A stretch of 64,000 nt of DNA from positions 434,001-498,000 of the forward strand of contig JAUHXS010000002.1 of the NCBI GenBank assembly GCA_030426955.1, written 5' to 3'. Positions 1 through 64,000 of the stretch are shown piece by piece. The position numbers and the translations under genes were made by a program. The notes below the pieces were generated by a model. It had not been told where the DNA came from. It searched no databases and saw only the letters and a list, made by a program, of their open reading frames with translations. Each line of letters begins with the position of its first letter. The first letter of the stretch is position 1. This stretch comes from Bacteroidia bacterium (lineage in GTDB: Bacteria > Bacteroidota > Bacteroidia > Chitinophagales > JAUHXS01).

Positions 1-433
1 TGGCTCTTTGAACTCGAGATTTTGCACCAGAGTGAGAAATGCCAATTTTTTCTGCATATTGCTTTTGAGATAGATTGCCTAATTCCGTTTGTAATAAGGC
101 CTCTTTATACTTTAATGGTAATTTATCTACAAAAGGACGTACGCACTTTTCACAAAGCTGTATGTCATCATTTTCATTTGTCCAGTCTAGCATAGTATCA
201 TCTAGCTGAACGATTCCTTTATTTTTTCTAAAATGATCAGTTATTGTATTTCTAGTTATCTGATATACCCAATTGGCAATTTTTTTTTCATCCCTTAAAG
301 AATTGATCTTTTGGTGAATCTTTATAAAAACGTCTTGTCTGATATCTTTGGCAATGCTGGGGTCTTTTACTTTCAGTAATATGAAATTGTATAGCTTTTG
401 GTGAAAATCTAGCCAAATTTGTTCCGTACTCAT
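1..433 (-). CDS. sigZ: RNA polymerase sigma factor, SigZ-like ECF family (3' end cut by window edge)
   Basis: The reverse strand reads 144 codons from an ATG at 433 and is open to the window edge, so the C-terminus is missing. The protein begins MSTEQIWLDFHQKLYNFILL. It has a region-2-like helix set (residues about 10-75, with DIRQDVFIKIH and NWVYQITRNTITDHFR) and a region-4-like helix-turn-helix near the edge (LSQKQYAEKIGISHSGAKSR). Region 2 binds the -10 element and core polymerase, and region 4 binds the -35 element. The CEKCVRPFVDKLP segment between them is typical of SigZ-type ECF factors. No anti-sigma gene is visible inside the window. The family call is from motif recognition only; the symbol is by resemblance. 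Confidence 0.8.
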   Translation of the reverse strand, partial: MSTEQIWLDFHQKLYNFILLKVKDPSIAKDIRQDVFIKIHQKINSLRDEKKIANWVYQITRNTITDHFRKNKGIVQLDDTMLDWTNENDDIQLCEKCVRPFVDKLPLKYKEALLQTELGNLSQKQYAEKIGISHSGAKSRVQRA

Positions 434-470
434 ATTAGTTAGACGAGAATTTTTTAAAAAGACGCAAAAA

Positions 471-1403
471 TCATAATAGTGTGTAGATGTACACTACGTA
501 AACAGATAAAAGTAATGTGCCTCCCAATCGGCCAATTCTTTTTTTGATGAGCATTAAAGGCAATACTAAAAAGGCAATGCCGAGCATCCAATAAATATCT
601 GATTGAATGATGGCTTCACTTACAGCTATTTCTTTGATGATGGATGTAATACCCAAAATGCTGAGAATATTAAAAATATTAGAACCAATTAAATTGCCAA
701 TAGATATATCTGTTTGCCTTCTGACAGCAGCAATTACAGAAGTAGCCAATTCGGGAACACTTGTTCCAAAAGCAATTAAGCTTAGTCCAATAACACGTTC
801 AGAAATTTTAAATGATCTAGCAATTTCGATAGCTCCTTCAATTAGCCAATCTGCACCGTAAACGAGCCCGACACATCCAACAATGATAAAGGCGATTGTT
901 TTCCAAAGTGGTGTTTTTTTCGAGGTAATATCTATCTCATCTGATGATTCTTCAATAGTTCCACCCTTAGTTAATTTAAATAATAGTAGACCAAATGCAA
1001 TTAAAAAAGTAATAAAAACAACCCCTTCATATTGTACCAATTCCCCATCCAAAATAAAAAAGAATAATAACAAGCTTGCTGCCATCATCACTGGCCAATC
1101 TATTCTAATAGAGTTTTTTTGAACATCAATAGGGAATACGATGGTTGTTAAGCCCAACACCAAAGCGATATTGCAGATGTTAGAGCCAATTACATTACCC
1201 ATGGATATATCTGGATGACCTTCTAAAGCAGCTTGAATGCTTACTAAAAGTTCTGGCATGGATGTGCCGAAAGAGACTACCGTAAGCCCGACAATCAAAG
1301 TAGAGATGTTTAGTTTTAAGGCGATTCCTACGGCGCCTCTTACTAATAATTCTCCACCAATGATAAGAGCAGCTAGTCCTAATATCAAAAATAAATACGC
1401 CAT
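471..1403 (-). CDS. Calcium/sodium antiporter (CaCA family, YrbG-like)
   Basis: This 310-residue polytopic membrane protein should exchange Ca2+ for Na+ across the inner membrane. Two homologous alpha-repeats are visible. The first has GTSMPE (46-51) and GNVIGSNICN (69-78); the second has GTSVPE (213-218) and GNLIGSNIFN (236-245). The acidic residues in the two GTSxPE motifs are the ion-binding ones in this family. About ten hydrophobic segments are spread over the protein, with a short charged cytoplasmic loop near 147-165. The length is normal for bacterial CaxA/YrbG proteins. The gene starts 1 nt after the stop of the upstream GNAT/FemAB-like gene, so the two are probably co-transcribed. 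The transported ion pair is inferred from the family. Confidence 0.92.
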   Translation of the reverse strand: MAYLFLILGLAALIIGGELLVRGAVGIALKLNISTLIVGLTVVSFGTSMPELLVSIQAALEGHPDISMGNVIGSNICNIALVLGLTTIVFPIDVQKNSIRIDWPVMMAASLLLFFFILDGELVQYEGVVFITFLIAFGLLLFKLTKGGTIEESSDEIDITSKKTPLWKTIAFIIVGCVGLVYGADWLIEGAIEIARSFKISERVIGLSLIAFGTSVPELATSVIAAVRRQTDISIGNLIGSNIFNILSILGITSIIKEIAVSEAIIQSDIYWMLGIAFLVLPLMLIKKRIGRLGGTLLLSVYVVYIYTLL

Positions 1404-1404
1404 G

Positions 1405-2316
1405 CTACTTCTTGAAAATTTTTAAATACCAAGGTAGGTTATTTTGCTTGATGTTTAGATATTTTATAGGAATTGCTCCAAAATTAGCATAAAACCTTGC
1501 GATAGATGCAATTATAGACCCCTCGAAGTCAAGCGTAAGCGCCTTGCCACTGTATTGCTTTATGATTTTATCAAATATCAAAGAAACCGCTCCAGTTTGT
1601 TTTGCCTCTTCGTTAGAGGCAATTAAAAAGCTGATTAGCTTTTGATGACTTTTAATCAAAAATATTCCTGCTATAAGTTCATTCTGGACATTGTAAGCTG
1701 CCCAAACTTGCCCCATCCCTCTGTGTTGTGCCTCATATATTAATGGGCAGAGCTTGTAATAATCTTTGTTTTTAAGCTCAGATATGTTAGGCCCTTGTTC
1801 TGCTTTGAATAAGTCAACTATAGCTTCTGGCTTTGAGTTGAGCGCTACCTGTATATTATTTTTTTGAGCTTTCTTAATGTTTCTTTTTAAGTTTTGGGAA
1901 AACCCTTTTTGAAGAACATCGTATTCACTAATAAGGTCAAGGTGATAAGTTACTTTTTCGTTAAGAATAAAGTTGGTCTTAGGTAGACTATTTTTTGTAT
2001 TAAGGTTGATGTCAATGTACTTATAGCCAGATGGTATGGTATTGATAAAGCTGTCAATTAGACCTGTTTCCTGTTTGCTATAAAACAAACCAAGCTGTTG
2101 TGTGAAAAAAGGTTGATACAAGTAGTGAATGCCGTACTTTTCTCTGGCTGTTAATGGGAATACTGCTTCGTAGTCATTTGAAACAAGTGCGTTCCATTCT
2201 GGGCAGACGATATCTAGATACCATGAATATCCGTATATGATGCCGTTAATAGCATTGTGGATACAGGTGTCCCACTTTTTTTTATTTATTTGACTATGAG
2301 ATAAATGAGTTATCAC
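1405..2316 (-). CDS. GNAT/FemAB-like acyltransferase-fold protein
   Basis: A soluble 303-residue protein. The middle (residues about 125-300) looks like the FemAB/GNAT_6 fold used by peptidoglycan bridge-forming aminoacyltransferases and by many uncharacterised Bacteroidota proteins. Supporting segments are GFSQNLKRNIKKAQKNNIQV, RGMGQVWAAYNVQNELIAG and the C-terminal ALTLDFEGSIIASIARFYANFG. No signal peptide or membrane segment is seen, so it should act in the cytoplasm. The substrate is unknown. Bacteroidota generally lack interpeptide bridges of the staphylococcal type, so a cell-wall role should not be assumed. The stop is 1 nt from the antiporter start, which suggests an operon. Confidence 0.72.
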   Translation of the reverse strand: MITHLSHSQINKKKWDTCIHNAINGIIYGYSWYLDIVCPEWNALVSNDYEAVFPLTAREKYGIHYLYQPFFTQQLGLFYSKQETGLIDSFINTIPSGYKYIDINLNTKNSLPKTNFILNEKVTYHLDLISEYDVLQKGFSQNLKRNIKKAQKNNIQVALNSKPEAIVDLFKAEQGPNISELKNKDYYKLCPLIYEAQHRGMGQVWAAYNVQNELIAGIFLIKSHQKLISFLIASNEEAKQTGAVSLIFDKIIKQYSGKALTLDFEGSIIASIARFYANFGAIPIKYLNIKQNNLPWYLKIFKK

Positions 2317-2360
2317 AGTTTAAATCTTATATTTTATTGAAGAGTCTTTAAACCACCCCT

Positions 2361-2384
2361 TTCCCCTCCTAAAAGGAGGGGGAA
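2361..2384. repeat. Short GC-rich hairpin between ridA and the GNAT-like gene
   Basis: A perfect 7-bp stem CCCCTCC / GGAGGGG (63-69 and 75-81 of the 2300s) closes a TAAAA loop. It lies just downstream of ridA in the direction of transcription. No run of T follows on the minus strand, so it is not a clear intrinsic terminator. It resembles small dispersed hairpins common in Bacteroidota intergenic DNA. Confidence 0.5.
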
Positions 2385-2389
2385 TATTA

Positions 2390-2794
2390 TTATTGGACTG
2401 CGATTAACGAAATTTCTACGTTCACGTCTTTAGGTAGCCTTGCAACTTCTACTGTTTCTCTTGCAGGAGCAGTCTCGTCATCGAAATATTGAGCATATAT
2501 TTCGTTAATCGCAACAAAGTTGTCCATATTTGATATGAAAATGCTCACTTTTACTATGTTGTCGAAGGTCATTTCCTCAGCGTTTAAAACGGCTTTTAGA
2601 TTCTCCATAACTTGCTTGGTTTCCTCTTGAATGTTGCCTTGTAATAGTTTACCCGTTTCAGGAATGATGGCAATTTGTCCTGAGGCATACAGTGTTCCAT
2701 TCGCAAGAGTTGCTTGGTTATATGGACCAATGGGAGCTGGTGCAGATGAAGTTTTAACTATTTTTTTTCTCATAAGTTGGCTTTTCATTTTCAA
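2390..2794 (-). CDS. ridA: RidA family reactive intermediate/imine deaminase
   Basis: RidA proteins hydrolyse reactive enamine/imine intermediates released by PLP enzymes such as threonine dehydratase and protect PLP enzymes from damage. The signature PIGPYNQA (21-28), the substrate-binding arginine in APARETVEV (R112) and the C-terminal PKDVNVEIS are all present. The protein is cytoplasmic and normally forms a trimer. The longest reading gives 134 residues, about eight more than is usual. A start at 2773 (MRKKIVKTSS) gives the normal 127 residues and is the more likely one. The gene follows the SKSEKR-family gene closely on the same strand and may be read through from it. Confidence 0.93.
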   Translation of the reverse strand: MKMKSQLMRKKIVKTSSAPAPIGPYNQATLANGTLYASGQIAIIPETGKLLQGNIQEETKQVMENLKAVLNAEEMTFDNIVKVSIFISNMDNFVAINEIYAQYFDDETAPARETVEVARLPKDVNVEISLIAVQ

Positions 2795-2796
2795 AT

Positions 2797-4344
2797 CTAA
2801 TTATTATCCATTAGTCTTTTGTATTTTTCTGTGAATATCATTTGGACAGGCTTGTTCTCAAGTTTAGCTTCAATCCAAGATATAAAATCAAAATGCCGAA
2901 AAGCTGACCGTTCCTCTGGTTTTTTACTAAGATTTTTTAATTGGGGTAGAGAGCTAGCCAGAATTTTATTTAATTCTTGCTTATTAAACGTGTTGTTTAT
3001 TCTTCTGAGTATGCGTATTAGCAATCGTTCAAATTTGTACGCTCTTTGTTTTTTTATCAGGCTTCTATATAAAGAGCGAATAATACTAGGGAGTAATATG
3101 GTATTGCCTTTCTCGTAATGAGTTAATAGAACAATAATTTGGGTGAAAATAGTTAACTCTTCCAAGTAGTTATTATGCCTTTTGTCTAATATTAGTTCGC
3201 TTACATTCAATGCTCTATCATATTCTTCATTATAAAATGCTAAGCATAAATGTCTGTAGTATAGATGTTTGATATAGGGACCAGGTATTTCGAGGATGGC
3301 TTTCTCATAATGCGTATAGAAGTCTTCCATCTTTTTCCATGCTGCATCTAATGTGCCCTTTTTTGTCAGAAACTCTATTGTCATAACGTTTTCAAGAACA
3401 ATGCTTCTATGCTTTAGGTTGGTATCTTTTGATTTGGACAGATGATCTTTTAGTGCTTTAAGTGAATTTAGTAGTGGTTCGATGTGTCTCATGTCACCCA
3501 TGTCATGTTCAAGTATAATAAGATTGGATAAGCAAGCAAGGTATTTATTGGGATACTTTTTCTCATATGCTGGATTACTCTTTAAAAGCTCATAGTTTGC
3601 TCTTTGATTGATTAGCGCTTTTTTATTCTCACCAATATTAGAGTAATATAATGCTTTCGCTGTCAAAATATACTCCTTGGCTTGAGTGCTGATAAAGTCT
3701 TTTGCCTCATAGGTTGTAATGTCCTTTAGTGATGCTTTGTATTTTGTAATATGATCCCTTGCTGATCCTAATCTGTTTTGATACTCTAATACCCTGGCAT
3801 AGATGTACCAGGCCTTATTTTCGCTTTTTAATATCTTCATTGCCCTGCCCTCCTCTATCATGATATTATTAATTCCTGTTTTTCCTGATTTCTGAAAAAG
3901 ATAAGCAGAGGCGATCTTCTTTTCCCAGCTTAAAATGGCGCTTATTAATTGATATTCCCCATTTGTATAAGCTGTCTTCTTTGCTTTACTAATTAACTTT
4001 TGAGCTTGCTCATACAAGCTTTTTGAATATAAGATTTCTATTTTCCCTAATAGATTTGTAATCGTATTACCAGAAGACTTATCAGTATGATAAAGCTCTA
4101 GAGTTTCTAGTATGAGGTTGTATAAGTATAATTTAGTTGTGTTAAATTGCTTGACAAACGTTTTATTCTTAAATTTTTGTTTGATGGCTTTTTCATCATA
4201 TTCTTTTTGTTTGTCTAGTTCATCAAAAACTTTGGTGTAGTTAGATTGTCCCCCTTTATATCTGGAAGCCTGAAGCTTAAAATGTCTTTTTTCGCTTTTA
4301 GATAATGATTTTATTAGATCAAAGACTGATGAATTTTTACTCAT
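2797..4344 (-). CDS. SKSEKR-family helical-repeat protein, function unknown (paralogue of the gene at 44491)
   Basis: I do not recognise a function. The 515-residue protein has no signal peptide and is predicted from composition to be almost wholly alpha-helical, in a TPR-like style, rich in Lys, Leu and Tyr. It opens with DLIKSLSKSEKRHFKL and ends with FISWIEAKLENKPVQMIF. Both ends are matched by the 507-residue product of the gene at 44491 (ELISSLSKSEKRYIKL and FWLESKILNKPLAQVY), so the two are paralogues across their full length. Each is transcribed divergently from a gene for a T9SS-type secreted protein. That repeated arrangement suggests a link with the secreted proteins, as a regulator or scaffold, but this is inference only. 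Confidence 0.85.
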   Translation of the reverse strand: MSKNSSVFDLIKSLSKSEKRHFKLQASRYKGGQSNYTKVFDELDKQKEYDEKAIKQKFKNKTFVKQFNTTKLYLYNLILETLELYHTDKSSGNTITNLLGKIEILYSKSLYEQAQKLISKAKKTAYTNGEYQLISAILSWEKKIASAYLFQKSGKTGINNIMIEEGRAMKILKSENKAWYIYARVLEYQNRLGSARDHITKYKASLKDITTYEAKDFISTQAKEYILTAKALYYSNIGENKKALINQRANYELLKSNPAYEKKYPNKYLACLSNLIILEHDMGDMRHIEPLLNSLKALKDHLSKSKDTNLKHRSIVLENVMTIEFLTKKGTLDAAWKKMEDFYTHYEKAILEIPGPYIKHLYYRHLCLAFYNEEYDRALNVSELILDKRHNNYLEELTIFTQIIVLLTHYEKGNTILLPSIIRSLYRSLIKKQRAYKFERLLIRILRRINNTFNKQELNKILASSLPQLKNLSKKPEERSAFRHFDFISWIEAKLENKPVQMIFTEKYKRLMDNN

Positions 4345-4403
4345 TAAAAAAGTATTATTTTGTTGTTTTTATGATTGATAATTAATTATTTGTAATATAA
4401 TAA

Positions 4404-4411
4404 TAATTTTG
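4404..4411 (+). promoter_or_regulatory. Candidate Bacteroidota -7 box for the 4493 gene
   Basis: TAATTTTG fits the Bacteroidota consensus TAnnTTTG exactly and lies in the divergent intergenic region, about 82 bp before the ATG at 4493. No well-spaced -33 TTTG is obvious, so the call rests on the -7 box alone. Confidence 0.4.
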
Positions 4412-4492
4412 AAAACATATTATTTTTATTTAAAATGGTTTCATGCTAGAGTGATTTTGAAATATATTGCTATCAAATCAAAAGGCACAATT

Positions 4493-5098
4493 ATGAAAAA
4501 GATATCAATACTTTTAGTCAATATTATTATTTCTAGTTTATCCATTTTTGCGCAGAGTACAGAGGTTATCTTTGCTAAAGATACTTTCTTCTACTGCGAT
4601 GAAACAACAGTCTCTTTAGATGTGACAGTAACGCCCAATGGGAGTTGTATCATGAATACGCCCAAATATAGATGGTATAAAAACGGTATGTTCTTAGAAC
4701 AAAGTCAATCTGTATCAACTTCAAAAAAAGTCGTAGCTGAAAATGCAACTTATGCTTACGTTGCAGACTTAGGAAATTCAGCTCAGTGCTTTGATAGTGC
4801 TGTTGCCGTAATTTTCAAAAAATGTGATGTCAACACTCATTTAGAAGATCAAAGTAATATACAAGCGGCTTTGACCTTATATCCTAATCCCGTACAAGAT
4901 ATTTTGTATGTAAATAATACAGGTAGTGTTTCACTTGATAGGGTGATTATTTACACAATGTCAGGTCAAATAGTAAAAGCATTAGACAAGTTTGGCACGA
5001 ATCATAGAATTGATCTCAGTGGTCTCACAAGTGGTACATATCTCATTAGGATAGAAGGAGAGCAGCTTTTAATGCAGCAGGCATTCATTAAGCAATAA
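4493..5098 (+). CDS. Secreted protein with type A T9SS sorting domain
   Basis: The ATG at 4493 begins a standard Sec signal peptide (MKKISILLVNIIISSLSIFA, cleavage expected after AFAQ-like FAQ). An upstream in-frame TTG at 4409 would bury this signal, so it was rejected. The mature protein has a short Cys-containing beta domain (residues about 20-110). It ends in a Por secretion system C-terminal domain of about 75 residues: LYPNPVQDILYV, then a GLTSGTYLIRIEG strand pair and a basic end. This domain directs export through the type IX system and anchoring at the cell surface. Ligand and role are unknown. The gene heads a run of three secreted-protein genes on the plus strand. Confidence 0.85.
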   Translation: MKKISILLVNIIISSLSIFAQSTEVIFAKDTFFYCDETTVSLDVTVTPNGSCIMNTPKYRWYKNGMFLEQSQSVSTSKKVVAENATYAYVADLGNSAQCFDSAVAVIFKKCDVNTHLEDQSNIQAALTLYPNPVQDILYVNNTGSVSLDRVIIYTMSGQIVKALDKFGTNHRIDLSGLTSGTYLIRIEGEQLLMQQAFIKQ

Positions 5099-5122
5099 TT
5101 AAAAATGTCTAAAGCTCAAATA

Positions 5123-6736
5123 ATGAATAAGATTATTACAGCATTATTTTCAGTTGCGTTGAGCTTGAATGTCCTCGCGCAGACATATAAAAATAATGTA
5201 TCGCAGTGGTGCTTTGGTCCCAATACACAGTACAGTTTTAATACAAATACATCCAGTATTTCAAGTATGTTGGCTCGCGAGGGATCGGCTTCTATTGCAG
5301 ATGCAAATGGAAACCTTTTGTTCTATACCAATGGAGAGACTATATGGAATCGAAATCATAGTGAAATGTTAAATGGCGATAGTCTTTTGGGGCATTGGTC
5401 AGCAGTGCAGTCCAGTATAATTGTTCCAGCTCCAGATAATAGCAATCTATACTATGTCTTTACAAATAGTGCCGTATTTACCAATGACGGATTGAGTTAT
5501 TCACTAGTAGATATGACTTTGGATAACGGTCTTGGAGCTGTAGTAGATACTGAAAAGAATATCACGCTATTGAATGGTACAACAGAGATGCTTACTGCTA
5601 ACTTTCACGCTAATCAGTCAGATATATGGATAGTTACACATAGAGAGAATAGTAACTTTTTTTATTCATTCTTACTAACCTCAAATGGAATACAAGAACC
5701 TGTTATAAGCAATGTAGGAATTGCCTATGGCGGACTGACGCAATCTGCCATGAAGCTGTCTGGCAATGGAGAACGTCTAGCGGCAGCTATATCCGATAGA
5801 AATACGGTAGAGATTTATGACTTTAATAATGTATCAGGTGAAGTATTCAACCCATTAACGATAACGGATATCAAAAATCCTTACGGTATTGAGTTTTCAT
5901 GTGATAATACAAAATTGTATGTTACCTCAAGCCAGGCGGGAAATATCTCTAGAATTGAACAGTTTGACCTTGAGGCAGCTAATATTAAAAGTTCTAAAGA
6001 GACGATCATAGAAAACAACTCTGGTGTTAGATATGCATCGTTACAGATCGGCTCTGATCAAAAAATATATGTTGCTGAGTTAGGAGCCTTATCACTTGGT
6101 TTGATCAATCGTCCCAATGAAAAAGGTACTTCGTGCAATTATATGACAGGGGCAGTCAGCCTCAATGGTGGCGTTGGACAAAGAGGCTTGCCTAATTTTA
6201 TAACAGGCTATTTTAACGGTGCTGTTAGTAATATGGCAATTCATCATGAAGGAGAGTGCCTGGAAGACGAGTTTACCTTTACCACATCTGCTCAAAACTA
6301 CCTCGATATATCTTGGGAAATTGATGGCTCACTGCAAGCACATAGTTTAGATAGTTTTAAATATCAGTTTGACGTTGCCGGAGAGCACCTCATAAGGCTC
6401 TTTGCAGCATCATACTGTAAGCAAGATACCATCTCCGCTGAAGTTGATGTGATTGGTTGTGATACAATTGTGCCTTTTGTTTATGTACCAAATGCATTTT
6501 CTCCAAACGGAGATGGTATTAATGATGTTTTTAGAGTGGAAACAGCTAATTTAGAAAAATTTCAATTTGCTTTGTTCAATAGATGGGGTAAATTGGTATT
6601 TCAAACAAGTGATCCTGATTTTACATGGCATGGTGAGTATAAACATACTGAAAGCTATCTTTATCAAGTCTATGCAGAGAATGTTAAAAAAGACTATATG
6701 ATAGCTAGTATGGGTAGTATTTTGCTGGTTAAATAA
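5123..6736 (+). CDS. Secreted beta-propeller-like protein with type B T9SS (gliding-motility CTD) domain
   Basis: The ATG at 5123 starts a signal peptide (MNKIITALFSVALSLNVLAQ); an ATG at 5105 would add six residues. The body (residues about 25-360) has repeated beta-strand blocks such as ANGNLLFYTNGETIWNRNH and LYYVFTN, and looks like a seven-bladed-propeller-type fold. A PKD-like stretch follows. The last 85 residues are the CHU_C / gliding motility-associated domain, with YVPNAFSPNGDGINDVF and FNRWGKLVFQTS. That domain targets proteins to type IX secretion without the usual type A signal. The protein is homologous in layout to the 6748 and 40165 products. Its ligand is unknown. Confidence 0.85.
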   Translation: MNKIITALFSVALSLNVLAQTYKNNVSQWCFGPNTQYSFNTNTSSISSMLAREGSASIADANGNLLFYTNGETIWNRNHSEMLNGDSLLGHWSAVQSSIIVPAPDNSNLYYVFTNSAVFTNDGLSYSLVDMTLDNGLGAVVDTEKNITLLNGTTEMLTANFHANQSDIWIVTHRENSNFFYSFLLTSNGIQEPVISNVGIAYGGLTQSAMKLSGNGERLAAAISDRNTVEIYDFNNVSGEVFNPLTITDIKNPYGIEFSCDNTKLYVTSSQAGNISRIEQFDLEAANIKSSKETIIENNSGVRYASLQIGSDQKIYVAELGALSLGLINRPNEKGTSCNYMTGAVSLNGGVGQRGLPNFITGYFNGAVSNMAIHHEGECLEDEFTFTTSAQNYLDISWEIDGSLQAHSLDSFKYQFDVAGEHLIRLFAASYCKQDTISAEVDVIGCDTIVPFVYVPNAFSPNGDGINDVFRVETANLEKFQFALFNRWGKLVFQTSDPDFTWHGEYKHTESYLYQVYAENVKKDYMIASMGSILLVK

Positions 6737-6747
6737 ATTATATTCAA

Positions 6748-8991
6748 ATGAAAAGTTGTATTTATTTTTTTATAGTTCTTTTCGTGTTTTGTCTTGAAAC
6801 CAAAGGACAAACGAAAAGAGTAAATATTTGGCCCATTGGGAAAACGGGTTTGGGAGAAGATACTATAGTTATGTTGGACTTTAGCTCAGGAATGGCCCCA
6901 AGCTCCTTTATTGAACCCGTGAATGATGGAAGTTCTTGTTTAACGCTCTCAGAGATAACCTCAGAGCCGGCGTCCTCTATTTGTGACACCGCTGGGAATT
7001 TAATGTTTTACTCTGATGGCCGGTATGTCTATGGACGAAATCACGATACCTTGCCCAATGGGGCCTTGTTTGCTGGGTTAGATTGTGCTGCTGGTGCAGG
7101 GTTACGGAGTAGTACACAAGGAGTGCTTTTAGTCCCGCAACCTGGGAATGACTCACTCTACTATATTTTCTCTAATGATGCTGCTGGAGCTAGCAATATT
7201 ACAAATATTGGTGCACGCTATTCTATTATTAACAAAAATCTCAATGGGGGGATGGGAGATATTGTTTCTGGTGCTCATCAAATTCTCTTGTGGGGAGATA
7301 CCATGACGGAAAAATTATCGGCAGTACATCATGCCAATGGCAATGATATATGGGTCATGTATCATGTTTGGAACAGTGATGACTTTATATGTTTTCTCCT
7401 AACCACCAATGGTATTGAGGATACGGTGGTTACGTCCATCGGTATGTTACATGGGCCAGCAAATAATGGAGCTGTTGGCCAGATGAAATTTTCACCTGAT
7501 GGTACCATGTTAGCTAATGTCGTTAGATCGCCCAGTAGGTTGGAGCTATATGAGTTTGACCATTCATCAGGTGTACTTACCAATCATAGAAGATTCCCAT
7601 TCTCTGAGAATGCATATGGTGTTTCTTTTTCGCCCCGTAGTACAAAGCTATATGTTACACAACAAGGTCCTCCAACTAGTGATACCCTATTACAATTTGA
7701 TATGTTACATGGTGATTCGACTACGGTAGCAGCTACGCGAACAGTAGTGGGTACGGAAAGTGCAGGCACCGAAAATCTGAGGTATGGTCTACAAATAGCT
7801 CCCAATGGAAAAATATATACAAGGTATGGTGCTAGTGCCGTAAGAACTTATGCTAGCATTGAGTGTCCTGATCAGCCAGGCTTGGCATGTGGTTTTACCC
7901 CTCATGCATTAGCGGTAAATGATGATTATAGAATATCACAGTTTGGCTCATTGACCAATACTGTAGAGAGCTACTTCGTAGATACAACACTAAACAATGT
8001 AGTGGATTTTTCAGTAGATGGTATTTGTATAGGCGACTCTACCACTTTTGTACTTACTGTAGATATATCTATTTTTGATGATTACAGTTGGTATATTACT
8101 AATGATACCATTATTACTGGTATTGGTGATACTTTTAGGTATCTATTTGATTCTTCAGGAAATTATGAGATTAAGTTTCTATATACCATCGGTTGTTTAG
8201 TGGATTCGGTGGAAAAAAATGTTTTGATATTGGGTGGAGGTAATCAAGAGCTTGAAACAAAGCACTATTGTCGCAATGGAGAAGCAGTTCCAATAGGGCT
8301 TGCATCTTCTGGTAGTGTAGACTATCATTGGGTTCCGTCGCAGGGACTTGATGATTCATTGATTGCAAACCCTAATGCTATGCCAGATGCCACTACCTTA
8401 TACCAGCTCATTATTACATCTTCTGGTTGCTCTGATACCGGCTTTCAGTTAGTCATGGTAGATAGCTTGGTTGCGGACTATGAAGATTCTGCGCTCCTTT
8501 GTGAAGGAGAAAGTTATCAGATGGTATCGAACATAACGTTCTCAACAAATGCCACATACACTTGGCAACCGAATCACTATATCGATGATACAACGAGTTC
8601 TGAACCTATTGTAACACCGCTAGCGTCTACGCCCTACATTGTGACTATCGTAAATGCCGAGAGTGAATGTACTACTCTTGATACCATAACTGTCAATATT
8701 GAAAACTGTGATGAACCACAAAGCATTTTTGTTCCCAATGCTTTTACGATAAATAGTAATGGAAGTGGACGTTTTGCTCCTATCATCGGTGGGGTAGTGC
8801 AAAGCTATGCTATGAATGTATATAATAGAATGGGGGGACTGCTCTTTACCAGCAATGATGCTCAGGTATACTGGGAGGGGGTATATAATAGCAAGTCTTG
8901 TCAAGATGGTGTGTATCTATATGCTTTAAATATTACCTTTGAAGATGGACATACAGAAAGTATTAGAGGCAACGTACAGCTTATCAGATAA
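6748..8991 (+). CDS. Large secreted protein with propeller-like N-domain and type B T9SS domain
   Basis: A 747-residue protein with a signal peptide (MKSCIYFFIVLFVFCLETKG, then QTKR). The N-terminal 420 residues resemble the 5123 and 40165 products: SICDTAGNLMFYSDGRYVYG, DSLYYIFSND, KFSPDGTMLA, FSPRSTKLYVTQQG. PKD/Ig-like modules follow with conserved Cys pairs. The end is a gliding-motility CTD (IFVPNAFTIN, MNVYNRMGGLLF, WEGVYNSKSCQDGVYLY). The usual NGDGxND turn is replaced by NSNGSGRF, which is a small departure from the family pattern. It starts 11 nt after the previous stop, so the two are co-transcribed. Confidence 0.85.
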   Translation: MKSCIYFFIVLFVFCLETKGQTKRVNIWPIGKTGLGEDTIVMLDFSSGMAPSSFIEPVNDGSSCLTLSEITSEPASSICDTAGNLMFYSDGRYVYGRNHDTLPNGALFAGLDCAAGAGLRSSTQGVLLVPQPGNDSLYYIFSNDAAGASNITNIGARYSIINKNLNGGMGDIVSGAHQILLWGDTMTEKLSAVHHANGNDIWVMYHVWNSDDFICFLLTTNGIEDTVVTSIGMLHGPANNGAVGQMKFSPDGTMLANVVRSPSRLELYEFDHSSGVLTNHRRFPFSENAYGVSFSPRSTKLYVTQQGPPTSDTLLQFDMLHGDSTTVAATRTVVGTESAGTENLRYGLQIAPNGKIYTRYGASAVRTYASIECPDQPGLACGFTPHALAVNDDYRISQFGSLTNTVESYFVDTTLNNVVDFSVDGICIGDSTTFVLTVDISIFDDYSWYITNDTIITGIGDTFRYLFDSSGNYEIKFLYTIGCLVDSVEKNVLILGGGNQELETKHYCRNGEAVPIGLASSGSVDYHWVPSQGLDDSLIANPNAMPDATTLYQLIITSSGCSDTGFQLVMVDSLVADYEDSALLCEGESYQMVSNITFSTNATYTWQPNHYIDDTTSSEPIVTPLASTPYIVTIVNAESECTTLDTITVNIENCDEPQSIFVPNAFTINSNGSGRFAPIIGGVVQSYAMNVYNRMGGLLFTSNDAQVYWEGVYNSKSCQDGVYLYALNITFEDGHTESIRGNVQLIR

Positions 8992-9088
8992 AGTGGTTTC
9001 TGTATGACAAAATGAGTCAGTTTGAGTGAAATCGTGGAAGAGCTTTAGAAAATTTTGATCCTCGAACTTTAAACAATTCATTGATATA

Positions 9089-9814
9089 TTGGAAACTATC
9101 TTTCTTGTATTATTTATTCTTTTTATTTCTACCCTCATTCGATCTGCCTTTGGGTTTGGAGATGCATTGGTTGCAATGCCTTTGCTCAGTGTTGTAGTCG
9201 GGTTAGACATAGCAACGCCACTTGTAGCTTTTGTCGCGTCATTGATTGCTATTACTTTTTCAACTATCAACTTCAAACAGTTTGAGTTTAAGGTAATGCT
9301 TAAACTACTTCTACCTTCCATGCTTACTATTCCTATTGGAATTTGGTTGGCTCAAACAGTTGATGAAAAGATCATAAAAGGGCTTTTATCAATATTAGTC
9401 GTGTTATATGCTATATATAATTTAGTTAAGCCCAATCTCCTCATGCTGAAAGATGATCGGTTGATATTTCTTTTTGGAGGTATTGCTGGTATTCTAGGAG
9501 GAGCGTATAATATCAATGGGTTGGCTATTGCTATTTACGGTACGCTTCGAAACTGGAGTCCTAAAAAATTTCAAATTACTTTACAAGGATACTTCTTGCC
9601 CATGAGTATTGTTTTATCTACAAATCATCTACTATTTAGTAAAAAGTTAGATGAGGAGGTATTTCCAATATTTATTTATGCTATTCCAGTTGTTTTTATA
9701 GCCATTGCTGTGGGCAATATTATGAATAAAAGACTTGCCTTGGAGACATTTAAAAAGTATATATACGTGCTATTATTTATCATTGGATTGGGACTGTTAC
9801 TTAAGACTGTTTAG
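9089..9814 (+). CDS. TauE/SafE family sulfite/sulfonate exporter-like permease
   Basis: A 241-residue integral membrane protein with about eight hydrophobic segments and the family signature RSAFGFGDALVAMPLL near residues 17-32. A second half-repeat is seen around GGIAGILGGAYNINGLAIAIYG. Family members export sulfite, sulfoacetate or related anions, but the substrate here cannot be told. The best start is a TTG at 9089 (METIFLVLFIL); no in-frame ATG lies upstream. It is convergent with pabB, 28 nt apart. Confidence 0.85.
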   Translation: METIFLVLFILFISTLIRSAFGFGDALVAMPLLSVVVGLDIATPLVAFVASLIAITFSTINFKQFEFKVMLKLLLPSMLTIPIGIWLAQTVDEKIIKGLLSILVVLYAIYNLVKPNLLMLKDDRLIFLFGGIAGILGGAYNINGLAIAIYGTLRNWSPKKFQITLQGYFLPMSIVLSTNHLLFSKKLDEEVFPIFIYAIPVVFIAIAVGNIMNKRLALETFKKYIYVLLFIIGLGLLLKTV

Positions 9815-9842
9815 TTGAGTGTGCTTCATTGGAATATTTGAT

Positions 9843-11134
9843 TTACGGGTTTTTATTTTTTTGAAAAAGGGATCTTATCGTCTTTGCTTTAATTAAGCAC
9901 TCTTCATATTCCTTTTCAGGGTCGGAATCATAAGTAATAGCGCCACCCACCTGATAGGATAAATACTTGTTAGCTTCATTATATAAGATGCTTCTGATAA
10001 CTACATTGAAATCAAAGTCTCCCTCAGGGTTGATGTAACCAACAGAACCAGAAAACAAACCTCTTTTAGTTGTTTCAAAAGATTCAATAAGCTTCATGGC
10101 AGAGATTTTCGGTGCCCCCGTCATTGATCCCATAGGAAAAGCATTTTTTATAGCATCAATGGGATGAATACCTTCTTTTAATTCAGATGAAATCGTGGAG
10201 ATCATATGTGTTACATTCTGGAATGGATATAGACCAAATAGCTCATTAACTTTTACAGTTCCCGGTTTTGATGTTTTGGCAAGATCATTTCGGACTAAAT
10301 CAACTATCATCACATTTTCTGCTCTTTCCTTTTCGCTATTTAACAATATTTCTTTTAATTGATTGTCCTCATTAGGACTACTACCCCTTTTGCAAGTGCC
10401 CTTTATAGGCTGAGAAATTAACTTATTGCCAATTTTTTTTAGAAATCGTTCTGGGCTTGACGAAATTAGATATTTATGCTTGAGCTTGTAGTAACATGAG
10501 AAAGGAGCTCGGGCTAAGTCATTGAGTGCAAAAAAAACTTCCAATGGTGAAATGGACGTATTATCAGCGTAAAACTCTTGACAATAATTAAGCTCATAAA
10601 CATTTCCATCTACAATATTTTGTTGAATTGCTTTTACTTGTTTTAAGTAGGCTTCTTTCGTAATACGATTCTTAATAGATATCCTGTTAAGGTTTGAAAA
10701 AGTTTGTTTGTAATCTAGGGTATCAATTGTATTCCAAATTTCTATAGCATTACCTTCTTTTGCGGATATTTTGATCTCTTTATCCGATATTGCAATAATG
10801 TAAGTAGGGGAAAAGAAATGCCAATCGGGTATTTGGACTTTGTCCGTATTTTTTGACGTTAAGTTTTCTATGTCATTTTTTAAGTCGTATGACAAGAATC
10901 CAAATAACCATTTACCTTTTGAGCTATCGTATAGTTTTTTGACTTCGTCAAATGAGTTTCCAGTTGTGCTGTTATCGGCTACTGCTAAAAGAAATTCATA
11001 AGAATGGTATTTGTCGGATGTATATTGATTGTTATCTAAACAACAAACTGTATCAAACTGATTAGCCCAAGTAAGTGCTTTTTTTTTATGAGGTGAAGCG
11101 TTGAGACTTCATAATTCAGCGTGTATGTGTTCAT
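9843..11134 (-). CDS. pabB: Aminodeoxychorismate synthase component I (PabB-like), with a -1 frameshift near the N-terminus
   Basis: Chorismate-binding enzyme that makes 4-amino-4-deoxychorismate for folate. The uninterrupted part (350 codons, back to about 10895) carries the C-terminal catalytic signatures PIKGTCKRG, AENVMIVDLVRNDL, FPMGSMTGAPK and GGAITYDSDPEKEYEEC. Coding sequence continues upstream: KALTWANQFDTVCCLDNN and WLFGFLSYDLKND are typical of Bacteroidota PabB N-termini. The natural start is the ATG at 11134, which overlaps the purA stop as ATGA. That ATG is one base out of phase with the body; the break falls in nine A residues (11079-11087, T on plus). One more A would give a normal 430-residue protein. 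In phase the site reads A AAA AAG, a known -1 slippery heptamer. The TTG at 10895 is not a credible start because it would delete conserved residues. Confidence 0.85.
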
Positions 11135-12417
11135 GAAAGTGCCAAGCTTTCCTTCTTAATCAACTTCTCACGTTCAGGGCCAGTAGATACCATTGTGATA
11201 GGAACCTCCAGTGCTTCTTCAAGGTAGTTCAGGTATTGGGTTGTTAACTCTGGAAGTACATCAAATGATTCCGCATCGTTGATGTTAGTCTTCCATCCTT
11301 CAAAACTTTTTGTAACGCTTTCAATAGTTGATTTGGCAATATCGAAAGGAAGCTCCTGAGTAATAGTGCCATCTTCCAAACGATATTGATCGCAAACTTC
11401 GATTTGATCAAACTCGTTTAAAACATCAATTTTGGTGATTACAAGCTGGGTAACGCCATTGATCATAATGGTGTACTTCAATGCGGGTACATCCAACCAG
11501 CCACACCTTCTTGGTCTGCCTGTTGTGGCTCCAAATTCGTGCCCCTCTTTTCTTAATAGTTCACCAGTGGCATCTTCTAGCTCCGAAGGGAATGGACCAC
11601 TTCCTACTCTGGTGCAATAAGCTTTTGCAATACCAATCACTTCATTGATATATTTAGGAGGAATTCCTAATCCAATACAAGCAGAAGCGGTAACGGTATT
11701 GGAAGAGGTTACAAATGGATAAGTACCAAAGTCAATATCCAGCATGGAACCTTGAGCACCCTCAGCCAAAACTTTCTTTCCTTTTTTGATTAAGTCATTG
11801 ATAAAGTAGGTACCATCTACTAAGTTTAGACTTTTAAGCACTTCAATGCCTTCAAACCATTTTTGCTCCAGCTCTGTAAGGTCATACTCATAGTCATGAA
11901 TATCAATAAGCTTTTGGTGTTTCGCTTTCAGTTGTTCATATTGATCTTTAAAATCTTTAGATAAAATGTCACCCACTCTTATGCCATTCCTGCCAGTTTT
12001 ATCCATGTATGTCGGACCAATACCTTTCAATGTAGAACCAATTTTGGATTGGCCTTTACTTTGCTCAGAAGCAGCGTCTAATATTCGGTGAGTAGGAAGA
12101 ATAAGATGGGCTTTCTTTGAGATAAAGAGGTTTTTTTGAATGTCTATATTCAACTCAATTAGCTTATCAATCTCTTGTTTAAAGTTAATCGGGTCAATAA
12201 CAACTCCGTTACCTATTAAGTTGATGATGTTTTCGTGGAAGACTCCTGAAGGAATGGTATGGAGAACATATTTATTTCCATTGAAATTCAGCGTATGACC
12301 TGCATTAGGACCTCCTTGAAATCGCGCTATAACATCATAATTAGGAGCAAGGCAGTCAACTATTTTTCCTTTGCCTTCATCTCCCCATTGTAAACCTAGT
12401 ATTAAATCAACAGACAT
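11131..12417 (-). CDS. purA: Adenylosuccinate synthase
   Basis: PurA joins IMP and aspartate using GTP in the first committed step to AMP. The 428-residue length is normal. GLQWGDEGKGKIVD (8-21) is the GTP-binding loop and contains the catalytic Asp. RFQGGPNAGHT holds the catalytic His, and SKIGSTLKGIGPTYMDK and TTTGRPRRCGWLD are also conserved. It is cytoplasmic. Its TGA overlaps the pabB ATG by four bases (ATGA), so pabB is likely translationally coupled. Linking a purine gene with a folate gene fits the formyl-folate need of purine synthesis, though that link is an inference. Confidence 0.98.
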   Translation of the reverse strand: MSVDLILGLQWGDEGKGKIVDCLAPNYDVIARFQGGPNAGHTLNFNGNKYVLHTIPSGVFHENIINLIGNGVVIDPINFKQEIDKLIELNIDIQKNLFISKKAHLILPTHRILDAASEQSKGQSKIGSTLKGIGPTYMDKTGRNGIRVGDILSKDFKDQYEQLKAKHQKLIDIHDYEYDLTELEQKWFEGIEVLKSLNLVDGTYFINDLIKKGKKVLAEGAQGSMLDIDFGTYPFVTSSNTVTASACIGLGIPPKYINEVIGIAKAYCTRVGSGPFPSELEDATGELLRKEGHEFGATTGRPRRCGWLDVPALKYTIMINGVTQLVITKIDVLNEFDQIEVCDQYRLEDGTITQELPFDIAKSTIESVTKSFEGWKTNINDAESFDVLPELTTQYLNYLEEALEVPITMVSTGPEREKLIKKESLALS

Positions 12418-12591
12418 CTATGGGTGTTTTTTGGGAGCACTAAATTCGAAAGAAACTTTAAGGATAATAAATTAAATTATCCACATTAAGACTTTTATTA
12501 TCAACTAATTTTGGTTAAACGTGAATTATGAATATTCAATTTGATAATTAACATATCATCTATATCCAATATTTAAATTTTATTGTTGTGT

Positions 12592-13674
12592 TTAGTGCTT
12601 TAATATTTCTATCAATTTTTCGTTGATGTATATTGTTTCTCTTCCAATTTTTTGAGGTTTCAATATACCTAGTTCTTCTAAATTCCTTAAATATCTTGAT
12701 GCTGCTTTTCTCTCTACATGTAATTTACCGACAACATATTCGATTTTAGAATAAGGCTGCTCAAAAAGTAGCTCTATCAATTCCTTTCTGTATATTTTAG
12801 GGGCTTTTTCTTTTACCAATTCAATAGTCTCGTTTAATAAATCCGTTATAGACTTAATTTTTTCTATCGTTTTTTTTGAAGTGAATTCGACAGCTTTTAA
12901 CATATAAGTTATCCAAGGCTCCCAGTCGTTTTTTTTGTTCACATTATTTAATAGTCTGTAATATTCTGTTTTGTTTTCTATGATGAACGAGCTTAAATAC
13001 AAAATCGGAATATCAATCAAATGATTGAGGATTAGGAATAAAATATTCAAGATTCTACCCGTTCTGCCGTTTCCGTCGTAAAAAGGATGAATGCTTTCGA
13101 ATTGATAATGCAAAATAGCTAAACTTATAAGCGGTGAAACCTCTTTGTTTTCGATATTAAAATGCTCTAAAAAGTTGCTCAATAAATCAAGGATTTCGTC
13201 TTTGTCTTGAGGTGGTGTGTAAACAACTTTGCCTGTTCTATCGTTTTTTAAAACCGTTCCAGGAGTTTTTCTATATCCAGCATTATTTTCGATGATGATT
13301 TTCTGAATTTCTTCAACATCTTTAAGTTTTAAAAAGTTTTGTTTTTTAGCAAGCTCATAGCCATAAAAAATGGCTTTTCTATAATTTACAACTTCTTTGA
13401 CCGCAGAGTTTTGTAGTTTTTGATTGGAGGAAATAGCTTTGTATAGCTCATCTTGAGTTGTAATTATGTTCTCAATTTCTGAACTGTCTTTTGCCTCTTG
13501 CATTACAACAGCATTGATTAATATTGATTGATTGGGCATTGTCTCGGCAATACCTTTTAATTCTCCTAATGCTCTTGATGCTTTTGAATCCATTTTTAGA
13601 ATTTCCAAAGTTTCAATCTTCTCTTTTCTAGGAGGAAGTTTATCAAGTTTTTTATATGGTGTATTTTGTCCCAT
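12592..13674 (-). CDS. Fic family protein (class II, N-terminal inhibitory helix, C-terminal winged helix)
   Basis: Fic enzymes transfer AMP from ATP to target proteins. The full active-site motif HPFYDGNGRTGR (196-207) is present. An inhibitory motif of the form S/TxxxEG/N is seen as SSEIEN (64-69) in the N-terminal helix, which puts the protein in class II, self-inhibited in cis. The C-terminal 60 residues (KIEYVVGKLHVERKAASRYL) look like a winged-helix DNA-binding domain. This Fic_N-Fic-wHTH layout is common in stand-alone bacterial proteins. No antitoxin gene is adjacent. A -7 box lies 17 nt before the ATG. It sits between purA and stas as a separate unit and may be an accessory gene. Confidence 0.93.
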   Translation of the reverse strand: MGQNTPYKKLDKLPPRKEKIETLEILKMDSKASRALGELKGIAETMPNQSILINAVVMQEAKDSSEIENIITTQDELYKAISSNQKLQNSAVKEVVNYRKAIFYGYELAKKQNFLKLKDVEEIQKIIIENNAGYRKTPGTVLKNDRTGKVVYTPPQDKDEILDLLSNFLEHFNIENKEVSPLISLAILHYQFESIHPFYDGNGRTGRILNILFLILNHLIDIPILYLSSFIIENKTEYYRLLNNVNKKNDWEPWITYMLKAVEFTSKKTIEKIKSITDLLNETIELVKEKAPKIYRKELIELLFEQPYSKIEYVVGKLHVERKAASRYLRNLEELGILKPQKIGRETIYINEKLIEILKH

Positions 13675-13691
13675 GCAATCTTTATGTGTAC

Positions 13692-13699
13692 CAAAAATA
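13692..13699 (-). promoter_or_regulatory. -7 promoter box for the Fic gene
   Basis: TATTTTTG on the minus strand matches TAnnTTTG and ends 17 nt before the Fic ATG at 13674. Confidence 0.5.
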
Positions 13700-13835
13700 T
13701 AAAAAATAGTTCAAATGGAAATATTGTGGGACTTTTTGTCGCATTAAGCACAACTATTTGCTAAAAGCTATATGTAATTGCGTTTGAATTAAGCTAGAAC
13801 TGCTTTTGTATTGAATAATTGAAGTCAAAAAAGAG

Positions 13836-14186
13836 CTACTTTACAGCCTGCTCCAGCTTTAATATTGCATCTTCATTTGATGATGCAATATCAAACATAG
13901 AGTTAAGTTTAGTCATGATCATGAGCTTGGATAACTGCTGAGAGATATTGGAAAGTATTAAATAAGCCTGATTTTGTCTAATGATGGTTAAGGTAGATAA
14001 TAAAAGATTTAAGCCACTGCTATTCACTATAGATACATTCGATAAGTCTAAAATAAAAAATTGAATACCAGACTCAAGCTCTTTTTGAATTTGATCGATT
14101 ATAGTCGTCTCGCTATACTCATTAGTCAAGTTACCATCGATGGCGATAATACAAGCCTGACCTTTATGAGATATTGTGCTTTTCAC
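13836..14186 (-). CDS. STAS-domain protein (anti-sigma factor antagonist-like)
   Basis: A 116-residue single STAS domain. The phospho-acceptor region [17 protein letters not shown] (47-63) contains two serines in NSSG, the usual phosphorylation site of SpoIIAA/RsbV-type proteins. These proteins are switched by phosphorylation and bind an anti-sigma kinase or other partner. No kinase or phosphatase gene is adjacent, so the partner is unknown. The start overlaps the end of the Fur-family gene by 23 nt on the same strand, so expression is probably coupled to that regulator. Confidence 0.85.
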
Positions 14187-14676
14187 TGTTTTCTTTTTTA
14201 TTGATGCTATTCTTAGTGCAGTTATGGCAGGTACCGTATAGTGTTAAAGAGTGGTGAGAAATACTGAAGTCCATTATTTCTCCCATGGTATCTTTTATTA
14301 ATTGAAGTCTTGGGTCACAAAATTCTATAACTTCTTGACAGTGCATACATATAATGTGATCGTGTTGTTTATAACCATAAGCCTTTTCATATTGTGCCAA
14401 ATTTGTACCAAACTGATGTTTAGTCACTAAGCCACATGTTACTAGCAGGTCTAATGTATTGTAAACAGTAGCACGGCTGACACGATAATTTTTTTGCTTC
14501 ATGTAATCGTAGAGATCTTCAGCATCAAAATGTTTCTTTAGAGAGTATATTTCCTCTAGGATTGCGAATCGCTCTGGAGTCTTCCTTTGTCCATTTTTCT
14601 CTAAATACTTAGAGAAAAGCTCATTAACTTCTTTTAATGTTTCGCTTATTCTAGGAGTTAACTCTGTAAATGCCAT
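14164..14676 (-). CDS. Fur/PerR family transcriptional regulator
   Basis: A 170-residue metal-dependent repressor. The N-terminal winged helix includes [14 protein letters not shown] and [16 protein letters not shown] (64-79). The metal sites include HDHIICMHC (105-113) and CHNC (150-153), giving the CxxC pairs of the structural zinc site. Whether it senses iron, zinc or peroxide cannot be fixed from the sequence. The gene lies just after relA/spoT on the same strand (36 nt) and overlaps the STAS gene. The metal-uptake locus at 32-36 kb with palindromic operators is a possible target, by inference. Confidence 0.93.
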
Positions 14677-14712
14677 AGTGCGTTGAAGTTATTACTTTTT
14701 TAATTAAAAGCA

Positions 14713-16920
14713 TTATTCTTGAAGACGTTTAACAGACAAAATTCCTTCTGTTTCCAGCAATTTTTCAATAAGAAGTTCTAAGTGTTCGGTATCATCTACA
14801 TAAACCATGATCTTTCCTTTAAACATACCATCCATCCCATCAATGGTAATAGATTGCATATTTAGGTTTAAGTCACTAGAAATTACTTTTGTGATTTTAC
14901 CCATTACACCCAGGTCATCCCTTCCTGTAATAATAAGACCTGTCAAGAAAGCAATCTTCTTTTCCTTAGTCCATTTTGTCTTAACAATCTTATAATCATA
15001 CTTTGTAATGATTTTTGTTGATTTAGGACAACTGGCTCTGTGTATTTCAATCTCATCATTCACGTTTACAAAGCCAAATACATCGTCTCCTGGGATTGGG
15101 TTGCAGCAAGGGGCAAGTTGATAGTCAACGTCTTCGGAGTTTTCTCCGAAAACCAGAGAGTTGGTATTTTCAGTTAGAGATTCTCGAATGAGTTTCTCTA
15201 AAGGTTTGTCCGTAATGATCTTTTCGCCTTTAGGCCTAAAAGCCAATTTTTTCTCTTTTCTTTTAAGCCGCTTTATTTTTTTTAAGTCTATTTCACCAGT
15301 ACCAGATACGTAAAATAGTGCGTTTTTGTCTTCTTGATGGTAATATGTAGTGAGTTGGTCAAAGTTATAATCATTAGCAGTTAAGCCTATCTGTTTTAGT
15401 TCGTCTATTATGAGTTGCTTGCCATTTTTAATGTATGCTTTTCGCTCTTCTTTAAATGCCTCTTTGATTTTGGATTTTGCTTTTGCCGTGACTGTAAAGT
15501 TTAGCCAACTCTCTTGAGGTTTTTGTTTTGCAGAAGTTAATACTTCTACCTGATCTCCATTGCTCAATTGATAGCTAGGGGGAAACATTTGGTGGTTTAC
15601 CTTAGCGCCAATGCAACTATTTCCAACATCGGTATGTATATCATAAGCGAAATCTAAAACTGTTGCAGTCGTGGGCAAGATTTTTATATCTCCTTTAGGA
15701 GTAAAAATATACATCTCATCTGCAAACAAATCCAGCTTTACTACGTCCAAAAAGTCATATGTATTTGGCTGTGGATTTTCTAATACTTCTCGAACACTTT
15801 GTAGCCATTTGTCCACGATAGAGTCTTCTTCTTCGGATCCTTTATATTTCCAGTGTGCGGCATAGCCTTTTTCTGCAATATCATTCATCCTCCGACTTCT
15901 AATTTGAACTTCTACCCATCGTCCTCCAGGGCCCATTACCGTTGTATGTAATGATTCATAACCATTGCCTTTTGGCGTTGATATCCAGTCTCTTAACCGA
16001 TCGGGATTTGGTCTGTAAAAATCAGTTATAACAGAATATACCCTCCAGCAATCCGCCTTTTCAAGGTCAGAATTTTCTTGATCTATAATAATACGAACGG
16101 CAAATTTGTCGTAAACTTCATCAAACGTAACATTCTTTGTTTTCATCTTATTCCAGATGGAATGAATCGTTTTCGGGCGACCAATTATGTCACATTGAAT
16201 ACCACGTCTTTTTAGTACTCTTTTAATTGGCTCAATAAATTCATTGATAAAACGTGTCCTACTTCTTTTGGTCTCGTTAAGCCTTTTTGCAATTCGCTTG
16301 TATGTATTAGGCTCTGTGTACTTCATACACAAATCTTCTAATTCGGATTTAATGTTGTATAATCCAAGTCTGTGGGCTAGTGGGATATACAAGTACTTGG
16401 TTTCAGATGTGATTTTGAGTTGCTTATGCCTCGGCATAGAGTCCATTGTCCGCATATTATGGAGTCTGTCTGCCAATTTAATTAATACGACCCTAATATC
16501 TTTACCAAGTGTTAGGAGTATTTTTCTAATGTTTTCTGCTTTGGCGGTACTATTAACATCAAAGACTTCAGATATTTTGGTCAGCCCTTCAATGATATGT
16601 CCAACTCGGTCTCCAAATTGCTCATGAATTTCTTCTATTGTGACATCAGAATCTTCAACCACATCATGTAGTAAGCCGCATATAATGGAAGTTGTTCCCA
16701 ATCCTATTTCATCGACAACTATTTGAGCAACTGCCAGAGGATGAAGAATGTAAGGCTCTCCTGACTTTCTGCGAACACCATTGTGGGCTGCTGCGGCTAC
16801 TTCAAAAGCCTTCCGTATTTTATCTTTCTTCTCTATCCCTACATTATAGGATCTTAGAAGTTTGCGATAGGCATTTAAAATATCTTTCTTTTCCTGCTCT
16901 TCTTGAGTCAATACAGCCAT
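14713..16920 (-). CDS. Bifunctional (p)ppGpp synthetase/hydrolase, RelA/SpoT family
   Basis: Makes and degrades the stringent-response alarmone. Domains in order: HD hydrolase (SGEPYILHPLAVAQIV, LLHDVVEDSDVT near residues 85-92), synthetase (TPKGNGYESLHTTV, VEVQIRSRRMNDIAEKG), TGS (MYIFTPKGDIKILP, about 400-460) and a C-terminal ACT domain (GRDDLGVMGKITKVIS). Both active sites look intact, so it is likely the single long Rel enzyme. The ATG at 16920 (MAVLTQEEQ) was chosen over one 21 nt upstream because it fits the family start and lies 18 nt after a good -7 box. The protein then has 735 residues. It is divergent from the lipoprotein operon. Confidence 0.96.
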   Translation of the reverse strand: MAVLTQEEQEKKDILNAYRKLLRSYNVGIEKKDKIRKAFEVAAAAHNGVRRKSGEPYILHPLAVAQIVVDEIGLGTTSIICGLLHDVVEDSDVTIEEIHEQFGDRVGHIIEGLTKISEVFDVNSTAKAENIRKILLTLGKDIRVVLIKLADRLHNMRTMDSMPRHKQLKITSETKYLYIPLAHRLGLYNIKSELEDLCMKYTEPNTYKRIAKRLNETKRSRTRFINEFIEPIKRVLKRRGIQCDIIGRPKTIHSIWNKMKTKNVTFDEVYDKFAVRIIIDQENSDLEKADCWRVYSVITDFYRPNPDRLRDWISTPKGNGYESLHTTVMGPGGRWVEVQIRSRRMNDIAEKGYAAHWKYKGSEEEDSIVDKWLQSVREVLENPQPNTYDFLDVVKLDLFADEMYIFTPKGDIKILPTTATVLDFAYDIHTDVGNSCIGAKVNHQMFPPSYQLSNGDQVEVLTSAKQKPQESWLNFTVTAKAKSKIKEAFKEERKAYIKNGKQLIIDELKQIGLTANDYNFDQLTTYYHQEDKNALFYVSGTGEIDLKKIKRLKRKEKKLAFRPKGEKIITDKPLEKLIRESLTENTNSLVFGENSEDVDYQLAPCCNPIPGDDVFGFVNVNDEIEIHRASCPKSTKIITKYDYKIVKTKWTKEKKIAFLTGLIITGRDDLGVMGKITKVISSDLNLNMQSITIDGMDGMFKGKIMVYVDDTEHLELLIEKLLETEGILSVKRLQE

Positions 16921-16938
16921 TAATTGAAAGTGTTTGCA

Positions 16939-16946
16939 CAAATATA
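16939..16946 (-). promoter_or_regulatory. -7 promoter box for the RelA/SpoT gene
   Basis: TATATTTG on the minus strand matches TAnnTTTG exactly and ends 18 nt before the chosen ATG at 16920. If this box is used, the longer start at 16941 could not be translated. Confidence 0.5.
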
Positions 16947-17042
16947 CTTCATTATAGATATTAAATGTTCTGACGAGATAATAAAATACAACAGTGTTAA
17001 ACTATTGTGCTGAAAAGAATTAGTTATTCTCAATGGAATTTT

Positions 17043-17050
17043 TATTTTTG
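17043..17050 (+). promoter_or_regulatory. -7 promoter box for the tandem lipoprotein operon
   Basis: TATTTTTG matches TAnnTTTG and ends 29 nt before the ATG at 17080. It lies in the divergent region opposite the RelA/SpoT promoter. Confidence 0.5.
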
Positions 17051-17079
17051 TTTAATTGAATTACTAAACAAAGAAATTG

Positions 17080-17919
17080 ATGCTCAAAATTAAAAATGGA
17101 TTCCTTTTATTTATACTTGCCTGTTTAGCATTTAGTTGTCAAGAAGAAGCCCCATCGGATGTATCGGAAAAAAACGCAGAACAAATTCAACAGGAAAGTG
17201 TCTCAGATGAGGAAAAAACACATCAAGTTACTTTTGATGCTATTATTAATGAATTGCCTGGACCACTAGAGGTTTGTGTGATATTATCAGAGACCAACCA
17301 TCCGTATCAAAAAGAGATGATGAATGGAACAGATATCTCGAAATATAATACGCAATTTCAAAAGGCAATTAACTTAGGTATTTATGGAGTAGATCTGAAC
17401 TATGCAGCTGTGTACAAGAATACTGAGGATATAATGGATTATTTATATACTGTTCAAAATCTAACTGAAGAAATTGATATTGCAGATATTTTTAACTCTG
17501 ATTTAATGATTTCAATTCAAAATAACCTAAGCAATTCAGATTCTTTAGTTTCTCTGTCATATCCTGTTTATAAAAATATTCATAAATTTTTACATGAACA
17601 TCATCAGGAAAATACTTCTATCTGTATTCTTACGGGAGGAATTCTAGAAGGATTATATATAGCTTCGAACATTATTAAAGGTGAACCTAAAGATTCAACT
17701 AATGCGTTGATATATCAAAAGATTAATGATTTAACGGAGTCTTTAGATCATACCATGGACTTTATGAATACGTATGAAAAAACAGATGAAATGAGGCACC
17801 TTTTGGGTAATTTAGAGGCAGTTCAGGCGATTTATGCTAAAGAGCAAGGTGATTTAAGTGAAGAAACAATTAAATCTTTAGCTGTGGAAACTAATAAGGT
17901 AAGACAAGAATTGATTTAA
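17080..17919 (+). CDS. Lipoprotein of unknown function (tandem paralogue 1)
   Basis: I do not recognise a family. The 279-residue protein has a lipoprotein signal peptide with the lipid-modified Cys at residue 20 (LACLAFSC), followed by an acidic linker. The ATG at 17080 is preferred to the TTG just before it. The mature part is helical. LPGPLEVCVILSE, YNTQFQKAINLGIYGVDLNY and ILTGGILEGLYIA match IPSPLEISALIKE, YSTNYSRALNLGILGADLGY and ILVGGWLEALHIA in the next gene, so the two are tandem paralogues. Probably anchored on the periplasmic side or exported to the outer membrane. Operon with the next two genes. Confidence 0.82.
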   Translation: MLKIKNGFLLFILACLAFSCQEEAPSDVSEKNAEQIQQESVSDEEKTHQVTFDAIINELPGPLEVCVILSETNHPYQKEMMNGTDISKYNTQFQKAINLGIYGVDLNYAAVYKNTEDIMDYLYTVQNLTEEIDIADIFNSDLMISIQNNLSNSDSLVSLSYPVYKNIHKFLHEHHQENTSICILTGGILEGLYIASNIIKGEPKDSTNALIYQKINDLTESLDHTMDFMNTYEKTDEMRHLLGNLEAVQAIYAKEQGDLSEETIKSLAVETNKVRQELI

Positions 17920-17929
17920 TAAGAAAGTT

Positions 17930-18832
17930 ATGAATAGGGTTGTTGTATTGTTGAGTTTAGCTGTGCTATTATTTAGTATTGCGTGTAATGAGGAAAAAAC
18001 TTTAGAGGATTCTTTGAACGAACAGGAGAATAGTGCTGCTGAAGTAAAGAAAGCGGTCGATATTTCAGAGGAAGTTTTTAAAGATATTATAAAGGGAATT
18101 CCCTCTCCACTGGAAATTTCGGCATTAATAAAGGAGAGTGGTGTTCCTTATGAGGAATCAATGCTAAATTCAGCGGATAATTTGGAAAACTATAGCACAA
18201 ATTATTCAAGGGCATTAAACTTAGGAATATTGGGTGCTGACTTGGGTTATATTAATATGTATGAAAAAACCACTACTTCAATAGGTTACCTTCAAGCCAT
18301 TAAGTCTTTAGCAGATGATTTAAAAGTAGGACAGTTTTTTGATTTTTCTACGATCAAGCGTTTAGCAACTAATAGCAGTAATATTGATTCACTTTTGAAT
18401 ATTACAACAACAGGGTTTGAGGAAATGAATCATTATTTGGTAGAACAAAAACGAGGTGACGTTGGCGTGCTGATTTTAGTAGGAGGTTGGTTAGAGGCAT
18501 TGCATATAGCTATTGAAGTTGCAAAAAGGAATGATAATCCAGAACTTTTTGAAAGAGTTGGCGAGCAGAAGATAACATTAAATGAGATTAAGCTGTTGGT
18601 TGAAGTATACCAGGATAACCCAAGTATTGGTCAATTAGCGGATGATTTTAGTAATCTAAAGGCCGCTTTTGATGAAGTTACAATTAGTTATGTTTATGAA
18701 GAGCCTGAAATGATGGAGGTAGATGGGGTTTTGATGGTAGTAGACAAAAGTTCTAGCAAAATTGAAATGACATCACAACAATTTGAAAATATAGATCAAA
18801 TCGTTCAACAAATCAGATCTAAGATTATTTAA
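17930..18832 (+). CDS. Lipoprotein of unknown function (tandem paralogue 2)
   Basis: A 300-residue lipoprotein with lipobox Cys at residue 19 (LLFSIAC). It is paralogous to the preceding gene over most of its length and has an extra C-terminal tail of about 35 residues (MMEVDGVLMVVDKSSSKIEM...). The shared core is helical with a conserved GG(I/W)LE motif. It starts 10 nt after the previous stop and is followed 2 nt later by an exported protein, so the three form one operon. Function unknown. The duplication suggests that the two could form a heterodimer, which is inference. Confidence 0.82.
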   Translation: MNRVVVLLSLAVLLFSIACNEEKTLEDSLNEQENSAAEVKKAVDISEEVFKDIIKGIPSPLEISALIKESGVPYEESMLNSADNLENYSTNYSRALNLGILGADLGYINMYEKTTTSIGYLQAIKSLADDLKVGQFFDFSTIKRLATNSSNIDSLLNITTTGFEEMNHYLVEQKRGDVGVLILVGGWLEALHIAIEVAKRNDNPELFERVGEQKITLNEIKLLVEVYQDNPSIGQLADDFSNLKAAFDEVTISYVYEEPEMMEVDGVLMVVDKSSSKIEMTSQQFENIDQIVQQIRSKII

Positions 18833-18834
18833 GT

Positions 18835-19266
18835 ATGATACGTAAAGTCGTTTTTACTCTAGGAGTTTTATTGAGTATTGGATTATCAAGCTATTATATG
18901 TATGCCGATTGTACAAGTGAGGCATTTATTGATACTTGTACAGGCAAGTTAAAAGGTTTTGCTTTTTTAAAAGCTTATAAGGTAAATTCAAAACAAGCTA
19001 AAGGAGGAAAGCCAATAGAATACTCTTATGTATTTAGTAAAAATACTAACTATATGCTGAGTGTTTGCAATGGAGAAGGAGGGAATATGGTAGTTAACCT
19101 ATATGATAAGAATAGAAGATTATTAGCAACAAGCTTTGATAAACGTACTAATAAAAATTATCCTGCTTTAATTTACCGATGCACAGCAACAGGAGTTTAC
19201 TATATCTCTTTTGAATTTTCTGGAGGAGAAGGATGTGGTGCAAGTGTTTTAGGGTTTAAGAAATAG
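18835..19266 (+). CDS. Small exported protein of unknown function
   Basis: A 143-residue protein with an N-terminal hydrophobic segment (VVFTLGVLLSIGLSSYYMYA), probably a signal peptide. The mature part has six cysteines (in DCTSEAFIDTC, VCNGEGG, RCTATG and EGCGAS) and beta-strand composition ending YYISFEFSGGEGCGASVLGF. This suggests a disulfide-stabilised periplasmic beta domain. It begins 2 nt after the second lipoprotein and probably works with that pair. No known family was recognised. Confidence 0.72.
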   Translation: MIRKVVFTLGVLLSIGLSSYYMYADCTSEAFIDTCTGKLKGFAFLKAYKVNSKQAKGGKPIEYSYVFSKNTNYMLSVCNGEGGNMVVNLYDKNRRLLATSFDKRTNKNYPALIYRCTATGVYYISFEFSGGEGCGASVLGFKK

Positions 19267-19313
19267 TTTCTTCCAGCTATCCTTATTTTTGCTGCCGTAC
19301 TACAGATATAGTG

Positions 19314-20492
19314 TTATTGATTAATGGCTAGCCACGCCATAAGTCCCATCCCAACCTTTAACGATTCAATGTCAATATCAAAGGTAGACGTATGTACAGA
19401 AGATGTAATGCCTAACGATTCATTTCGAACGCCCAATCGGTAAAAACAAGCATCTACTACTTGGGAATAATAAGAAAAGTCTTCTGCTGTCATACGAATA
19501 TCTAAATCTATAACATTATTGCTTCCTAAGTAGTCCTTTGCTAGGTCTTGCATTTTATGCGTAAGAGGTTCATTGTTTTTTAAGAAAGGGTATCCTAAAT
19601 GAATGTCAAAATCACAATCGCCTCCCATCTCACTTGCTATTTGGATAGCCGTTTTTTTCATAATTTTATGAGCTGCTGCGCGCCATGTCTCATCAAGTGT
19701 CCTAAACGTACCTTCTATTTTTACTACATCTGGTACGACGTTGGTGGCACCATTTCCCATAATCTTGCCAAAAGATAAAACAGTAGGTGCTTCACCCTTT
19801 TGCTCCTTGATGGTATGATCGATCTCAAGTAGCATTTTACTTGCTATCATAAGTGGATTAACAACATTTTGAGGCAATGCCGCATGTCCTCCCTTGCCTT
19901 TTATGGTAACGTGTAGTTCATCGCATGAAGCCATATAGACTCCTGGTCTAAAGCCAACTTTGCCTGCTTCTAGTTCAGGGTAGACGTGTTGACCAATAAT
20001 ATGATCAACTTTAGGATTTTCAAGGGCTCCTTCCTTAATCATAACAGAAGCACCTCCTGGCAGTTTTTCTTCAGAAGGCTGGAATATCAGTTTTATTGTA
20101 CCTTCTAGTTCATCCTTTAATTCATTTAAGATTTTAGCTGAGCCTAAAACACAAGATGTATGTACATCGTGACCACAAGCATGCATGATACCTTCATTTT
20201 GTGATTTATAAGGTACATTATTAGTCTCTTGAATAGGTAAGGCATCCATATCTGCCCTTAATGCAAACACTTTTTTTTCTGGATTTTTTCCTTTTATAAG
20301 TCCAATAATACCTGTTTTGGCTATTCCCTTTTCGTAAGGAATGCCTATTTCGTCAAGCTTTTTACAAATAAATTCACTAGTTTGATATTCTTCAAAAGCA
20401 AGTTCAGGATGAGCATGTAAATGTGCCCTCCATGAAACAACTTCGGTGAAATATTGTTCTGAGAGAGCTTTTATCTTGGCTTTTAAATCCAT
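19314..20492 (-). CDS. M20 family metallo-amidohydrolase (N-acyl-amino acid/hippurate hydrolase type)
   Basis: A 392-residue cytoplasmic zinc/manganese hydrolase that cleaves N-acyl or N-carbamoyl amino acids. Seen: RADMDALPIQE, HACGHDVHT (metal ligands), PSEEKLPGGA (catalytic Glu and ligand), a dimerisation domain (VTIKGKGGHAALPQ) and the final ligand region TAEDFSYYSQVV. The start at 20492 (MDLKAKIKAL) is preferred to a GTG two codons upstream. A TACCTTTG -7 box ends only 5 nt before this ATG, so the mRNA may be leaderless. Exact substrate unknown. Confidence 0.9.
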   Translation of the reverse strand: MDLKAKIKALSEQYFTEVVSWRAHLHAHPELAFEEYQTSEFICKKLDEIGIPYEKGIAKTGIIGLIKGKNPEKKVFALRADMDALPIQETNNVPYKSQNEGIMHACGHDVHTSCVLGSAKILNELKDELEGTIKLIFQPSEEKLPGGASVMIKEGALENPKVDHIIGQHVYPELEAGKVGFRPGVYMASCDELHVTIKGKGGHAALPQNVVNPLMIASKMLLEIDHTIKEQKGEAPTVLSFGKIMGNGATNVVPDVVKIEGTFRTLDETWRAAAHKIMKKTAIQIASEMGGDCDFDIHLGYPFLKNNEPLTHKMQDLAKDYLGSNNVIDLDIRMTAEDFSYYSQVVDACFYRLGVRNESLGITSSVHTSTFDIDIESLKVGMGLMAWLAINQ

Positions 20493-20497
20493 GAGCA

Positions 20498-20505
20498 CAA
20501 AGGTA
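20498..20505 (-). promoter_or_regulatory. -7 box immediately upstream of the M20 hydrolase start
   Basis: TACCTTTG (minus strand) fits TAnnTTTG. Only TGCTC separates it from the ATG, leaving no room for a ribosome binding site. Confidence 0.5.
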
Positions 20506-20524
20506 CGGTTTATTTAAATGAAAC

Positions 20525-21148
20525 TTATTGATAACAAAGCTCAATCCCTGGAGATTTACTAGTTAGTAAAGCATTTATTGTTGATAGGCTAGATTCCAGA
20601 AAATAGCTTTCAGGACAAACTGAAATACCATCTACAATAAGTGTTAACTGCAAATGTGCATCTTGTCCAATAACAAACAGGTTGCCTATAATGTCGCCCT
20701 GTCCAACTACATCATTGATTTCTAAAAACACGTTATCTCTTTGGGTGTTCGCGTCATTTTGAAACGGAGAGTCCATATTGAATGAATAAAGCACTGCAAA
20801 GCGACTGTTATATTTTATCCTGGCTTCTACTAACCAATTGAGATTTATATCTTGAGTAATCATTACATTTTCTACTGTTCCTTGTGCTACAGCCTGAATT
20901 CTTCTAACATTATCATCTGGATGAAAGTCGATACCACTGTGTTGAATTTTCCAAGGTGCTTTGCTTGTATCTAAAACATAAGTCATTCCGATAGAGTCTA
21001 TCTCGCTTGGGTTAGAATAGGGTAGTGCCAGCGTAATGATAGAGTTTTGAAGATTGTCCTTCTTGCAGGAGTTCATAACAAATGATAATAGAAATGTTAT
21101 AGGTACTAGTCTTCTAAAGCCATACCAAGAAAAGGTAAAAGTCGTCAT
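20525..21148 (-). CDS. Lipoprotein with degenerate M23 (LytM-like) peptidase domain; start codon lies in a repeat
   Basis: The C-terminal 150 residues resemble an M23 endopeptidase. HSGIDFHP has the HxxxD metal motif, but the second motif reads HLQ instead of HxH, so the zinc site is incomplete and enzyme activity is doubtful. The lipobox Cys is at residue 28 (LLSFVMNSC). The ATG at 21148 is the first usable start. It and the next dozen codons (MTTFTFSWYGFRR) lie inside the inverted-repeat element at 21108-21231. A longer reading to 21307 would run through the repeat into the neighbouring gene and was rejected. Probably an outer-membrane or periplasmic structural protein. Confidence 0.7.
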   Translation of the reverse strand: MTTFTFSWYGFRRLVPITFLLSFVMNSCKKDNLQNSIITLALPYSNPSEIDSIGMTYVLDTSKAPWKIQHSGIDFHPDDNVRRIQAVAQGTVENVMITQDINLNWLVEARIKYNSRFAVLYSFNMDSPFQNDANTQRDNVFLEINDVVGQGDIIGNLFVIGQDAHLQLTLIVDGISVCPESYFLESSLSTINALLTSKSPGIELCYQ

Positions 21149-21231
21149 TGCGAAGAACTGAAGCAATCTAACCTTTGCAATGAGGAGACTGCTTCGATAC
21201 CTCGCAGTGACGTTAGGGCTTTTAGAAGACT
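21108..21231. mobile_element. MITE-like inverted-repeat element, copy A (124 bp)
   Basis: The ends are inverted repeats (AGTCTTCTAAAGCC / GGGCTTTTAGAAGACT). Inside are the arms CGTCATTGCGAAG, GAAGCAATCT and GAGACTGCTTCG, then CTCGCAGTGACG. The element is nearly the same as copy B at 24734-24880, apart from a 21-bp palindrome present only in copy B. It encodes no protein. It overlaps the first codons of the lipoprotein gene at 20525-21148. Confidence 0.75.
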
Positions 21232-21251
21232 TTTGCTCGGTTGATTTCATA

Positions 21252-21737
21252 TCATACTTCCTCAAAGAATCCTGTTTTTCTGTTCTTTTTGACTTTATTC
21301 CAAGCAAAATATTTTCCGTTCATGGCTACATAAACACCATGCGGTAAGGACTGAGCAAAAGCCAAAGCATTACCCATATTGAAAAACCCGTCTGAGCTAC
21401 CAAACTTGTAAGGAATCATTGCACCAGTTAAAACAATAGTTTTATTGCTAATCGTTTCAGCTAGTGCCTTTCCTGTTTCTGTCATCGTGTCGGTTCCATG
21501 GGTGATGATAATACGGTCTTCTTTACAGCGTTTGCAGTTTTCAATGATAAGTTGCCTGTCTGAATCAGTGATTTCCAGACTGTCTACCATCATTAACGTT
21601 CTAATGCTAACATCTAGTGTGCATCTTCCTAGCTTTAGAAGCTCTGGTAAATGAGTGTCCTTGAAATAAAGTTCTCCTTTAATTTCATTATACTCCTTGT
21701 CAAAAGTTCCTCCTGTTACAAAAATTCTAATCGACAT
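21252..21737 (-). CDS. Short asparaginase-domain protein
   Basis: A 161-residue protein equal to the N-terminal domain of type I/II L-asparaginases. It carries the first catalytic Thr region (VTGGTFDKEYNE, 8-19) and the second (ITHGTDTMTETGKAL), but lacks the C-terminal domain. Such short forms are a known stand-alone family, so this is not necessarily a truncation. It is cytoplasmic by sequence. Activity on asparagine is not certain. Its start lies 3 nt from the ABC exporter stop, so it is the second gene of that transcript. Confidence 0.85.
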   Translation of the reverse strand: MSIRIFVTGGTFDKEYNEIKGELYFKDTHLPELLKLGRCTLDVSIRTLMMVDSLEITDSDRQLIIENCKRCKEDRIIITHGTDTMTETGKALAETISNKTIVLTGAMIPYKFGSSDGFFNMGNALAFAQSLPHGVYVAMNGKYFAWNKVKKNRKTGFFEEV

Positions 21738-21740
21738 ATC

Positions 21741-23504
21741 CTAATTCAATTCAAACTGTAATTTAGATAATCTTTGATACAATCCGTCATTTGTATTAAT
21801 CAATTCTGAATGTAGCCCTTGCTCCACAATAGTACCATCTTGAATCACAAATATTTTATCGGCGTTTTTTATTGTCGCTAATCTGTGTGCAATAACAATG
21901 CTGGTTCGTCCTTTCATAAGGTTGTCTAATGCTTCCTGAACCAATTTTTCAGAAGAAGCATCAAGGGAGCTAGTGGCCTCATCTAAAACTAAAATCGCAG
22001 GATCTTTTAAAATTGCCCTCGCAATAGATATTCTTTGCCGCTGTCCACCAGATAATTTGATACCTTTCTCGCCAATGATAGTTTTCATGCCTTCTGAAAG
22101 CTGATCGATAAATTCCAGTGCATTTGCTTTTTCTGCAGCAGCTCTGATTTCTTCATTTTTTGCATCGGGTTTACCATAGGCTATGTTCTCTTTAATCGTT
22201 CCTCCAAATAAAATGACCTCTTGAGGTACAATACTGATAGCACTTCTCAGATCGGAGATATTAATGTCTTCAATATTTTGATCATCAATTAATATTTTGC
22301 CTGAAGCCAGGTGGTAAAAACGCAAAAGCAATCTGGCAATAGTTGATTTACCTGAGCCGCTAGGACCAACAAAAGCAACTTGTTGCCCAGGAGCGATCTG
22401 AAGTGAAATGCTTTTTAACACCTCCGTTTCTTTTCTGCTTGGATAGCTAAAAGCAACTTGATCAAATTGAATTTTACCTTTTGGCTTAAAAGAACTTCGT
22501 ATTGTAGCTAAGTCAACTTCATGATCTTCTCCTATAATCTCCCGTATTCGTTCAGATGCGCCCAGTGCTTTTTGTATCCTGCTGTAAATTTCCCCAAAGC
22601 CACCAATAGATCCGCCGATAAACGTAGTGTAGATTAGAAATGAAGTCAAATCCCCAATTGTAATTTCTCCTTCGGTTATGAGTTGTGCACCATACCATAA
22701 TACCAGCACAATAGCCCCAAATAATCCGAAAATGATGAAAGAAATAAAAGCCCCTCTATATTTTGCTGTCTTCATCGCAATATCAACCACATCTTCCTGA
22801 GACTTTGCGTATCGCTTAGACTCAAACCATTCGTTAGTGTATGCTTTTACAATTTGAATCGCGTGCAAGGTCTCTTCAACGATCACGTTAGAGTTAGCTA
22901 AGTTATCTTGTGTTTCTTTAGATAGCTTTTTGATGAACTTACCGAAAAAATAGGCAACAATGATTAAAGCAGGAAAAGTAGATAACATGACCAAAGTCAA
23001 TTTAGGGGAAGTAACTAGAATAATTGTAATACCGATAATCATAGTGGTGATTTGCCTGAAAAATTCTGCCAATCCGGTACTCAGGACATCTTGAAGTTGA
23101 CTAGTGTCGGATGTAATTCTACTAATTAATTCTCCCGTTCTTCTTTCTTCAAAAAAGGGAATATGCAATGTGATTAGCTTATTATATAATGTGGTTCTGA
23201 TCTTAGCCATTGTTTTTTCGCTTACCAGGCTAAAGAGATAGACACGTAAATAGCTGAAAATACTTTGCAATAATAGAATGCCTATTAGGCCTAAAGCAAT
23301 AATATTGATATCTTTTAGCCACCAATCAGATTCCCCAGTGGCTGCGTCGACCATTTTTCCTGTCACAAAAGGAAAGACCAAAACTGTTGCACTGGATAGA
23401 AATAAAAATACTAAGCCAATCGCAAAAGTACCTTTGTATTCTAATGCAAACTCAAAGATATGTAGGAGTTCCTTAAAGCTCTTTCGTTGCTTTTTCTCGC
23501 TCAT
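21741..23504 (-). CDS. ABC exporter, ATPase fused to permease (ABCB/MsbA type)
   Basis: A 587-residue half-transporter with six transmembrane helices (residues 1-310) followed by a nucleotide-binding domain. Visible motifs are Walker A GPSGSGKST, Q-loop region, signature LSGGQRQRISIARAI, Walker B ILVLDEATSSLD and the H-loop IVIAHRLAT. It works as a homodimer in the inner membrane and exports lipids or other hydrophobic compounds. The substrate is not given by sequence. A -7 box TAGCTTTG ends 4 nt before the ATG, separated only by CTTC, as in trhO and hisH. Confidence 0.93.
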   Translation of the reverse strand: MSEKKQRKSFKELLHIFEFALEYKGTFAIGLVFLFLSSATVLVFPFVTGKMVDAATGESDWWLKDINIIALGLIGILLLQSIFSYLRVYLFSLVSEKTMAKIRTTLYNKLITLHIPFFEERRTGELISRITSDTSQLQDVLSTGLAEFFRQITTMIIGITIILVTSPKLTLVMLSTFPALIIVAYFFGKFIKKLSKETQDNLANSNVIVEETLHAIQIVKAYTNEWFESKRYAKSQEDVVDIAMKTAKYRGAFISFIIFGLFGAIVLVLWYGAQLITEGEITIGDLTSFLIYTTFIGGSIGGFGEIYSRIQKALGASERIREIIGEDHEVDLATIRSSFKPKGKIQFDQVAFSYPSRKETEVLKSISLQIAPGQQVAFVGPSGSGKSTIARLLLRFYHLASGKILIDDQNIEDINISDLRSAISIVPQEVILFGGTIKENIAYGKPDAKNEEIRAAAEKANALEFIDQLSEGMKTIIGEKGIKLSGGQRQRISIARAILKDPAILVLDEATSSLDASSEKLVQEALDNLMKGRTSIVIAHRLATIKNADKIFVIQDGTIVEQGLHSELINTNDGLYQRLSKLQFELN

Positions 23505-23508
23505 GAAG

Positions 23509-23516
23509 CAAAGCTA
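23509..23516 (-). promoter_or_regulatory. -7 box with CTTC spacer before the ABC exporter
   Basis: TAGCTTTG then CTTC then ATG on the minus strand. This is the same layout as at trhO and hisH and implies a leaderless transcript. Confidence 0.5.
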
Positions 23517-23521
23517 CGACT

Positions 23522-24613
23522 TTATAGCATTCCTTTAGTGCTAGGCAGGGTATTATCTTCCAAATCTCTTTTTAAAGCCATTTTAATTGCTCTGGCTAAT
23601 CCTTTAAAAATAGCCTCAATCTTATGGTGTTCATTGTCACCTTCTGCTTTGATGTTTAAATTACACTTCGCTGCATCTGAAAAAGATTTGAAGAAATGAT
23701 AAAACATCTCGGTAGGCATATCACCCACTTTTTCTCTTTTGAATTCTGCGTTCCATTCTAGCCATGCTCTTCCGCCAAAGTCAATAGCTACTTGTGCCAA
23801 ACAGTCGTCCATCGGTAATAAAAAGCCATATCGCTCAATACCTTTCTTATTTCCTAATGCCTTAAGAAAACATTCTCCTAACGTAATGGCTGTATCTTCA
23901 ATGGTGTGGTGTTCATCAACTTCTAAGTCTCCTTTTACATCAATAGCTAAATCGCATCTGGAGTGCTTTGCTATTTGTTCTAGCATGTGATCAAAGAACT
24001 TTAATCCGGTTGAAATATTTGCTTGTCCTGAACCATCAAGATTTAAGGTGATACTAATGTCTGTCTCTTTTGTTTTCCTTTGTACTGAAGTTTTTCTAGG
24101 AGATTTTAATAAGAAGTCAACGATTTCTTGCCAACTTTTAGTGGTAAGTGTCGCTTTTGATTCTGATTCTTTCGAGATATAAATAGCTTTGCAGTTGAGA
24201 TTCTCGGCTAACTGAACATCGCTTTTACGGTCTCCGATAACATAAGAGTTTTCCAAATCATATTGTCCACTTAAGTATTGAGTTAACAGAGCAATGCCAG
24301 GTTTTCGAGTAGGGGCATTATCCTTTTGGAAGGAACGATCAATTAAGATGTCATCAAAAGTAATACCTTCTCCCTCTAATGTTGTAAGCATTTTATTGTG
24401 CGCTGGCCAAAAAGTATCTTCAGGGAAAGACTCCGTCCCCAAGCCATCTTGGTTGGTCACCATGACAAACAGAAATTCATTGGATGCTTTAAGTTCTTTT
24501 AAAGCTGAAATGGCTCTGGGTAAAAACTCTAGCTTCTCTAGACTGTCTATCTGTTCATCTTCTGGTTCTTTGATGATCGTTCCGTCTCTGTCTATGAATA
24601 AAATCTTCTGCAT
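23522..24613 (-). CDS. hisB: Histidine biosynthesis bifunctional protein: histidinol-phosphatase / imidazoleglycerol-phosphate dehydratase
   Basis: The N-terminal HAD phosphatase (residues 1-165) opens with FIDRDGTI (6-13, nucleophile Asp) and contains [16 protein letters not shown]. The C-terminal dehydratase (about 175-363) has [21 protein letters not shown] and HHKIEAIFK, which bind manganese. The enzyme catalyses two steps in cytoplasmic histidine synthesis. In E. coli the phosphatase carries a zinc loop with a CDCRKP segment; here the matching region reads [10 protein letters not shown] with no cysteines. It is the last gene of the leftward hisGDCB run, 301 bp after hisC. Confidence 0.97.
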
Positions 24614-24624
24614 ATATTTTGATT

Positions 24625-24690
24625 TGTCATCCCGAGGTACGAGGGATCTAATTTAAATAGAAGATAGATCCTTCCTGCGTCAGGATGACG
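24625..24690. repeat. GTCAT-ended inverted repeat (TGTCATCC type)
   Basis: Arms TGTCATCC...GGGATCT and AGATCC...AGGATGACG face each other across an AT-rich centre. A hairpin of about 66 nt would form in RNA. It is of the same general design (outer GTCAT, inner GATC-like) as the elements at 24734 and 36485, though the sequence differs. Confidence 0.65.
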
Positions 24691-24733
24691 GTTTAGTTAT
24701 CAAGCGTGTAAAATCTAAAATTAATTTACTGAT

Positions 24734-24880
24734 AAAATCTTCTAAAACTAAGTACAAACGAACAAAATCGTCATTGCGAAAACTTGAAGCAATCTATACG
24801 TTGCAGTATTGAGACTGCTTCGATACCCTGCCTTGCCGGCAGGCAGGCTCGCAGTGACGTCCAAGGTTTTAGAAGATTTT
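24734..24880. mobile_element. MITE-like inverted-repeat element, copy B (147 bp) with nested 21-bp palindrome
   Basis: Perfect 15-bp terminal inverted repeats AAAATCTTCTAAAAC / GTTTTAGAAGATTTT bound the element. The inner arms match copy A at 21108-21231. Relative to copy A it carries an extra 21 bp (24827-24847) between GATAC and CTCGCAGTGACG. No coding capacity, so any movement would need an enzyme supplied in trans. Confidence 0.75.
24827..24847. repeat. 21-bp GC-rich palindrome inserted in the inverted-repeat element
   Basis: CCTGCCTTG...GGCAGGCAGG. It is absent at the equivalent place in copy A (GATAC directly followed by CTCG). It differs by one base from the palindrome at 36339-36359 and is related to the 30-bp one at 46109-46138. 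Confidence 0.75.
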
Positions 24881-24914
24881 CATTATTTAATCATTCGACT
24901 TTTTACAACTTCAA

Positions 24915-25964
24915 TTAAATATTTAGTTCTTTCAATGTTTTGATCAACAAATTATTTTCATCCTTTGTGCCAACCGTGATACGTAAACAGTTTTCACATA
25001 ATTCAACATTCGATCTATTTCTGGTAATGATACCTTTTCGAATTAGTGATTGATATAGCTCTTTAGCATCATTTACTTTTACTAAGAAAAAATTAGCATC
25101 ACTTTTATGAATATGCTGAACGAAACCAATTGAACTTAATTGTTTTAATAACCTTTCCTTTTCATTTAGTATTTTCTCTACTTCCTTGATTTTATCCTCT
25201 TTTTTCTTTTCAACGGAAGCGATAGCTTTTTCTAGGGTAAGACTATTAATGTTATATGGAGGTTTGATCTTGTTGAATACTTCAATAATGGAGCGACTAG
25301 CATAAGCAACTCCTAGTCTGATACCGGCAAGCCCCCAGGCCTTAGAAAAGGTTCTCAAGATGACCAAGTTCGGGTGGTTGTTTAGTTCATTTAGCAAACT
25401 TTTATTTTCAGCAAAGTCAATATAAGCTTCGTCTAAAACCACAATTCCTCTAAATTTTTCGATAATCTTTTTAATCGTAAACGTGTCAAGACAATTGCCT
25501 GTTGGGTTGTTGGGAGAACAGATGAAAATGATTTTGGTGTGAGCATCTACTGCCTCCATCAAAGCGTTTGTATTAATCTGAAAATCTTGTGTAAGGTTAA
25601 CCTTCTTGACTTTTACGTCATTGATTTTAGCTGATACTTCATACATGCCATAAGTGGGAGGCATAATAATTATGTTGTCTATCCCAGGATTGCAAAATGC
25701 CCGTATTACTAGATCTATCGCTTCGTCACTTCCATTCCCTAAGAAAATCTGATCAGCTTTGACCTTTTTCGTAAGCGCCATCTTGTTTTTTAGTTCTCTT
25801 TGGTAAGGATCAGGATAGCGATTTAATCTTTCATGACTTTTGTCAAAAGGATTTTCATTGGCATCTAAGAAGATTCCCTCTTTCCCTGAAAACTCGTCTC
25901 TGGCAGAAGAATAAGCAACGATATTTTTGATGTTATTTCTAAGTAGATTGTTCAAGTCAAACAT
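24915..25964 (-). CDS. hisC: Histidinol-phosphate aminotransferase
   Basis: A 349-residue PLP enzyme of fold type I that converts imidazole-acetol phosphate to histidinol phosphate with glutamate. The PLP lysine is K208 in TFSKAWGLAGIRLG. The substrate-binding segment DANENPFD (34-41), the Asn/Pro motif CSPNNPTGN (149-157) and the Asp in VVLDEAYIDF are present. Cytoplasmic homodimer. The start overlaps the hisD stop by 8 nt, showing coupled translation within hisGDC. Confidence 0.97.
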   Translation of the reverse strand: MFDLNNLLRNNIKNIVAYSSARDEFSGKEGIFLDANENPFDKSHERLNRYPDPYQRELKNKMALTKKVKADQIFLGNGSDEAIDLVIRAFCNPGIDNIIIMPPTYGMYEVSAKINDVKVKKVNLTQDFQINTNALMEAVDAHTKIIFICSPNNPTGNCLDTFTIKKIIEKFRGIVVLDEAYIDFAENKSLLNELNNHPNLVILRTFSKAWGLAGIRLGVAYASRSIIEVFNKIKPPYNINSLTLEKAIASVEKKKEDKIKEVEKILNEKERLLKQLSSIGFVQHIHKSDANFFLVKVNDAKELYQSLIRKGIITRNRSNVELCENCLRITVGTKDENNLLIKTLKELNI

Positions 25965-27255
25965 GGTCTCGTTTTATTTGTTCTAATCTTAAAGTGACTG
26001 CTTTTTTGTGAGCATTTAATGACTCGTGTTCTGCCATGATCTCAACGGTCGGGCCGACGTTTTGAATGCCTCTCTCTGTAGCTTTTTGAAATGTAATGGT
26101 CTTTAAAAAGCTATCCAATGATACACCACTGTAATTTTTTGCATAACCATTGGTTGGCAAGGTGTGGTTTGTGCCGGAAGCGTAATCTCCTAGAGATTCA
26201 GGAGTATAATTACCTAAAAAGACAGAGCCTGCATTGGTTATTTTCTCAGCATACGCTTCGTCTTCACTAATAGCTAAGATTAGGTGTTCCGGAGCATAAT
26301 AATTACTAAAATCAATACATTCTTGTAAACTCTCTAGTAAAATAAATCGACTATTTTCTAGTGCTCTTTCAGCGATTGACTTTCTTGGTAAGTTATTTAA
26401 TTGTTCCCCAACTTGATCTTGAATATCCTTTATTGTCTTTTCATCATCAGACAACAATATAACTTGGCTATCCGAACCATGTTCTGCCTGAGAAAGTAAA
26501 TCTGCTGCCACAAACTCAGGTTTGCAGTGCTTATCTGCAATTACTAAAACCTCGGAAGGACCAGCAGGCATGTCTATTGCAATTCCCTCTTTAGTTGCTA
26601 GTTGCTTTGCCATAGTGACAAACTGGTTGCCTGGGCCAAAAATTTTATTGACAGGATTGATTGTTTCTGTTCCATAAGTCATCGCCGCAATGGCTTGAGC
26701 TCCTCCGACTTTATATATATTTTCAATTCCTATCAGCTTGGCCGTATATAAAATTGCCGGATGGATTTCATTGTTTCCATTAGGAGGAGTGCAAAGTATT
26801 ATGCCCCTGCATCCAGCTAAAACGGCTGGTATACCTAACATTAAAACCGTTGAGAAGAGTGGAGCTGTACCTCCGGGGATATAAAGCCCTACACTATCAA
26901 TCGGCACTCTTTTTCTCCAACAAGTAACCCCATCAGTAGTTTCTACCTTTTGTTCTTTTACAAACTGATTTTTATGAAACTTTTCGATGTTGTCTCTAGC
27001 TACCTTTATGGCATCTTGTAATTCAACTGGAACCATTTGCTCCACAGCTTGAAATTCTTCATCTGTAACTTCTAGAGCACTTTGTTTGACTTTGTCAAAC
27101 TCTAAATTGTATTCAAAAATGGCTTTGTCACCATTCTTTGAGACGTTTTGCATGATTCCTGCTACCAGCGGCTCCAGACTTGATTGGTCGATCACCGGAC
27201 GACGACAGAGATCGTTCCACTCACTTTTAGAGGGATACTTTACTAAGGTCATCAC
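25957..27255 (-). CDS. hisD: Histidinol dehydrogenase
   Basis: A 432-residue zinc enzyme that carries out the last two oxidations, from histidinol to histidine, with two NAD+. Conserved segments are PIDSVGLYIPGGTAPLFSTV, KIFGPGNQFV, AGPSEVLVIAD, LLSQAEHGSDSQ (zinc ligands) and NYYAPEHLIL (catalytic Glu-His pair). It starts with an ATG that overlaps the hisG stop by four bases (27252-27255) and overlaps hisC by eight. Cytoplasmic. Confidence 0.98.
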   Translation of the reverse strand: MMTLVKYPSKSEWNDLCRRPVIDQSSLEPLVAGIMQNVSKNGDKAIFEYNLEFDKVKQSALEVTDEEFQAVEQMVPVELQDAIKVARDNIEKFHKNQFVKEQKVETTDGVTCWRKRVPIDSVGLYIPGGTAPLFSTVLMLGIPAVLAGCRGIILCTPPNGNNEIHPAILYTAKLIGIENIYKVGGAQAIAAMTYGTETINPVNKIFGPGNQFVTMAKQLATKEGIAIDMPAGPSEVLVIADKHCKPEFVAADLLSQAEHGSDSQVILLSDDEKTIKDIQDQVGEQLNNLPRKSIAERALENSRFILLESLQECIDFSNYYAPEHLILAISEDEAYAEKITNAGSVFLGNYTPESLGDYASGTNHTLPTNGYAKNYSGVSLDSFLKTITFQKATERGIQNVGPTVEIMAEHESLNAHKKAVTLRLEQIKRDHV

Positions 27256-28112
27256 GATATCATCTTTTCAATTGGTAATACTAATATCCCTTCTGCGCCT
27301 TCCGTTTTAAGCTTTTCAATAATCCCCCAAAACTTATCTTCATCAATGACAGAATGTAATGAACTCCAACCATCTTCTGCTAAAGGCATTACAGTTGGAC
27401 TTTTGATACCCGGCAGTATGGATGTGATCTTATCTATAGAGTCGTTAGGGGCATTCAGCATGATGTATTTAGAGTTTTTAGCTTTATTGACCGATTGAAT
27501 TCTAAACCTCAATTGTTCCAATATCTCTTTTTTGTCATCACTAAGCTTGGGATTGACAACCAAGACTGCTTCGGATTTGAGAATGACCTCAATCTCTTTT
27601 AACCCATTGCTCATTAAAGTACTTCCTGAACTTACAATGTCGCAAATAGCATCTGCTAATCCTATGCTAGGAGCTATTTCCACTGACCCACTGATTTCGT
27701 GAATATTGATTGAAACCCCTTTTTGATCAAAATACTGTTGCAGAGTATTAGGGTAAGACGTTGCAATATTCATGTCAACTAAGTCTTCTGCTTTATTAAT
27801 ATTAGAAGATTTAGGAACGGCCAGAGAAACTCGACATTTTGAAAAACCCAATTTCTCAACAACATCCAAGTCTGAACCTTTTTCTACAATAATATTGTCA
27901 CCAATAATTCCTAGATCTGCGACGCCGTCTCTTATGTAGCCCGGTATATCACTATTCCTTAAAAAGAGCAATTCAATAGGGAAGTTGTCAGCCTGGGCTT
28001 TTAGTTTTCCATTGATGCGGTTAAATTTTATACCGCACTTTTTCAATAATGCTATAGAGTCATCTGTTAATCGACCAGACTTCTGTATAGCGAGTTTTAA
28101 TAAGGTATCCAT
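27252..28112 (-). CDS. hisG: ATP phosphoribosyltransferase, long form
   Basis: Catalyses the first step, ATP plus PRPP to phosphoribosyl-ATP. The 286-residue length and the C-terminal ACT-like domain (residues about 210-286, NSKYIMLNAPNDSIDKITS and MPLAEDGWSSLHSVI) mark the long form. That form is feedback-inhibited by histidine and needs no HisZ; no hisZ is present here. The phosphate-binding segment is DIVSSGSTLMSNGLKEIEVI. It heads the leftward run. A candidate His-rich leader ORF and a T-run lie upstream (28141-28260), suggesting attenuation. Confidence 0.97.
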   Translation of the reverse strand: MDTLLKLAIQKSGRLTDDSIALLKKCGIKFNRINGKLKAQADNFPIELLFLRNSDIPGYIRDGVADLGIIGDNIIVEKGSDLDVVEKLGFSKCRVSLAVPKSSNINKAEDLVDMNIATSYPNTLQQYFDQKGVSINIHEISGSVEIAPSIGLADAICDIVSSGSTLMSNGLKEIEVILKSEAVLVVNPKLSDDKKEILEQLRFRIQSVNKAKNSKYIMLNAPNDSIDKITSILPGIKSPTVMPLAEDGWSSLHSVIDEDKFWGIIEKLKTEGAEGILVLPIEKMIS

Positions 28113-28140
28113 AAATAACTTTACGTTTTAAAATTAATTT

Positions 28141-28260
28141 AAAAAAAATGAAATGAGATGATCTCGATAGATTATATGTGCAATGCTATTCCCCTCACGA
28201 GGAATGATGGAAAAGATGGCTAGTATGGATACTGAAAAATTGCATTACGATACAAAAATA
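28141..28260 (-). promoter_or_regulatory. Candidate histidine attenuator: promoter, His-rich leader peptide and T-run before hisG
   Basis: Read on the minus strand: a -7 box TATTTTTG (28253-28260); 7 nt later an ATG (28245) opening a 16-codon ORF MQFFSIHTSHLFHHSS that ends at 28195. Four of its 16 residues are His. A hairpin-forming stretch overlaps the stop (ATTCCTCGTGAGGGGAAT) and a run of eight T occurs at 28141-28148, about 30 nt before the hisG ATG. A His-rich leader ahead of a his operon is the classic attenuation layout. The terminator stem just before the T-run is weak (GAGA/TCTC), so the mechanism is not proven. Confidence 0.6.
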
Positions 28261-28280
28261 GTAATAATGGAATAATAAAC

Positions 28281-28294
28281 CAACAAATTTGTTG
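28281..28294. promoter_or_regulatory. 14-bp perfect palindrome between hisG leader and sirtuin gene
   Basis: CAACAAATTTGTTG lies between the two divergent transcription units, where the -33 region of the hisG promoter should be. It could be an operator or merely the -33 element. No regulator can be named. Confidence 0.4.
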
Positions 28295-28324
28295 AAGTGA
28301 TGGAAGTGAATTATCTTAAGGTTG

Positions 28325-29005
28325 ATGAAGAAAGTTGTTGTTCTTACAGGAGCTGGTATTAGTGCGGAAAGTGGCATTAAAACTTTTAGGGATTCTAATG
28401 GTTTATGGGAAGGGCATGATGTAATGGAAGTGGCCTCACCCGAAGGCTGGGCGAAAAATCCTGAGTTGGTTTTAGATTTTTATAATCAGCGACGAAAGAA
28501 TGTACGACAGTCAAAGCCAAATGCAGGCCATCTAGCTTTAGTCGATTTGGAGGCGAAGTATGATGTTCACATTATTACGCAAAATGTAGATGATTTACAT
28601 GAAAGAGCTGGGTCAAGAAATGTGATGCATCTTCATGGGGAGATATTACAGGCTAAAAGTTCACAACATGAAGAGCTGGTTTACGACTTAGAAGAAGATA
28701 TTCATTGGGGAGATAAATGTGAGAGAGGCAGTCAGTTAAGACCCAATATTGTGTGGTTTGGAGAAATGGTTCCAGCATTTGAGGAAGCAGCTATGATAGC
28801 TAGAAATGCTGATATATTTATGATAATTGGCACTTCGATGATTGTATATCCAGCTGCGGGGTTGATTCACTATGTCGAGAAGAATATTCCAGTTTATTTG
28901 GTAGACCCTAATACCGATATATCAGAAGTAGATAGAAGTGTATTCCACTTCAAAGAAAATGCCACAACTGGTGTGCCGAGGGTTGTGCAACAATTACTTC
29001 AATGA
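28325..29005 (+). CDS. NAD-dependent protein deacylase, sirtuin family
   Basis: A 226-residue sirtuin that removes acyl groups from protein lysines using NAD+. Conserved motifs are GAGISAESGIKTFR (9-22), TQNVDDLHERAGS, HLHGEI with the catalytic His, IVWFGEMVP and GTSMIVYPAAGL. The usual four-cysteine zinc ribbon is not seen; only one Cys (GDKCERG) is in that region. This is a known variation in Bacteroidota proteins. The ATG at 28325 was used instead of a TTG just before it. It stands between the two his halves and is divergent from hisG. Confidence 0.92.
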   Translation: MKKVVVLTGAGISAESGIKTFRDSNGLWEGHDVMEVASPEGWAKNPELVLDFYNQRRKNVRQSKPNAGHLALVDLEAKYDVHIITQNVDDLHERAGSRNVMHLHGEILQAKSSQHEELVYDLEEDIHWGDKCERGSQLRPNIVWFGEMVPAFEEAAMIARNADIFMIIGTSMIVYPAAGLIHYVEKNIPVYLVDPNTDISEVDRSVFHFKENATTGVPRVVQQLLQ

Positions 29006-29021
29006 AATAGTATTTAATTAT

Positions 29022-29365
29022 CTATTTTGAATCTTTAAGAATAGCTTTTAAAAAATTAACCAAAGGTTCTAAATCTTCCTTTATTACTTCCCAGAGTATT
29101 TCGTGATCTACGCCAAAATACTCGTGAATTAACCTGTTTCTAAAACCTTTTAACTTATTCCATTCAATTTCTGGAAATTGAATTTTAAGGTCAGGATCAA
29201 CTCTGTTCGAGGCTTCTCCAATTATTTCAAAATTTCTAACTACTGCATCGACAGTTTTTTGTCGTCAATGAAACTAGGTAAATTCAGCCCATCACAATAA
29301 CGTTGTATTTTAAATGCAGATTCGAGCATATCTTCAAGAAGCAAAAAAATATCTCTATTAGACAT
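29022..29365 (-). pseudogene. hepT: HepT-like toxin (DUF86), broken by a single-base deletion
   Basis: The ATG at 29365 overlaps the stop of the mntA-like gene by 8 nt. Reading goes MSNRDIFLLLEDM to SFIDDKK and then stops at a TAG within five codons. Adding one base in the six-A run (29257-29262 on plus, TTTTTT) restores TVDAVVRNFEIIGEAS and the family RNase motif RNRLIHEY, ending at 29022 with 114 residues, a normal HepT length. So the gene is intact except for one missing A. HepT is the RNase toxin neutralised by AMPylation by MntA. As written it would be inactive. Confidence 0.85.
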
Positions 29366-29648
29366 ATATTAAATCAGATTCTATTCTATTAAAGTATTTA
29401 GGTTTAATTCCATTTCTTGAAACTAAATCAATTCGCTCCCCAAGCTTTTGTTCAAGCTCATCAGCTAATAGAATAAATTTTGAACCAATCTTACCATTAA
29501 ATTCAATTAAAAGGTCTATGTCGCTCTCTTTGCCTTGTTCGCCTCTTGAATATGAACCGAAAATGGCTATTGAAGCTATTGGGTATTTTTTTTGAAGCTC
29601 CTTCTTTAGCTTAGATAAAAGACGTTGTATTTCATCTTTAGTTTTCAT
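29358..29648 (-). CDS. mntA: MntA-like nucleotidyltransferase antitoxin
   Basis: A 96-residue minimal nucleotidyltransferase. The catalytic motif is complete: GSYSRG (31-36) and SDIDLL with D43 and D45 as metal ligands. In characterised MntA-HepT pairs this enzyme adds AMP units to a tyrosine of HepT and blocks the toxin. The order antitoxin then toxin, with 8 nt overlap, fits the family. The neighbouring hepT is frameshifted, so the pair may be dying, or the sequence may contain an indel error. It sits between the two his operon halves. Confidence 0.88.
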   Translation of the reverse strand: MKTKDEIQRLLSKLKKELQKKYPIASIAIFGSYSRGEQGKESDIDLLIEFNGKIGSKFILLADELEQKLGERIDLVSRNGIKPKYFNRIESDLIYV

Positions 29649-29763
29649 TTTCTAAAGATAAGCATTTTGGAGTTTACTTTGACATTGACGGCTATACAGA
29701 TTATTGCTGTGAAACGTGGCTTGATATATTTTAATGTTACTAGGTTAATGTATCTTTTAATTC

Positions 29764-29771
29764 TAAATTTG
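29764..29771 (+). promoter_or_regulatory. -7 box with CTTC spacer before hisH
   Basis: TAAATTTG then CTTC then GTG (29776). The box is only 4 nt from the start codon, the same layout as at trhO and the ABC exporter. It gives the rightward his half its own promoter and implies a leaderless mRNA. Confidence 0.55.
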
Positions 29772-29775
29772 CTTC

Positions 29776-30381
29776 GTGAAAGTTGCTATCATAGAATATA
29801 ATGCTGGGAATGTTCAATCGGTCATATTTGCTCTGGAACGATTGGGGATTAATCCTGTTTTAACGGATGACCATAATGTAATATCAGGAGCTGATAAGGT
29901 TGTGTTTCCAGGAGTAGGAGAAGCGAGTAGCACTATGAAAAGACTAAAAGAAAGGAAGCTTGATGAGCTTATCCCTAATCTTAAACAACCTGTTCTCGGA
30001 ATTTGTATTGGTATGCAATTAATGTGTAAACATTCAGAGGAAGGCAATGTGGATTGTTTGGGCATCTTTGATGCAAATGTTAGAAAATTTAAAAGCCCAA
30101 ATGATATCGAGATAAACTCAACGTTGAAAGTACCACATATGGGATGGAATAACATTGATAATTTGAAAGGGAAGTTGTATAAAGATGTCGAGGTAGGAGC
30201 AGATATGTATTTTGTTCATAGCTATTTTGTAGAAACCAATCCTTTTCAAACCTCAAGTTGTCATTATGGTTTATATTTCTGTGCATCCATGCAAAAAGAT
30301 AACTTTTACGCTGTGCAGTATCATACAGAGAAAAGTAGCAAACAAGGGAGTCAGTTACTTCAAAATTTTCTTGAATTATGA
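29776..30381 (+). CDS. hisH: Imidazole glycerol phosphate synthase, glutaminase subunit
   Basis: Releases ammonia from glutamine and channels it to HisF. The class I glutamine amidotransferase triad is complete: C77 in [11 protein letters not shown], and H183 and E185 in [16 protein letters not shown] (43-52) is the oxyanion-side loop. The 201-residue length is normal. It starts with GTG at 29776; the N-terminus [16 protein letters not shown] fits the family exactly, and no better start exists. Its stop overlaps the hisA ATG by 4 nt. First gene of hisHAF-hisIE. Confidence 0.97.
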
Positions 30382-31100
30382 TAGATATTATTCCTGCAAT
30401 AGACATCATAGAGGGTAAGTGTGTTCGTCTGACTCAAGGAGATTACGAACAAAAAAAGGTTTACAACGAAAATCCATTAGAGGTAGCATTGCAATTTCAA
30501 GATGCAGGAATATCTAGGTTACATTTAGTCGACTTAGATGGTGCAAAAGCGAGTAAAATTGTTAACTGGAAGGTTTTAGAGCAAATTTCAAGCAAAACAA
30601 ATCTTTTTATTGATTTTGGAGGAGGGGTTAAATCAGATGATGATATCAGAATTGCCTTTGAGTGTGGCGCAAAGCAAGTTACAGGTGGGAGCATTGCCGT
30701 GAAGAACGAAAGCCTTTTTCTTTCTTTTCTTGAACACTATGGAGCGGATAAAATAATTTTGGGTGCAGATGTGAAAAATAAGCAAATAGCAGTTAGCGGT
30801 TGGCAGGAAAGTACTCAGCTAGACATTATTGGATTTTTAGAAAACTATGTAGCTAAAGGCATTAAGCACGTAATTTGTACCGATATTTCAAAGGATGGAC
30901 TGCTCCAAGGGCCATCATTTGAATTGTATAAGGAAGTACTGGGTCAGTTCAATGATATTAGTTTAATAGCAAGTGGCGGCATTACTACACTTGATGATGT
31001 CATCAAGCTGGACGAACTAGGTTTGAGAGGTGCAATTATAGGAAAAGCTTTGTATGAGGGTAAAATTAAGTTGAGTGAGTTGACTAAATTGATGTTGTAG
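30378..31100 (+). CDS. hisA: Phosphoribosylformimino-5-aminoimidazole carboxamide ribotide isomerase
   Basis: A 240-residue TIM barrel that isomerises ProFAR to PRFAR. The catalytic acids are at the start ([11 protein letters not shown]9) and the middle (CTDISKDG, about 173-180). The two phosphate-binding loops are DFGGGVKS and [10 protein letters not shown]. It overlaps hisH by 4 nt and ends directly before hisF with no gap, so the three are translated together. Confidence 0.97.
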
Positions 31101-31856
31101 ATGCTGAAAAAGAGAATTATTCCTTGCTTAGATGTCAAAAATGGTCGAACCGTTAAAGGGGTTAATTTTGAGAACCTAAGGGATGCTGGTGATGCAATTG
31201 AACTTGCAGCCTTATATGCACAACAAGGTGCTGATGAATTAGTTTTCTTAGATATTACCGCAACAATAGAGGAACGAGCAACCTTTATTGATTTTGTCAA
31301 AAATGTTGCAAAAGAATTAGATATACCCTTTACGGTTGGAGGAGGTATTAATTCCAAAGAACGTGTTAGTGATCTTTTGAAAGCAGGAGCTGATAAGGTT
31401 TCTATTAACTCATCAGCAGTTAAAACTCCTGATCTGATTAATGAATTAAGTTTGGAGTTTGGAAGTCAATGTATAGTGGTTGCTGTTGATACTAAGCGTA
31501 TTGATCAAAAAGATTTTGTTTTTGTGCATGCTGGGAAAACCAATACTGGTTTAGACACATTTAAGTGGTTAAGGGAAGTAGAGCAAAGAGGTGCTGGGGA
31601 GATACTCTTAACTTCTATGGACCATGATGGAACAAAGTCAGGTTTTGATAATGATATGTTAGTTAAAGTAGCAGATACTTTAAATATACCTATCATTGCA
31701 TCAGGAGGTGCTGGCAGTGTTGAGCATTTTATTGATGTTTTTGAAAAAGGTCTCGCGGATGCTGCATTGGCTGCTAGTGTGTTTCACTTTGGTGAGATAC
31801 CAATTCCAAAGTTAAAAGAAGCCCTTTCGAAAAATAATATCCCCGTAAGATTGTAA
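31101..31856 (+). CDS. hisF: Imidazole glycerol phosphate synthase, cyclase subunit
   Basis: A 251-residue TIM barrel, homologous to HisA, that uses ammonia from HisH to form IGP and AICAR. Catalytic D11 lies in [16 protein letters not shown]; the second Asp is in VAVDTKRI. The phosphate loops are VGGGINS and [11 protein letters not shown]. The start codon follows the hisA stop directly. AICAR made here feeds purine synthesis. Confidence 0.98.
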
Positions 31857-31865
31857 ATTAGCAAC

Positions 31866-32459
31866 ATGCAAATAGATTTTAGTAAAGGAGATGGTTTAGT
31901 ACCTGCTATCATTCAAGATAGTGATACTGGCAAAGTTTTAATGCTGGGTTATATGAATGAAGCTGCTTTTAAGAAAACTCAGGAAGAGCAAAAGGTAACT
32001 TTTTATAGCCGTTCCAAGCAACGTTTATGGACTAAGGGCGAAACATCAGGAAATTTCTTGAAAGTAAGAGATATCAAAGTTGATTGTGACAAAGATACCA
32101 TCCTCATAAAAGCAATACCGGAAGGACCAGTTTGTCATACAGGAGCAGATACTTGTTTTGGTGAAGAAAATACAGGCAAAGCAGACTTTATCCATTACCT
32201 CACCAGAGTGATAAAAGATCGAAAACGAAAGACAGGAGATAGCTCCTATACTGCATCTCTGTTTGAAAAGGGAATTAACAAAATTGCTCAAAAAGTAGGA
32301 GAGGAAGCCGTCGAAACCGTAATAGAGGCAAAAGATAACAACGATGAGCTTTTTAAGAACGAAGTAGCAGATTTAATCTTTCATTTGCTGGTTTTACTTG
32401 AGGCAAAAGACATAGAGTTAGAGGATGTGATCGATGTGTTGAGAGAAAGACATCAATAA
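31866..32459 (+). CDS. hisIE: Bifunctional phosphoribosyl-AMP cyclohydrolase / phosphoribosyl-ATP diphosphatase
   Basis: A 197-residue fusion that carries out steps two and three of histidine synthesis. The HisI domain (1-105) shows MNEAAFKKTQEEQKVTFYSR, LWTKGETSGN, VDCDKDTI and GPVCHTGADTCF with the zinc cysteines. The HisE domain (about 112-197) shows SYTASLFEKG, KVGEEAVETVIEA and ADLIFHLLVLLE. It is the last gene of the rightward half and lies 9 nt after hisF. It is convergent with the TonB receptor, 8 nt apart. Confidence 0.97.
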   Translation: MQIDFSKGDGLVPAIIQDSDTGKVLMLGYMNEAAFKKTQEEQKVTFYSRSKQRLWTKGETSGNFLKVRDIKVDCDKDTILIKAIPEGPVCHTGADTCFGEENTGKADFIHYLTRVIKDRKRKTGDSSYTASLFEKGINKIAQKVGEEAVETVIEAKDNNDELFKNEVADLIFHLLVLLEAKDIELEDVIDVLRERHQ

Positions 32460-32467
32460 AATGCAAA

Positions 32468-34780
32468 TTAGAAATTGTATTTTAATCTTAATACAATATT
32501 AATGCCCTCTTCGTTAGCATAGTATCTTAATCTATTTAGGTAGTCTCTATATCTTTGATTGAGTAGGTTGTTTATTTCGACAGAAAGGTTAAGCTCATGA
32601 GACCTGATAGTAGTTGAGGTGCCAAAAGAAGTATTAAGTAAAAAGTATGCATCAGGCGGGGGAAGTAGATCTTGCGAGGAGTTAAATCTATTTTGTTTAA
32701 ATACATACTTGCCTTTTAATGCAATTTCTGGGTAATTAAATTTTTTAATACTATTAAACCTATAACTGATTTTCGAACTAATATTGTCAGCAGGCATATA
32801 AATTAGAAATTTATTAGAAACTTGCTCATTTCCCCGAACAATAGAATATTGAAGTGATAAATCAAAAGACTCAGAAAGCTCATATTTTGATGAAAGATCA
32901 AATCCTCTTAAAACAACATCATTTTGGCTATAAATAAAGAAAGGATATGCTCCCCTGATGGTAAGTCGTGGTTCCAATTGAGGTTCGAGGTAAATATAGT
33001 TGGAGATAGGCTGATAGTAAAGAGATGTTTCTAGCCAGAGTTTCTCTTTTAGAGAGAGGGTATTGGTCCAAATTGTTTTGAAAGACAGCTCAGGGACGAG
33101 ACTACGGTTTCCTTCCTCAATAGAGGCAACACCTTGATGTAGTCCAAAACTATATAGCTCATTGATTTCTGGAGACCTTTTAGTGAGTCCAATATTTAGC
33201 GTGGACTTAAAGTTTGAAGTGAGATTATAGCTTGCTCCAGCAACAACAGAATAGTTTTGGAAAGAATGCTGAATATGTTCGATAGTTTTGGTAGATAAGA
33301 TTCGCGCGACTCTAAAGTGGTTTATGTCATATCGGCCGCCAAGTTCATAACTCGCTTTATTTCTTGAATAATAGATGTTTCCAAATGCAGAAGGATTGAA
33401 TAATTGATAATCAGGTACTAATGGAAGTATGCCTGTTTGAGGGTTGTTTACATTATCAATATATCTATACTGAATGCCTGATTTATATTTAAAACTTCCT
33501 TTTTCAGCACTTAAAGAAATATTGGTATAGTTGGATAGCATCTTTAAATCTAATGCTGGCATTTCTGATCTACCAGAGCGCCTGACATCAAATTCTTGCC
33601 TCCTGTTGAGTTGGGTTCCCCAATCTACTTTAAGTAAAAGATACTCCGTCCAAAAGTATTTATAGCTCCACTTAAATAGATGATGTTGTACTTTTTGATG
33701 TGGTGGTGCAATGGAAAATGAAAAAGTATCACTAGTGAAAAAAGGAGTATTTCTATCTATGGCAGCATTTAGGTCTGTTAGGTTACTAATGTGTGACCCT
33801 CTCAATATGCCCAACTTTGTATTAAAGAAACTATAGTAAAACGTAGTAAAATTCTTTTTGTTAAGTTGTTTCTCTAGCTGTATCGCGCTATTAAATTCCC
33901 TTACACCAGTATTTGTTAAGAAATAATCAGGTGTGTGTCTGTCTCCCCCGTATTTAGCAGTATTGATCAATCGCCAGCTAAACCACTTTCCGCTCTTTTC
34001 GAATAAGGATGATAGCGTATTGGTAATACCGTTTGATGCCAATACATAGTTGACACTTCCATGTAAGTGAGGGTCGTATTTGATTTTCCCTAGCTCGGTA
34101 ATAATAATCCCTCCAAGGTGATTTCCGCCATATTCTACACTACCAGCTCCTTTGATTACGGATAATTGATTAGTTGTAAAAGGATCTATTTCGGGAGCAT
34201 GGTCGTTGCCCCACTGTTGTCCAGCTTGTGGTATGCCATTATTTAGAATGGCAATTCTATTTCCATATAAGCCATGTATTACTGGTTTAGAAATACCTGT
34301 TCCGTTTTTAATCATACTCACACCTGAAATATTATCTGCAATACTGGCCAAACTTTTACCCGTGTTTTGATTTAATTGAAGACCAGATAACATATTGCTA
34401 TGTTGAGTTGAATAATTGCCTTTTCCTTCCACTTTCACATCTTTTAAATTATGTGTATGGTGTTCTAGTTTTATTTCAATTAAAGTATCTGTATTAATAG
34501 AAATAAAAACAGGTTTTGATTCACAACCAATGTGTGTTACTTTTAAGTGGTAGCTTTTTCTACATAAATTTTTAATATTGAAATATCCCAGTGTATCGGA
34601 TACAACGCCTTTTTGTAACTCTTCCACATATATGCCTGCAAAACTAAGAGGAGAGCCATCATGCTCATCTATTACTTTGCCCGATAATACAATATTACAG
34701 CCTTGAGCCATAATGGTCTTTGACCCCAATAGGCTCAAGGCTATAACTAATAAAGCAGACTTTTTATTGAACAACCACAT
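32468..34780 (-). CDS. TonB-dependent outer-membrane receptor
   Basis: A receptor of about 770 residues. The start at 34780 (MWLFNKKSALLV) gives a normal signal peptide ending GSKTIMAQ; a start 60 nt upstream would overlap the previous gene more deeply. Next come a carboxypeptidase-regulatory-like domain (VLSGKVIDEHDGSPLSFAG, about residues 30-110), the plug (NISGVSMIKNGTGISKPVIHG, GNRIAILNNGIPQAGQQWGN, GAGSVEYGGNHLGG) and a 22-strand barrel ending LRLKYNF with a terminal Phe. Together with the upstream lipoprotein and His-rich gene it looks like a metal (probably zinc) uptake receptor of ZnuD type. That substrate is inferred from context only. Confidence 0.9.
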   Translation of the reverse strand: MWLFNKKSALLVIALSLLGSKTIMAQGCNIVLSGKVIDEHDGSPLSFAGIYVEELQKGVVSDTLGYFNIKNLCRKSYHLKVTHIGCESKPVFISINTDTLIEIKLEHHTHNLKDVKVEGKGNYSTQHSNMLSGLQLNQNTGKSLASIADNISGVSMIKNGTGISKPVIHGLYGNRIAILNNGIPQAGQQWGNDHAPEIDPFTTNQLSVIKGAGSVEYGGNHLGGIIITELGKIKYDPHLHGSVNYVLASNGITNTLSSLFEKSGKWFSWRLINTAKYGGDRHTPDYFLTNTGVREFNSAIQLEKQLNKKNFTTFYYSFFNTKLGILRGSHISNLTDLNAAIDRNTPFFTSDTFSFSIAPPHQKVQHHLFKWSYKYFWTEYLLLKVDWGTQLNRRQEFDVRRSGRSEMPALDLKMLSNYTNISLSAEKGSFKYKSGIQYRYIDNVNNPQTGILPLVPDYQLFNPSAFGNIYYSRNKASYELGGRYDINHFRVARILSTKTIEHIQHSFQNYSVVAGASYNLTSNFKSTLNIGLTKRSPEINELYSFGLHQGVASIEEGNRSLVPELSFKTIWTNTLSLKEKLWLETSLYYQPISNYIYLEPQLEPRLTIRGAYPFFIYSQNDVVLRGFDLSSKYELSESFDLSLQYSIVRGNEQVSNKFLIYMPADNISSKISYRFNSIKKFNYPEIALKGKYVFKQNRFNSSQDLLPPPDAYFLLNTSFGTSTTIRSHELNLSVEINNLLNQRYRDYLNRLRYYANEEGINIVLRLKYNF

Positions 34781-35324
34781 TGAAATTGACTTCAATATCT
34801 GTTTCACCGCTAGCATTGTTAATATCTCCAATAGCGACACCCTGCGCAGACTTATTTGGTTCGTGTCTCAAGATAACAGTAAGTGTTCCAGAGCTACTAT
34901 CATTGGTCTGGAAAATACTTTCCAAACCCAGTGGATTGCCATTAGCATCTTGATCATTGTAGGAAATGTCAATGCTTAATCCACTAGAAGCTAAGAAAAA
35001 CATTTGATGCTCTTCTGCTTCTTCCAGTACTTCTTCGTCTATCGACTCAGCAGGCGACTCTGATTCATTTAACAAAGTTATCTTAGCTTGATACTCTGTT
35101 TGTGAATCTAATGTGTCGCTTGTAATAGTCGGACTTTGTCCACCATCTCCATCAAGGTCAACAAAAGACAGCATTTTTTTTGTCCCAGAAGAGTCTGTTA
35201 GCTCAACTTTTAACGTTGTAATTAACTCTTCTTCATGAGGGATTTCCGGATCATCTTTTTTACAAGATGATATAGTCAAAATAATTGTAGCCATCAATAA
35301 TGGCAATAAAAAACTTGTTTTCAT
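34764..35324 (-). CDS. Lipoprotein partner of the TonB receptor
   Basis: A 186-residue lipoprotein with the lipid-modified Cys at residue 21 (LTISSC) followed by an acidic linker. The body is Asp/Glu/Ser rich with beta-sandwich composition: LSFVDLDGDGG, AKITLLNESESPAESIDEE, VILRHEPNKSAQGVAIGDI. Similar proteins are recurrent next to TonB-dependent receptors in Bacteroidota. The clustered acids and EEAEEHQ could bind cations. The end overlaps the receptor start by 17 nt, so both are translated from one mRNA. Ligand unknown. Confidence 0.82.
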   Translation of the reverse strand: MKTSFLLPLLMATIILTISSCKKDDPEIPHEEELITTLKVELTDSSGTKKMLSFVDLDGDGGQSPTITSDTLDSQTEYQAKITLLNESESPAESIDEEVLEEAEEHQMFFLASSGLSIDISYNDQDANGNPLGLESIFQTNDSSSGTLTVILRHEPNKSAQGVAIGDINNASGETDIEVNFNVVVQ

Positions 35325-35436
35325 TTTAATGAATTTTAAATGTTAAATATTCCTTTATCAAGCATAGTTAATATGCCAGATAAGGTATCATAATAAAATA
35401 AACGTTCGAATTCTTATCGAACTTTAGAATTGGATG

Positions 35437-35847
35437 TTAAGAAAAAGTATAATAGAAGGGAGGACCTCTGAGTGTGTATGAATAAAGAGTTGGTTTTTGA
35501 GAGGATTTATGCTTAAAACCAATATTTCTATTGAAAAAGTAGAGTTTCGTTTTTGGTTGGCGTTTGGTAAGTGCAACCTTGTTTTTTAAGATTAAGTCAC
35601 AAAGAGAACAGTCATCATCTGCCTCTTTTAAGTGTTCATTGTGTTGGCATTTCTCAGAAGTTGAATTGGCGTGATATATTGATATATGACATGGACTTTG
35701 TTCCGCTTCCTCTGAATGTATATGCTCATGATCCTCATGATGTAGGTGTGTATGGAAGACATTAGTTCCTAAGAATGAGCATAAGTAAAATACTAATACT
35801 ACAAGTATAGTGAAGTTAGCTGATCGTATTTTACTAAATAGTGTCAT
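35437..35847 (-). CDS. Small His-rich membrane-anchored protein, probable metal binder
   Basis: A 136-residue protein with one N-terminal hydrophobic segment (TILVVLVFYLCSFLG). A His cluster HTHLHHEDHEHIH (32-44), further His and Cys pairs, and CSLC (80-83) follow. This composition points to zinc or another soft or borderline metal bound in the periplasm. It is read leftward, ahead of the lipoprotein and TonB receptor. Its promoter carries a palindrome at the -7 region. Function is inferred from composition and context. Confidence 0.75.
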   Translation of the reverse strand: MTLFSKIRSANFTILVVLVFYLCSFLGTNVFHTHLHHEDHEHIHSEEAEQSPCHISIYHANSTSEKCQHNEHLKEADDDCSLCDLILKNKVALTKRQPKTKLYFFNRNIGFKHKSSQKPTLYSYTLRGPPFYYTFS

Positions 35848-35855
35848 AGTTCTCG

Positions 35856-35869
35856 AGTGACCTCACAGG
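35856..35869 (-). repeat. 14-bp tRNA-Arg 3'-end fragment
   Basis: AGTGACCTCACAGG matches the 3' end and flank of tRNA-Arg at 36006-36019 exactly. It lies in the 5' leader of the His-rich gene and looks like a remnant of a second tRNA copy. Confidence 0.55.
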
Positions 35870-35914
35870 ATTATTTCATGATCCGTATCTACTCCAAGGT
35901 CAAAATCAATCTGC

Positions 35915-35931
35915 AAATTGCTTTACAATTT
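35915..35931. promoter_or_regulatory. Palindrome AAATTG-N5-CAATTT in the leader of the His-rich gene
   Basis: A perfect 6-bp inverted repeat with a 5-bp spacer, about 20 bp downstream of the -7 box. Candidate second operator or RNA hairpin. Confidence 0.4.
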
Positions 35932-35933
35932 AT

Positions 35934-35950
35934 TTTGTGAATGTCACAAA
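35934..35950. promoter_or_regulatory. Palindromic operator candidate TTTGTGA-N3-TCACAAA
   Basis: A perfect 7-bp inverted repeat with a 3-bp spacer that overlaps the -7 box of the His-rich gene. A protein bound here would block the promoter. The sequence is not a classical Fur box, so the regulator is unknown. Confidence 0.5.
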
Positions 35951-35954
35951 TATA
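35947..35954 (-). promoter_or_regulatory. -7 promoter box for the His-rich gene/lipoprotein/TonB operon
   Basis: TATATTTG (minus strand) fits TAnnTTTG and leaves a leader of about 95 nt. Confidence 0.5.
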
Positions 35955-36007
35955 TAAGCAGGCTTATTATTTGCTCCCTCACAAAATTGGCATCTTGATT
36001 CTCATAG

Positions 36008-36081
36008 TGACCTCACAGGGATTCGAACCCCGAACCTCCGCATCCGTAGTGCGGTGCTCTATCCAGTTAAGCTATGAGGCC
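36008..36081 (-). tRNA. tRNA-Arg (anticodon ACG)
   Basis: A 74-nt cloverleaf. The acceptor stem is GGCCTCA / TGAGGTC with discriminator A. The anticodon stem CCGCA / TGCGG encloses CTACGGA with anticodon ACG, read as ICG after editing. The T-arm has GTTCGAATC. CCA is not encoded. The GIY-YIG ORF upstream overlaps the first 15 nt. No promoter lies directly before it; the nearest -7 box is at 36393-36400, ahead of the partial tRNA copy. Confidence 0.96.
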
Positions 36082-36321
36082 ATTTTTGTTAATAATATTA
36101 TGCAAATATGCTCTTCCTGCTCCACTTTTCAAATATTTTTCTCTATTTCTTGCTTCTTGAGTTGTCTCGTACTGTTCTTTGTAAATTAGCTTCCAAGGTC
36201 TAAACCCTTTTGTAGACTTTGTTTTTCCAGAGTTGTGTTGTTTTAATCTTTCATAAGGGTTACGAGAAATCCCTTTGTATAATCTACCATCTTGTAAGCT
36301 TTGTATAACGTAAACGAACAT
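36067..36321 (-). CDS. GIY-YIG nuclease-domain ORF overlapping tRNA-Arg
   Basis: A single GIY-YIG domain of 84 residues, of the stand-alone UPF0213/URI-like type. YVIQSLQDGRLYKGISRN contains the modified GIY (VIQ) and YIG-like (YKG) elements, followed by RLKQHNSG and KLIYKEQ. The catalytic Arg region and the conserved Glu (EARNREKYLKSG) are seen. Its last codons, GLIA and the stop, are the first 15 nt of tRNA-Arg. It lies between a partial tRNA 5' copy and the intact tRNA. Nuclease activity is expected from the family but the target is unknown. Confidence 0.82.
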   Translation of the reverse strand: MFVYVIQSLQDGRLYKGISRNPYERLKQHNSGKTKSTKGFRPWKLIYKEQYETTQEARNREKYLKSGAGRAYLHNIINKNGLIA

Positions 36322-36331
36322 TTTTGTTGTA

Positions 36332-36381
36332 GGTGCTCCCTGCCTCGCCGGCAGGCAGGTATCCAGTTATGCTACGAGGCC
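36332..36381 (-). repeat. Partial tRNA 5' copy interrupted by a 21-bp palindrome
   Basis: Minus strand: 22 nt (36381-36360) match the tRNA-Arg 5' end with two differences (GGCCTCGTAGCATAACTGG then ATA). Then comes a 21-bp palindrome (36359-36339), then GAGCACC (36338-36332), which continues the tRNA D-stem. The palindrome sits at the D-loop/D-stem border. The copy follows a -7 box directly, where the tRNA would be expected to start. Confidence 0.75.
36339..36359. repeat. 21-bp GC-rich palindrome in the partial tRNA-Arg copy
   Basis: CCTGCCTCGCC...GGCAGGCAGG on plus; it differs by one base from the palindrome at 24827-24847. Confidence 0.75.
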
Positions 36382-36392
36382 AAAGAACATTG

Positions 36393-36400
36393 CAAAGATA
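36393..36400 (-). promoter_or_regulatory. -7 promoter box upstream of the partial tRNA-Arg copy
   Basis: TATCTTTG (minus) matches TAnnTTTG. Transcription would begin just before the partial copy and continue through the GIY-YIG ORF into the intact tRNA. Confidence 0.55.
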
Positions 36401-36484
36401 AATATTTAGAATGAAACTAAGTTGATTGAATAATTGTTTCTATGTACAGTTTAAGTATTTTTACTAAACTATTATAAGCTTCAT

Positions 36485-36559
36485 TGTCATTTTGAACGGA
36501 GTGAAAAATCTACCTTAGTCATAAAATAAAGTTGGATTTCTCCTAACGTCGAAATGACA
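36485..36559. repeat. GTCAT-ended inverted repeat (TGTCATTTTGA type)
   Basis: Arms TGTCATTTTGAAC...AAAATC and GGATTT...GTCGAAATGACA form a long imperfect hairpin. It is a dispersed intergenic type of the same design as 24625-24690. It lies 57 bp before the thioredoxin-like gene. The rest of 36401-36616 shows no ORF. Confidence 0.6.
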
Positions 36560-36616
36560 TCGTTTGAGAATATTTTAATCTTGCAGCATTGAATGAGTTT
36601 ATTTAAAATAAATACT

Positions 36617-37132
36617 ATGCCAAAGCAAATGGTCCAGATTCTTTTTTTTGTTTTAATACTAAGTTATAGTTCTTTTGCTCAAACTTATCAAACAAAAGAA
36701 ACCATTGTTGAAGGAAACATTAGCCTTGATGTGTATGATTTCAAAGGATTTGAGAAACTCTTGAAATTAAAAGACGACAAAATCCATGTGGTCAACTTTT
36801 GGGCAACCTGGTGTGTGCCTTGTGTCAAGGAGTTGCCTTATTTTGACCAGCTAAATGCTCAATATGATGATGTCGAGGTATTACTCGTCAGTATGGATTT
36901 TAAATCTTCTGTTAAGAAAAGCTTAATACCATTTATTGAGGAGCGAAAATTATTGTCAAGGGTTATTTTGCTAGATGATCCTGATGAAAATACCTGGATT
37001 CCTAAAATTGATAAAAACTGGACTGGCGCTATACCTGCTACTATAATTTATAATAAAGACAAAAGTAGCTTTTATGAAAGGTCATTCAATTTTGAAGAAT
37101 TAGAAAAAGAAATACTTAAATTTAAAAACTAA
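36617..37132 (+). CDS. Thioredoxin-like protein (TlpA/ResA type), exported
   Basis: A thioredoxin-fold protein of 171 residues with an N-terminal signal segment (QILFFVLILSYSSFAQ). The active site is WATWCVPC with Cys at 66 and 69 in this reading, preceded by VVNFW. It should act in the periplasm in disulfide reduction or cytochrome maturation. A start eight codons upstream is possible, but the ATG at 36617 (MPKQMVQ) gives a better signal peptide. It is followed 11 nt later by a second thioredoxin-fold gene. Confidence 0.87.
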   Translation: MPKQMVQILFFVLILSYSSFAQTYQTKETIVEGNISLDVYDFKGFEKLLKLKDDKIHVVNFWATWCVPCVKELPYFDQLNAQYDDVEVLLVSMDFKSSVKKSLIPFIEERKLLSRVILLDDPDENTWIPKIDKNWTGAIPATIIYNKDKSSFYERSFNFEELEKEILKFKN

Positions 37133-37143
37133 ATCAAACAATT

Positions 37144-37734
37144 ATGAAGAATTTTATTTTACTATTATCAGCGTTTGTTGTATTTAACTGTAATGCAGGA
37201 GGCTACAAGATTGGAGATATTGCTACAGATTTTAGCTTAAAGAATGTAGACGATAAGATGGTTTCCCTTGCCGACTATAAAGATGCAAAAGGCTACGTAG
37301 TCATTTTTACTTGTAACCATTGCCCATTTTCAAAAGCTTATGAAGATAGAATAATCGCTTTAGATAAAAAGTATAAAGCGCAAGGTTTTCCTGTAGTTGC
37401 TATCAATCCTAATAATCCTGAGGTAAATGCAGATGACAGCTTTGACAAAATGAAAGTTAGGGCAAAGGAAAAAGGGTTTACCTTTCCCTATCTAATGGAT
37501 GAAGGGCAAAAAATATATCCACAATATGGAGCCACTAAAACACCTCATGTTTACATTTTAGAAAAAACGGATAAGGGAAATAAAGTGGCTTATATCGGTG
37601 CAATTGACGACAATAGTAAATCACCTAAGGATGTGACTAAAAAATACGTTGAAGATGCAATTGGCTCACTACTGAAAGGCGAACAGCCAAATGTAACAGA
37701 GACTGTCGCCATAGGATGCTCAATTAAAAAATAA
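37144..37734 (+). CDS. Thioredoxin-fold redoxin (AhpC/TSA-like), exported
   Basis: A 196-residue protein with a signal peptide (MKNFILLLSAFVVFNCNA). YVVIFTCNHCPFSKAYEDRI carries Cys at 57 and 60 in a CxxC motif. VVAINPNNPEVNADDSFDKM and the cis-Pro region KTPHVYIL are typical of the redoxin family seen in many bacteria. Likely a periplasmic or surface disulfide or peroxide-handling protein. Forms an operon with the preceding thioredoxin-like gene. Convergent with the T9SS gene at 37742. Confidence 0.86.
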   Translation: MKNFILLLSAFVVFNCNAGGYKIGDIATDFSLKNVDDKMVSLADYKDAKGYVVIFTCNHCPFSKAYEDRIIALDKKYKAQGFPVVAINPNNPEVNADDSFDKMKVRAKEKGFTFPYLMDEGQKIYPQYGATKTPHVYILEKTDKGNKVAYIGAIDDNSKSPKDVTKKYVEDAIGSLLKGEQPNVTETVAIGCSIKK

Positions 37735-37741
37735 GGCTGAC

Positions 37742-40159
37742 TTAACGCATTAAGACAACACTTCCTTGCTCTGTCGCATTCTCATCATTTTGCAGAATGC
37801 CTGAGAATATGTAACGGTAGACACCTATCTCTTGAAGTTTGTTATTATGTGTGCCATCCCAGCTAGTGCCACCATTGTAAATAATCTCTCCCCATCTATT
37901 ATAGATGACAAATTCGTTAATAGATTTTATTGCATCAGGATTGAGTGGGTAGAAATGATCATTAATACCATCGCCATTGGGAGAGAAAATACTTGGGAAA
38001 GCGATAGTGTTATTAATGACGTTGATTCTTATCGTATCCATATCTTCGCACCCATCTAAATTTTGGACAATCAAGTACAGCGTAAAGCTACTATCACCTG
38101 AAACTATCGGCATTGGAGCATTGGGCGTAATACTAGGAGTCCAGAAAAAAGTATCGCCAATGATATCTGTTTCAATTTGAACTTGCTCTCCCTGCTCTAA
38201 TAATAGAATGGTGCTTTTGATGTCGGCAAGTATTTCAAAATCCTCAATAAAAAATGAATCTAAATTATTAGCACTATCACATTCAGCAATCAGTTGATGC
38301 TTTTCGGCGGATTTATTGATAGTTCCCCAAAGTCGAGCGCTGCTTAAGGGAAATTTAAATACATAATTGGTACAAGTTTCGGTAAATAAGGTATCTGTGA
38401 TTGTGTCTGAAAAAGTAAGTATCGTATCCATATAAAAAGTTATGGGGATATCATTAGGATAAATGTCCATTAATGTCAGATTGCAAACAGAAACAAAAGT
38501 CACCACACTGTCGCATTCACTTACAGCACTGTCAATCGTAATGCTCAGATCATATAGTTCTTCAAAGCAGATTGGATTTCCAAACTCATCTACTAAAGTT
38601 GGTTGATTGAGATATGTATTTAACTCTGATAATGAATTGTGCGCTTGATTTTGCTGAACTTTAGGAACGGTAAGGTTGTCATTGATATTGACTCCAAAAT
38701 ACGAAAACTGATTCCATACAGAACGCGTGCCTACCCAATCATCATTTTTACTTTTAAATAGCTTGTATTTTGAAGGGTTTACGTCAGGGGCATCCTGACA
38801 ACTGCAAAGTATATTGGCTTGTCCATCATTAGTGATATCTGCTATGATGGGGTATTCAATGCTGGTTCCGGATAAACAAGGCTGAGCCTCAATAATGTTG
38901 CCATTTTCAGCATTTAGGATATGTAAAAATCTCTCGTCTCTATAAACAATTTCTTTTTTGCCATCACAATTAAAGTCAAACAGGCTGCTTCCAGTAACAG
39001 AAGATGACACATCATCAATTGGCGTTTCCCAAAGAATAGAAAAGTCATTGTCTAGTGCCACGTAGTTGAAAGCACCAGCGAATCCAATTTCTACCTCAAT
39101 ATCATCATCAAAGTTGCCCACATTAGCTCGACCACCATTGCCATTATTGGGAATAGACTTATTTCTTATGAGTGTCTCAGTTCTGGGGTTCCATGCGTAT
39201 ACCAAAGTCGTATCTGCTGAGGTAGGAGCATTAAAATGTAATACATTAGGAGCAACAACAATAATATCTAATAGCTGGTCATTATCAATATCTGCAATAC
39301 TTGGCATACCCCTTGGCATATCAATTTTTGCTTCTAGAATAGCAGTATCATTTTCGAGGTCAATGCTATAGACATGATTTCCTGTGATAAACTCCAGTCC
39401 ACCACATGCCATACAACTGTCATCAGGCAATACGTCCATTGCAATTGGTAAATAAGATGCTAGGGCAGTTATTAAGGTCGTATCATTAATAAATATTTTT
39501 TGTTCTCCTGTAATACTGTTGAAGATTTCTCCAAATACAGATATCTCGGCTGTGTCATCATAGTTGAAATTGGCAACAAAGGGAGCAGCAGTTCCAAAGG
39601 GGTTGTTTGGCGTCACGCTAGTTTCTGTTTCCCATATAATATTTCCATTGATATCGTATCGCATTAAATGAAATTTAGAGGTAGGGAAGCCAAGCTCAAT
39701 AGCTACAGTAAAAATATCGGCAAGCCCATCATTATCAACGTCTGCGATTGCTGGGTGACTTGGAGCGTAGTTGGCGGGTAGTGACCAAAAAGTATCAACT
39801 AGCCCAGTTTGACCATCAAGAATTTCTATGGTTCCGTTGGTGGCGATGACCATTTCAAAATCTCCATCACTGTCGATATCGCCTACTGCACATTGCATAG
39901 ATCCAGCTCCATCAATGAATGGAGTTGACCAGACCTGCTCAATTTCTAAAGTAGTGTCCCTTTCAGGAAAATAGCGACAACTCAAAGGAGTCTCAGGTTT
40001 GCTAAGAAAGAAGCCATCACAATAGCTACTATCTGCGCAGTCGTTATCATAGCAGTCTATTAGTCCATCTCCATCATCATCTATGCCGTTAGAGCAAATC
40101 TCTTGGGCTAATAAAATAAATGGTAATTGTAAGATAAAAAGGAATAGTGTTTTTTTCAA
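37742..40159 (-). CDS. Secreted FG-GAP/VCBS repeat protein with type B T9SS domain
   Basis: An 805-residue protein with a signal peptide (MKKTLFLFILQLPFILLAQ). Next is a Cys-rich DDDGDGLIDCYDNDC calcium-binding stretch, then FG-GAP-type repeats (AVGDIDSDGDFEMVIA, AIADVDNDGLADIF, SIADIDNDQLLDIIV, FDFNCDGKKEIVY) forming a propeller. The C-terminal gliding-motility CTD has FPSIFSPNGDGINDHF and IYNRWGEIIYNGG. The repeated DxDxDG loops bind calcium. Surface-exposed; ligand unknown. It starts 5 nt after the stop of the 40165 gene, so they are one transcript. Confidence 0.88.
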   Translation of the reverse strand: MKKTLFLFILQLPFILLAQEICSNGIDDDGDGLIDCYDNDCADSSYCDGFFLSKPETPLSCRYFPERDTTLEIEQVWSTPFIDGAGSMQCAVGDIDSDGDFEMVIATNGTIEILDGQTGLVDTFWSLPANYAPSHPAIADVDNDGLADIFTVAIELGFPTSKFHLMRYDINGNIIWETETSVTPNNPFGTAAPFVANFNYDDTAEISVFGEIFNSITGEQKIFINDTTLITALASYLPIAMDVLPDDSCMACGGLEFITGNHVYSIDLENDTAILEAKIDMPRGMPSIADIDNDQLLDIIVVAPNVLHFNAPTSADTTLVYAWNPRTETLIRNKSIPNNGNGGRANVGNFDDDIEVEIGFAGAFNYVALDNDFSILWETPIDDVSSSVTGSSLFDFNCDGKKEIVYRDERFLHILNAENGNIIEAQPCLSGTSIEYPIIADITNDGQANILCSCQDAPDVNPSKYKLFKSKNDDWVGTRSVWNQFSYFGVNINDNLTVPKVQQNQAHNSLSELNTYLNQPTLVDEFGNPICFEELYDLSITIDSAVSECDSVVTFVSVCNLTLMDIYPNDIPITFYMDTILTFSDTITDTLFTETCTNYVFKFPLSSARLWGTINKSAEKHQLIAECDSANNLDSFFIEDFEILADIKSTILLLEQGEQVQIETDIIGDTFFWTPSITPNAPMPIVSGDSSFTLYLIVQNLDGCEDMDTIRINVINNTIAFPSIFSPNGDGINDHFYPLNPDAIKSINEFVIYNRWGEIIYNGGTSWDGTHNNKLQEIGVYRYIFSGILQNDENATEQGSVVLMR

Positions 40160-40164
40160 AATGA

Positions 40165-42414
40165 TTAATTTATAATAGTAATATTACCAGTAAACGATCT
40201 GAATTCGCCATTAATATATGTAATATTTAAATAATACACATACACACCTGCATTAACTTTCTTGCCACCATATGTGCCATCCCAAAGGTCATTAACATTA
40301 GTGCCAATAAAGATTTCTTCACCATGTATATCATATATGTTCCATAAGACTTCTTCTGTACCACTACCAAATTGAATGTTGAACCCTTCACTACGAGACA
40401 AATTGATAGCATTGGGTATGAATATATTGCAATCAGAAACATCAATGTATAGAGAGTCTCTGTAAATACAATCGAAACTGTCTGTCATAGTGATAGATAT
40501 GAGTGTTGAGGTTTGAGGAAGCATCATTTGGTCTCTGCTACTTGAATTATCAAACGAGGTCGAAGGATTCCAAGCGAAATCTTTACCCCATTGCGGAGCA
40601 GTTAGAGCAATCGACGTTCCTGAGCAAATGATTGAGTCATTTGCCTCGATAACTTTGATACTTTGTTCAAATAGTACTTGAATCGAGTCACTTGCCACAT
40701 TGCATTCAGAGCTATCTTGAATAGTGATTTTGTAAAACCCACTTTCCCTTGCAATTAGATTAGGGAAGGTATCTCCTGTAGACCAAAGGTAGCTGGCAGG
40801 ATTGTTGTATAAAGGTACGATGTTGTATATACTATCTCCACAAATTACGGTGTCTGTGATCACGTCTACAAAAACATTTTGCGTATCTTTTAGGATAACC
40901 GTTATGGAGTCTGTAACGCATGATGCTTCACTAGTTCCTATGCTTAAATAGTAGGTAGTTGTCTCATTGGGACTTGCCTGAGGGTTTGATATAGTAGAGT
41001 CACCTAAAGTAGACCCAGGAGACCAACTGTAGGTCAGTAGAGATTCATTTTCAATTCCAATATCATTTATCTCTCCAGGGCATATGGTCAATTGATCACT
41101 AGGAATTTGATAATTGTAATCTTCATAAAAATAAAATGATGGTAAGCCAACTCCTCCCTGTCTTCCACCTAAGTCAATAGTTCCATATTCGTAAAATGAG
41201 TTTGTATGACTGTTAGCATTTTTAATAACGCTAATAAAAGTTTTATCATTGACTGCATGGTAGATGTTGCCATCTGGAGCAAGTTGTATACCCGTAACTA
41301 GAGTGTTGAATTTTGAAGAACTATCTCCAAAGACCATTCGTGCTGAGCTAGATATGTCTGTTGTGTGGCGATCAAATGAAAATATGATAACACTATCTAC
41401 TGCAGGGTCATTACGATTTTTTCCAAGAGTTGCATATATGGTACTATCGTCCTTTGAAAATTCAACACCAAAAAAATAATTACCAGTAAGAGGTGTTCTT
41501 GTTGGAGCAGCTAGCCATTGTAATGTGTCTTCCGAAATAATATGACCTGAGTCGTTATCAAAGTTATATAGCATTAACGATCCTGACACATCGGCATCAA
41601 CTATAACTTTGCCATCCTTGCTGCTTTTTAAATAGCCACGTCCCAGTTGTGCTTCTTTCCATGCAGGGGTGCCGTCAATCGGTAAGTTGTAAGAATGGTT
41701 TAATGAGCTAATTATAGCAGTATCAGCAATACCCTTGCAAGTTACAAGAAAGGCGTGAATCTCATCTTTAAAGTGTAAGCGGGTAGTAACCCAGTAGTCA
41801 GTTCCATTTGCATGTTTCGCAATAGCTATCTTTTCAGTAGTAGAGTCCACTAAGGTTATTTTATTTACTCCTATTGGGCCCAATGAATGTATGAATGTGG
41901 TATCAATATCGCCAAGTCCGTTATTGAGTTTCATATCAATGACTGTGTAGTGCAGGCCATCCCATTTGATCAAAGGACCTTTGGTATCAGCATTACTAGA
42001 GCCATCTGTTGTAAATACATAATATCGATCAGTGCTTCCGATAACTGGAGTAATAATGGCGGATTGAGTGCTACTTTCGTTTCCTGAAAGCATTAAATTC
42101 CACTGTGAAAAACTATTGGTGCCTGATGCATTAGGCATTGGGGTATGAGATCTGTCCCAAACCCTAATACCATCTGTATAAAACAAGAGGTTTCCATTTG
42201 TATCAGAAATTGTAGCCATACCCTCCAGAGATGGAAGGTTGAACATTCCAACGGGAATCTTATCAATTTGGCCATCTAATAGTGGAGTTGGGCTTCCTGA
42301 GTTAAAATCTAAACCTGCATTTTCGCCAAAATACCATACATTGGCCCGATTAGATTGAGCGTGAATAATAGAAGAAAAAACAAAAATGCTAGCTAAGAGT
42401 AAAAATCGTTTCAT
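40165..42414 (-). CDS. Secreted propeller-like protein with type B T9SS domain
   Basis: A 749-residue protein with a signal peptide (MKRFLLLASIFVFSSIIHAQ). The N-terminal half is homologous to the products at 5123 and 6748 (SDTNGNLLFYTDGIRVWDRS, DRYYVFTTDGSS, VEFSKDDSTIYATLG). Ig/PKD-like modules and a C-terminal gliding-motility-type domain follow (IFIPNAINLSRSEGFNIQF, WNIYDIHGEEIFIG, WDGTYGGKKVNAGVYVYYL). As at 6748, the NGDGxND turn is changed. Operon with 37742. Confidence 0.86.
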   Translation of the reverse strand: MKRFLLLASIFVFSSIIHAQSNRANVWYFGENAGLDFNSGSPTPLLDGQIDKIPVGMFNLPSLEGMATISDTNGNLLFYTDGIRVWDRSHTPMPNASGTNSFSQWNLMLSGNESSTQSAIITPVIGSTDRYYVFTTDGSSNADTKGPLIKWDGLHYTVIDMKLNNGLGDIDTTFIHSLGPIGVNKITLVDSTTEKIAIAKHANGTDYWVTTRLHFKDEIHAFLVTCKGIADTAIISSLNHSYNLPIDGTPAWKEAQLGRGYLKSSKDGKVIVDADVSGSLMLYNFDNDSGHIISEDTLQWLAAPTRTPLTGNYFFGVEFSKDDSTIYATLGKNRNDPAVDSVIIFSFDRHTTDISSSARMVFGDSSSKFNTLVTGIQLAPDGNIYHAVNDKTFISVIKNANSHTNSFYEYGTIDLGGRQGGVGLPSFYFYEDYNYQIPSDQLTICPGEINDIGIENESLLTYSWSPGSTLGDSTISNPQASPNETTTYYLSIGTSEASCVTDSITVILKDTQNVFVDVITDTVICGDSIYNIVPLYNNPASYLWSTGDTFPNLIARESGFYKITIQDSSECNVASDSIQVLFEQSIKVIEANDSIICSGTSIALTAPQWGKDFAWNPSTSFDNSSSRDQMMLPQTSTLISITMTDSFDCIYRDSLYIDVSDCNIFIPNAINLSRSEGFNIQFGSGTEEVLWNIYDIHGEEIFIGTNVNDLWDGTYGGKKVNAGVYVYYLNITYINGEFRSFTGNITIIN

Positions 42415-42480
42415 ATGCTGTTTTATCTTTCACTTAAATTAGCCAATTAATAATATTTTTTTTGCTCTTTTTAAATATAT

Positions 42481-42491
42481 AATTACAAGGC
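42481..42491 (-). promoter_or_regulatory. Shared 11-bp motif upstream of T9SS gene (GCCTTGTAATT)
   Basis: The same 11 bases occur at 44410-44420, about 70 bp upstream of the other leftward T9SS gene in this module. Could be a common regulatory site; chance is not ruled out. Confidence 0.3.
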
Positions 42492-42556
42492 TATATTAGT
42501 ATATATATGTTTAATATATTGTATTATAATTGTTTTATATTTAATATTTTACAATG

Positions 42557-44338
42557 CTACTGTGAAATAAAGTATTGAATCAAATTTTGTTCTGATTTCT
42601 TAGTCACTTTCAGATAATATAATCCTTTCGGTAAGTCAGAGAGGTCTATTTGCGTAGTGGCCTGAGTGATTGGGATTGCAGTTTTTACTATTTGTCCATA
42701 TTGATTTAAAATAGCATAAGACTGTAGTGAGTGATCATTTGAGTTGAAGTAAATGGTTTGTTTTGCTGGGTTAGGGAAGATGTTAATTGAGCTGGATTTT
42801 AATAAATGAGTAATATTGTTTGGCGTATCTGTGTCATTAGAATCTACTGTTATAGTCATGCTACTGTTGCTAGTATAAGAGCAATTTCTATGTTGTGCAA
42901 ACAAGTTCATCTTGAAACTGCCTGCTGCCATATATACATAGGAGGTGTCAATTGCATAAGAGAAGTTTTGCATTAAGGTCCTCCAGAAATAAGCGTCTGC
43001 ATTTGTAGAAGTATTGGTGAAAAACACAGTGTCTCCTATTAAAACTGAAGTATCTGAAGCAATAAAGCTAGATGCTGGTTTAGGGATAATAGTTACGGAT
43101 CGGCTAGCAGTATCAACTATTCCACCAATGGTACCTATTAAGTCTATTTCAAATGTACCAGTTGAGTTAAAGGTAAATGAAAGCGTATCTGATACATTGG
43201 ATATTGATGAGTCATTCACTAACCATTGGTAGCTATCAAAACCATTAGAAGTGTTTTCAAGGAAAATTGTATATCCAATACAGAAGGTATCTCCCGATGT
43301 GATATTAAAACCAATATTGGTAATCGTATCCTTAGTAAGGATTAAAATAAGTCCATCATTGCCAATAATTACACCAGAAGAAGTATCATGCATATAAATA
43401 TCATTTAGCTTGATTATTGAGCCTGTTGTGGCTTCTGTCCATGAGATACCGCCATCCAGTGTTTGTGCTATAAATCCAGAATCTCCAACTACATATCCTG
43501 TTGTTGAATCAATTAATTGTATCGCATTTAACTTTTGATTTGTACGGCTGACGCTCCAAGAGTTGCCACCATCTATTGTTTTTAAGATCACTCCTTTATC
43601 TTTTTCTGATCCTATAACATATCCATTTAAACTATCGATGAAAAACACATCATTATATATGGTTTGTCGGTTGTGAGATACGAGTGTGTCATGAGCATGT
43701 ATCTCTGTCCAAGTATTGCCATAGTCATTGGTTCTTGCAATAGCACCAGAACGCCCTACAGCATATCCTATTCTGCTATTGACAAACCAAATTGCCGAGC
43801 CTGAAGTGGAATCTATTCCGACTAAAACATTTTTGTTAGTCCAAGTCTGGCCACCATCAGTAGATTGTTTGATTTGTAATGGGCAAGGTGCCGTGTTGCA
43901 AGCTGCTCCACCAGTTCCTTCTCCAATAAGGTATCCTGTGTCTATAGTTGGGAAAGATATATTTTTAACATTGAAACTATTTAGCTCATATCCGCTACTC
44001 CACATATTTCCTGAATCGCTTGTATATACTAGTTTAGCCTTAGCCTGGAAGCCAACAAACTTTGCGTCTCCCATAGCATAACCCTGTTCTGCAGTTGGGA
44101 AATAAACTGCATTAAGAGTGGCATCGTGTGTGAATACAGTATTCCAGTTATGTCCAATACCTGTTGTTCTTAACACTACACCAGCAGTTCCTACTACATG
44201 CCCTATGCTATCACTCGAAAAGTCAATGCTTAATAGGTGTGCAAACGTTCCAGATGCGACTGTTTTCCATGAAGAATTTCCTATTGATTGGGTATAGAGA
44301 CCGCATATTATTGATAATGTGAGTATTGTTGCTTTCAT
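42557..44338 (-). CDS. Secreted YCF48/BNR-repeat protein with type A T9SS domain
   Basis: A protein of about 593 residues. The start at 44338 (MKATILTLSIICGLYTQSIG) gives a proper signal peptide. Residues about 25-320 contain repeats like TTDGGNSW and DYGNTWTEIHAHD that form a beta-propeller related to photosystem II assembly factor YCF48. A PKD domain (SFIASDTSVLIGDTVFFTN) follows, then a Por-type sorting domain: INIFPNPAKQTIYF, QIDLSDLPKGLYYLKV and a basic end. Surface protein, ligand unknown. Divergent from the SKSEKR-family gene at 44491. Confidence 0.87.
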   Translation of the reverse strand: MKATILTLSIICGLYTQSIGNSSWKTVASGTFAHLLSIDFSSDSIGHVVGTAGVVLRTTGIGHNWNTVFTHDATLNAVYFPTAEQGYAMGDAKFVGFQAKAKLVYTSDSGNMWSSGYELNSFNVKNISFPTIDTGYLIGEGTGGAACNTAPCPLQIKQSTDGGQTWTNKNVLVGIDSTSGSAIWFVNSRIGYAVGRSGAIARTNDYGNTWTEIHAHDTLVSHNRQTIYNDVFFIDSLNGYVIGSEKDKGVILKTIDGGNSWSVSRTNQKLNAIQLIDSTTGYVVGDSGFIAQTLDGGISWTEATTGSIIKLNDIYMHDTSSGVIIGNDGLILILTKDTITNIGFNITSGDTFCIGYTIFLENTSNGFDSYQWLVNDSSISNVSDTLSFTFNSTGTFEIDLIGTIGGIVDTASRSVTIIPKPASSFIASDTSVLIGDTVFFTNTSTNADAYFWRTLMQNFSYAIDTSYVYMAAGSFKMNLFAQHRNCSYTSNSSMTITVDSNDTDTPNNITHLLKSSSINIFPNPAKQTIYFNSNDHSLQSYAILNQYGQIVKTAIPITQATTQIDLSDLPKGLYYLKVTKKSEQNLIQYFISQ

Positions 44339-44409
44339 GTTCTTAATAACTTTTGACAAGCTTTAAGGTATTTATAGTTTACTGTATATTTACAGCGCTG
44401 TTTGAAAAA

Positions 44410-44420
44410 AATTACAAGGC
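44410..44420 (-). promoter_or_regulatory. Shared 11-bp motif (GCCTTGTAATT), second copy
   Basis: Same sequence as 42481-42491, in the divergent region between the T9SS gene and the SKSEKR gene. Confidence 0.3.
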
Positions 44421-44490
44421 AAATATTTTGTTTTGCTAGTTAAGTGATTTGTATTCAGTATATTGTTGTTTATTTTGATAGAAAAGCTAT

Positions 44491-46014
44491 TTGGTGAAAA
44501 ACAAACTATATGAACTTATTTCATCGCTTTCCAAATCGGAGAAGCGGTACATCAAGCTTACCATATCTAGCCAGAAGGGGGAGAAGAACTATTTAAAGCT
44601 TTTTGACTATCTGGAGTCTAGTAAGTCATATGATAAGAGTGAGGTTGAGCTTTATTTTAAAGGTTCAAGCTTTATAAAGCATTTGTCAAGAGTTCAGCAC
44701 TATTTATATGGACTCATTTTAAAAGCGATGAGAGACTACAATGCGGAGCGGTCTCCCAGAAATAAACTTTATGGGTATTTATATGATATCGATTTTCTTT
44801 TTTCTAAAAAGCATTTACAAGAATGTGCTAAACTAATTTTAAAAGCCAGAAATTTTATTGAAGAAAATAAGTTATATGACTTTGAATTATTGGTGTACTA
44901 TTATCAACAGTCTATTTATCGTCAAGCAGCCTACAGAGGAATGGCGATTGATGATTTACGCGAGGTATATACAAAACAGTATAAATATCTAATCAAGCGA
45001 TTTAATAAAACTCGTTTTGAGCAATATCAAGATGAGATTTTGTATTGGGTTATATATTCTCCGCTATCTATTGCAAAAAATGCTGAAGGCGTTAAGGCTA
45101 TAAAGCGATTGACTAAGCACCTTGAAAAGAGCACTTCAAAGGCAAATTCAACGGAGTCTAAAAGGCTTTTATATTCAAGCTTATTTATGGGACATATGTT
45201 TCTGGCTAATAATAAGGAAGGGCTTAAGTATGGTCAAAAGGTGTATGATATATATATATCTGAAGCAGGCATTATAAGGGCAAATCCACAAAATTTCATC
45301 AATGATACGTCTAATTTTTTAGTTGCGCTTAGTATTAATAGAAAAATGGGTCACTTTAATTCAATACTGGAAAAAATGGAAAATAGTGTGGAGTTGTTTG
45401 AAGGGGAGCTCCGTCAGCAAATGAAAGAATTTATATTTTATAGAGTTGCTTATCACAAAATACGACTCTGTACATATACCAACCAATTAGAGAGGGGGCA
45501 AAAAGAGTGTGCGAAAATAGCTACTAGGATACAAGACGGTCGTTTTTCGGTTTTGTCAGAAGCATACACTCCCATCAATTATGCTATGCTTATCTTTTAC
45601 TTTGTCCATAAAAGTTATGAGCAGACATTAGATGTTGCCGACCAAATATTGACCGTTAAAGACTCGCCTAGAAAAAGTATGGTATTCATGGCAAAGATTA
45701 TAAGAATAATGACTCACTTTGAAATGGGGCATTTTAGAGTCATTCCATACTTTATTAATTCCTTGCTTAAGGAGTACGCCGATATTGGAGTAAAAGGAGA
45801 GTTTTATGGTATTATATTAAGTACGTTTAAAAGTATCTCTTTAAATAAATATAGGTATGAGCTTTCGGATATAAAAAATATAAAAAAGCGAATTGATGAG
45901 GTTTTTTCAGTAAAATCGCAAAAAGATGATGATGAAGAATTAATAACATTTTGGTTGGAAAGCAAAATACTTAACAAGCCATTGGCGCAGGTATATCAGC
46001 AATATTATAAGTAG
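44491..46014 (+). CDS. SKSEKR-family helical-repeat protein, function unknown (paralogue of the 2797 gene)
   Basis: Unrecognised function. A 507-residue, mostly helical, cytoplasmic protein with the family opening YELISSLSKSEKRYIKL and ending FWLESKILNKPLAQVYQQYY. It matches the 515-residue product of the 2797 gene at both ends. TPR-like repeat character (ARNFIEENKLYDFELLVYYY, KYGQKVYDIYI) suggests protein-protein binding. The start is a TTG (44491) or the next codon, a GTG (44494); no ATG fits, and the GTG gives MKNKLYEL. It is divergent from the T9SS gene at 42557, mirroring the 2797/4493 pair. Confidence 0.84.
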   Translation: MVKNKLYELISSLSKSEKRYIKLTISSQKGEKNYLKLFDYLESSKSYDKSEVELYFKGSSFIKHLSRVQHYLYGLILKAMRDYNAERSPRNKLYGYLYDIDFLFSKKHLQECAKLILKARNFIEENKLYDFELLVYYYQQSIYRQAAYRGMAIDDLREVYTKQYKYLIKRFNKTRFEQYQDEILYWVIYSPLSIAKNAEGVKAIKRLTKHLEKSTSKANSTESKRLLYSSLFMGHMFLANNKEGLKYGQKVYDIYISEAGIIRANPQNFINDTSNFLVALSINRKMGHFNSILEKMENSVELFEGELRQQMKEFIFYRVAYHKIRLCTYTNQLERGQKECAKIATRIQDGRFSVLSEAYTPINYAMLIFYFVHKSYEQTLDVADQILTVKDSPRKSMVFMAKIIRIMTHFEMGHFRVIPYFINSLLKEYADIGVKGEFYGIILSTFKSISLNKYRYELSDIKNIKKRIDEVFSVKSQKDDDEELITFWLESKILNKPLAQVYQQYYK

Positions 46015-46017
46015 TTC

Positions 46018-46038
46018 AAAAAAGCCCTATAGCTTTTC
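46018..46038 (+). terminator. Weak candidate terminator after the SKSEKR gene
   Basis: AAAAGC / GCTTTT, a 6-bp AT-rich stem followed by a T-rich stretch. Weak. Confidence 0.35.
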
Positions 46039-46059
46039 ATCATTTTAATAAAAAAATCA

Positions 46060-46067
46060 TATTTTTG
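46060..46067 (+). promoter_or_regulatory. -7 promoter box upstream of the partial tRNA-Leu copy
   Basis: TATTTTTG matches TAnnTTTG and ends 18 nt before the partial copy at 46086. No such box lies directly before the intact tRNA, so transcription probably starts here. Confidence 0.55.
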
Positions 46068-46085
46068 CATGCTCGTAGAGTAATC

Positions 46086-46147
46086 GCGGATGTGGTGAAA
46101 TTGGTAGACCTGTCTGCCGAAGCGTCAGCCAAGGCAGGCACGCTAGA
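46086..46147 (+). repeat. Partial tRNA-Leu 5' copy interrupted by a 30-bp palindrome
   Basis: Bases 46086-46108 equal the first 23 nt of tRNA-Leu. A 30-bp palindrome-type insert (46109-46138) follows, after which the tRNA sequence resumes with CACGCTAGA (46139-46147). The insert is at the D-loop/D-stem border, the same place as in the tRNA-Arg copy. The segment after it forms a hairpin CGCTAGA-AAA-TCTAGCG. Confidence 0.8.
46109..46138. repeat. 30-bp GC-rich palindrome, long-loop form
   Basis: CCTGTCTGCC...AAGGCAGG. On the reverse strand it starts CCTGCCTTG and ends GGCAGACAGG, like the 21-bp palindromes at 24827 and 36339 but with a loop about 9 bp longer. Confidence 0.7.
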
Positions 46148-46203
46148 AAATCTAGCGTTAAAGCTTACCATTAAGCCATGTTTTGTTGAGAGAATGAGAA
46201 AAA

Positions 46204-46285
46204 GCGGATGTGGTGAAATTGGTAGACACGCTAGATTTAGGATCTAGTGCTTCACGGCGTGGGGGTTCGAGTCCCTTCATCCGCA
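46204..46285 (+). tRNA. tRNA-Leu (anticodon TAG)
   Basis: An 82-nt tRNA. Acceptor stem GCGGATG / CATCCGC with discriminator A. The anticodon stem CTAGA / TCTAG encloses TTTAGGA with anticodon TAG. The variable arm TGCTTCACGGCGT is of class II length. T-arm GGTTCGAGTCC. A short ORF reading through this region is an artefact of the tRNA sequence. Confidence 0.96.
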
Positions 46286-46391
46286 CTCAAGTGGTATAGA
46301 GATTTTACCGAATGAAGGGACGAGAACTTGCCTGCTGCAAGCAGGGTTTATCCCGATTCATCGGGAAGTCCCTTCATCCGCACAAAATCAG
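46286..46391 (+). repeat. tRNA-Leu 3' fragment with nested hairpins
   Basis: After the tRNA, an inverted partial copy of its 3' end (46310-46327, stem ATGAAGGGAC) pairs with a direct copy GTCCCTTCATCCGCAC (46368-46383), which is identical to the last 15 nt of the tRNA plus one base. Between them are two hairpins, CCTGCTGCAAGCAGG (46331-46345) and TCCCGATTCATCGGGA (46351-46366). The whole is a large stem-loop. Confidence 0.65.
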
Positions 46392-46413
46392 GGCCACTTC
46401 AAGTGGCCTTTAT
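46391..46413 (+). terminator. Terminator after the tRNA-Leu region
   Basis: GGCCACT / AGTGGCC stem with a three-base loop, then a T-rich tail (TTTATT). It lies between the tRNA region and tig. Confidence 0.65.
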
Positions 46414-46432
46414 TATCTAAAATAGATTCAAA

Positions 46433-47824
46433 ATGAATGTAGTAAAAGAGAGTACGGGTGATCTTACAGCACTACTAAAGGTGCAGGTTTCTAGCAAAGA
46501 TTATGAGCCTAAAGTGGAGAGTGTTGTTAAAGACATTGGAAAAAAAGCGCATATCAAAGGCTTTAGAAAAGGGAAGGTGCCTTCTGGTGTGATCAGGAAT
46601 ATGTATGGTAATGACATATTGGCTGATGAGTTGAATAAGATTGTACAAAGTGAGGTTAATAAATATCTGACTGATAATAAAATAGCAATTTTAGGACAAC
46701 CCATTCCTAAAACAGATGAGCAACCTCAGTTAGATATAAAAGCAAACAAGGATTATGAATTCAGCTTTGAATTAGGGTTGACTCCTGAGTTTGAGATCAA
46801 ACTATTGTCCAATAAAACAAAGTTTAACAAGAACGTTATTGGTTTAGATGATAAACTCATGAATGAGGAGATTGAGCGAATCAGAAAGCAGTATGGAGAA
46901 GTTAGCCATCCAGACGATATTCAAGATAAAGATGTTATTCAGCTAGAGCTACAAGAATTAGATAGCAATAGCTTACCTAAGGAGGAAGGGCTAAAGAAGG
47001 ATACTCCAGTTGCCATGGATATGTTTACAACAAAGTGGCAAAAGGAAGTCTTAAAACAAAAGAAAGGTAGTACGATAAACATTCCAATTTACAAGGCCTT
47101 TGATCGAGATAAGGAAGATATCGCGAAACAGATACTCGGTATTCATGAAGATGATATTAAAAAGTATAGTGCCGATTTTGCGATGACAATTAAAGAAGTT
47201 AGTCGCTCTGCAAAATGTGAGGTTAATCAAGAACTTTTTGATAAAGTCTACGGTAAAGATGCTGTAAAGTCTCTAGATGAATTTAAGTCTAAGTTAAAAG
47301 AAGACTTGAAGAAATATTACGATGTCCAAAGTGAGCGTGTTTTAAATACAGAAATCGTTAATAAGCTGATAGAAGAAACGAAAATCGCTTTACCTGATGA
47401 GTTTCTTAACAAGTGGATCAAGCTTACTAATAAGGAAAAGATTAGTGATGAAGATTTAGAAAGGGATTATAAAGATTTTTCTAAGAGTTTGAAATGGATG
47501 TTGATCACGAATAAAGTATCTAAGGACAACGAGATCAAAGTTGAGCATGAAGAGGTATTAGGACAAATTCGGAAATCGATTGCTGAACAATTTGGAATGG
47601 GCGTTCAGGGTATCGAAGATGAGCGTATGAATGAGATTGTTAATCAATTTGCACAAAACGAGGAGCATTATAGAAAGTCTCACGATACGCTATTGGATGA
47701 AAAATTGTTTAACCACATGCAATCCGTTTTTACAATTAAAGAAAAAGAAGTAAGTTTAGATAAGTTTAAGGATATTGCAAAAAATGTCCATAAAAAGCCC
47801 AAAAGTAGGTTTAAGTTATTTTAA
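46433..47824 (+). CDS. tig: Trigger factor, ribosome-associated chaperone
   Basis: A 463-residue trigger factor. The ribosome-binding tail has KDIGKKAHIKGFRKGKVPSG (52-71), close to the GFRxGKxP signature. The family's PPIase-like middle region is poorly conserved, as is usual in Bacteroidota. The C-terminal arms run to residue 463. Binds nascent chains at the ribosome exit. The gene leads tig-clpP-clpX, a very widely conserved chaperone/protease cluster, with gaps of 14 and 2 nt. Confidence 0.95.
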   Translation: MNVVKESTGDLTALLKVQVSSKDYEPKVESVVKDIGKKAHIKGFRKGKVPSGVIRNMYGNDILADELNKIVQSEVNKYLTDNKIAILGQPIPKTDEQPQLDIKANKDYEFSFELGLTPEFEIKLLSNKTKFNKNVIGLDDKLMNEEIERIRKQYGEVSHPDDIQDKDVIQLELQELDSNSLPKEEGLKKDTPVAMDMFTTKWQKEVLKQKKGSTINIPIYKAFDRDKEDIAKQILGIHEDDIKKYSADFAMTIKEVSRSAKCEVNQELFDKVYGKDAVKSLDEFKSKLKEDLKKYYDVQSERVLNTEIVNKLIEETKIALPDEFLNKWIKLTNKEKISDEDLERDYKDFSKSLKWMLITNKVSKDNEIKVEHEEVLGQIRKSIAEQFGMGVQGIEDERMNEIVNQFAQNEEHYRKSHDTLLDEKLFNHMQSVFTIKEKEVSLDKFKDIAKNVHKKPKSRFKLF

Positions 47825-47838
47825 AGTAAAGTATAAAC

Positions 47839-48525
47839 ATGAACATCAAAAGCGAGTTTAGAAATTTTGCTACTAAGCATAGAGGCATTAATAGCAATGT
47901 ATATGATCAATATACTGGTAATTTTCAAAATTTAACACCGTATATCATTGAAGAGCGCCCAATGAATGTTGCGACAATGGACGTTTTTTCGCGTTTGATG
48001 ATGGATAGAATCATCTTTTTAGGAGAAGGAATTGATGATTATGTTGCGAATATCGTTCAGGCGCAGTTATTGTTTTTAGACTCCACTGATCCAGATAGAG
48101 ACATTCAACTATATATTAATAGCCCAGGAGGAGGTGTTTATGCTGGTTTAGGGATTTACGATACCATGCAGTATGTATCTCCCGATGTTGCCACAATTTG
48201 TACAGGAATGGCAGCCTCAATGGGAGCTGTATTGCTATGTGCAGGAGCGGCTGGGAAGCGAACAGGGTTGAAGCACTCTAGGGTAATGATCCATCAACCA
48301 TTGGGAGGAGCTCAAGGTCAAGCAAGTGATATTGAAATCACTACAAGGGAAATCTTGAAGTTGAAAAAGGAGCTTTATGAAATTATTAGTTCTCATTCTA
48401 ATCAGCCTTTTAAAAAGGTAGAGAAAGATTCAGATAGAGATTATTGGATGACTTCTGGCCAAGCCAAAGAATATGGAATGATCGATGAGGTATTGGACAA
48501 AAGCAAAAAGATTGAGTCTGCTTAG
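47839..48525 (+). CDS. clpP: ATP-dependent Clp protease proteolytic subunit
   Basis: A 228-residue serine protease that forms two stacked heptamers. The catalytic triad is S127 in [12 protein letters not shown]152 in VMIHQPLGG and the Asp in [23 protein letters not shown] is the substrate-binding strand. The N-terminal extension before residue 35 is longer than in E. coli, as is common in the phylum. It starts 14 nt after tig and ends 2 nt before clpX. Confidence 0.98.
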
Positions 48526-48527
48526 TA

Positions 48528-49781
48528 ATGTCTAAGAAAACGCAACAAAATTGTTCGTTTTGTGGACGAGCTAAGGAGGATACCGAGATCCTTATTGCTG
48601 GCTTAGAAGGTCATATTTGTGAGCGATGCATAGGGCAGGCGCAGAAGATTATAAATGAAGAACTGGATGTTTCTTCTGTAGATTCTTCCGGCGATTTTTC
48701 GGAATCTGGTTCGTCTGATGAAATACTAAAACCTGCTGAGATTAAAGCACACCTTGATAAATATATCATCGGTCAAGACGAAGCAAAGAAGGTTTTATCT
48801 GTAGCAGTTTATAATCACTATAAAAGGTTAAATCAAGAGCAAGGTGACGATGAGGTTGAGATTGAAAAATCTAACATTTTATTAGTTGGTGAAACTGGTA
48901 CTGGAAAAACATTATTAGCAAAGACCATTGCAAAGTTTTTGAATGTTCCTTTTGCAATAGCTGATGCGACTGTTTTTACTGAAGCGGGCTATGTTGGAGA
49001 AGATGTAGAGAGTATCTTGTCAAGATTGCTTCAGGCATGTAATTATAATGTTCAACAAGCGGAGCGAGGTATTGTTTATATTGATGAGATCGATAAAGTT
49101 TCCCGAAAGTCAGACAACCCATCAATAACTAGAGACGTCTCTGGTGAAGGTGTGCAGCAGGCTATGTTGAAGTTGCTAGAGGGAACGGAAGCAAGTGTGC
49201 CACCTCAAGGAGGTAGAAAGCATCCTGAACAAAAGCTGGTTAAAATAAATACACAAAACATTTTATTCATTTGTGGAGGTGCTTTTGAAGGAATTGACAA
49301 AATTATAGGTAGGAGAGTACAGTCTAATGTAATAGGTTTTGAAAGCAATACAGCAGGTGAGAAGCCTGACAAAGCAAATTTGTTGCAATATGTAAGTCAT
49401 CAAGATGTACGTTCTTTTGGACTAATACCAGAACTGATTGGTCGTCTGCCAGTATTAACTTTTCTACGACCGCTTACTAAAGATGTTCTGAAGCAGATCT
49501 TAACTGAACCCAAGAATGCCATTCTAAAGCAGTATAAGAAGCTCTTTGAAATGGAGGGAGTAGCTTTAGAGTTTGATGAAGATGTAATTGAATTCATTGT
49601 AGATCAAGCAATGGCATTAAAATTAGGCGCTAGAGGATTGAGGTCGATTTGTGAGGCGATTATGACAGATACCATGTATGAGATTCCATCAAAAAAAGAT
49701 ATTAAAACATATAAGTTGGAATTACTTGTTGCACAGCAAAAGCTTAGTAAATCCAATCTCAAGCAACTAAAAGTAGCTTAA
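48528..49781 (+). CDS. clpX: ATP-dependent Clp protease ATP-binding subunit ClpX
   Basis: A 417-residue AAA+ unfoldase. The N-terminal zinc finger has C9, C12, C31 and C34. Walker A is GETGTGKT (121-128), and Walker B is VYIDEIDKV with sensor residues downstream ([12 protein letters not shown]). The ClpP-docking IGF loop appears as VIGFE. Unfolds tagged proteins and feeds them to ClpP. Third gene of the operon. Confidence 0.98.
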
Positions 49782-49824
49782 CCTAATTTCTATTTCATAT
49801 ATATGTAAATAATAATATTTTCTC

Positions 49825-49832
49825 TAAATTTG
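49825..49832 (+). promoter_or_regulatory. -7 promoter box for the DksA-like gene
   Basis: TAAATTTG matches TAnnTTTG and ends 19 nt before the ATG at 49852. Confidence 0.5.
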
Positions 49833-49851
49833 CATCACTAAAATATTAACC

Positions 49852-50232
49852 ATGGCGAAAGATTCAACAAGCTTAAGATATAGCGATAAAGATTTAGAAG
49901 AGTTTAAAGAGATTATTAACGCTAAATTGAAAGTATCAAGAGAAGATGTTGCTGAGTTAAAAGAGACGTTAGAGAATTCATCTGAAAATCCTGATAATCA
50001 GTCAGGTTGGAACTATGAAGATAGTACTGATCACTCAGAAAAAGAGCATTTGATTTCAATGATCGCAAGGCAAACTAAATTTATTAAGGGATTAGAAGAT
50101 GCCTTGGTTAGAATTGAAAATAAGACTTACGGCATTTGTAGACAAACAGGCAAGTTGATTGATAAAAAACGTTTAGCTGCAGTTCCTCATGCAACATTAA
50201 GCATTGAAGCTAAACTTGCAGATAACAAGTAA
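49852..50232 (+). CDS. TraR/DksA family protein lacking the zinc-finger cysteines
   Basis: A 126-residue coiled-coil protein of the DksA/TraR class. The C-terminal motif YGICRQTGKLIDKKRLAAVPHATLSIEA (from 93) is the family signature. Only C96 is left of the four cysteines, which is frequent in Bacteroidota members. DksA-like proteins enter the polymerase secondary channel and work with ppGpp; whether this one does is an inference. It has its own -7 box and a strong terminator, so it is likely a single-gene unit. Confidence 0.88.
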   Translation: MAKDSTSLRYSDKDLEEFKEIINAKLKVSREDVAELKETLENSSENPDNQSGWNYEDSTDHSEKEHLISMIARQTKFIKGLEDALVRIENKTYGICRQTGKLIDKKRLAAVPHATLSIEAKLADNK

Positions 50233-50236
50233 GCTT

Positions 50237-51289
50237 TTAAGAATTATTATTTATTGAAAAAGGGCGTTTGAATTTTAACTTTTCAGATCGCCCTTTTTTA
50301 AATATATTTTGAACTTTCTTCCTTCCTTTTCTAAGCACTCTCTGTTCTTCAATAGGCAACTTGATGAAGTCATGGCATTCTTCAGAGCAACAACCAGAAT
50401 GCTTTTTTGCACAATCTTCACATTGAATAAATAATAAATGACACGCCTCGTTGGTGCAATTGGTATGTGTGTCGCAAGGTGCGCCACATTGATGACATTG
50501 ACTAATTACTTCATCGCTTATTCGCTCTCCTAAACGTTCGTCAAAAACAAAATTTTTACCAATAAACTTATTTTTTAGTCCTTTCTTTTTGATATCGTGG
50601 GCATATTTAATGATACCTCCTTCCAACTGGTAGACATTTTTAAACCCTTTATGTTTAAAGTAGGCACTTGCTTTTTCGCATCTAATGCCTCCTGTGCAGT
50701 ACATTACCAAAGGTTTATCTTTATTTTCTTCTAGCATATCCTCTATGATCGGCAGTGAGTCACGAAAAGTATCAACATCAGGACAAATAGCATTTTCAAA
50801 ATGACCAACTTCCGTTTCGTAGTGATTTCGCATATCCACTAAAACAGTATCTTCTTGATCTGTTATTTCATTAAATGCCTCGGCACTAAGATGTTTGCCC
50901 TTTTTTGTTGCGTCAAAAGTATCATCATTGAGGCCATCTGCAACGATTTTATCTCTGACTTTTATCTTTAGCTTATAAAACGATTTTCCATCATCTTCGA
51001 CGGCAAGGTTTAGCCTAACACCATTTAAAAAACCAATAGCGTATAGGTTTTCTTTAAATGTTTCAAGCTTTTCTGTTAAAACGCTTACTTGTGCGTTAAT
51101 GCCTTCCTTTGCCAGATACACTCTACCCAACACGCCTAGCTTTTCCCAACGTTCATAAAGTTCATCTCTAAAAGTATTTGGTTGAACAATATGATGGTAT
51201 TGATAAAAGGAAATAGTCGTTCTTTTACTACTGTCTTTTTGGATCTGATCCTTTAATATTTTTTTGTCGACTTTATTGTGGAGGGACAT
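50237..51289 (-). CDS. trhO: tRNA uridine(34) hydroxylase, rhodanese family
   Basis: Catalyses oxygen-dependent hydroxylation of wobble uridine in tRNA (YceA/YbfQ family). A UPF0176 N-domain ([12 protein letters not shown], 59-70) is followed by the rhodanese domain with the catalytic Cys in [13 protein letters not shown] (C198 and C204). The C-terminal region has Cys clusters ([28 protein letters not shown]). Cytoplasmic. The -7 box TAAATTTG and a CTTC spacer lie directly before the ATG. A hairpin inside its 3' end serves as terminator for the convergent DksA-like gene. Confidence 0.93.
50257..50299 (+). terminator. Terminator for the DksA-like gene, inside the 3' end of trhO
   Basis: AAAAAGGGCG (50257-50266) and CGCCCTTTTT (50289-50298) form a perfect 10-bp stem with a T-run. 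On the opposite strand it is coding sequence of trhO. Confidence 0.7.
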
Positions 51290-51293
51290 GAAG

Positions 51294-51301
51294 CAAATTT
51301 A
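51294..51301 (-). promoter_or_regulatory. -7 box with CTTC spacer before trhO
   Basis: TAAATTTG then CTTC then ATG on the minus strand, identical in layout to hisH. Confidence 0.55.
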
Positions 51302-51570
51302 CGAAAGTTTAGCCCAAGTTGCACGATAGGAGGACACGAAGTGTCAAAACTATTGTGTTATCTGGAGTTACTCCGATTTAAAGTTTGTTGGAGAATACCT
51401 AATGATATTGACTTACAAACTTTTAACCGATTAAGTATTCTAATGCATAATTAGAGTTTGAAATAATAATCCATTGTTTAAATAATTCAAAAACAAATCA
51501 ATATAAGTTTAGGTATTTCAAAATAAGTGATTAGCTTTATGGCTCATTATTTATTAAATTAATTTTTTTC

Positions 51571-51816
51571 ATGAATATTTTTGTAGCAAACTTAAACTAT
51601 AAACTAGAAGAACAACATTTACACGATGCATTTGCAAAGTACGGTGAAGTAGAATCAGCTAAGATTATTACTGATAAATTTACTGGTAGATCTAAAGGAT
51701 TTGGATTTGTAGAAATGCCTAATGAAGAAGAGGGTAATACTGCAATTGAAAGCCTTCATGATTATGAATTGCTTGGAAGAAATATGGTAGTTAGAAAGGC
51801 TAAACCAAGAGACTAA
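51571..51816 (+). CDS. RNA-binding protein with single RRM domain
   Basis: An 81-residue RNA-recognition-motif protein. RNP2 is IFVANL (3-8) and RNP1 is KGFGFVEM (42-49). Such small RRM proteins are common in Bacteroidota and cyanobacteria, often cold-induced, and bind single-stranded RNA. The 5' leader is long and AT-rich (51302-51570), with no clear hairpin that I can see. It ends in a strong terminator. Confidence 0.95.
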   Translation: MNIFVANLNYKLEEQHLHDAFAKYGEVESAKIITDKFTGRSKGFGFVEMPNEEEGNTAIESLHDYELLGRNMVVRKAKPRD

Positions 51817-51840
51817 TTATTTGAATTTTCTCAAGTTTTA

Positions 51841-51871
51841 AAAAGGGCTGCCAAAAGGTAGCCCTTTTTTT
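51841..51871. terminator. Bidirectional terminator between the RRM gene and the glycosyltransferase
   Basis: AAAAAGGGCTGCC / GGTAGCCCTTTTT stem with an AAAA loop and a T-run on both strands. Serves the RRM gene and the convergent glycosyltransferase gene. Confidence 0.8.
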
Positions 51872-51881
51872 GTTGAAAAAT

Positions 51882-53354
51882 CTAGTTGTCATTATAGACC
51901 TTTAGTTTAAAAACTTTGATGCTACCTCGTGTCATGATAATATCATCTATATAAGGAGCTAGTTCTTCACTAGAGTTGATCTTTTCTGAGTCAGAATACA
52001 TATACTTTATATTATGACTTTTGACCATTTCATTAATCCACTCAGTTTTAAGATTGTCATCGTTGAAAACATATCCCATCTTATCTATTCTGTAGGAAAA
52101 TATGTAGCTTGAAAGATCATTTAAAATGATACAATGTTCACCATCTGGAACTGCACTTTTTAACTCTTCTGTATAAATAAATACATCTGGATTGAAGTAT
52201 GACTTTTTAATACTCCACATTGGGATTGTGAAAAAGTAGGTATAAATAACACTTGTGAAACAGATTAACCCTAATAAATAAACTGATTTTTGTGAATATT
52301 TGATAAGCTGACGTATGCCCATACCAACTATTATAAAAAGCCAAGGTAAAAAGGGAAGCATATAGTAGTCATGTATTTTATCAATAGTATTTAGTTGTAA
52401 AAAGAAGTATAAAAAAGTTATTCCTACTAAGCTGACAAGCCAAATTGTATTATGATTTTTTGATTTGACCCAGCTATATATACCTATGATAAATAAGGGT
52501 AATGCCGGTATTGATAATAATATGATTGGGAACATATAAGTAGCATGATACCATAGTATTCCAAGATACCTTTTATAATGAAACTCTTCAGCTACAACAC
52601 CTTGTAATATTGGGTTCCCATGCCAAGTGGGCATTACCCATATATACCAAATGAGTGCTGGCGTTAAGATTACAAGTTGGGTTAATGCAAATTTCAAATT
52701 TTGGGAGGTTAGCCTTTGCTTTCTAAAGATGCTCTTGATGAAATGTTGGATGCTAATAATGGAAAACATTAAAAATGGTAGCTTAGATAGCGTTGCAAGT
52801 AAAAGAAAAAGACTAGCCAATAATAATCTGGCGTTATTTTTAGTCTTGAAAAAAGTCAGTATAAAATATAAGTACCAAATACTACAACATAAGGCTAAGT
52901 TATCAGGTATCGGATTTATGGTATAGTAAAAAAAGACAGGAGAGTATTGAAATAGGACTGTAGTAAGCAAAGCTGTTGCTTTATTAGAAAAAATCTGTAC
53001 TAAGGTCAGGAATATTCCTAGAGTGGAAAAAATACCAATAATAAAAACAAATAGCCGAACTACCTCAATTTTTTCTCCAAAGACTTTTTGAGCAGAGGCA
53101 ATTGCCCATTGCATAATTGGAAACTCATAGCGTAAAATATTCTCTTTTCCACCATTAAATGAATTGATTCTTGGATTTAAAATATTATAATCATGTCTAA
53201 CAAAGTTTCTAACGTTCCACATCGTTTGAGATTGCCTCCAACAGTGAATGCCTTGTATATCTTTGTGAATATGTGGGATATGTTGAAAAAGACTGAGTAA
53301 GATAAAAGCACTTAATATCAATAATGATTGAAAAAAAGTGATTTTAGAAAGCAT
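51882..53354 (-). CDS. Membrane glycosyltransferase, ArnT/GT39-like
   Basis: A 490-residue polytopic protein with about eleven hydrophobic segments. GIHCWRQSQTMWNVRNFVRH (37-56) carries the charged loop at the first periplasmic side, common to lipid-linked GT-C enzymes of the PMT/ArnT group. Such proteins transfer sugars from polyprenyl-phosphate donors. The acceptor is unknown. Four nt separate its start from the stop of the next gene, so it is in an operon with the deacetylase-like gene and those upstream (55343-53359). Confidence 0.82.
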   Translation of the reverse strand: MLSKITFFQSLLILSAFILLSLFQHIPHIHKDIQGIHCWRQSQTMWNVRNFVRHDYNILNPRINSFNGGKENILRYEFPIMQWAIASAQKVFGEKIEVVRLFVFIIGIFSTLGIFLTLVQIFSNKATALLTTVLFQYSPVFFYYTINPIPDNLALCCSIWYLYFILTFFKTKNNARLLLASLFLLLATLSKLPFLMFSIISIQHFIKSIFRKQRLTSQNLKFALTQLVILTPALIWYIWVMPTWHGNPILQGVVAEEFHYKRYLGILWYHATYMFPIILLSIPALPLFIIGIYSWVKSKNHNTIWLVSLVGITFLYFFLQLNTIDKIHDYYMLPFLPWLFIIVGMGIRQLIKYSQKSVYLLGLICFTSVIYTYFFTIPMWSIKKSYFNPDVFIYTEELKSAVPDGEHCIILNDLSSYIFSYRIDKMGYVFNDDNLKTEWINEMVKSHNIKYMYSDSEKINSSEELAPYIDDIIMTRGSIKVFKLKVYNDN

Positions 53355-53358
53355 TATT

Positions 53359-54666
53359 TTAGAGAGCTAATTTAATGATCTCTTCGTATAGCCATCTCCA
53401 ACGCTTTCCTGCAGAAGTATCGCCTAGTGTATTGTTATGAAACAAAGTAGAGAATGTGGCATTAACCGATTTTACTGTTTCGATTATAGGCTTTGTAAGT
53501 TCTAAAGCTTCCTCTGGGGACACTTTTAAGTAAAACTGAAAAGTTGCATCCATAATCGAGAAAGGGTTTACTTTTAGGCTGGTTGGCATTTCTAAGTCTA
53601 AGTTGTAAAAGTAAAATGGCGTAGCAGTACTTGCTCTAAATCCGATATTGGAAGCATAGCCCATTGAGAAATCTTCTAAAACATCTGAATGTAATAAATT
53701 TTGATAAGTCTTCGGAATTTCCAATTTCAAAAAGTGCTGCCTACTTTTCTTTGGTTCCCTTTTTAATATCTCAGACAACCTTTTAATTTCTTTAGTCAAA
53801 ACTGTAAAGTCAGAATTTGATGCATAAGAAGGGTGTATGCCTATTTCTGCATAATCTGCTGTTGACTTAATGAGTTCTTGAAACTGGGGATCTCTGTAAG
53901 AAATGTTTTTATCATACTCTCCATAGTCGCCTACTAAAAAGAAATAAATGGGCTTGAGTTGATATTTGTTTTGCAAATTAAGTAGGTATTCATAACTGTC
54001 AAATGGGTCTTTTTGACTGTGCAAAAGCACTTTGGTTCGCTCTGATATCTCTGTAACGTTTCCATCTAATAGTGCCTTGGCATAACCTCCAATATTCCTT
54101 ACAATGCCTTTACTGCTATAGGCATAAGCACTATCAATATCATAAGTTGGACAAAAAGAGTAAGCTCTATCCTTGAACAGTCCTTTTGAGCGCGGATATG
54201 TACTTATAATAAGTTCTTTGATCTTAAGCGACCAAATATCAATAAGCGGTGTTTGTAGAAAATCATTTTTTATCGCCAGACTTTCTGCAGCAGGAAATCT
54301 ACCTAATTGATCTTTATAGTGAGGTAGGTACTCTTCGTATCGTGTAATGAGGTAGAAGCTTGTAGCAAAAGGATCGTAGGGTAGTGCTGATTTGTCATTT
54401 GTTTTGAAAAAAGCTTTACCCTCTTTGGATTCAAATACTTCAATGCTTTGTTCCTTCACCTTTTTTTCAAAAAGGAGAGGTGTGGCAAAGAAAAAAAGTT
54501 CGGTTCCTACGGGTTGGTTGGCATATGATATTTTTACACCCGTTTCTTTTTTGAAACCCTTTTCATCAGAGGTAAGGGTATACTCAGACTGCAAAATACT
54601 TTTAAAAATTACATCAAAAGTATACCTTATTCGATTGTTAACCTGAGGAACATAAATGCTGATCAT
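53359..54666 (-). CDS. Polysaccharide deacetylase-like protein
   Basis: A 435-residue protein of the NodB-related superfamily as found in Bacteroidota. FCPTYDIDSAYAY carries the metal-binding Asp, and EIGIHPSYASNSDF and FSTLFHNNTLGD fit the family's His/Asp regions. No signal peptide is seen. Family members hydrolyse acetyl groups from sugars; substrate and activity here are unproven. Overlaps the stop of the 3-hydroxyacyl-CoA dehydrogenase gene by 1 nt. Confidence 0.78.
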   Translation of the reverse strand: MISIYVPQVNNRIRYTFDVIFKSILQSEYTLTSDEKGFKKETGVKISYANQPVGTELFFFATPLLFEKKVKEQSIEVFESKEGKAFFKTNDKSALPYDPFATSFYLITRYEEYLPHYKDQLGRFPAAESLAIKNDFLQTPLIDIWSLKIKELIISTYPRSKGLFKDRAYSFCPTYDIDSAYAYSSKGIVRNIGGYAKALLDGNVTEISERTKVLLHSQKDPFDSYEYLLNLQNKYQLKPIYFFLVGDYGEYDKNISYRDPQFQELIKSTADYAEIGIHPSYASNSDFTVLTKEIKRLSEILKREPKKSRQHFLKLEIPKTYQNLLHSDVLEDFSMGYASNIGFRASTATPFYFYNLDLEMPTSLKVNPFSIMDATFQFYLKVSPEEALELTKPIIETVKSVNATFSTLFHNNTLGDTSAGKRWRWLYEEIIKLAL

Positions 54667-55340
54667 TATTTATAAAAGCATTCTTCTTTTAAGTACTTGG
54701 TTTTTAATAAAGGGCATATTTTATAGCGCTCATCTCTAGTATCGTTATAAAGAGCCAATAGCGTTTCATAAACGTCTTTTATGCCTATCTTATCTGCCCA
54801 TTCAAATGGTCCTTGTGGATAGTTTGTGCCAAGTTTCATGCCAAGATCTATATCTTCTATGGAAGCTGTTCCTTCTTGTAGTGTATAACAAGCCTCATTT
54901 ATTATCATAAGTACCACTCTCGGCGTAATCATGCCAACTCTATCTTTTATTAACAAAATATCTACATCAATTGATTTAAAAACTTCTTCAATCGCACTTT
55001 TGTCCTTGTCATTATATAACCCTATTTCTAAAGCATTTCTATTGATAAAAGTAGGTAAGCAATTCATGCCAACAAAAGTAGATTTCATTTCAAAACCAGA
55101 TAGCATAGATGCTAATTGTCTTTTTACAGAACACCCAACAATAATTTTATTTTCTAATGTTGTATATGTTTCAATTCGATTCGGGTTGTCGTCAAGGTTT
55201 AAATCGAATATTATATCTGCTGAAGGGAGATTGCTTGCAGCATTTTCATCTAACGATTCATGACAATTCAAATCTAAATCTGTAAACCGTGCTTTTAACT
55301 CTTCTGCTCGTTTTGTATCGCCAATAAGGACTATGTTCAT
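54666..55340 (-). CDS. 3-hydroxyacyl-CoA dehydrogenase-like protein
   Basis: A 224-residue protein. The N-terminus is a weak Rossmann-like beta-alpha unit (MNIVLIGDTKRAEELKARF). The C-terminal part carries the dimerisation domain of 3-hydroxyacyl-CoA dehydrogenases: MITPRVVLMIINEACYTLQE, DIDLGMKLGTNYPQGPFEW. It is shorter than the usual 280-300 residues and lacks a clear GxGxxG, so NAD binding is doubtful. Function may differ from fatty-acid oxidation. Sits between the PgpH-like gene and the deacetylase-like gene in one operon. Confidence 0.8.
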   Translation of the reverse strand: MNIVLIGDTKRAEELKARFTDLDLNCHESLDENAASNLPSADIIFDLNLDDNPNRIETYTTLENKIIVGCSVKRQLASMLSGFEMKSTFVGMNCLPTFINRNALEIGLYNDKDKSAIEEVFKSIDVDILLIKDRVGMITPRVVLMIINEACYTLQEGTASIEDIDLGMKLGTNYPQGPFEWADKIGIKDVYETLLALYNDTRDERYKICPLLKTKYLKEECFYK

Positions 55341-55342
55341 GC

Positions 55343-57421
55343 TTATTTGGTTTGTTCAGGATAAGCAATCCTGACGTGATAAATATTTTTAACCATGTGC
55401 TTAAAAGTCTTTTTAATCATGGTAATATCTTTAAAGGTTATATCGCAGTTGGCAAACTGATTACTCTCCATTTGATGATTGATAATATTTTCAATCAGCT
55501 TATCAATATCTTCAGCTGCGGGGTTTTTTAGACTTTTAGAAGCTGCTTCTACGGCATCCGACATCATTAATATGGCAGTTTCCTTAGAAAATGGAGCGGG
55601 ACCTGGGTATCTAAATCTATCTTCATCAACTGACTTTTCTGGAAAGTTTTTAAGATGAGATCGGTAAAAGTATTCAACACGCATGGTACCATGATGTGTA
55701 CGGATAAAATCAATGATAGCACCTGGAAGTCGATATTTTTTTGCCAGGTCAATGCCATCTCGTACATGTTTGATGATTATTTGGGCACTTTCCTCAAACT
55801 GTAAGTCATCATGAGGATTACTCTCTGTATTTTGATTCTCTATAAAATAAATGGCATTATTCATTTTGCCTATATCATGATATAGGGCTGCCACTTTTAC
55901 TAGCATAGCGTTGGCGCCCACTTCATTGGCAGCAGCTTCTGCTAAATTACTAACTTGTAAAGAGTGCTGAAATGTTCCTGGAGCTTTGATAGACAGTTGC
56001 TTTAAAAGTGGCTTGTTTAAATCTGCCAACTCAACTAATGTGATTTCAGAAATTAAACCAAATGCTCTCTCGAAAATGGGAATAAGTGGATATGCCAACA
56101 ACACAAGAAGTACATTTACTCCTAGCCAAGCATAGTCACCCCACATAATGGCATCAAAAGTGCCTTTTTGTATTAATGTTAAGGCAAAGTATCCAGTCAC
56201 GTATGTTAAAAGAACCAATGCCGCAGAAACAAAAAATTGAGACCAATATCTTGCATTAATATTAGCAAAAAGTGCAGCCATTCCTGCAATAAGGTGTAAG
56301 AATAAAAAGCTGAATTTTTCAGGTAGAATAAAGCCCGCAATTAGTACGATGATAATATGGGTAAACAATGCTAGGCGTGCGCCGAAGAAGGTTCTCAATA
56401 CAATAGGTACAATGCAAAATGGTAATACATAGTAACTCGGTAAGTTGGCTTCCACTGCCCAATGAAAAGTATAAGACATCAGTAAAATGAGTAATAAAAC
56501 AAAGCTTAAGTCTTTAACACTTAAGAATAACTCTTTATAAAAAAGGTAAATAAACAAGGTGTAAAATGTAATAACCAGAGCAATCAATATAAAATAGCCG
56601 AATGCAATAGTTTTATTAGTGTCTTCTCCTGTAATGCTTTTGGTGTATTCTGCTTTAAACGATTGTAGAATGGCGTACCTTGACTTATCTACAATTACTC
56701 CTTTGGAGATAATACTTTCTCCTTCTTGAACAACGCCTCTAGTAGTTGATATGTTGTCAATGGCCTCATTTTTAATGTCCTCTGTCGTTTTTTTGTCGTA
56801 AGTGATGTTGTATGTTATCGCATTTTCTATAATTGGAATGAGAAAGTCAGCATCTAGTTCTTTGGAACTGTTTAAACTGTCAATTACTATTTGATAGGCA
56901 TCTTTTATCGTGTAAAAGCTTTTTAGATATACTGATTCTGCTATGTTGTTTCTTAAAAGGTTGATTTTTAAGTTATCTCCTTCACGATGAATTGGAGCAA
57001 CTTTTATGAGACCTTTATTATATAAAAGCTCAAGTAGTTCAATACCTTTTGTTACATGGTTCGTGGAATCTTCAAGGCTGAAGTTCAATGAGTCTCGCAA
57101 TGCCTGAAACTGGTTATTGAAAGATTGAGTAAACTTCAACTGATTTTCCTCTGCAATCTCTTTTTTATATGAATAGTAAGGTGTAATAGAAGATAGTACT
57201 TCAGCTTTTTCAGCTTCCAGATTTTCAGGCGTTTTTTGAATAGCAAAGTTAAATGGTGCAATTAAGTTTTTGTGTTTCCAGGGTTTTCCTAGGCTAAATT
57301 CGTACTCAAATTCGCCAACTTTAGGTATCCAATTGGTAATAACTAGTGCCGTTAACAACAATAATAGATATCTGAGAATATCTTGATGGCGATTGATAAA
57401 AAAAGAAGAAATTTTTTTCAA
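55343..57421 (-). CDS. Membrane HD-domain phosphohydrolase (PgpH-like, probable c-di-AMP phosphodiesterase)
   Basis: A 692-residue protein with an extracytoplasmic 7TMR-HDED sensor region, several transmembrane helices (about residues 275-460) and a C-terminal HD domain with LYHDIGK and FQHSLQVSNLAE, RTHHGTMRVEYFYR. PgpH enzymes cleave c-di-AMP. The start at 57421 (TTG, MKKISSFFINRHQD) fits family N-termini better than a longer TTG at 57481. A -7 box lies between the two starts, 28 nt before 57421, so the longer form would not be transcribed from it. First gene of the leftward operon. Confidence 0.9.
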   Translation of the reverse strand: MKKISSFFINRHQDILRYLLLLLTALVITNWIPKVGEFEYEFSLGKPWKHKNLIAPFNFAIQKTPENLEAEKAEVLSSITPYYSYKKEIAEENQLKFTQSFNNQFQALRDSLNFSLEDSTNHVTKGIELLELLYNKGLIKVAPIHREGDNLKINLLRNNIAESVYLKSFYTIKDAYQIVIDSLNSSKELDADFLIPIIENAITYNITYDKKTTEDIKNEAIDNISTTRGVVQEGESIISKGVIVDKSRYAILQSFKAEYTKSITGEDTNKTIAFGYFILIALVITFYTLFIYLFYKELFLSVKDLSFVLLLILLMSYTFHWAVEANLPSYYVLPFCIVPIVLRTFFGARLALFTHIIIVLIAGFILPEKFSFLFLHLIAGMAALFANINARYWSQFFVSAALVLLTYVTGYFALTLIQKGTFDAIMWGDYAWLGVNVLLVLLAYPLIPIFERAFGLISEITLVELADLNKPLLKQLSIKAPGTFQHSLQVSNLAEAAANEVGANAMLVKVAALYHDIGKMNNAIYFIENQNTESNPHDDLQFEESAQIIIKHVRDGIDLAKKYRLPGAIIDFIRTHHGTMRVEYFYRSHLKNFPEKSVDEDRFRYPGPAPFSKETAILMMSDAVEAASKSLKNPAAEDIDKLIENIINHQMESNQFANCDITFKDITMIKKTFKHMVKNIYHVRIAYPEQTK

Positions 57422-57449
57422 CGTTGCTATTTTTGAAAAGATTCGAAGA

Positions 57450-57457
57450 CAAAAATA
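57450..57457 (-). promoter_or_regulatory. -7 promoter box for the PgpH-like gene
   Basis: TATTTTTG (minus) matches TAnnTTTG, 28 nt before the TTG start at 57421. A second match, TATTTTTG at 57485-57492, lies further upstream. Confidence 0.45.
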
Positions 57458-57521
57458 CCGTATTGAACCGTGATTATGCAATAGAAGTCAAAAATAATAT
57501 ATTCTATTGCATTAACGCGAG

Positions 57522-57631
57522 TTAACCCCGATATAGAAATTCACCATTGTGGTTATAATCAAAATGGTTGAAGTTCTCTATCGCTATACATCGGAAAAAT
57601 ATTTATTTTTCTGATGTATAGGTCGGGTTAA
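57522..57631. repeat. 110-bp multi-hairpin element in the PgpH/thiolase divergent region
   Basis: The outer arms are TTAACCC (57522) and GGGTTAA (57625). Inside are an imperfect hairpin (GATATAGAAATTCACCATT / AATGGTTGAAGTTCTCTATC) and a long 18-bp stem at 57584-57621 (CTATACATCGGAAAAATA with loop TT) containing one G-T wobble. The whole could fold as a three-way junction. No other copy is in the window. Confidence 0.6.
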
Positions 57632-57636
57632 AAACT

Positions 57637-57644
57637 TATTTTTG
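57637..57644 (+). promoter_or_regulatory. -7 promoter box for the thiolase gene
   Basis: TATTTTTG matches TAnnTTTG, 39 nt before the ATG at 57684 and just outside the multi-hairpin element. Confidence 0.5.
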
Positions 57645-57683
57645 ACAAGAATTGTTACTAAGGTAAAAATATAAAGAAACATT

Positions 57684-58862
57684 ATGCAAGAAGTTTATAT
57701 CATTTCTGCGGTAAGAACGCCAATGGGAAGTTTTGGAGGAGCTTTGTCTGGTGTAAAGGCAACTCAATTGGGAGCAACAGCAATTAAAGGTGCTATAGAA
57801 AAAGCTGGGATAGATGCAAAGGAGGTAGATGAGGTCTTTATGGGCAATGTTTTACAAGCTAATTTAGGTCAGGCTCCCGCTAGGCAGGCCGCTATTTATG
57901 CTGGTATTGGAGATAATGTACCCTGTACAACCATTAATAAGGTTTGTGCCTCAGGAATGAAGTCCATTATGTTTGCTGCACAAAGCATCATGACAGGAGA
58001 TAACGATGTTGTTATAGCTGGAGGCATGGAAAATATGTCTGCAGTTCCATATTATTTGGATAAGGCAAGAAATGGTTATAGGCTTGGAAATGGAGCTCTT
58101 ATAGATGGCTTAGTAGGTGATGGGTTGACCGACGTGTACAACAATTATCATATGGGAAATGCTGCTGAACTTTGTTCTAAAGAATGCAATATATCCAGAG
58201 AAGAACAGGATGCTTATGCCATTGAATCTTACAATCGTTCCGCATCAGCATGGAGTGCTGGAAAATTTCAAGATGAAATTGTATTAGTAGAAGTTCCGCA
58301 AAGGAAAGGAGATCCAATTATTGTAAGTGAGGATGAGGAGTATAAGAATGTAAAAATGGAAAAGATCCCTCAACTAAGACCTGTATTTCAAAAAGAGGGT
58401 ACGGTAACGGCTGCTAATGCCTCTACATTAAATGATGGTGCGGCTGCATTAGTATTAATGAGCAAAGAAAAAGCAGAAGCTTTGGGTGTGAAACCAATTG
58501 CAAAAGTGGTAAGTTATGCTGATGCAGCACAAGCTCCAGAATGGTTTACTACAGCGCCTGCGAAAGCATTACCAAAGGCTGTGTCAAAAGCCAATCTTAC
58601 TTTTGATGATATTGATTACTTTGAAATTAATGAAGCATTTTCAGTAGTAGCATTAGCTAATAATAAGGAACTGAAACTAGATGCAAGTAAAGTAAATGTG
58701 AATGGCGGCGCCGTATCCTTAGGTCATCCGCTAGGGTGTTCTGGAGCAAGAATAGTGGTTACTCTGATTAACGTGTTAAAGCAAAATAGTGCCAAGTACG
58801 GTGCTACTGGAATTTGTAATGGTGGAGGTGGTGCCTCTGCAATGGTCATAGAAAACTTATAA
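57684..58862 (+). CDS. Acetyl-CoA C-acyltransferase (thiolase)
   Basis: A 392-residue thiolase. Acyl-binding nucleophile C88 is in NKVCASGMKSIM, H348 is in SLGHPLGCSG, and C378 is in GICNGGGG; the NEAFSVVALA segment is also present. All active-site residues are intact. It condenses or cleaves acetyl-CoA units; biosynthetic (acetoacetyl-CoA) and degradative types cannot be told apart here. Cytoplasmic tetramer. No other beta-oxidation gene is adjacent. Confidence 0.95.
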   Translation: MQEVYIISAVRTPMGSFGGALSGVKATQLGATAIKGAIEKAGIDAKEVDEVFMGNVLQANLGQAPARQAAIYAGIGDNVPCTTINKVCASGMKSIMFAAQSIMTGDNDVVIAGGMENMSAVPYYLDKARNGYRLGNGALIDGLVGDGLTDVYNNYHMGNAAELCSKECNISREEQDAYAIESYNRSASAWSAGKFQDEIVLVEVPQRKGDPIIVSEDEEYKNVKMEKIPQLRPVFQKEGTVTAANASTLNDGAAALVLMSKEKAEALGVKPIAKVVSYADAAQAPEWFTTAPAKALPKAVSKANLTFDDIDYFEINEAFSVVALANNKELKLDASKVNVNGGAVSLGHPLGCSGARIVVTLINVLKQNSAKYGATGICNGGGGASAMVIENL

Positions 58863-58905
58863 CAGTCATACACTATATCTGATTCTAATTCGTTTTATTA
58901 CAGGT

Positions 58906-59808
58906 ATGGCAAAGAGTTGGCTCTTATTGATCTTTCTTTCTTGCAATTTTTCATTGTTAATAGCTCAAAAAAGCCTGGAAGCATATGAACAAGAGATTCA
59001 GGCTTATGCGGATACGATGATGATTGGTATGTCTGAGTTCCAAAGGCTCAATGCCTGTTATAAACTCATTCCTAAGCTCGTAAAAGCGTTAAAAGAGCCT
59101 AATTCCTTTGAATACCCTTTTGATAAAGTAGGAACGATATCCATTTTAACAGCCTCAGATCAATCATTCAGAGTCTTTTCCTGGCAAGTTTTAAGAGATA
59201 ATGCTACTGTAAGACATTTTGGAGCCATTCAGATGAATAATAAGGATAGCCTAGCACTGTTTCCCTTCTTTGATGCCTCAGATTTTACAGATAGCGTTGA
59301 GAAAAAGGTGCTAGATTACAAGGAATGGTATGGCTGTATTTATTATAAATTGCTTGAAGAAAAGTTTTTTGGTAAAACATACTATACCCTGTTAGGATGG
59401 GATGCAAATGACTCTAAGAGTGATAAAAAAATTATAGAGCCTTTGACCTTTAAAGAAGGCAAACCCGTTTTTGGTAAACCTATAATCGTGCATAATAAAG
59501 ATAGCGTTCATACTAGGTTTATTCTTGAATATAAAGATGGAGAAGAACGTCAGGTAGAAGATCAAGAGGGGCGAATTATTACTTATGAGGAGTCTGTTAG
59601 TGTTGGGTTGAATTATGACGATGAATTAAAGAGTATACTATTTGATCACTTAATTCCTGAGACTCCTTTAACCAAAGGGCAGTATAATACATATGTGCCA
59701 GATGGTAGCTACAGTGCATTTGAGTTTAAAAGAGGGAAATGGCGATTTGTCGATAAGGTATTTGATCAAACATTTTCTGAGCCTCCAGGACCAAATACCC
59801 AGCAGTAA
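58906..59808 (+). CDS. Exported protein of unknown function
   Basis: A 300-residue protein with a signal peptide (MAKSWLLLIFLSCNFSLLIAQ). The mature part is of mixed alpha/beta character with many aromatic residues (FYTLLGWDANDSKSDKKIIE, KRGKWRFVDKVF). No family recognised. It lies 43 nt after the thiolase, on the same strand, and is convergent with the peptide-binding lipoprotein, with stops 1 nt apart. Possibly periplasmic or outer-membrane associated. Confidence 0.75.
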   Translation: MAKSWLLLIFLSCNFSLLIAQKSLEAYEQEIQAYADTMMIGMSEFQRLNACYKLIPKLVKALKEPNSFEYPFDKVGTISILTASDQSFRVFSWQVLRDNATVRHFGAIQMNNKDSLALFPFFDASDFTDSVEKKVLDYKEWYGCIYYKLLEEKFFGKTYYTLLGWDANDSKSDKKIIEPLTFKEGKPVFGKPIIVHNKDSVHTRFILEYKDGEERQVEDQEGRIITYEESVSVGLNYDDELKSILFDHLIPETPLTKGQYNTYVPDGSYSAFEFKRGKWRFVDKVFDQTFSEPPGPNTQQ

Positions 59809-61608
59809 TTAAGATTTTTTTGCCTGTTCAATAGCTTTCTTTTTTGCCGCCTCTTCTGTTTTTGTAAAATCAATCCATACTCTAGAAAAATCCCTATACT
59901 GTATTGGATTATTTGGAAAACCTCTTATGTCAGGTTGTAGAATTCTATAATTTTCATCATACCATAATATTAACAAAGGGGCGTCCTCCATTGCTTCAAT
60001 TTCTGCCTGTAAGAAGTATTCATTGCTAGAAGTTTTTGTCTTTGCACGAAGTCCCAACTCATAGAACTGATCAAATTTTTCATTTCTGTATCTTGAAGTA
60101 TTAGGATAGGAAGGTTGATGAAGACTTTTAGGTACGTTTACACCGTATAATAAGCTTAAGAAGTTTTCTGGACTTGCGAAGTCTGCTACCCAGCCAGAAC
60201 GAGCAAGTTGAAAATTCCCATTTCTAGTCTTTACAAGTTTATCATTAAGGGATATTGTATTTATTCTCAAATCAATATTTAAATGTTTTTTAAGTTGTCT
60301 TTTTACTTCGTTGGCAACAGCTATATGTATGCCCCCACCTTTATTGACTTGTAGTGTTATTGTTCCAATATCTGAACCGTCATTATATCCTGCTTTCTTT
60401 AAATATTTTTTGGCTTGATCAATATTTAGCTCATATCCAGATATTTGCGTGACGTCATAATCTTGTAGAACAGGAGGGGTTATGCCATATATTCCAGGTG
60501 CATAGCCCGCTCCATCTAGAATCATATCTAAGATAAGTTGTCTATTAATTGCGTAAGAGAGTGCTTTTCGCAGGTTTTTATTAGCAAATACACCATCAGC
60601 AGTCATGAATTCATAAAATTGAGCAATCATTTCTGGAGTTCTTTGTTGTATGTACTCCTTTGGCTCTATTGCTCCTTGGGTAAAGTCAACCTCAATAATA
60701 TCTATAATATCACTAGTAGATATTTGGTAGACCATATCGATAGTTTCAGATAAGAATAGGTCAACTTCCTTTGCCTTATCGTTGATGAAAAATATTTCTA
60801 GCGTATCTAGAAATGGCAACTTGTTGTTATGCTCATCAAAAATGTAATAATTATCATTTTTAATCAATGTCAAGGATGTATCTTCTTGGATATTAGTCAG
60901 CTTAAAAGCTCCAGTGCCGACGGTCACACGTTCTCCATAAGCTTGAAAAGCTTCTTCTGGATAGACATAGCAATACTGCATACAAAGTAAATATAGAAAA
61001 TCATGATATGGCTGTGTTAGTCTTATTTGGAAAGTCGTTTCACTTAATGCCTTTATCCCCTCTAAAGGTACTTCATCAAGCTTTTTGCGCTGTAGGCTTT
61101 TGTTGAAAAAATCATTTGCACCAACCACTTTATCTTTAAATATAATTTCAAATGCTTGTCTATTTTCTTTAGTGCATAATCGCCTATAGCACTTTTCAAA
61201 ATCTTTTGCATTAACCAAACGACCTTTACCATTCTTAAAACATTTATCATCATGGAAATAAACATCATTACGCAAATTGAATGTATAAACTGTTCCTGAT
61301 GAGTCAATTGTGTAAGATGCTGTTATGGCGTTAAGCACTTCATTGTCTATATTAGAAGCATCTAGCTTTACTAGACCTTCATAAATTTGGGATGCGATTC
61401 TATGTGTTATTGCATCCGTTATTTGAGGAGGATATAAAGTACCAATAAAATCTGGTTCATTAAGGCTGAACTTGCCACCATAGTATTTATCTCCCTTGCC
61501 TAGGTAATAAGCTTTTGTTTTAGAGCCTTGTTGATCTAAGTTGCAACTAACAAGGGTAAACCCAGCTAGAATACATATGAAGAAATATATAGTTGCGTTT
61601 TTTATCAA
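59809..61608 (-). CDS. ABC transporter substrate-binding lipoprotein, family 5 (peptide/oligopeptide type)
   Basis: A 599-residue lipoprotein with Cys at residue 22 (LAGFTLVSC). The fold is SBP_bac_5: ITHRIASQIYEGLVKLD, VYTFNLRNDVYFHDD, LRKALSYAINRQLIL, ARSGWVADFASPENFL. Such proteins bind peptides or nickel and deliver them to an inner-membrane ABC permease; no permease gene is adjacent. The start is a TTG at 61608, as in the reading MIKNATIYFF; a -7 box lies 17 nt upstream. It ends in a lysine-rich tail. Confidence 0.88.
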   Translation of the reverse strand: MIKNATIYFFICILAGFTLVSCNLDQQGSKTKAYYLGKGDKYYGGKFSLNEPDFIGTLYPPQITDAITHRIASQIYEGLVKLDASNIDNEVLNAITASYTIDSSGTVYTFNLRNDVYFHDDKCFKNGKGRLVNAKDFEKCYRRLCTKENRQAFEIIFKDKVVGANDFFNKSLQRKKLDEVPLEGIKALSETTFQIRLTQPYHDFLYLLCMQYCYVYPEEAFQAYGERVTVGTGAFKLTNIQEDTSLTLIKNDNYYIFDEHNNKLPFLDTLEIFFINDKAKEVDLFLSETIDMVYQISTSDIIDIIEVDFTQGAIEPKEYIQQRTPEMIAQFYEFMTADGVFANKNLRKALSYAINRQLILDMILDGAGYAPGIYGITPPVLQDYDVTQISGYELNIDQAKKYLKKAGYNDGSDIGTITLQVNKGGGIHIAVANEVKRQLKKHLNIDLRINTISLNDKLVKTRNGNFQLARSGWVADFASPENFLSLLYGVNVPKSLHQPSYPNTSRYRNEKFDQFYELGLRAKTKTSSNEYFLQAEIEAMEDAPLLILWYDENYRILQPDIRGFPNNPIQYRDFSRVWIDFTKTEEAAKKKAIEQAKKS

Positions 61609-61625
61609 TTACGAAGCTTTATTTT

Positions 61626-61633
61626 CAAAGATA
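61626..61633 (-). promoter_or_regulatory. -7 promoter box for the substrate-binding lipoprotein
   Basis: TATCTTTG (minus) matches TAnnTTTG and ends 17 nt before the TTG start. Confidence 0.45.
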
Positions 61634-61878
61634 CTTAATTTCAGTTGTCAAAAAAAGTGAATTTGTCTGCACGAAGTGTGTCTTTGTATATTGTGATTTT
61701 TATATGTGGTAATGAATTAATATTAGACTAAAGTAAACAATGTTTGGTACGATTTTTGTATATTTATTCATTGAATTTACTTAGAAAAAAATCTAGTAAA
61801 ATTTTGAAAACAACAATAATCAAAGTAATATTGTGTATTGTGTTTTAAGCAAAATAGCTAAATACAAAAAAAAAATTA

Positions 61879-62676
61879 ATGAAAAATCTATTTAAGTTAT
61901 TCTTTACTAGCTTTTTAGCCATTTCTTTAGTGGTTGTTTCATTTGCCCAAAATGAATTAGAAGTGGATGGTACATATCAAGGTGATGAAATATACGTTCA
62001 AAACCCTTTAAATAATTCAACCAATACTTTTTGTATCAAAAAAGTGACTGTTAACAATAAGGAGCTTGAGAAAGAGCTAATAAATACAAGTGCTTTTATC
62101 ATACCTTTAGAGGGGATGCAAGTTGGCAAGTATGTTAATATCAAGATTGAGTATGATAATAACTGTAGACCAAGAGTTTTGAATGCTGAAGCATTAAGGT
62201 CTAAGGCTACTTTTGAGTTAGTTACCATCAAAGTAGAAGGTAACAAGTTGAAGTTTACTACTAAAAATGAGACTACAGAGCAACCTTTTATAGTAGAACG
62301 ATTTAAAAATAGCAAATGGACACCTATTGATGTAATTGTGGGAAAAGGTCCTGATGGGTTTAATAACTACGAGACAGAAGTAAGCCACTATACAGGTTTG
62401 AACAGGTATAGAGTAAAACAAGCGGATTTGAAACCAGGTCGTTGGAAGTTTGCACTCCCTGTAGAATTTATGAATGATAGAGAGCCAATCACCTTTTACC
62501 CAAGAAGGATATCCAAAGAGCTATTCTTTTCAGATGCAGCTGAATATGAGATTTATGACAGCTTTGGCTCTATCGTGAAAAAAGGCGTTGGAGAAAAAAT
62601 AGATCTTGAAGAGTTGGAGGCTGGCGTATACTATCTCAACTATGACGGCAGAACAGAAAAGTTTCTAAAAAAATAG
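61879..62676 (+). CDS. Exported protein with short T9SS-like C-terminal end
   Basis: A 265-residue protein with a signal peptide (FKLFFTSFLAISLVVVSFAQ). The mature part has beta-strand composition (VDGTYQGDEIYVQNPLNN, FCIKKVTVNNKELEKEL). The end, YEIYDSFGSIVKKGVGEKI then LEAGVYYLNYDGRTEKFLKK, resembles the last strands of a type A sorting domain, so export by type IX secretion is possible. Role unknown. The 270-bp region before it shows no ORF and no clear -7 box. Confidence 0.72.
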   Translation: MKNLFKLFFTSFLAISLVVVSFAQNELEVDGTYQGDEIYVQNPLNNSTNTFCIKKVTVNNKELEKELINTSAFIIPLEGMQVGKYVNIKIEYDNNCRPRVLNAEALRSKATFELVTIKVEGNKLKFTTKNETTEQPFIVERFKNSKWTPIDVIVGKGPDGFNNYETEVSHYTGLNRYRVKQADLKPGRWKFALPVEFMNDREPITFYPRRISKELFFSDAAEYEIYDSFGSIVKKGVGEKIDLEELEAGVYYLNYDGRTEKFLKK

Positions 62677-62741
62677 GTGCGTTTCTATTTATCTTTCTTC
62701 GCATATCGTGATATATTCATGAGCTAAATTCAAGAATGTTT

Positions 62742-62904
62742 TGCTAACAAAGGGAGTCGGTACTTTCTGAAAAGTTTTTCTTACTTTTCCAATTTTATAT
62801 CGATTTTTATGCACTTACTTTTTGGTTTGAAATGTACTTATTTTTAGTGAAAAAATTTCAAGTTAAGCACTTAAACCGCCATTGCTTATACACCGTGTTA
62901 GGCA
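62742..62904 (-). other. attC-like recombination site candidate
   Basis: Read leftward, the site opens with TGCCTAACA (62904-62896), 4 nt after the methyltransferase stop, and closes with TGTTAGCA (62749-62742). GCCTAAC fits the attC R'' consensus RYYYAAC. The other end gives GTTAGC rather than the full GTTRRRY. The 163-bp length and the position directly behind a gene suit an integron cassette, but no integrase is in the window. Confidence 0.4.
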
Positions 62905-62908
62905 CAGG

Positions 62909-63685
62909 TTATTTCTTTTCAGCTACTATGCTTATCGCATTCAAATGGGATTGATATTTTCGGAAAACTTTTCGCATTGCCAAAATTCGTTTTCGTTCTT
63001 TTGGGTGTGTCAATATGTTGAAGGCAATCTTTAAGGTTCTGAAAAAGCCTTCATCATCAATCATTCTTTTTGGTTCGAGCAAGTGCATTGGATTGGTTTC
63101 GGTTTTTATGACTTTGAAACCTTCTTTTTCCAATAAATTACTCCATTCGCTAATAGTCAATGGTCTAGCATTTACTTTTATTACTTGGGCTAATGCTCTT
63201 TGTATTTCTGCTTTCTTTTCTTCTGAAATATCGTTGGGTTGCAACCCTAATTCGTGTATGCCGTACAATCCTCCTGTTTTGAGAATTCGGTGAGCTTCTT
63301 TTATGATTTCGAATTTTCTGTGGTCGGCTTGCATTGTAAGCATTGCTTCTCCATATACTTTGCTGTAGGAGTTATTATTCAAAGTCGATTCCGCTGCATT
63401 GCCTATGATTATTTGTCGGTCTTTTCCGTTTATAGTTTTGCGAAGAATACTTGCCGCTTCTTCATTGAGTTCAATGCCTGTGTAGGTTTTTGGGTTGGAT
63501 TGTAAGGCAATGGAAGCCGTAAATCCTAAGCCTGGGGCAAATTCGACAATATCATCTTCTAAACTAATTTTTAGGTTTTGAATAAGTTTTTGGGTGAGTT
63601 CCTTTCCTCCTGGACGCAGAACTTTTTTGCCCATTTTGGCAAGTATCCAATGTCCTTGTTTTGTATCGATTGTTTTATTTCCCAT
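62909..63685 (-). CDS. Class I SAM-dependent methyltransferase
   Basis: A 258-residue methyltransferase. Motif I is VEFAPGLGFTA (47-57). The acidic residue that binds the ribose is in YTGIELNEEA, and ILKTGGLYGIHELG is the post-motif region. No membrane segment. Substrate unknown. Its stop is followed directly by an attC-like sequence; the cupin gene lies 11 nt upstream on the same strand, so the two probably form one unit. Confidence 0.88.
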   Translation of the reverse strand: MGNKTIDTKQGHWILAKMGKKVLRPGGKELTQKLIQNLKISLEDDIVEFAPGLGFTASIALQSNPKTYTGIELNEEAASILRKTINGKDRQIIIGNAAESTLNNNSYSKVYGEAMLTMQADHRKFEIIKEAHRILKTGGLYGIHELGLQPNDISEEKKAEIQRALAQVIKVNARPLTISEWSNLLEKEGFKVIKTETNPMHLLEPKRMIDDEGFFRTLKIAFNILTHPKERKRILAMRKVFRKYQSHLNAISIVAEKK

Positions 63686-63696
63686 TTTTTTATAGT

Positions 63697-64000
63697 TTAA
63701 TTCTCTGCAACTTTCTCTACTCGATTTGTATTGTCGTACTTGGTTAAAGTCAGCCGAATAATGCTGTTTTCTTCTGCTTTTAAATCGTGTGGTACATTGC
63801 TGTCCAAAGCAATTAAATCTCCTTTTGACAAATGTTGTGTTTCGTGTTCTACGCCAAAATCAATGTTGCCTTCCAAAATTTCTACCACTATTGGATAAGA
63901 AGTTTTATGCTCTTTCATTACCGTTCCTTTTTGCATAGCAATTCTGATTTCTTTGGTGAAATTGGTTTCAAACAAAACGGTAATCAAAGGTTTGTTTTTG
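63697..64000 (-). CDS. Cupin-domain protein (5' end cut by window edge)
   Basis: A small single-cupin protein. The frame stays open to position 64000 (KNKPLITVLFETNF), so the start is outside the window and a TTG at 63987 is not the true start. The conserved core LEGNIDFGVEHETQHLSKGD and DSNVPHDLKAEE carries the cupin His and Glu residues. Such proteins often bind a metal and act as small enzymes or sensors. Operon with the methyltransferase. Confidence 0.85.
   Translation of the reverse strand, partial: KNKPLITVLFETNFTKEIRIAMQKGTVMKEHKTSYPIVVEILEGNIDFGVEHETQHLSKGDLIALDSNVPHDLKAEENSIIRLTLTKYDNTNRVEKVAEN

Follow-up and report, generated by a model that had tools for sequence, protein, structure and literature searches.

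Mobile endonuclease genes next to tRNA genes have been described in phages. SegB of the T-even phages is a free-standing GIY-YIG homing endonuclease that is encoded beside tRNA genes and cuts within them. It drives tandem amplification of a unit of tRNA and segB and prefers the motif RAWTSGAAC. The 3' end of segB has microhomology to the 5' end of the tRNA, and the tRNAs in the segB neighbourhood are reported to show no isotype preference (PMC13096335). Homing in tRNA genes is plausible because of this precedent. From fungal mitochondria, mobile endonuclease ORFs are known that replace the 3' ends of genes (atp6 in Allomyces; atp6, atp9, cox2 and nad3 in Glomus; atp9 in Rhizopus). The ORF (of the GIY-YIG type in Glomus atp9) brings along a C-terminal part that substitutes for that of the host gene, the hybrid gene is expressed and the native end is displaced behind the ORF (PMC3630166). 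Small stand-alone GIY-YIG domains make up the UPF0213/YhbQ-like proteins and Slx1. Dispersed mobile palindromes are represented by REP-like sequences, the Rickettsia palindromic elements and the double-hairpin elements of fungal mitochondria.

We describe here a family of short GIY-YIG ORFs, recognized at a tRNA-Arg gene within a window of 64,000 nucleotides (the whole stretch of DNA that was analysed, from a Bacteroidia genome). Each family member is likely a free-standing homing element that is dedicated to one tRNA isotype and rebuilds the gene it enters, although cleavage and repair-driven spread are inferred. The likeness to SegB extends to sequence: the reverse complement of RAWTSGAAC, GTTCSAWTY, is the T-loop sequence that hairpins break in our loci (GTTC/GAAT, the stroke marking the break), a correspondence drawn by us. 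However, SegB is phage-borne and extends C-terminally past its nuclease domain, whereas the proteins described here are chromosomal, about 80 aa long and of a single domain. They are also isotype-bound and rebuild the invaded tRNA, while the relevant sections of the SegB paper contain no replaced half, displaced half or hairpin (PMC13096335). The window protein (84 aa, one domain, chromosomal) presumably works like SegB but is not a SegB, and homology beyond the GIY-YIG fold is not established. With the fungal ORFs the family shares the replacement of a gene end, here in bacterial tRNA genes. The fungal cases, in contrast, concern protein-coding mitochondrial genes and 3' ends only, and no tRNA target, mirror-image 5' class or loop-specific hairpin is reported there (PMC3630166). 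UPF0213/YhbQ-like proteins and Slx1 are the best sequence and fold matches, but the proteins behind the UPF0213 structures are uncharacterised and Slx1 acts with Slx4 on branched DNA. The palindromes resemble REP-like sequences in being short, GC-rich and located between genes; here the same palindrome also breaks displaced tRNA halves, and the difference is a strong concentration in displaced-half loops beside the nuclease ORF. The parts are known, but the combination of a bacterial chromosomal, isotype-specific and gene-rebuilding element with a hairpin-broken displaced half appears to be new. No published description of the bacterial family was found in the open-access full text searched, which does not cover subscription papers and preprints.

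The tRNA-Arg locus of the window

The initial annotation of the window had described a -7 box, 29 nt of a partial tRNA-Arg split by a 21-bp palindrome, a GIY-YIG ORF and an intact tRNA-Arg, and this layout held to the base (Table 1). On the minus strand, the box TATCTTTG is followed by tRNA nt 1-22, the palindrome CCTGCCTGCCGGCGAGGCAGG, nt 23-29, the ORF and the intact tRNA, and the palindrome sits at the exact D-loop/D-stem border of the displaced half. That the ORF stops inside the tRNA is likewise correct for the window, where nt 1-15 of the tRNA are the last five ORF codons GGC CTC ATA GCT TAA (G L I A stop); such an overlap is common but not essential, being found in 20 of the 41 loci of the same orientation. 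The further claim that ORF and tRNA must share a transcript was too strong. Co-transcription is plausible at the window locus because ORF and tRNA overlap and no TAnnTTTG box is seen other than the upstream one. It is only inferred, however, and not general, given that such a box lies between ORF and tRNA in 4/41 loci of this orientation. Within 45 nt before the displaced copy, TAnnTTTG boxes are present in 7/41 of these loci compared to 2.5% of random 45-nt windows.

Table 1. Coordinates of the features at the window locus and of the ORF-less element copies.
Feature	Position	Strand	Evidence or remark
TAnnTTTG-type box TATCTTTG	36393..36400	minus	matches Bacteroidota -7 box; just upstream of displaced tRNA 5' half; promoter function inferred
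Displaced tRNA-Arg 5' half, nt 1-22	36360..36381	minus	two mismatches to intact gene; alignment score 41 vs 99% null 32.5
21-nt near-perfect palindrome / hairpin CCTGCCTGCCGGCGAGGCAGG	36339..36359	minus	splits displaced half between D loop and 3' strand of D stem
Displaced tRNA-Arg nt 23-29 (GAGCACC)	36332..36338	minus	sequence and alignment
84-aa stand-alone GIY-YIG nuclease ORF	36067..36321	minus	Pfam PF01541, E 1.2e-16; last 15 nt including stop overlap tRNA gene; nuclease activity inferred
Intact tRNA-Arg(ACG)	36007..36081	minus	tRNA call; Rfam RF00005, 63.4 bits
ORF-less element, ~135 nt (GAATCAAG...TTGATTTTGACCTTGG...GGATCA)	35870..36006	minus	3' side of tRNA-Arg(ACG)
14-nt tRNA 3'-end copy CCTGTGAGGTCACT	35856..35869	minus	closes ORF-less element
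ORF-less element copies	window 35856-36006; L002:1803-1960; L003:1270-1421; L279 near 1428-1610	minus (window)	L003 decayed

The ORF product is a single GIY-YIG domain, modelled by AlphaFold2 with a pLDDT of 93.4. Its membership in the GIY-YIG nuclease superfamily is shown by PF01541, the conserved residues and the AlphaFold2 fold matches, whereas nuclease activity is inferred. Seven residues (Y4, Y15, G17, R25, H29, E61 and K65) are invariant among 69 relatives, and the nearest structures are UPF0213 proteins (PDB 1ywl, 1zg2), Slx1 and the catalytic domain of I-TevI. The family proteins carry no added DNA-binding domain, and NCBIfam holds no family matching the ORF. An intact tRNA beside the ORF is the trait of a free-standing element, and Rfam shows no intron family here: a search for a group I intron or other known RNA around the window ORF gave only tRNA near threshold. 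By analogy with filled and empty alleles at other loci, the intact tRNA-Arg(ACG) of the window is inferred to be a rebuilt gene whose 5' part would have been brought by the element. No empty allele of this locus exists in the genome set because its family has only a single genome there, and the history of the window locus is therefore inferred by analogy. RNA folding of the displaced half of the window gives an unremarkable stability (z -0.78).

The same tRNA-Arg(ACG) has elements on both sides, the GIY-YIG element and an ORF-less element that is separate from the GIY-YIG finding and has only the tRNA locus in common with it. This ~135-nt sequence lies behind three tRNA-Arg genes of the window genome, the copies being ~72% alike, and partly behind a tRNA-Ser. 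Each copy ends with a 14-18-nt copy of the 3' end of its own tRNA (TAATCC...).

Linkage to tRNA genes, displaced halves and hairpins

Genome-wide counts were obtained from sequence searches of the genome collection. The genome of the window (3.41 Mb) encodes relatives of the ORF in 11 places, ten of them at a tRNA gene (three Arg, three Met, two Ser, one Phe and one Val), and 10 of its 35 tRNA genes (29%) thus have an element. By our arithmetic the chance of finding 10/11 relatives at one of 35 tRNA genes is ~1e-25. Nearly all of these tRNA-linked loci have a partial tRNA copy across the ORF that is broken by a palindrome of varying sequence; the Phe and Val loci are mirrored, with the intact tRNA, the ORF and then a broken 3' half. 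The family occurs in 96/150 genomes of the order and 87/198 of the phylum, and also on named contigs of CPR, Lentisphaerae and Omnitrophota. A tRNA adjoins 16 of the 17 named loci, including those of CPR and Omnitrophota. A search of plasmids gave no matches and a search of phages only two weak ones, and no vector was identified.

For comparison, 200 non-identical relatives were assembled, mostly from Bacteroidota with a few from CPR and other phyla. A tRNA lies less than 500 bp away in 155 of them, and in every one of these the ORF is on the strand of the tRNA (155:0). Among relatives less than 300 bp from a tRNA, which is of ~28 anticodon types, the tRNA is upstream of the ORF in 87 and downstream in 47. 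Most of the other relatives in the 200 are accounted for by tandem-array members beyond the first, by contig ends and by loci that have tRNA remnants; there are also a distant GIY-YIG group (L011, L232-L234) and a separate lineage with inverted repeats. We show that elements can accumulate in tandem at one tRNA, with 8 units in G198, 5 in G308 and 3 in G273. In the arrays L147 (G198:C34:6200-11200), L149, L150, L020, L148 and L151, which have 3-8 units of ~320-370 bp each, a unit comprises a displaced tRNA part with hairpin, a terminator and the ORF, or a hairpin-bearing half and the ORF. These units appear to be recombined with one another.

To detect displaced tRNA copies, the sequence across the ORF from each tRNA was aligned with that tRNA, long insertions being permitted, and the null was the 99th percentile of mismatched-isotype controls. 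A copy above this null is present in 115/134 loci, and its placement obeys a mirror image: a displaced 5' half stands before the ORF and a displaced 3' half after it. Where the tRNA is downstream of the ORF, the displaced copy begins at nt 1 in 40/41 loci and ends near nt 38; where the tRNA is upstream, the copy extends to the 3' end in 67/74. We take this architecture as shown. The initial annotation had suggested looking for GIY-YIG ORFs that end in tRNA genes with an upstream 5' copy; dozens were found, and in addition the mirror-image class. It had also held that many relatives at sites without a tRNA copy would refute homing. This was not borne out, the exceptions being array members, contig ends, the distant GIY-YIG group and the separate lineage, whose members lie in protein genes between inverted repeats. 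In the tRNA class, only 10/134 loci have inverted repeats flanking the ORF that attain the 99% null, and these are mostly duplicated terminators or palindromes; some loci have near-identical terminators on both sides. At L012/L244 (G000:C5:112500-112700) and at L236, a displaced 5' half that contains the palindrome precedes a tRNA-Gly and a tRNA-Arg without any nuclease ORF; both are probably ORF-less relics.

The displaced copies are often broken within their loops. Of the 115 copies, 91 (~80%) have an interruption in one or more of the loops they cover and 24 have none, and strong stems are found in 57% of displaced regions versus 5% of background windows. Inserts that fold better than shuffles (p<=0.05) number 71, and in 67 of these no tRNA sequence was lost. 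The hairpins are loop-specific, with 25 in the D loop (5' halves, window orientation), 20 in the T loop (3' halves, mirror orientation) and 11 in the anticodon loop. Those in the T loop sit mostly at GTTC/GA (GTTC/GAAT), and the D-loop/D-stem site of the window palindrome is interrupted likewise in many loci. A hairpin in the displaced half is hence very common, not obligatory. The perfect palindrome CCTGCCTGCCGGCAGGCAGG is a dispersed repeat in 13/150 genomes of the order, and all 13 have the nuclease family (96/150 overall). Such a co-occurrence has a chance of ~0.3% by our arithmetic, which ignores relatedness and copies beside the ORF. The CCTGCCTGCCGGCAGGCAGG copies seen are mostly intergenic and most are not near the nuclease ORF; two lie in ORF-less displaced tRNA halves. 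At L014:1440-1560, an interspersed repeat (GTCATTTTGAACGAAGTGAAAAATCT...CTAACGTCGAAATGAC) also has the palindrome within its hairpin, and a copy of this repeat without palindrome lies just beyond the element in the window (36480-36560).

The relatives away from tRNAs form a protein group of their own, located between 11-19-bp inverted repeats (e.g. CCCGTGAGATA...TATCTCACGGG; L190, L174, L167, L196, L169, L165, L207, L220, L197, L225, L054 and L231). Their sites are tyrosine-integrase genes, a REP-type transposase, epimerase genes (GGAGF/IG, with duplicated 5' end), a four-helix-bundle gene and the RNase P RNA; except for RNase P (Rfam), these targets were named by reading the flanking sequence. 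That the palindromes are ORF-less (non-autonomous) versions of inverted-repeat-bounded elements is unsupported in the form CCCGTGAGATN{0,30}ATCTCACGGG, for which five genomes gave no matches; ORF-less copies of the exact pattern CCCGTGAGAT..ATCTCACGGG are absent from five genomes.

Filled and empty alleles and the isotype tree

Presence and absence at the exact same site can be compared in three genera, the window locus not being among these cases. At tRNA-Leu(CAG), G109 has a filled allele, and congeners such as G121 have an empty one. In the empty allele of G121 the native flank ttttcaattagctaatt... directly follows the tRNA, while in G109 the intact tRNA-Leu(CAG) is followed by a different terminator, the ORF, a displaced half with a 34-nt hairpin and only then by the native flank ttttcaattagctaatt of G121. 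At the tRNA-Arg(TCG) locus, G176 and G398 are filled and ~50 other congeners match at the same flank. Of these, ten were inspected by sequence and have no element between flank and tRNA, one (L255) having a short remnant. In G176, the end of the upstream gene (flank) leads into tRNA nt 1-22 and, past a hairpin, nt 23-35; the ORF comes next and then the intact tRNA. A third locus, at tRNA-Arg(ACG), is filled in G080 and G018 and has empty relatives within the same genus. A replacement end on one side of the ORF and the displaced native end with its native flank on the other are seen in L055/L136 for the 3' end and in L253/L262 for the 5' end. The native flank remains with the displaced half in both orientations, and therefore the ORF-side half of the intact gene came with the element. 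The hybrid layout of the filled alleles is thus shown. The proposal of a homing-type endonuclease that carries a replacement 5' half, made for the window locus, is supported by these comparative data, namely by congeners in which the locus is empty and the tRNA gene uninterrupted, and by the native flank standing with the displaced half in filled sites; cleavage of tRNA gene DNA is not shown. In L255 (G370:C310), a tRNA-like piece GGCTCCGTAGTTCAA...TTGAACTACAGAACC forms an inverted repeat upstream of the otherwise empty tRNA-Arg(TCG), possibly the scar of a lost element. In L143 (G097:C4:91400-93600), at the tRNA-Leu(CAG) locus, the ORF is reduced to its first codons and the displaced half persists with a 33-nt hairpin, an element caught decaying.

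The protein is under purifying selection. Among six Arenibacter orthologues dN/dS is 0.03-0.12, with one copy having an internal stop; the G176/G398 pair and one L149 unit were left out as being out of frame. The product is therefore maintained, or was until recently. On a tree of 128 proteins the tRNA isotype changes 34 times, compared to 85+-2 for shuffled labels. In a reduced set the isotype clusters (31 vs 59 shuffled), but the host family does not (66 vs 69.5+-1.8). For 98/128 proteins, the closest relative in a different host family is of the same isotype (14% at random), the insertion side is only weakly conserved, and at loci without a callable tRNA the isotype of the nearest relatives fits the adjacent tRNA debris. 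Lineages therefore follow the target, and neither host nor side. This isotype specificity is shown; that the lineages have spread across hosts is likely, as inferred from a tree of short proteins.

The homing model and rival explanations

In the model that we favour, the nuclease would cut an uninvaded tRNA gene of one isotype, and repair from a filled allele would install the ORF together with a replacement tRNA half. The tRNA gene would become a hybrid of the element's half and the resident half, and the resident's own other half would be displaced across the ORF, keeping its native flank. At the window locus, the element would have supplied the 5' half, and the resident one (nt 1-29) would be the displaced copy upstream. 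The displaced half would then be broken in a loop, as in ~80% of loci, mostly by a hairpin. The purpose of the hairpin is inferred: once broken, the displaced half may no longer be cut or recombine to delete the element. Repeated cutting and unequal repair at one locus may give rise to the tandem arrays. The main weakness of this model is that, around the hairpin site, the intact tRNA of several filled loci does not differ from the empty allele and so should be cut too. It might escape if the recognised site includes the native flank or if the enzyme is restrained. It also speaks against homing that the isotype specificity of an 80-aa protein without DNA-binding domain is unexplained. Furthermore, the near-identical terminators on both sides at some loci fit a long target duplication at insertion as well. 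The 24 displaced copies with uninterrupted loops, the lack of an identified vector, the internal stop in one Arenibacter copy and the want of an empty allele for the window locus weigh on the same side.

A bolder version of homing is a self-marking system, in which each lineage would read one isotype, cut at GTTC/GAAT in the T loop or at the 3' border of the D loop, and block the same site in the displaced half by a mobile hairpin, which that enzyme itself might insert in the course of repair. We offer this version with reserve, as less likely than not. If true, it would be a self-cutting defence not described for homing elements and would link homing in tRNA genes to the dispersed palindromes of Bacteroidota.

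The most serious competitor to homing, in our view unlikely, is a transposon-like insertion by a structure-specific (Slx1-like) nuclease acting on the hairpin or cloverleaf of tRNA gene DNA. Such an enzyme would create a long target duplication of one tRNA half and also move palindromes into loops, with no need for a donor allele or gene conversion. In its favour, Slx1, which is structure-specific, is among the closest solved relatives, hairpins enter the loops of all three arms and the same terminator flanks both sides at some loci. The ORF-less element at three tRNA-Arg genes bears each gene's own 3' end, the sister lineage lies between inverted repeats in protein genes, and 13/13 genomes of the order with the perfect palindrome also have the nuclease family. 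However, strict isotype fidelity across host families is expected of homing and not of a transposon that reads structure only, and the element-side terminator at tRNA-Leu(CAG) differs from the native one, suggesting an imported half. The absence of ORF-less copies of the exact CCCGTGAGAT..ATCTCACGGG pattern in five genomes and the location of most dispersed palindromes away from the ORF also argue against it.

A host function is less probable still. The protein could act on its linked tRNA in quality control, processing or regulation, the linkage being kept by co-regulation of ORF and tRNA. Strong purifying selection and isotype-specific lineages would suit this view, as would the constant strand and the overlap of ORF and tRNA in 20/41 loci. 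It is nevertheless very unlikely in the light of the patchy presence among congeners at the same locus, the tandem arrays, the displaced half at nearly every locus and the action of known members of the GIY-YIG fold on DNA. That tRNA genes are mere recombination hot spots that caught an ordinary chromosomal GIY-YIG gene, the partial copies being debris, can be all but excluded. The 3' ends of tRNA genes are classical integration sites, and other GIY-YIG proteins do exist away from tRNAs (L011, L232-L234), but the 155:0 strand bias, the isotype fidelity, the half-specific placement and the loop-exact hairpins, 67/71 without loss of tRNA sequence, contradict this view, and there is no integrase gene within the ~300-bp insertion. 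An integrative element that uses tRNA sites by means of a tyrosine integrase and att duplication was rejected, the ~300-bp insertion holding the GIY-YIG ORF only.

If homing by gene rebuilding is true, many ORFs that are annotated as 'GIY-YIG nuclease' and end in tRNA genes would, like many 'partial tRNAs' of these phyla, be parts of one mobile unit, which is a warning for annotation. There would also be a testable reason for the GC-rich palindromes at these loci. The family would further offer a natural set of isotype-specific 80-aa nucleases for studying target recognition by a protein of this small size. The family is present in roughly half of the Bacteroidota genomes sampled, and in the window bacterium ~29% of the tRNA genes (10/35) would have been invaded by selfish nuclease genes. 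Here, a selfish element would reside in an essential RNA gene with no need of a self-splicing intron, since it rebuilds that gene upon entry.
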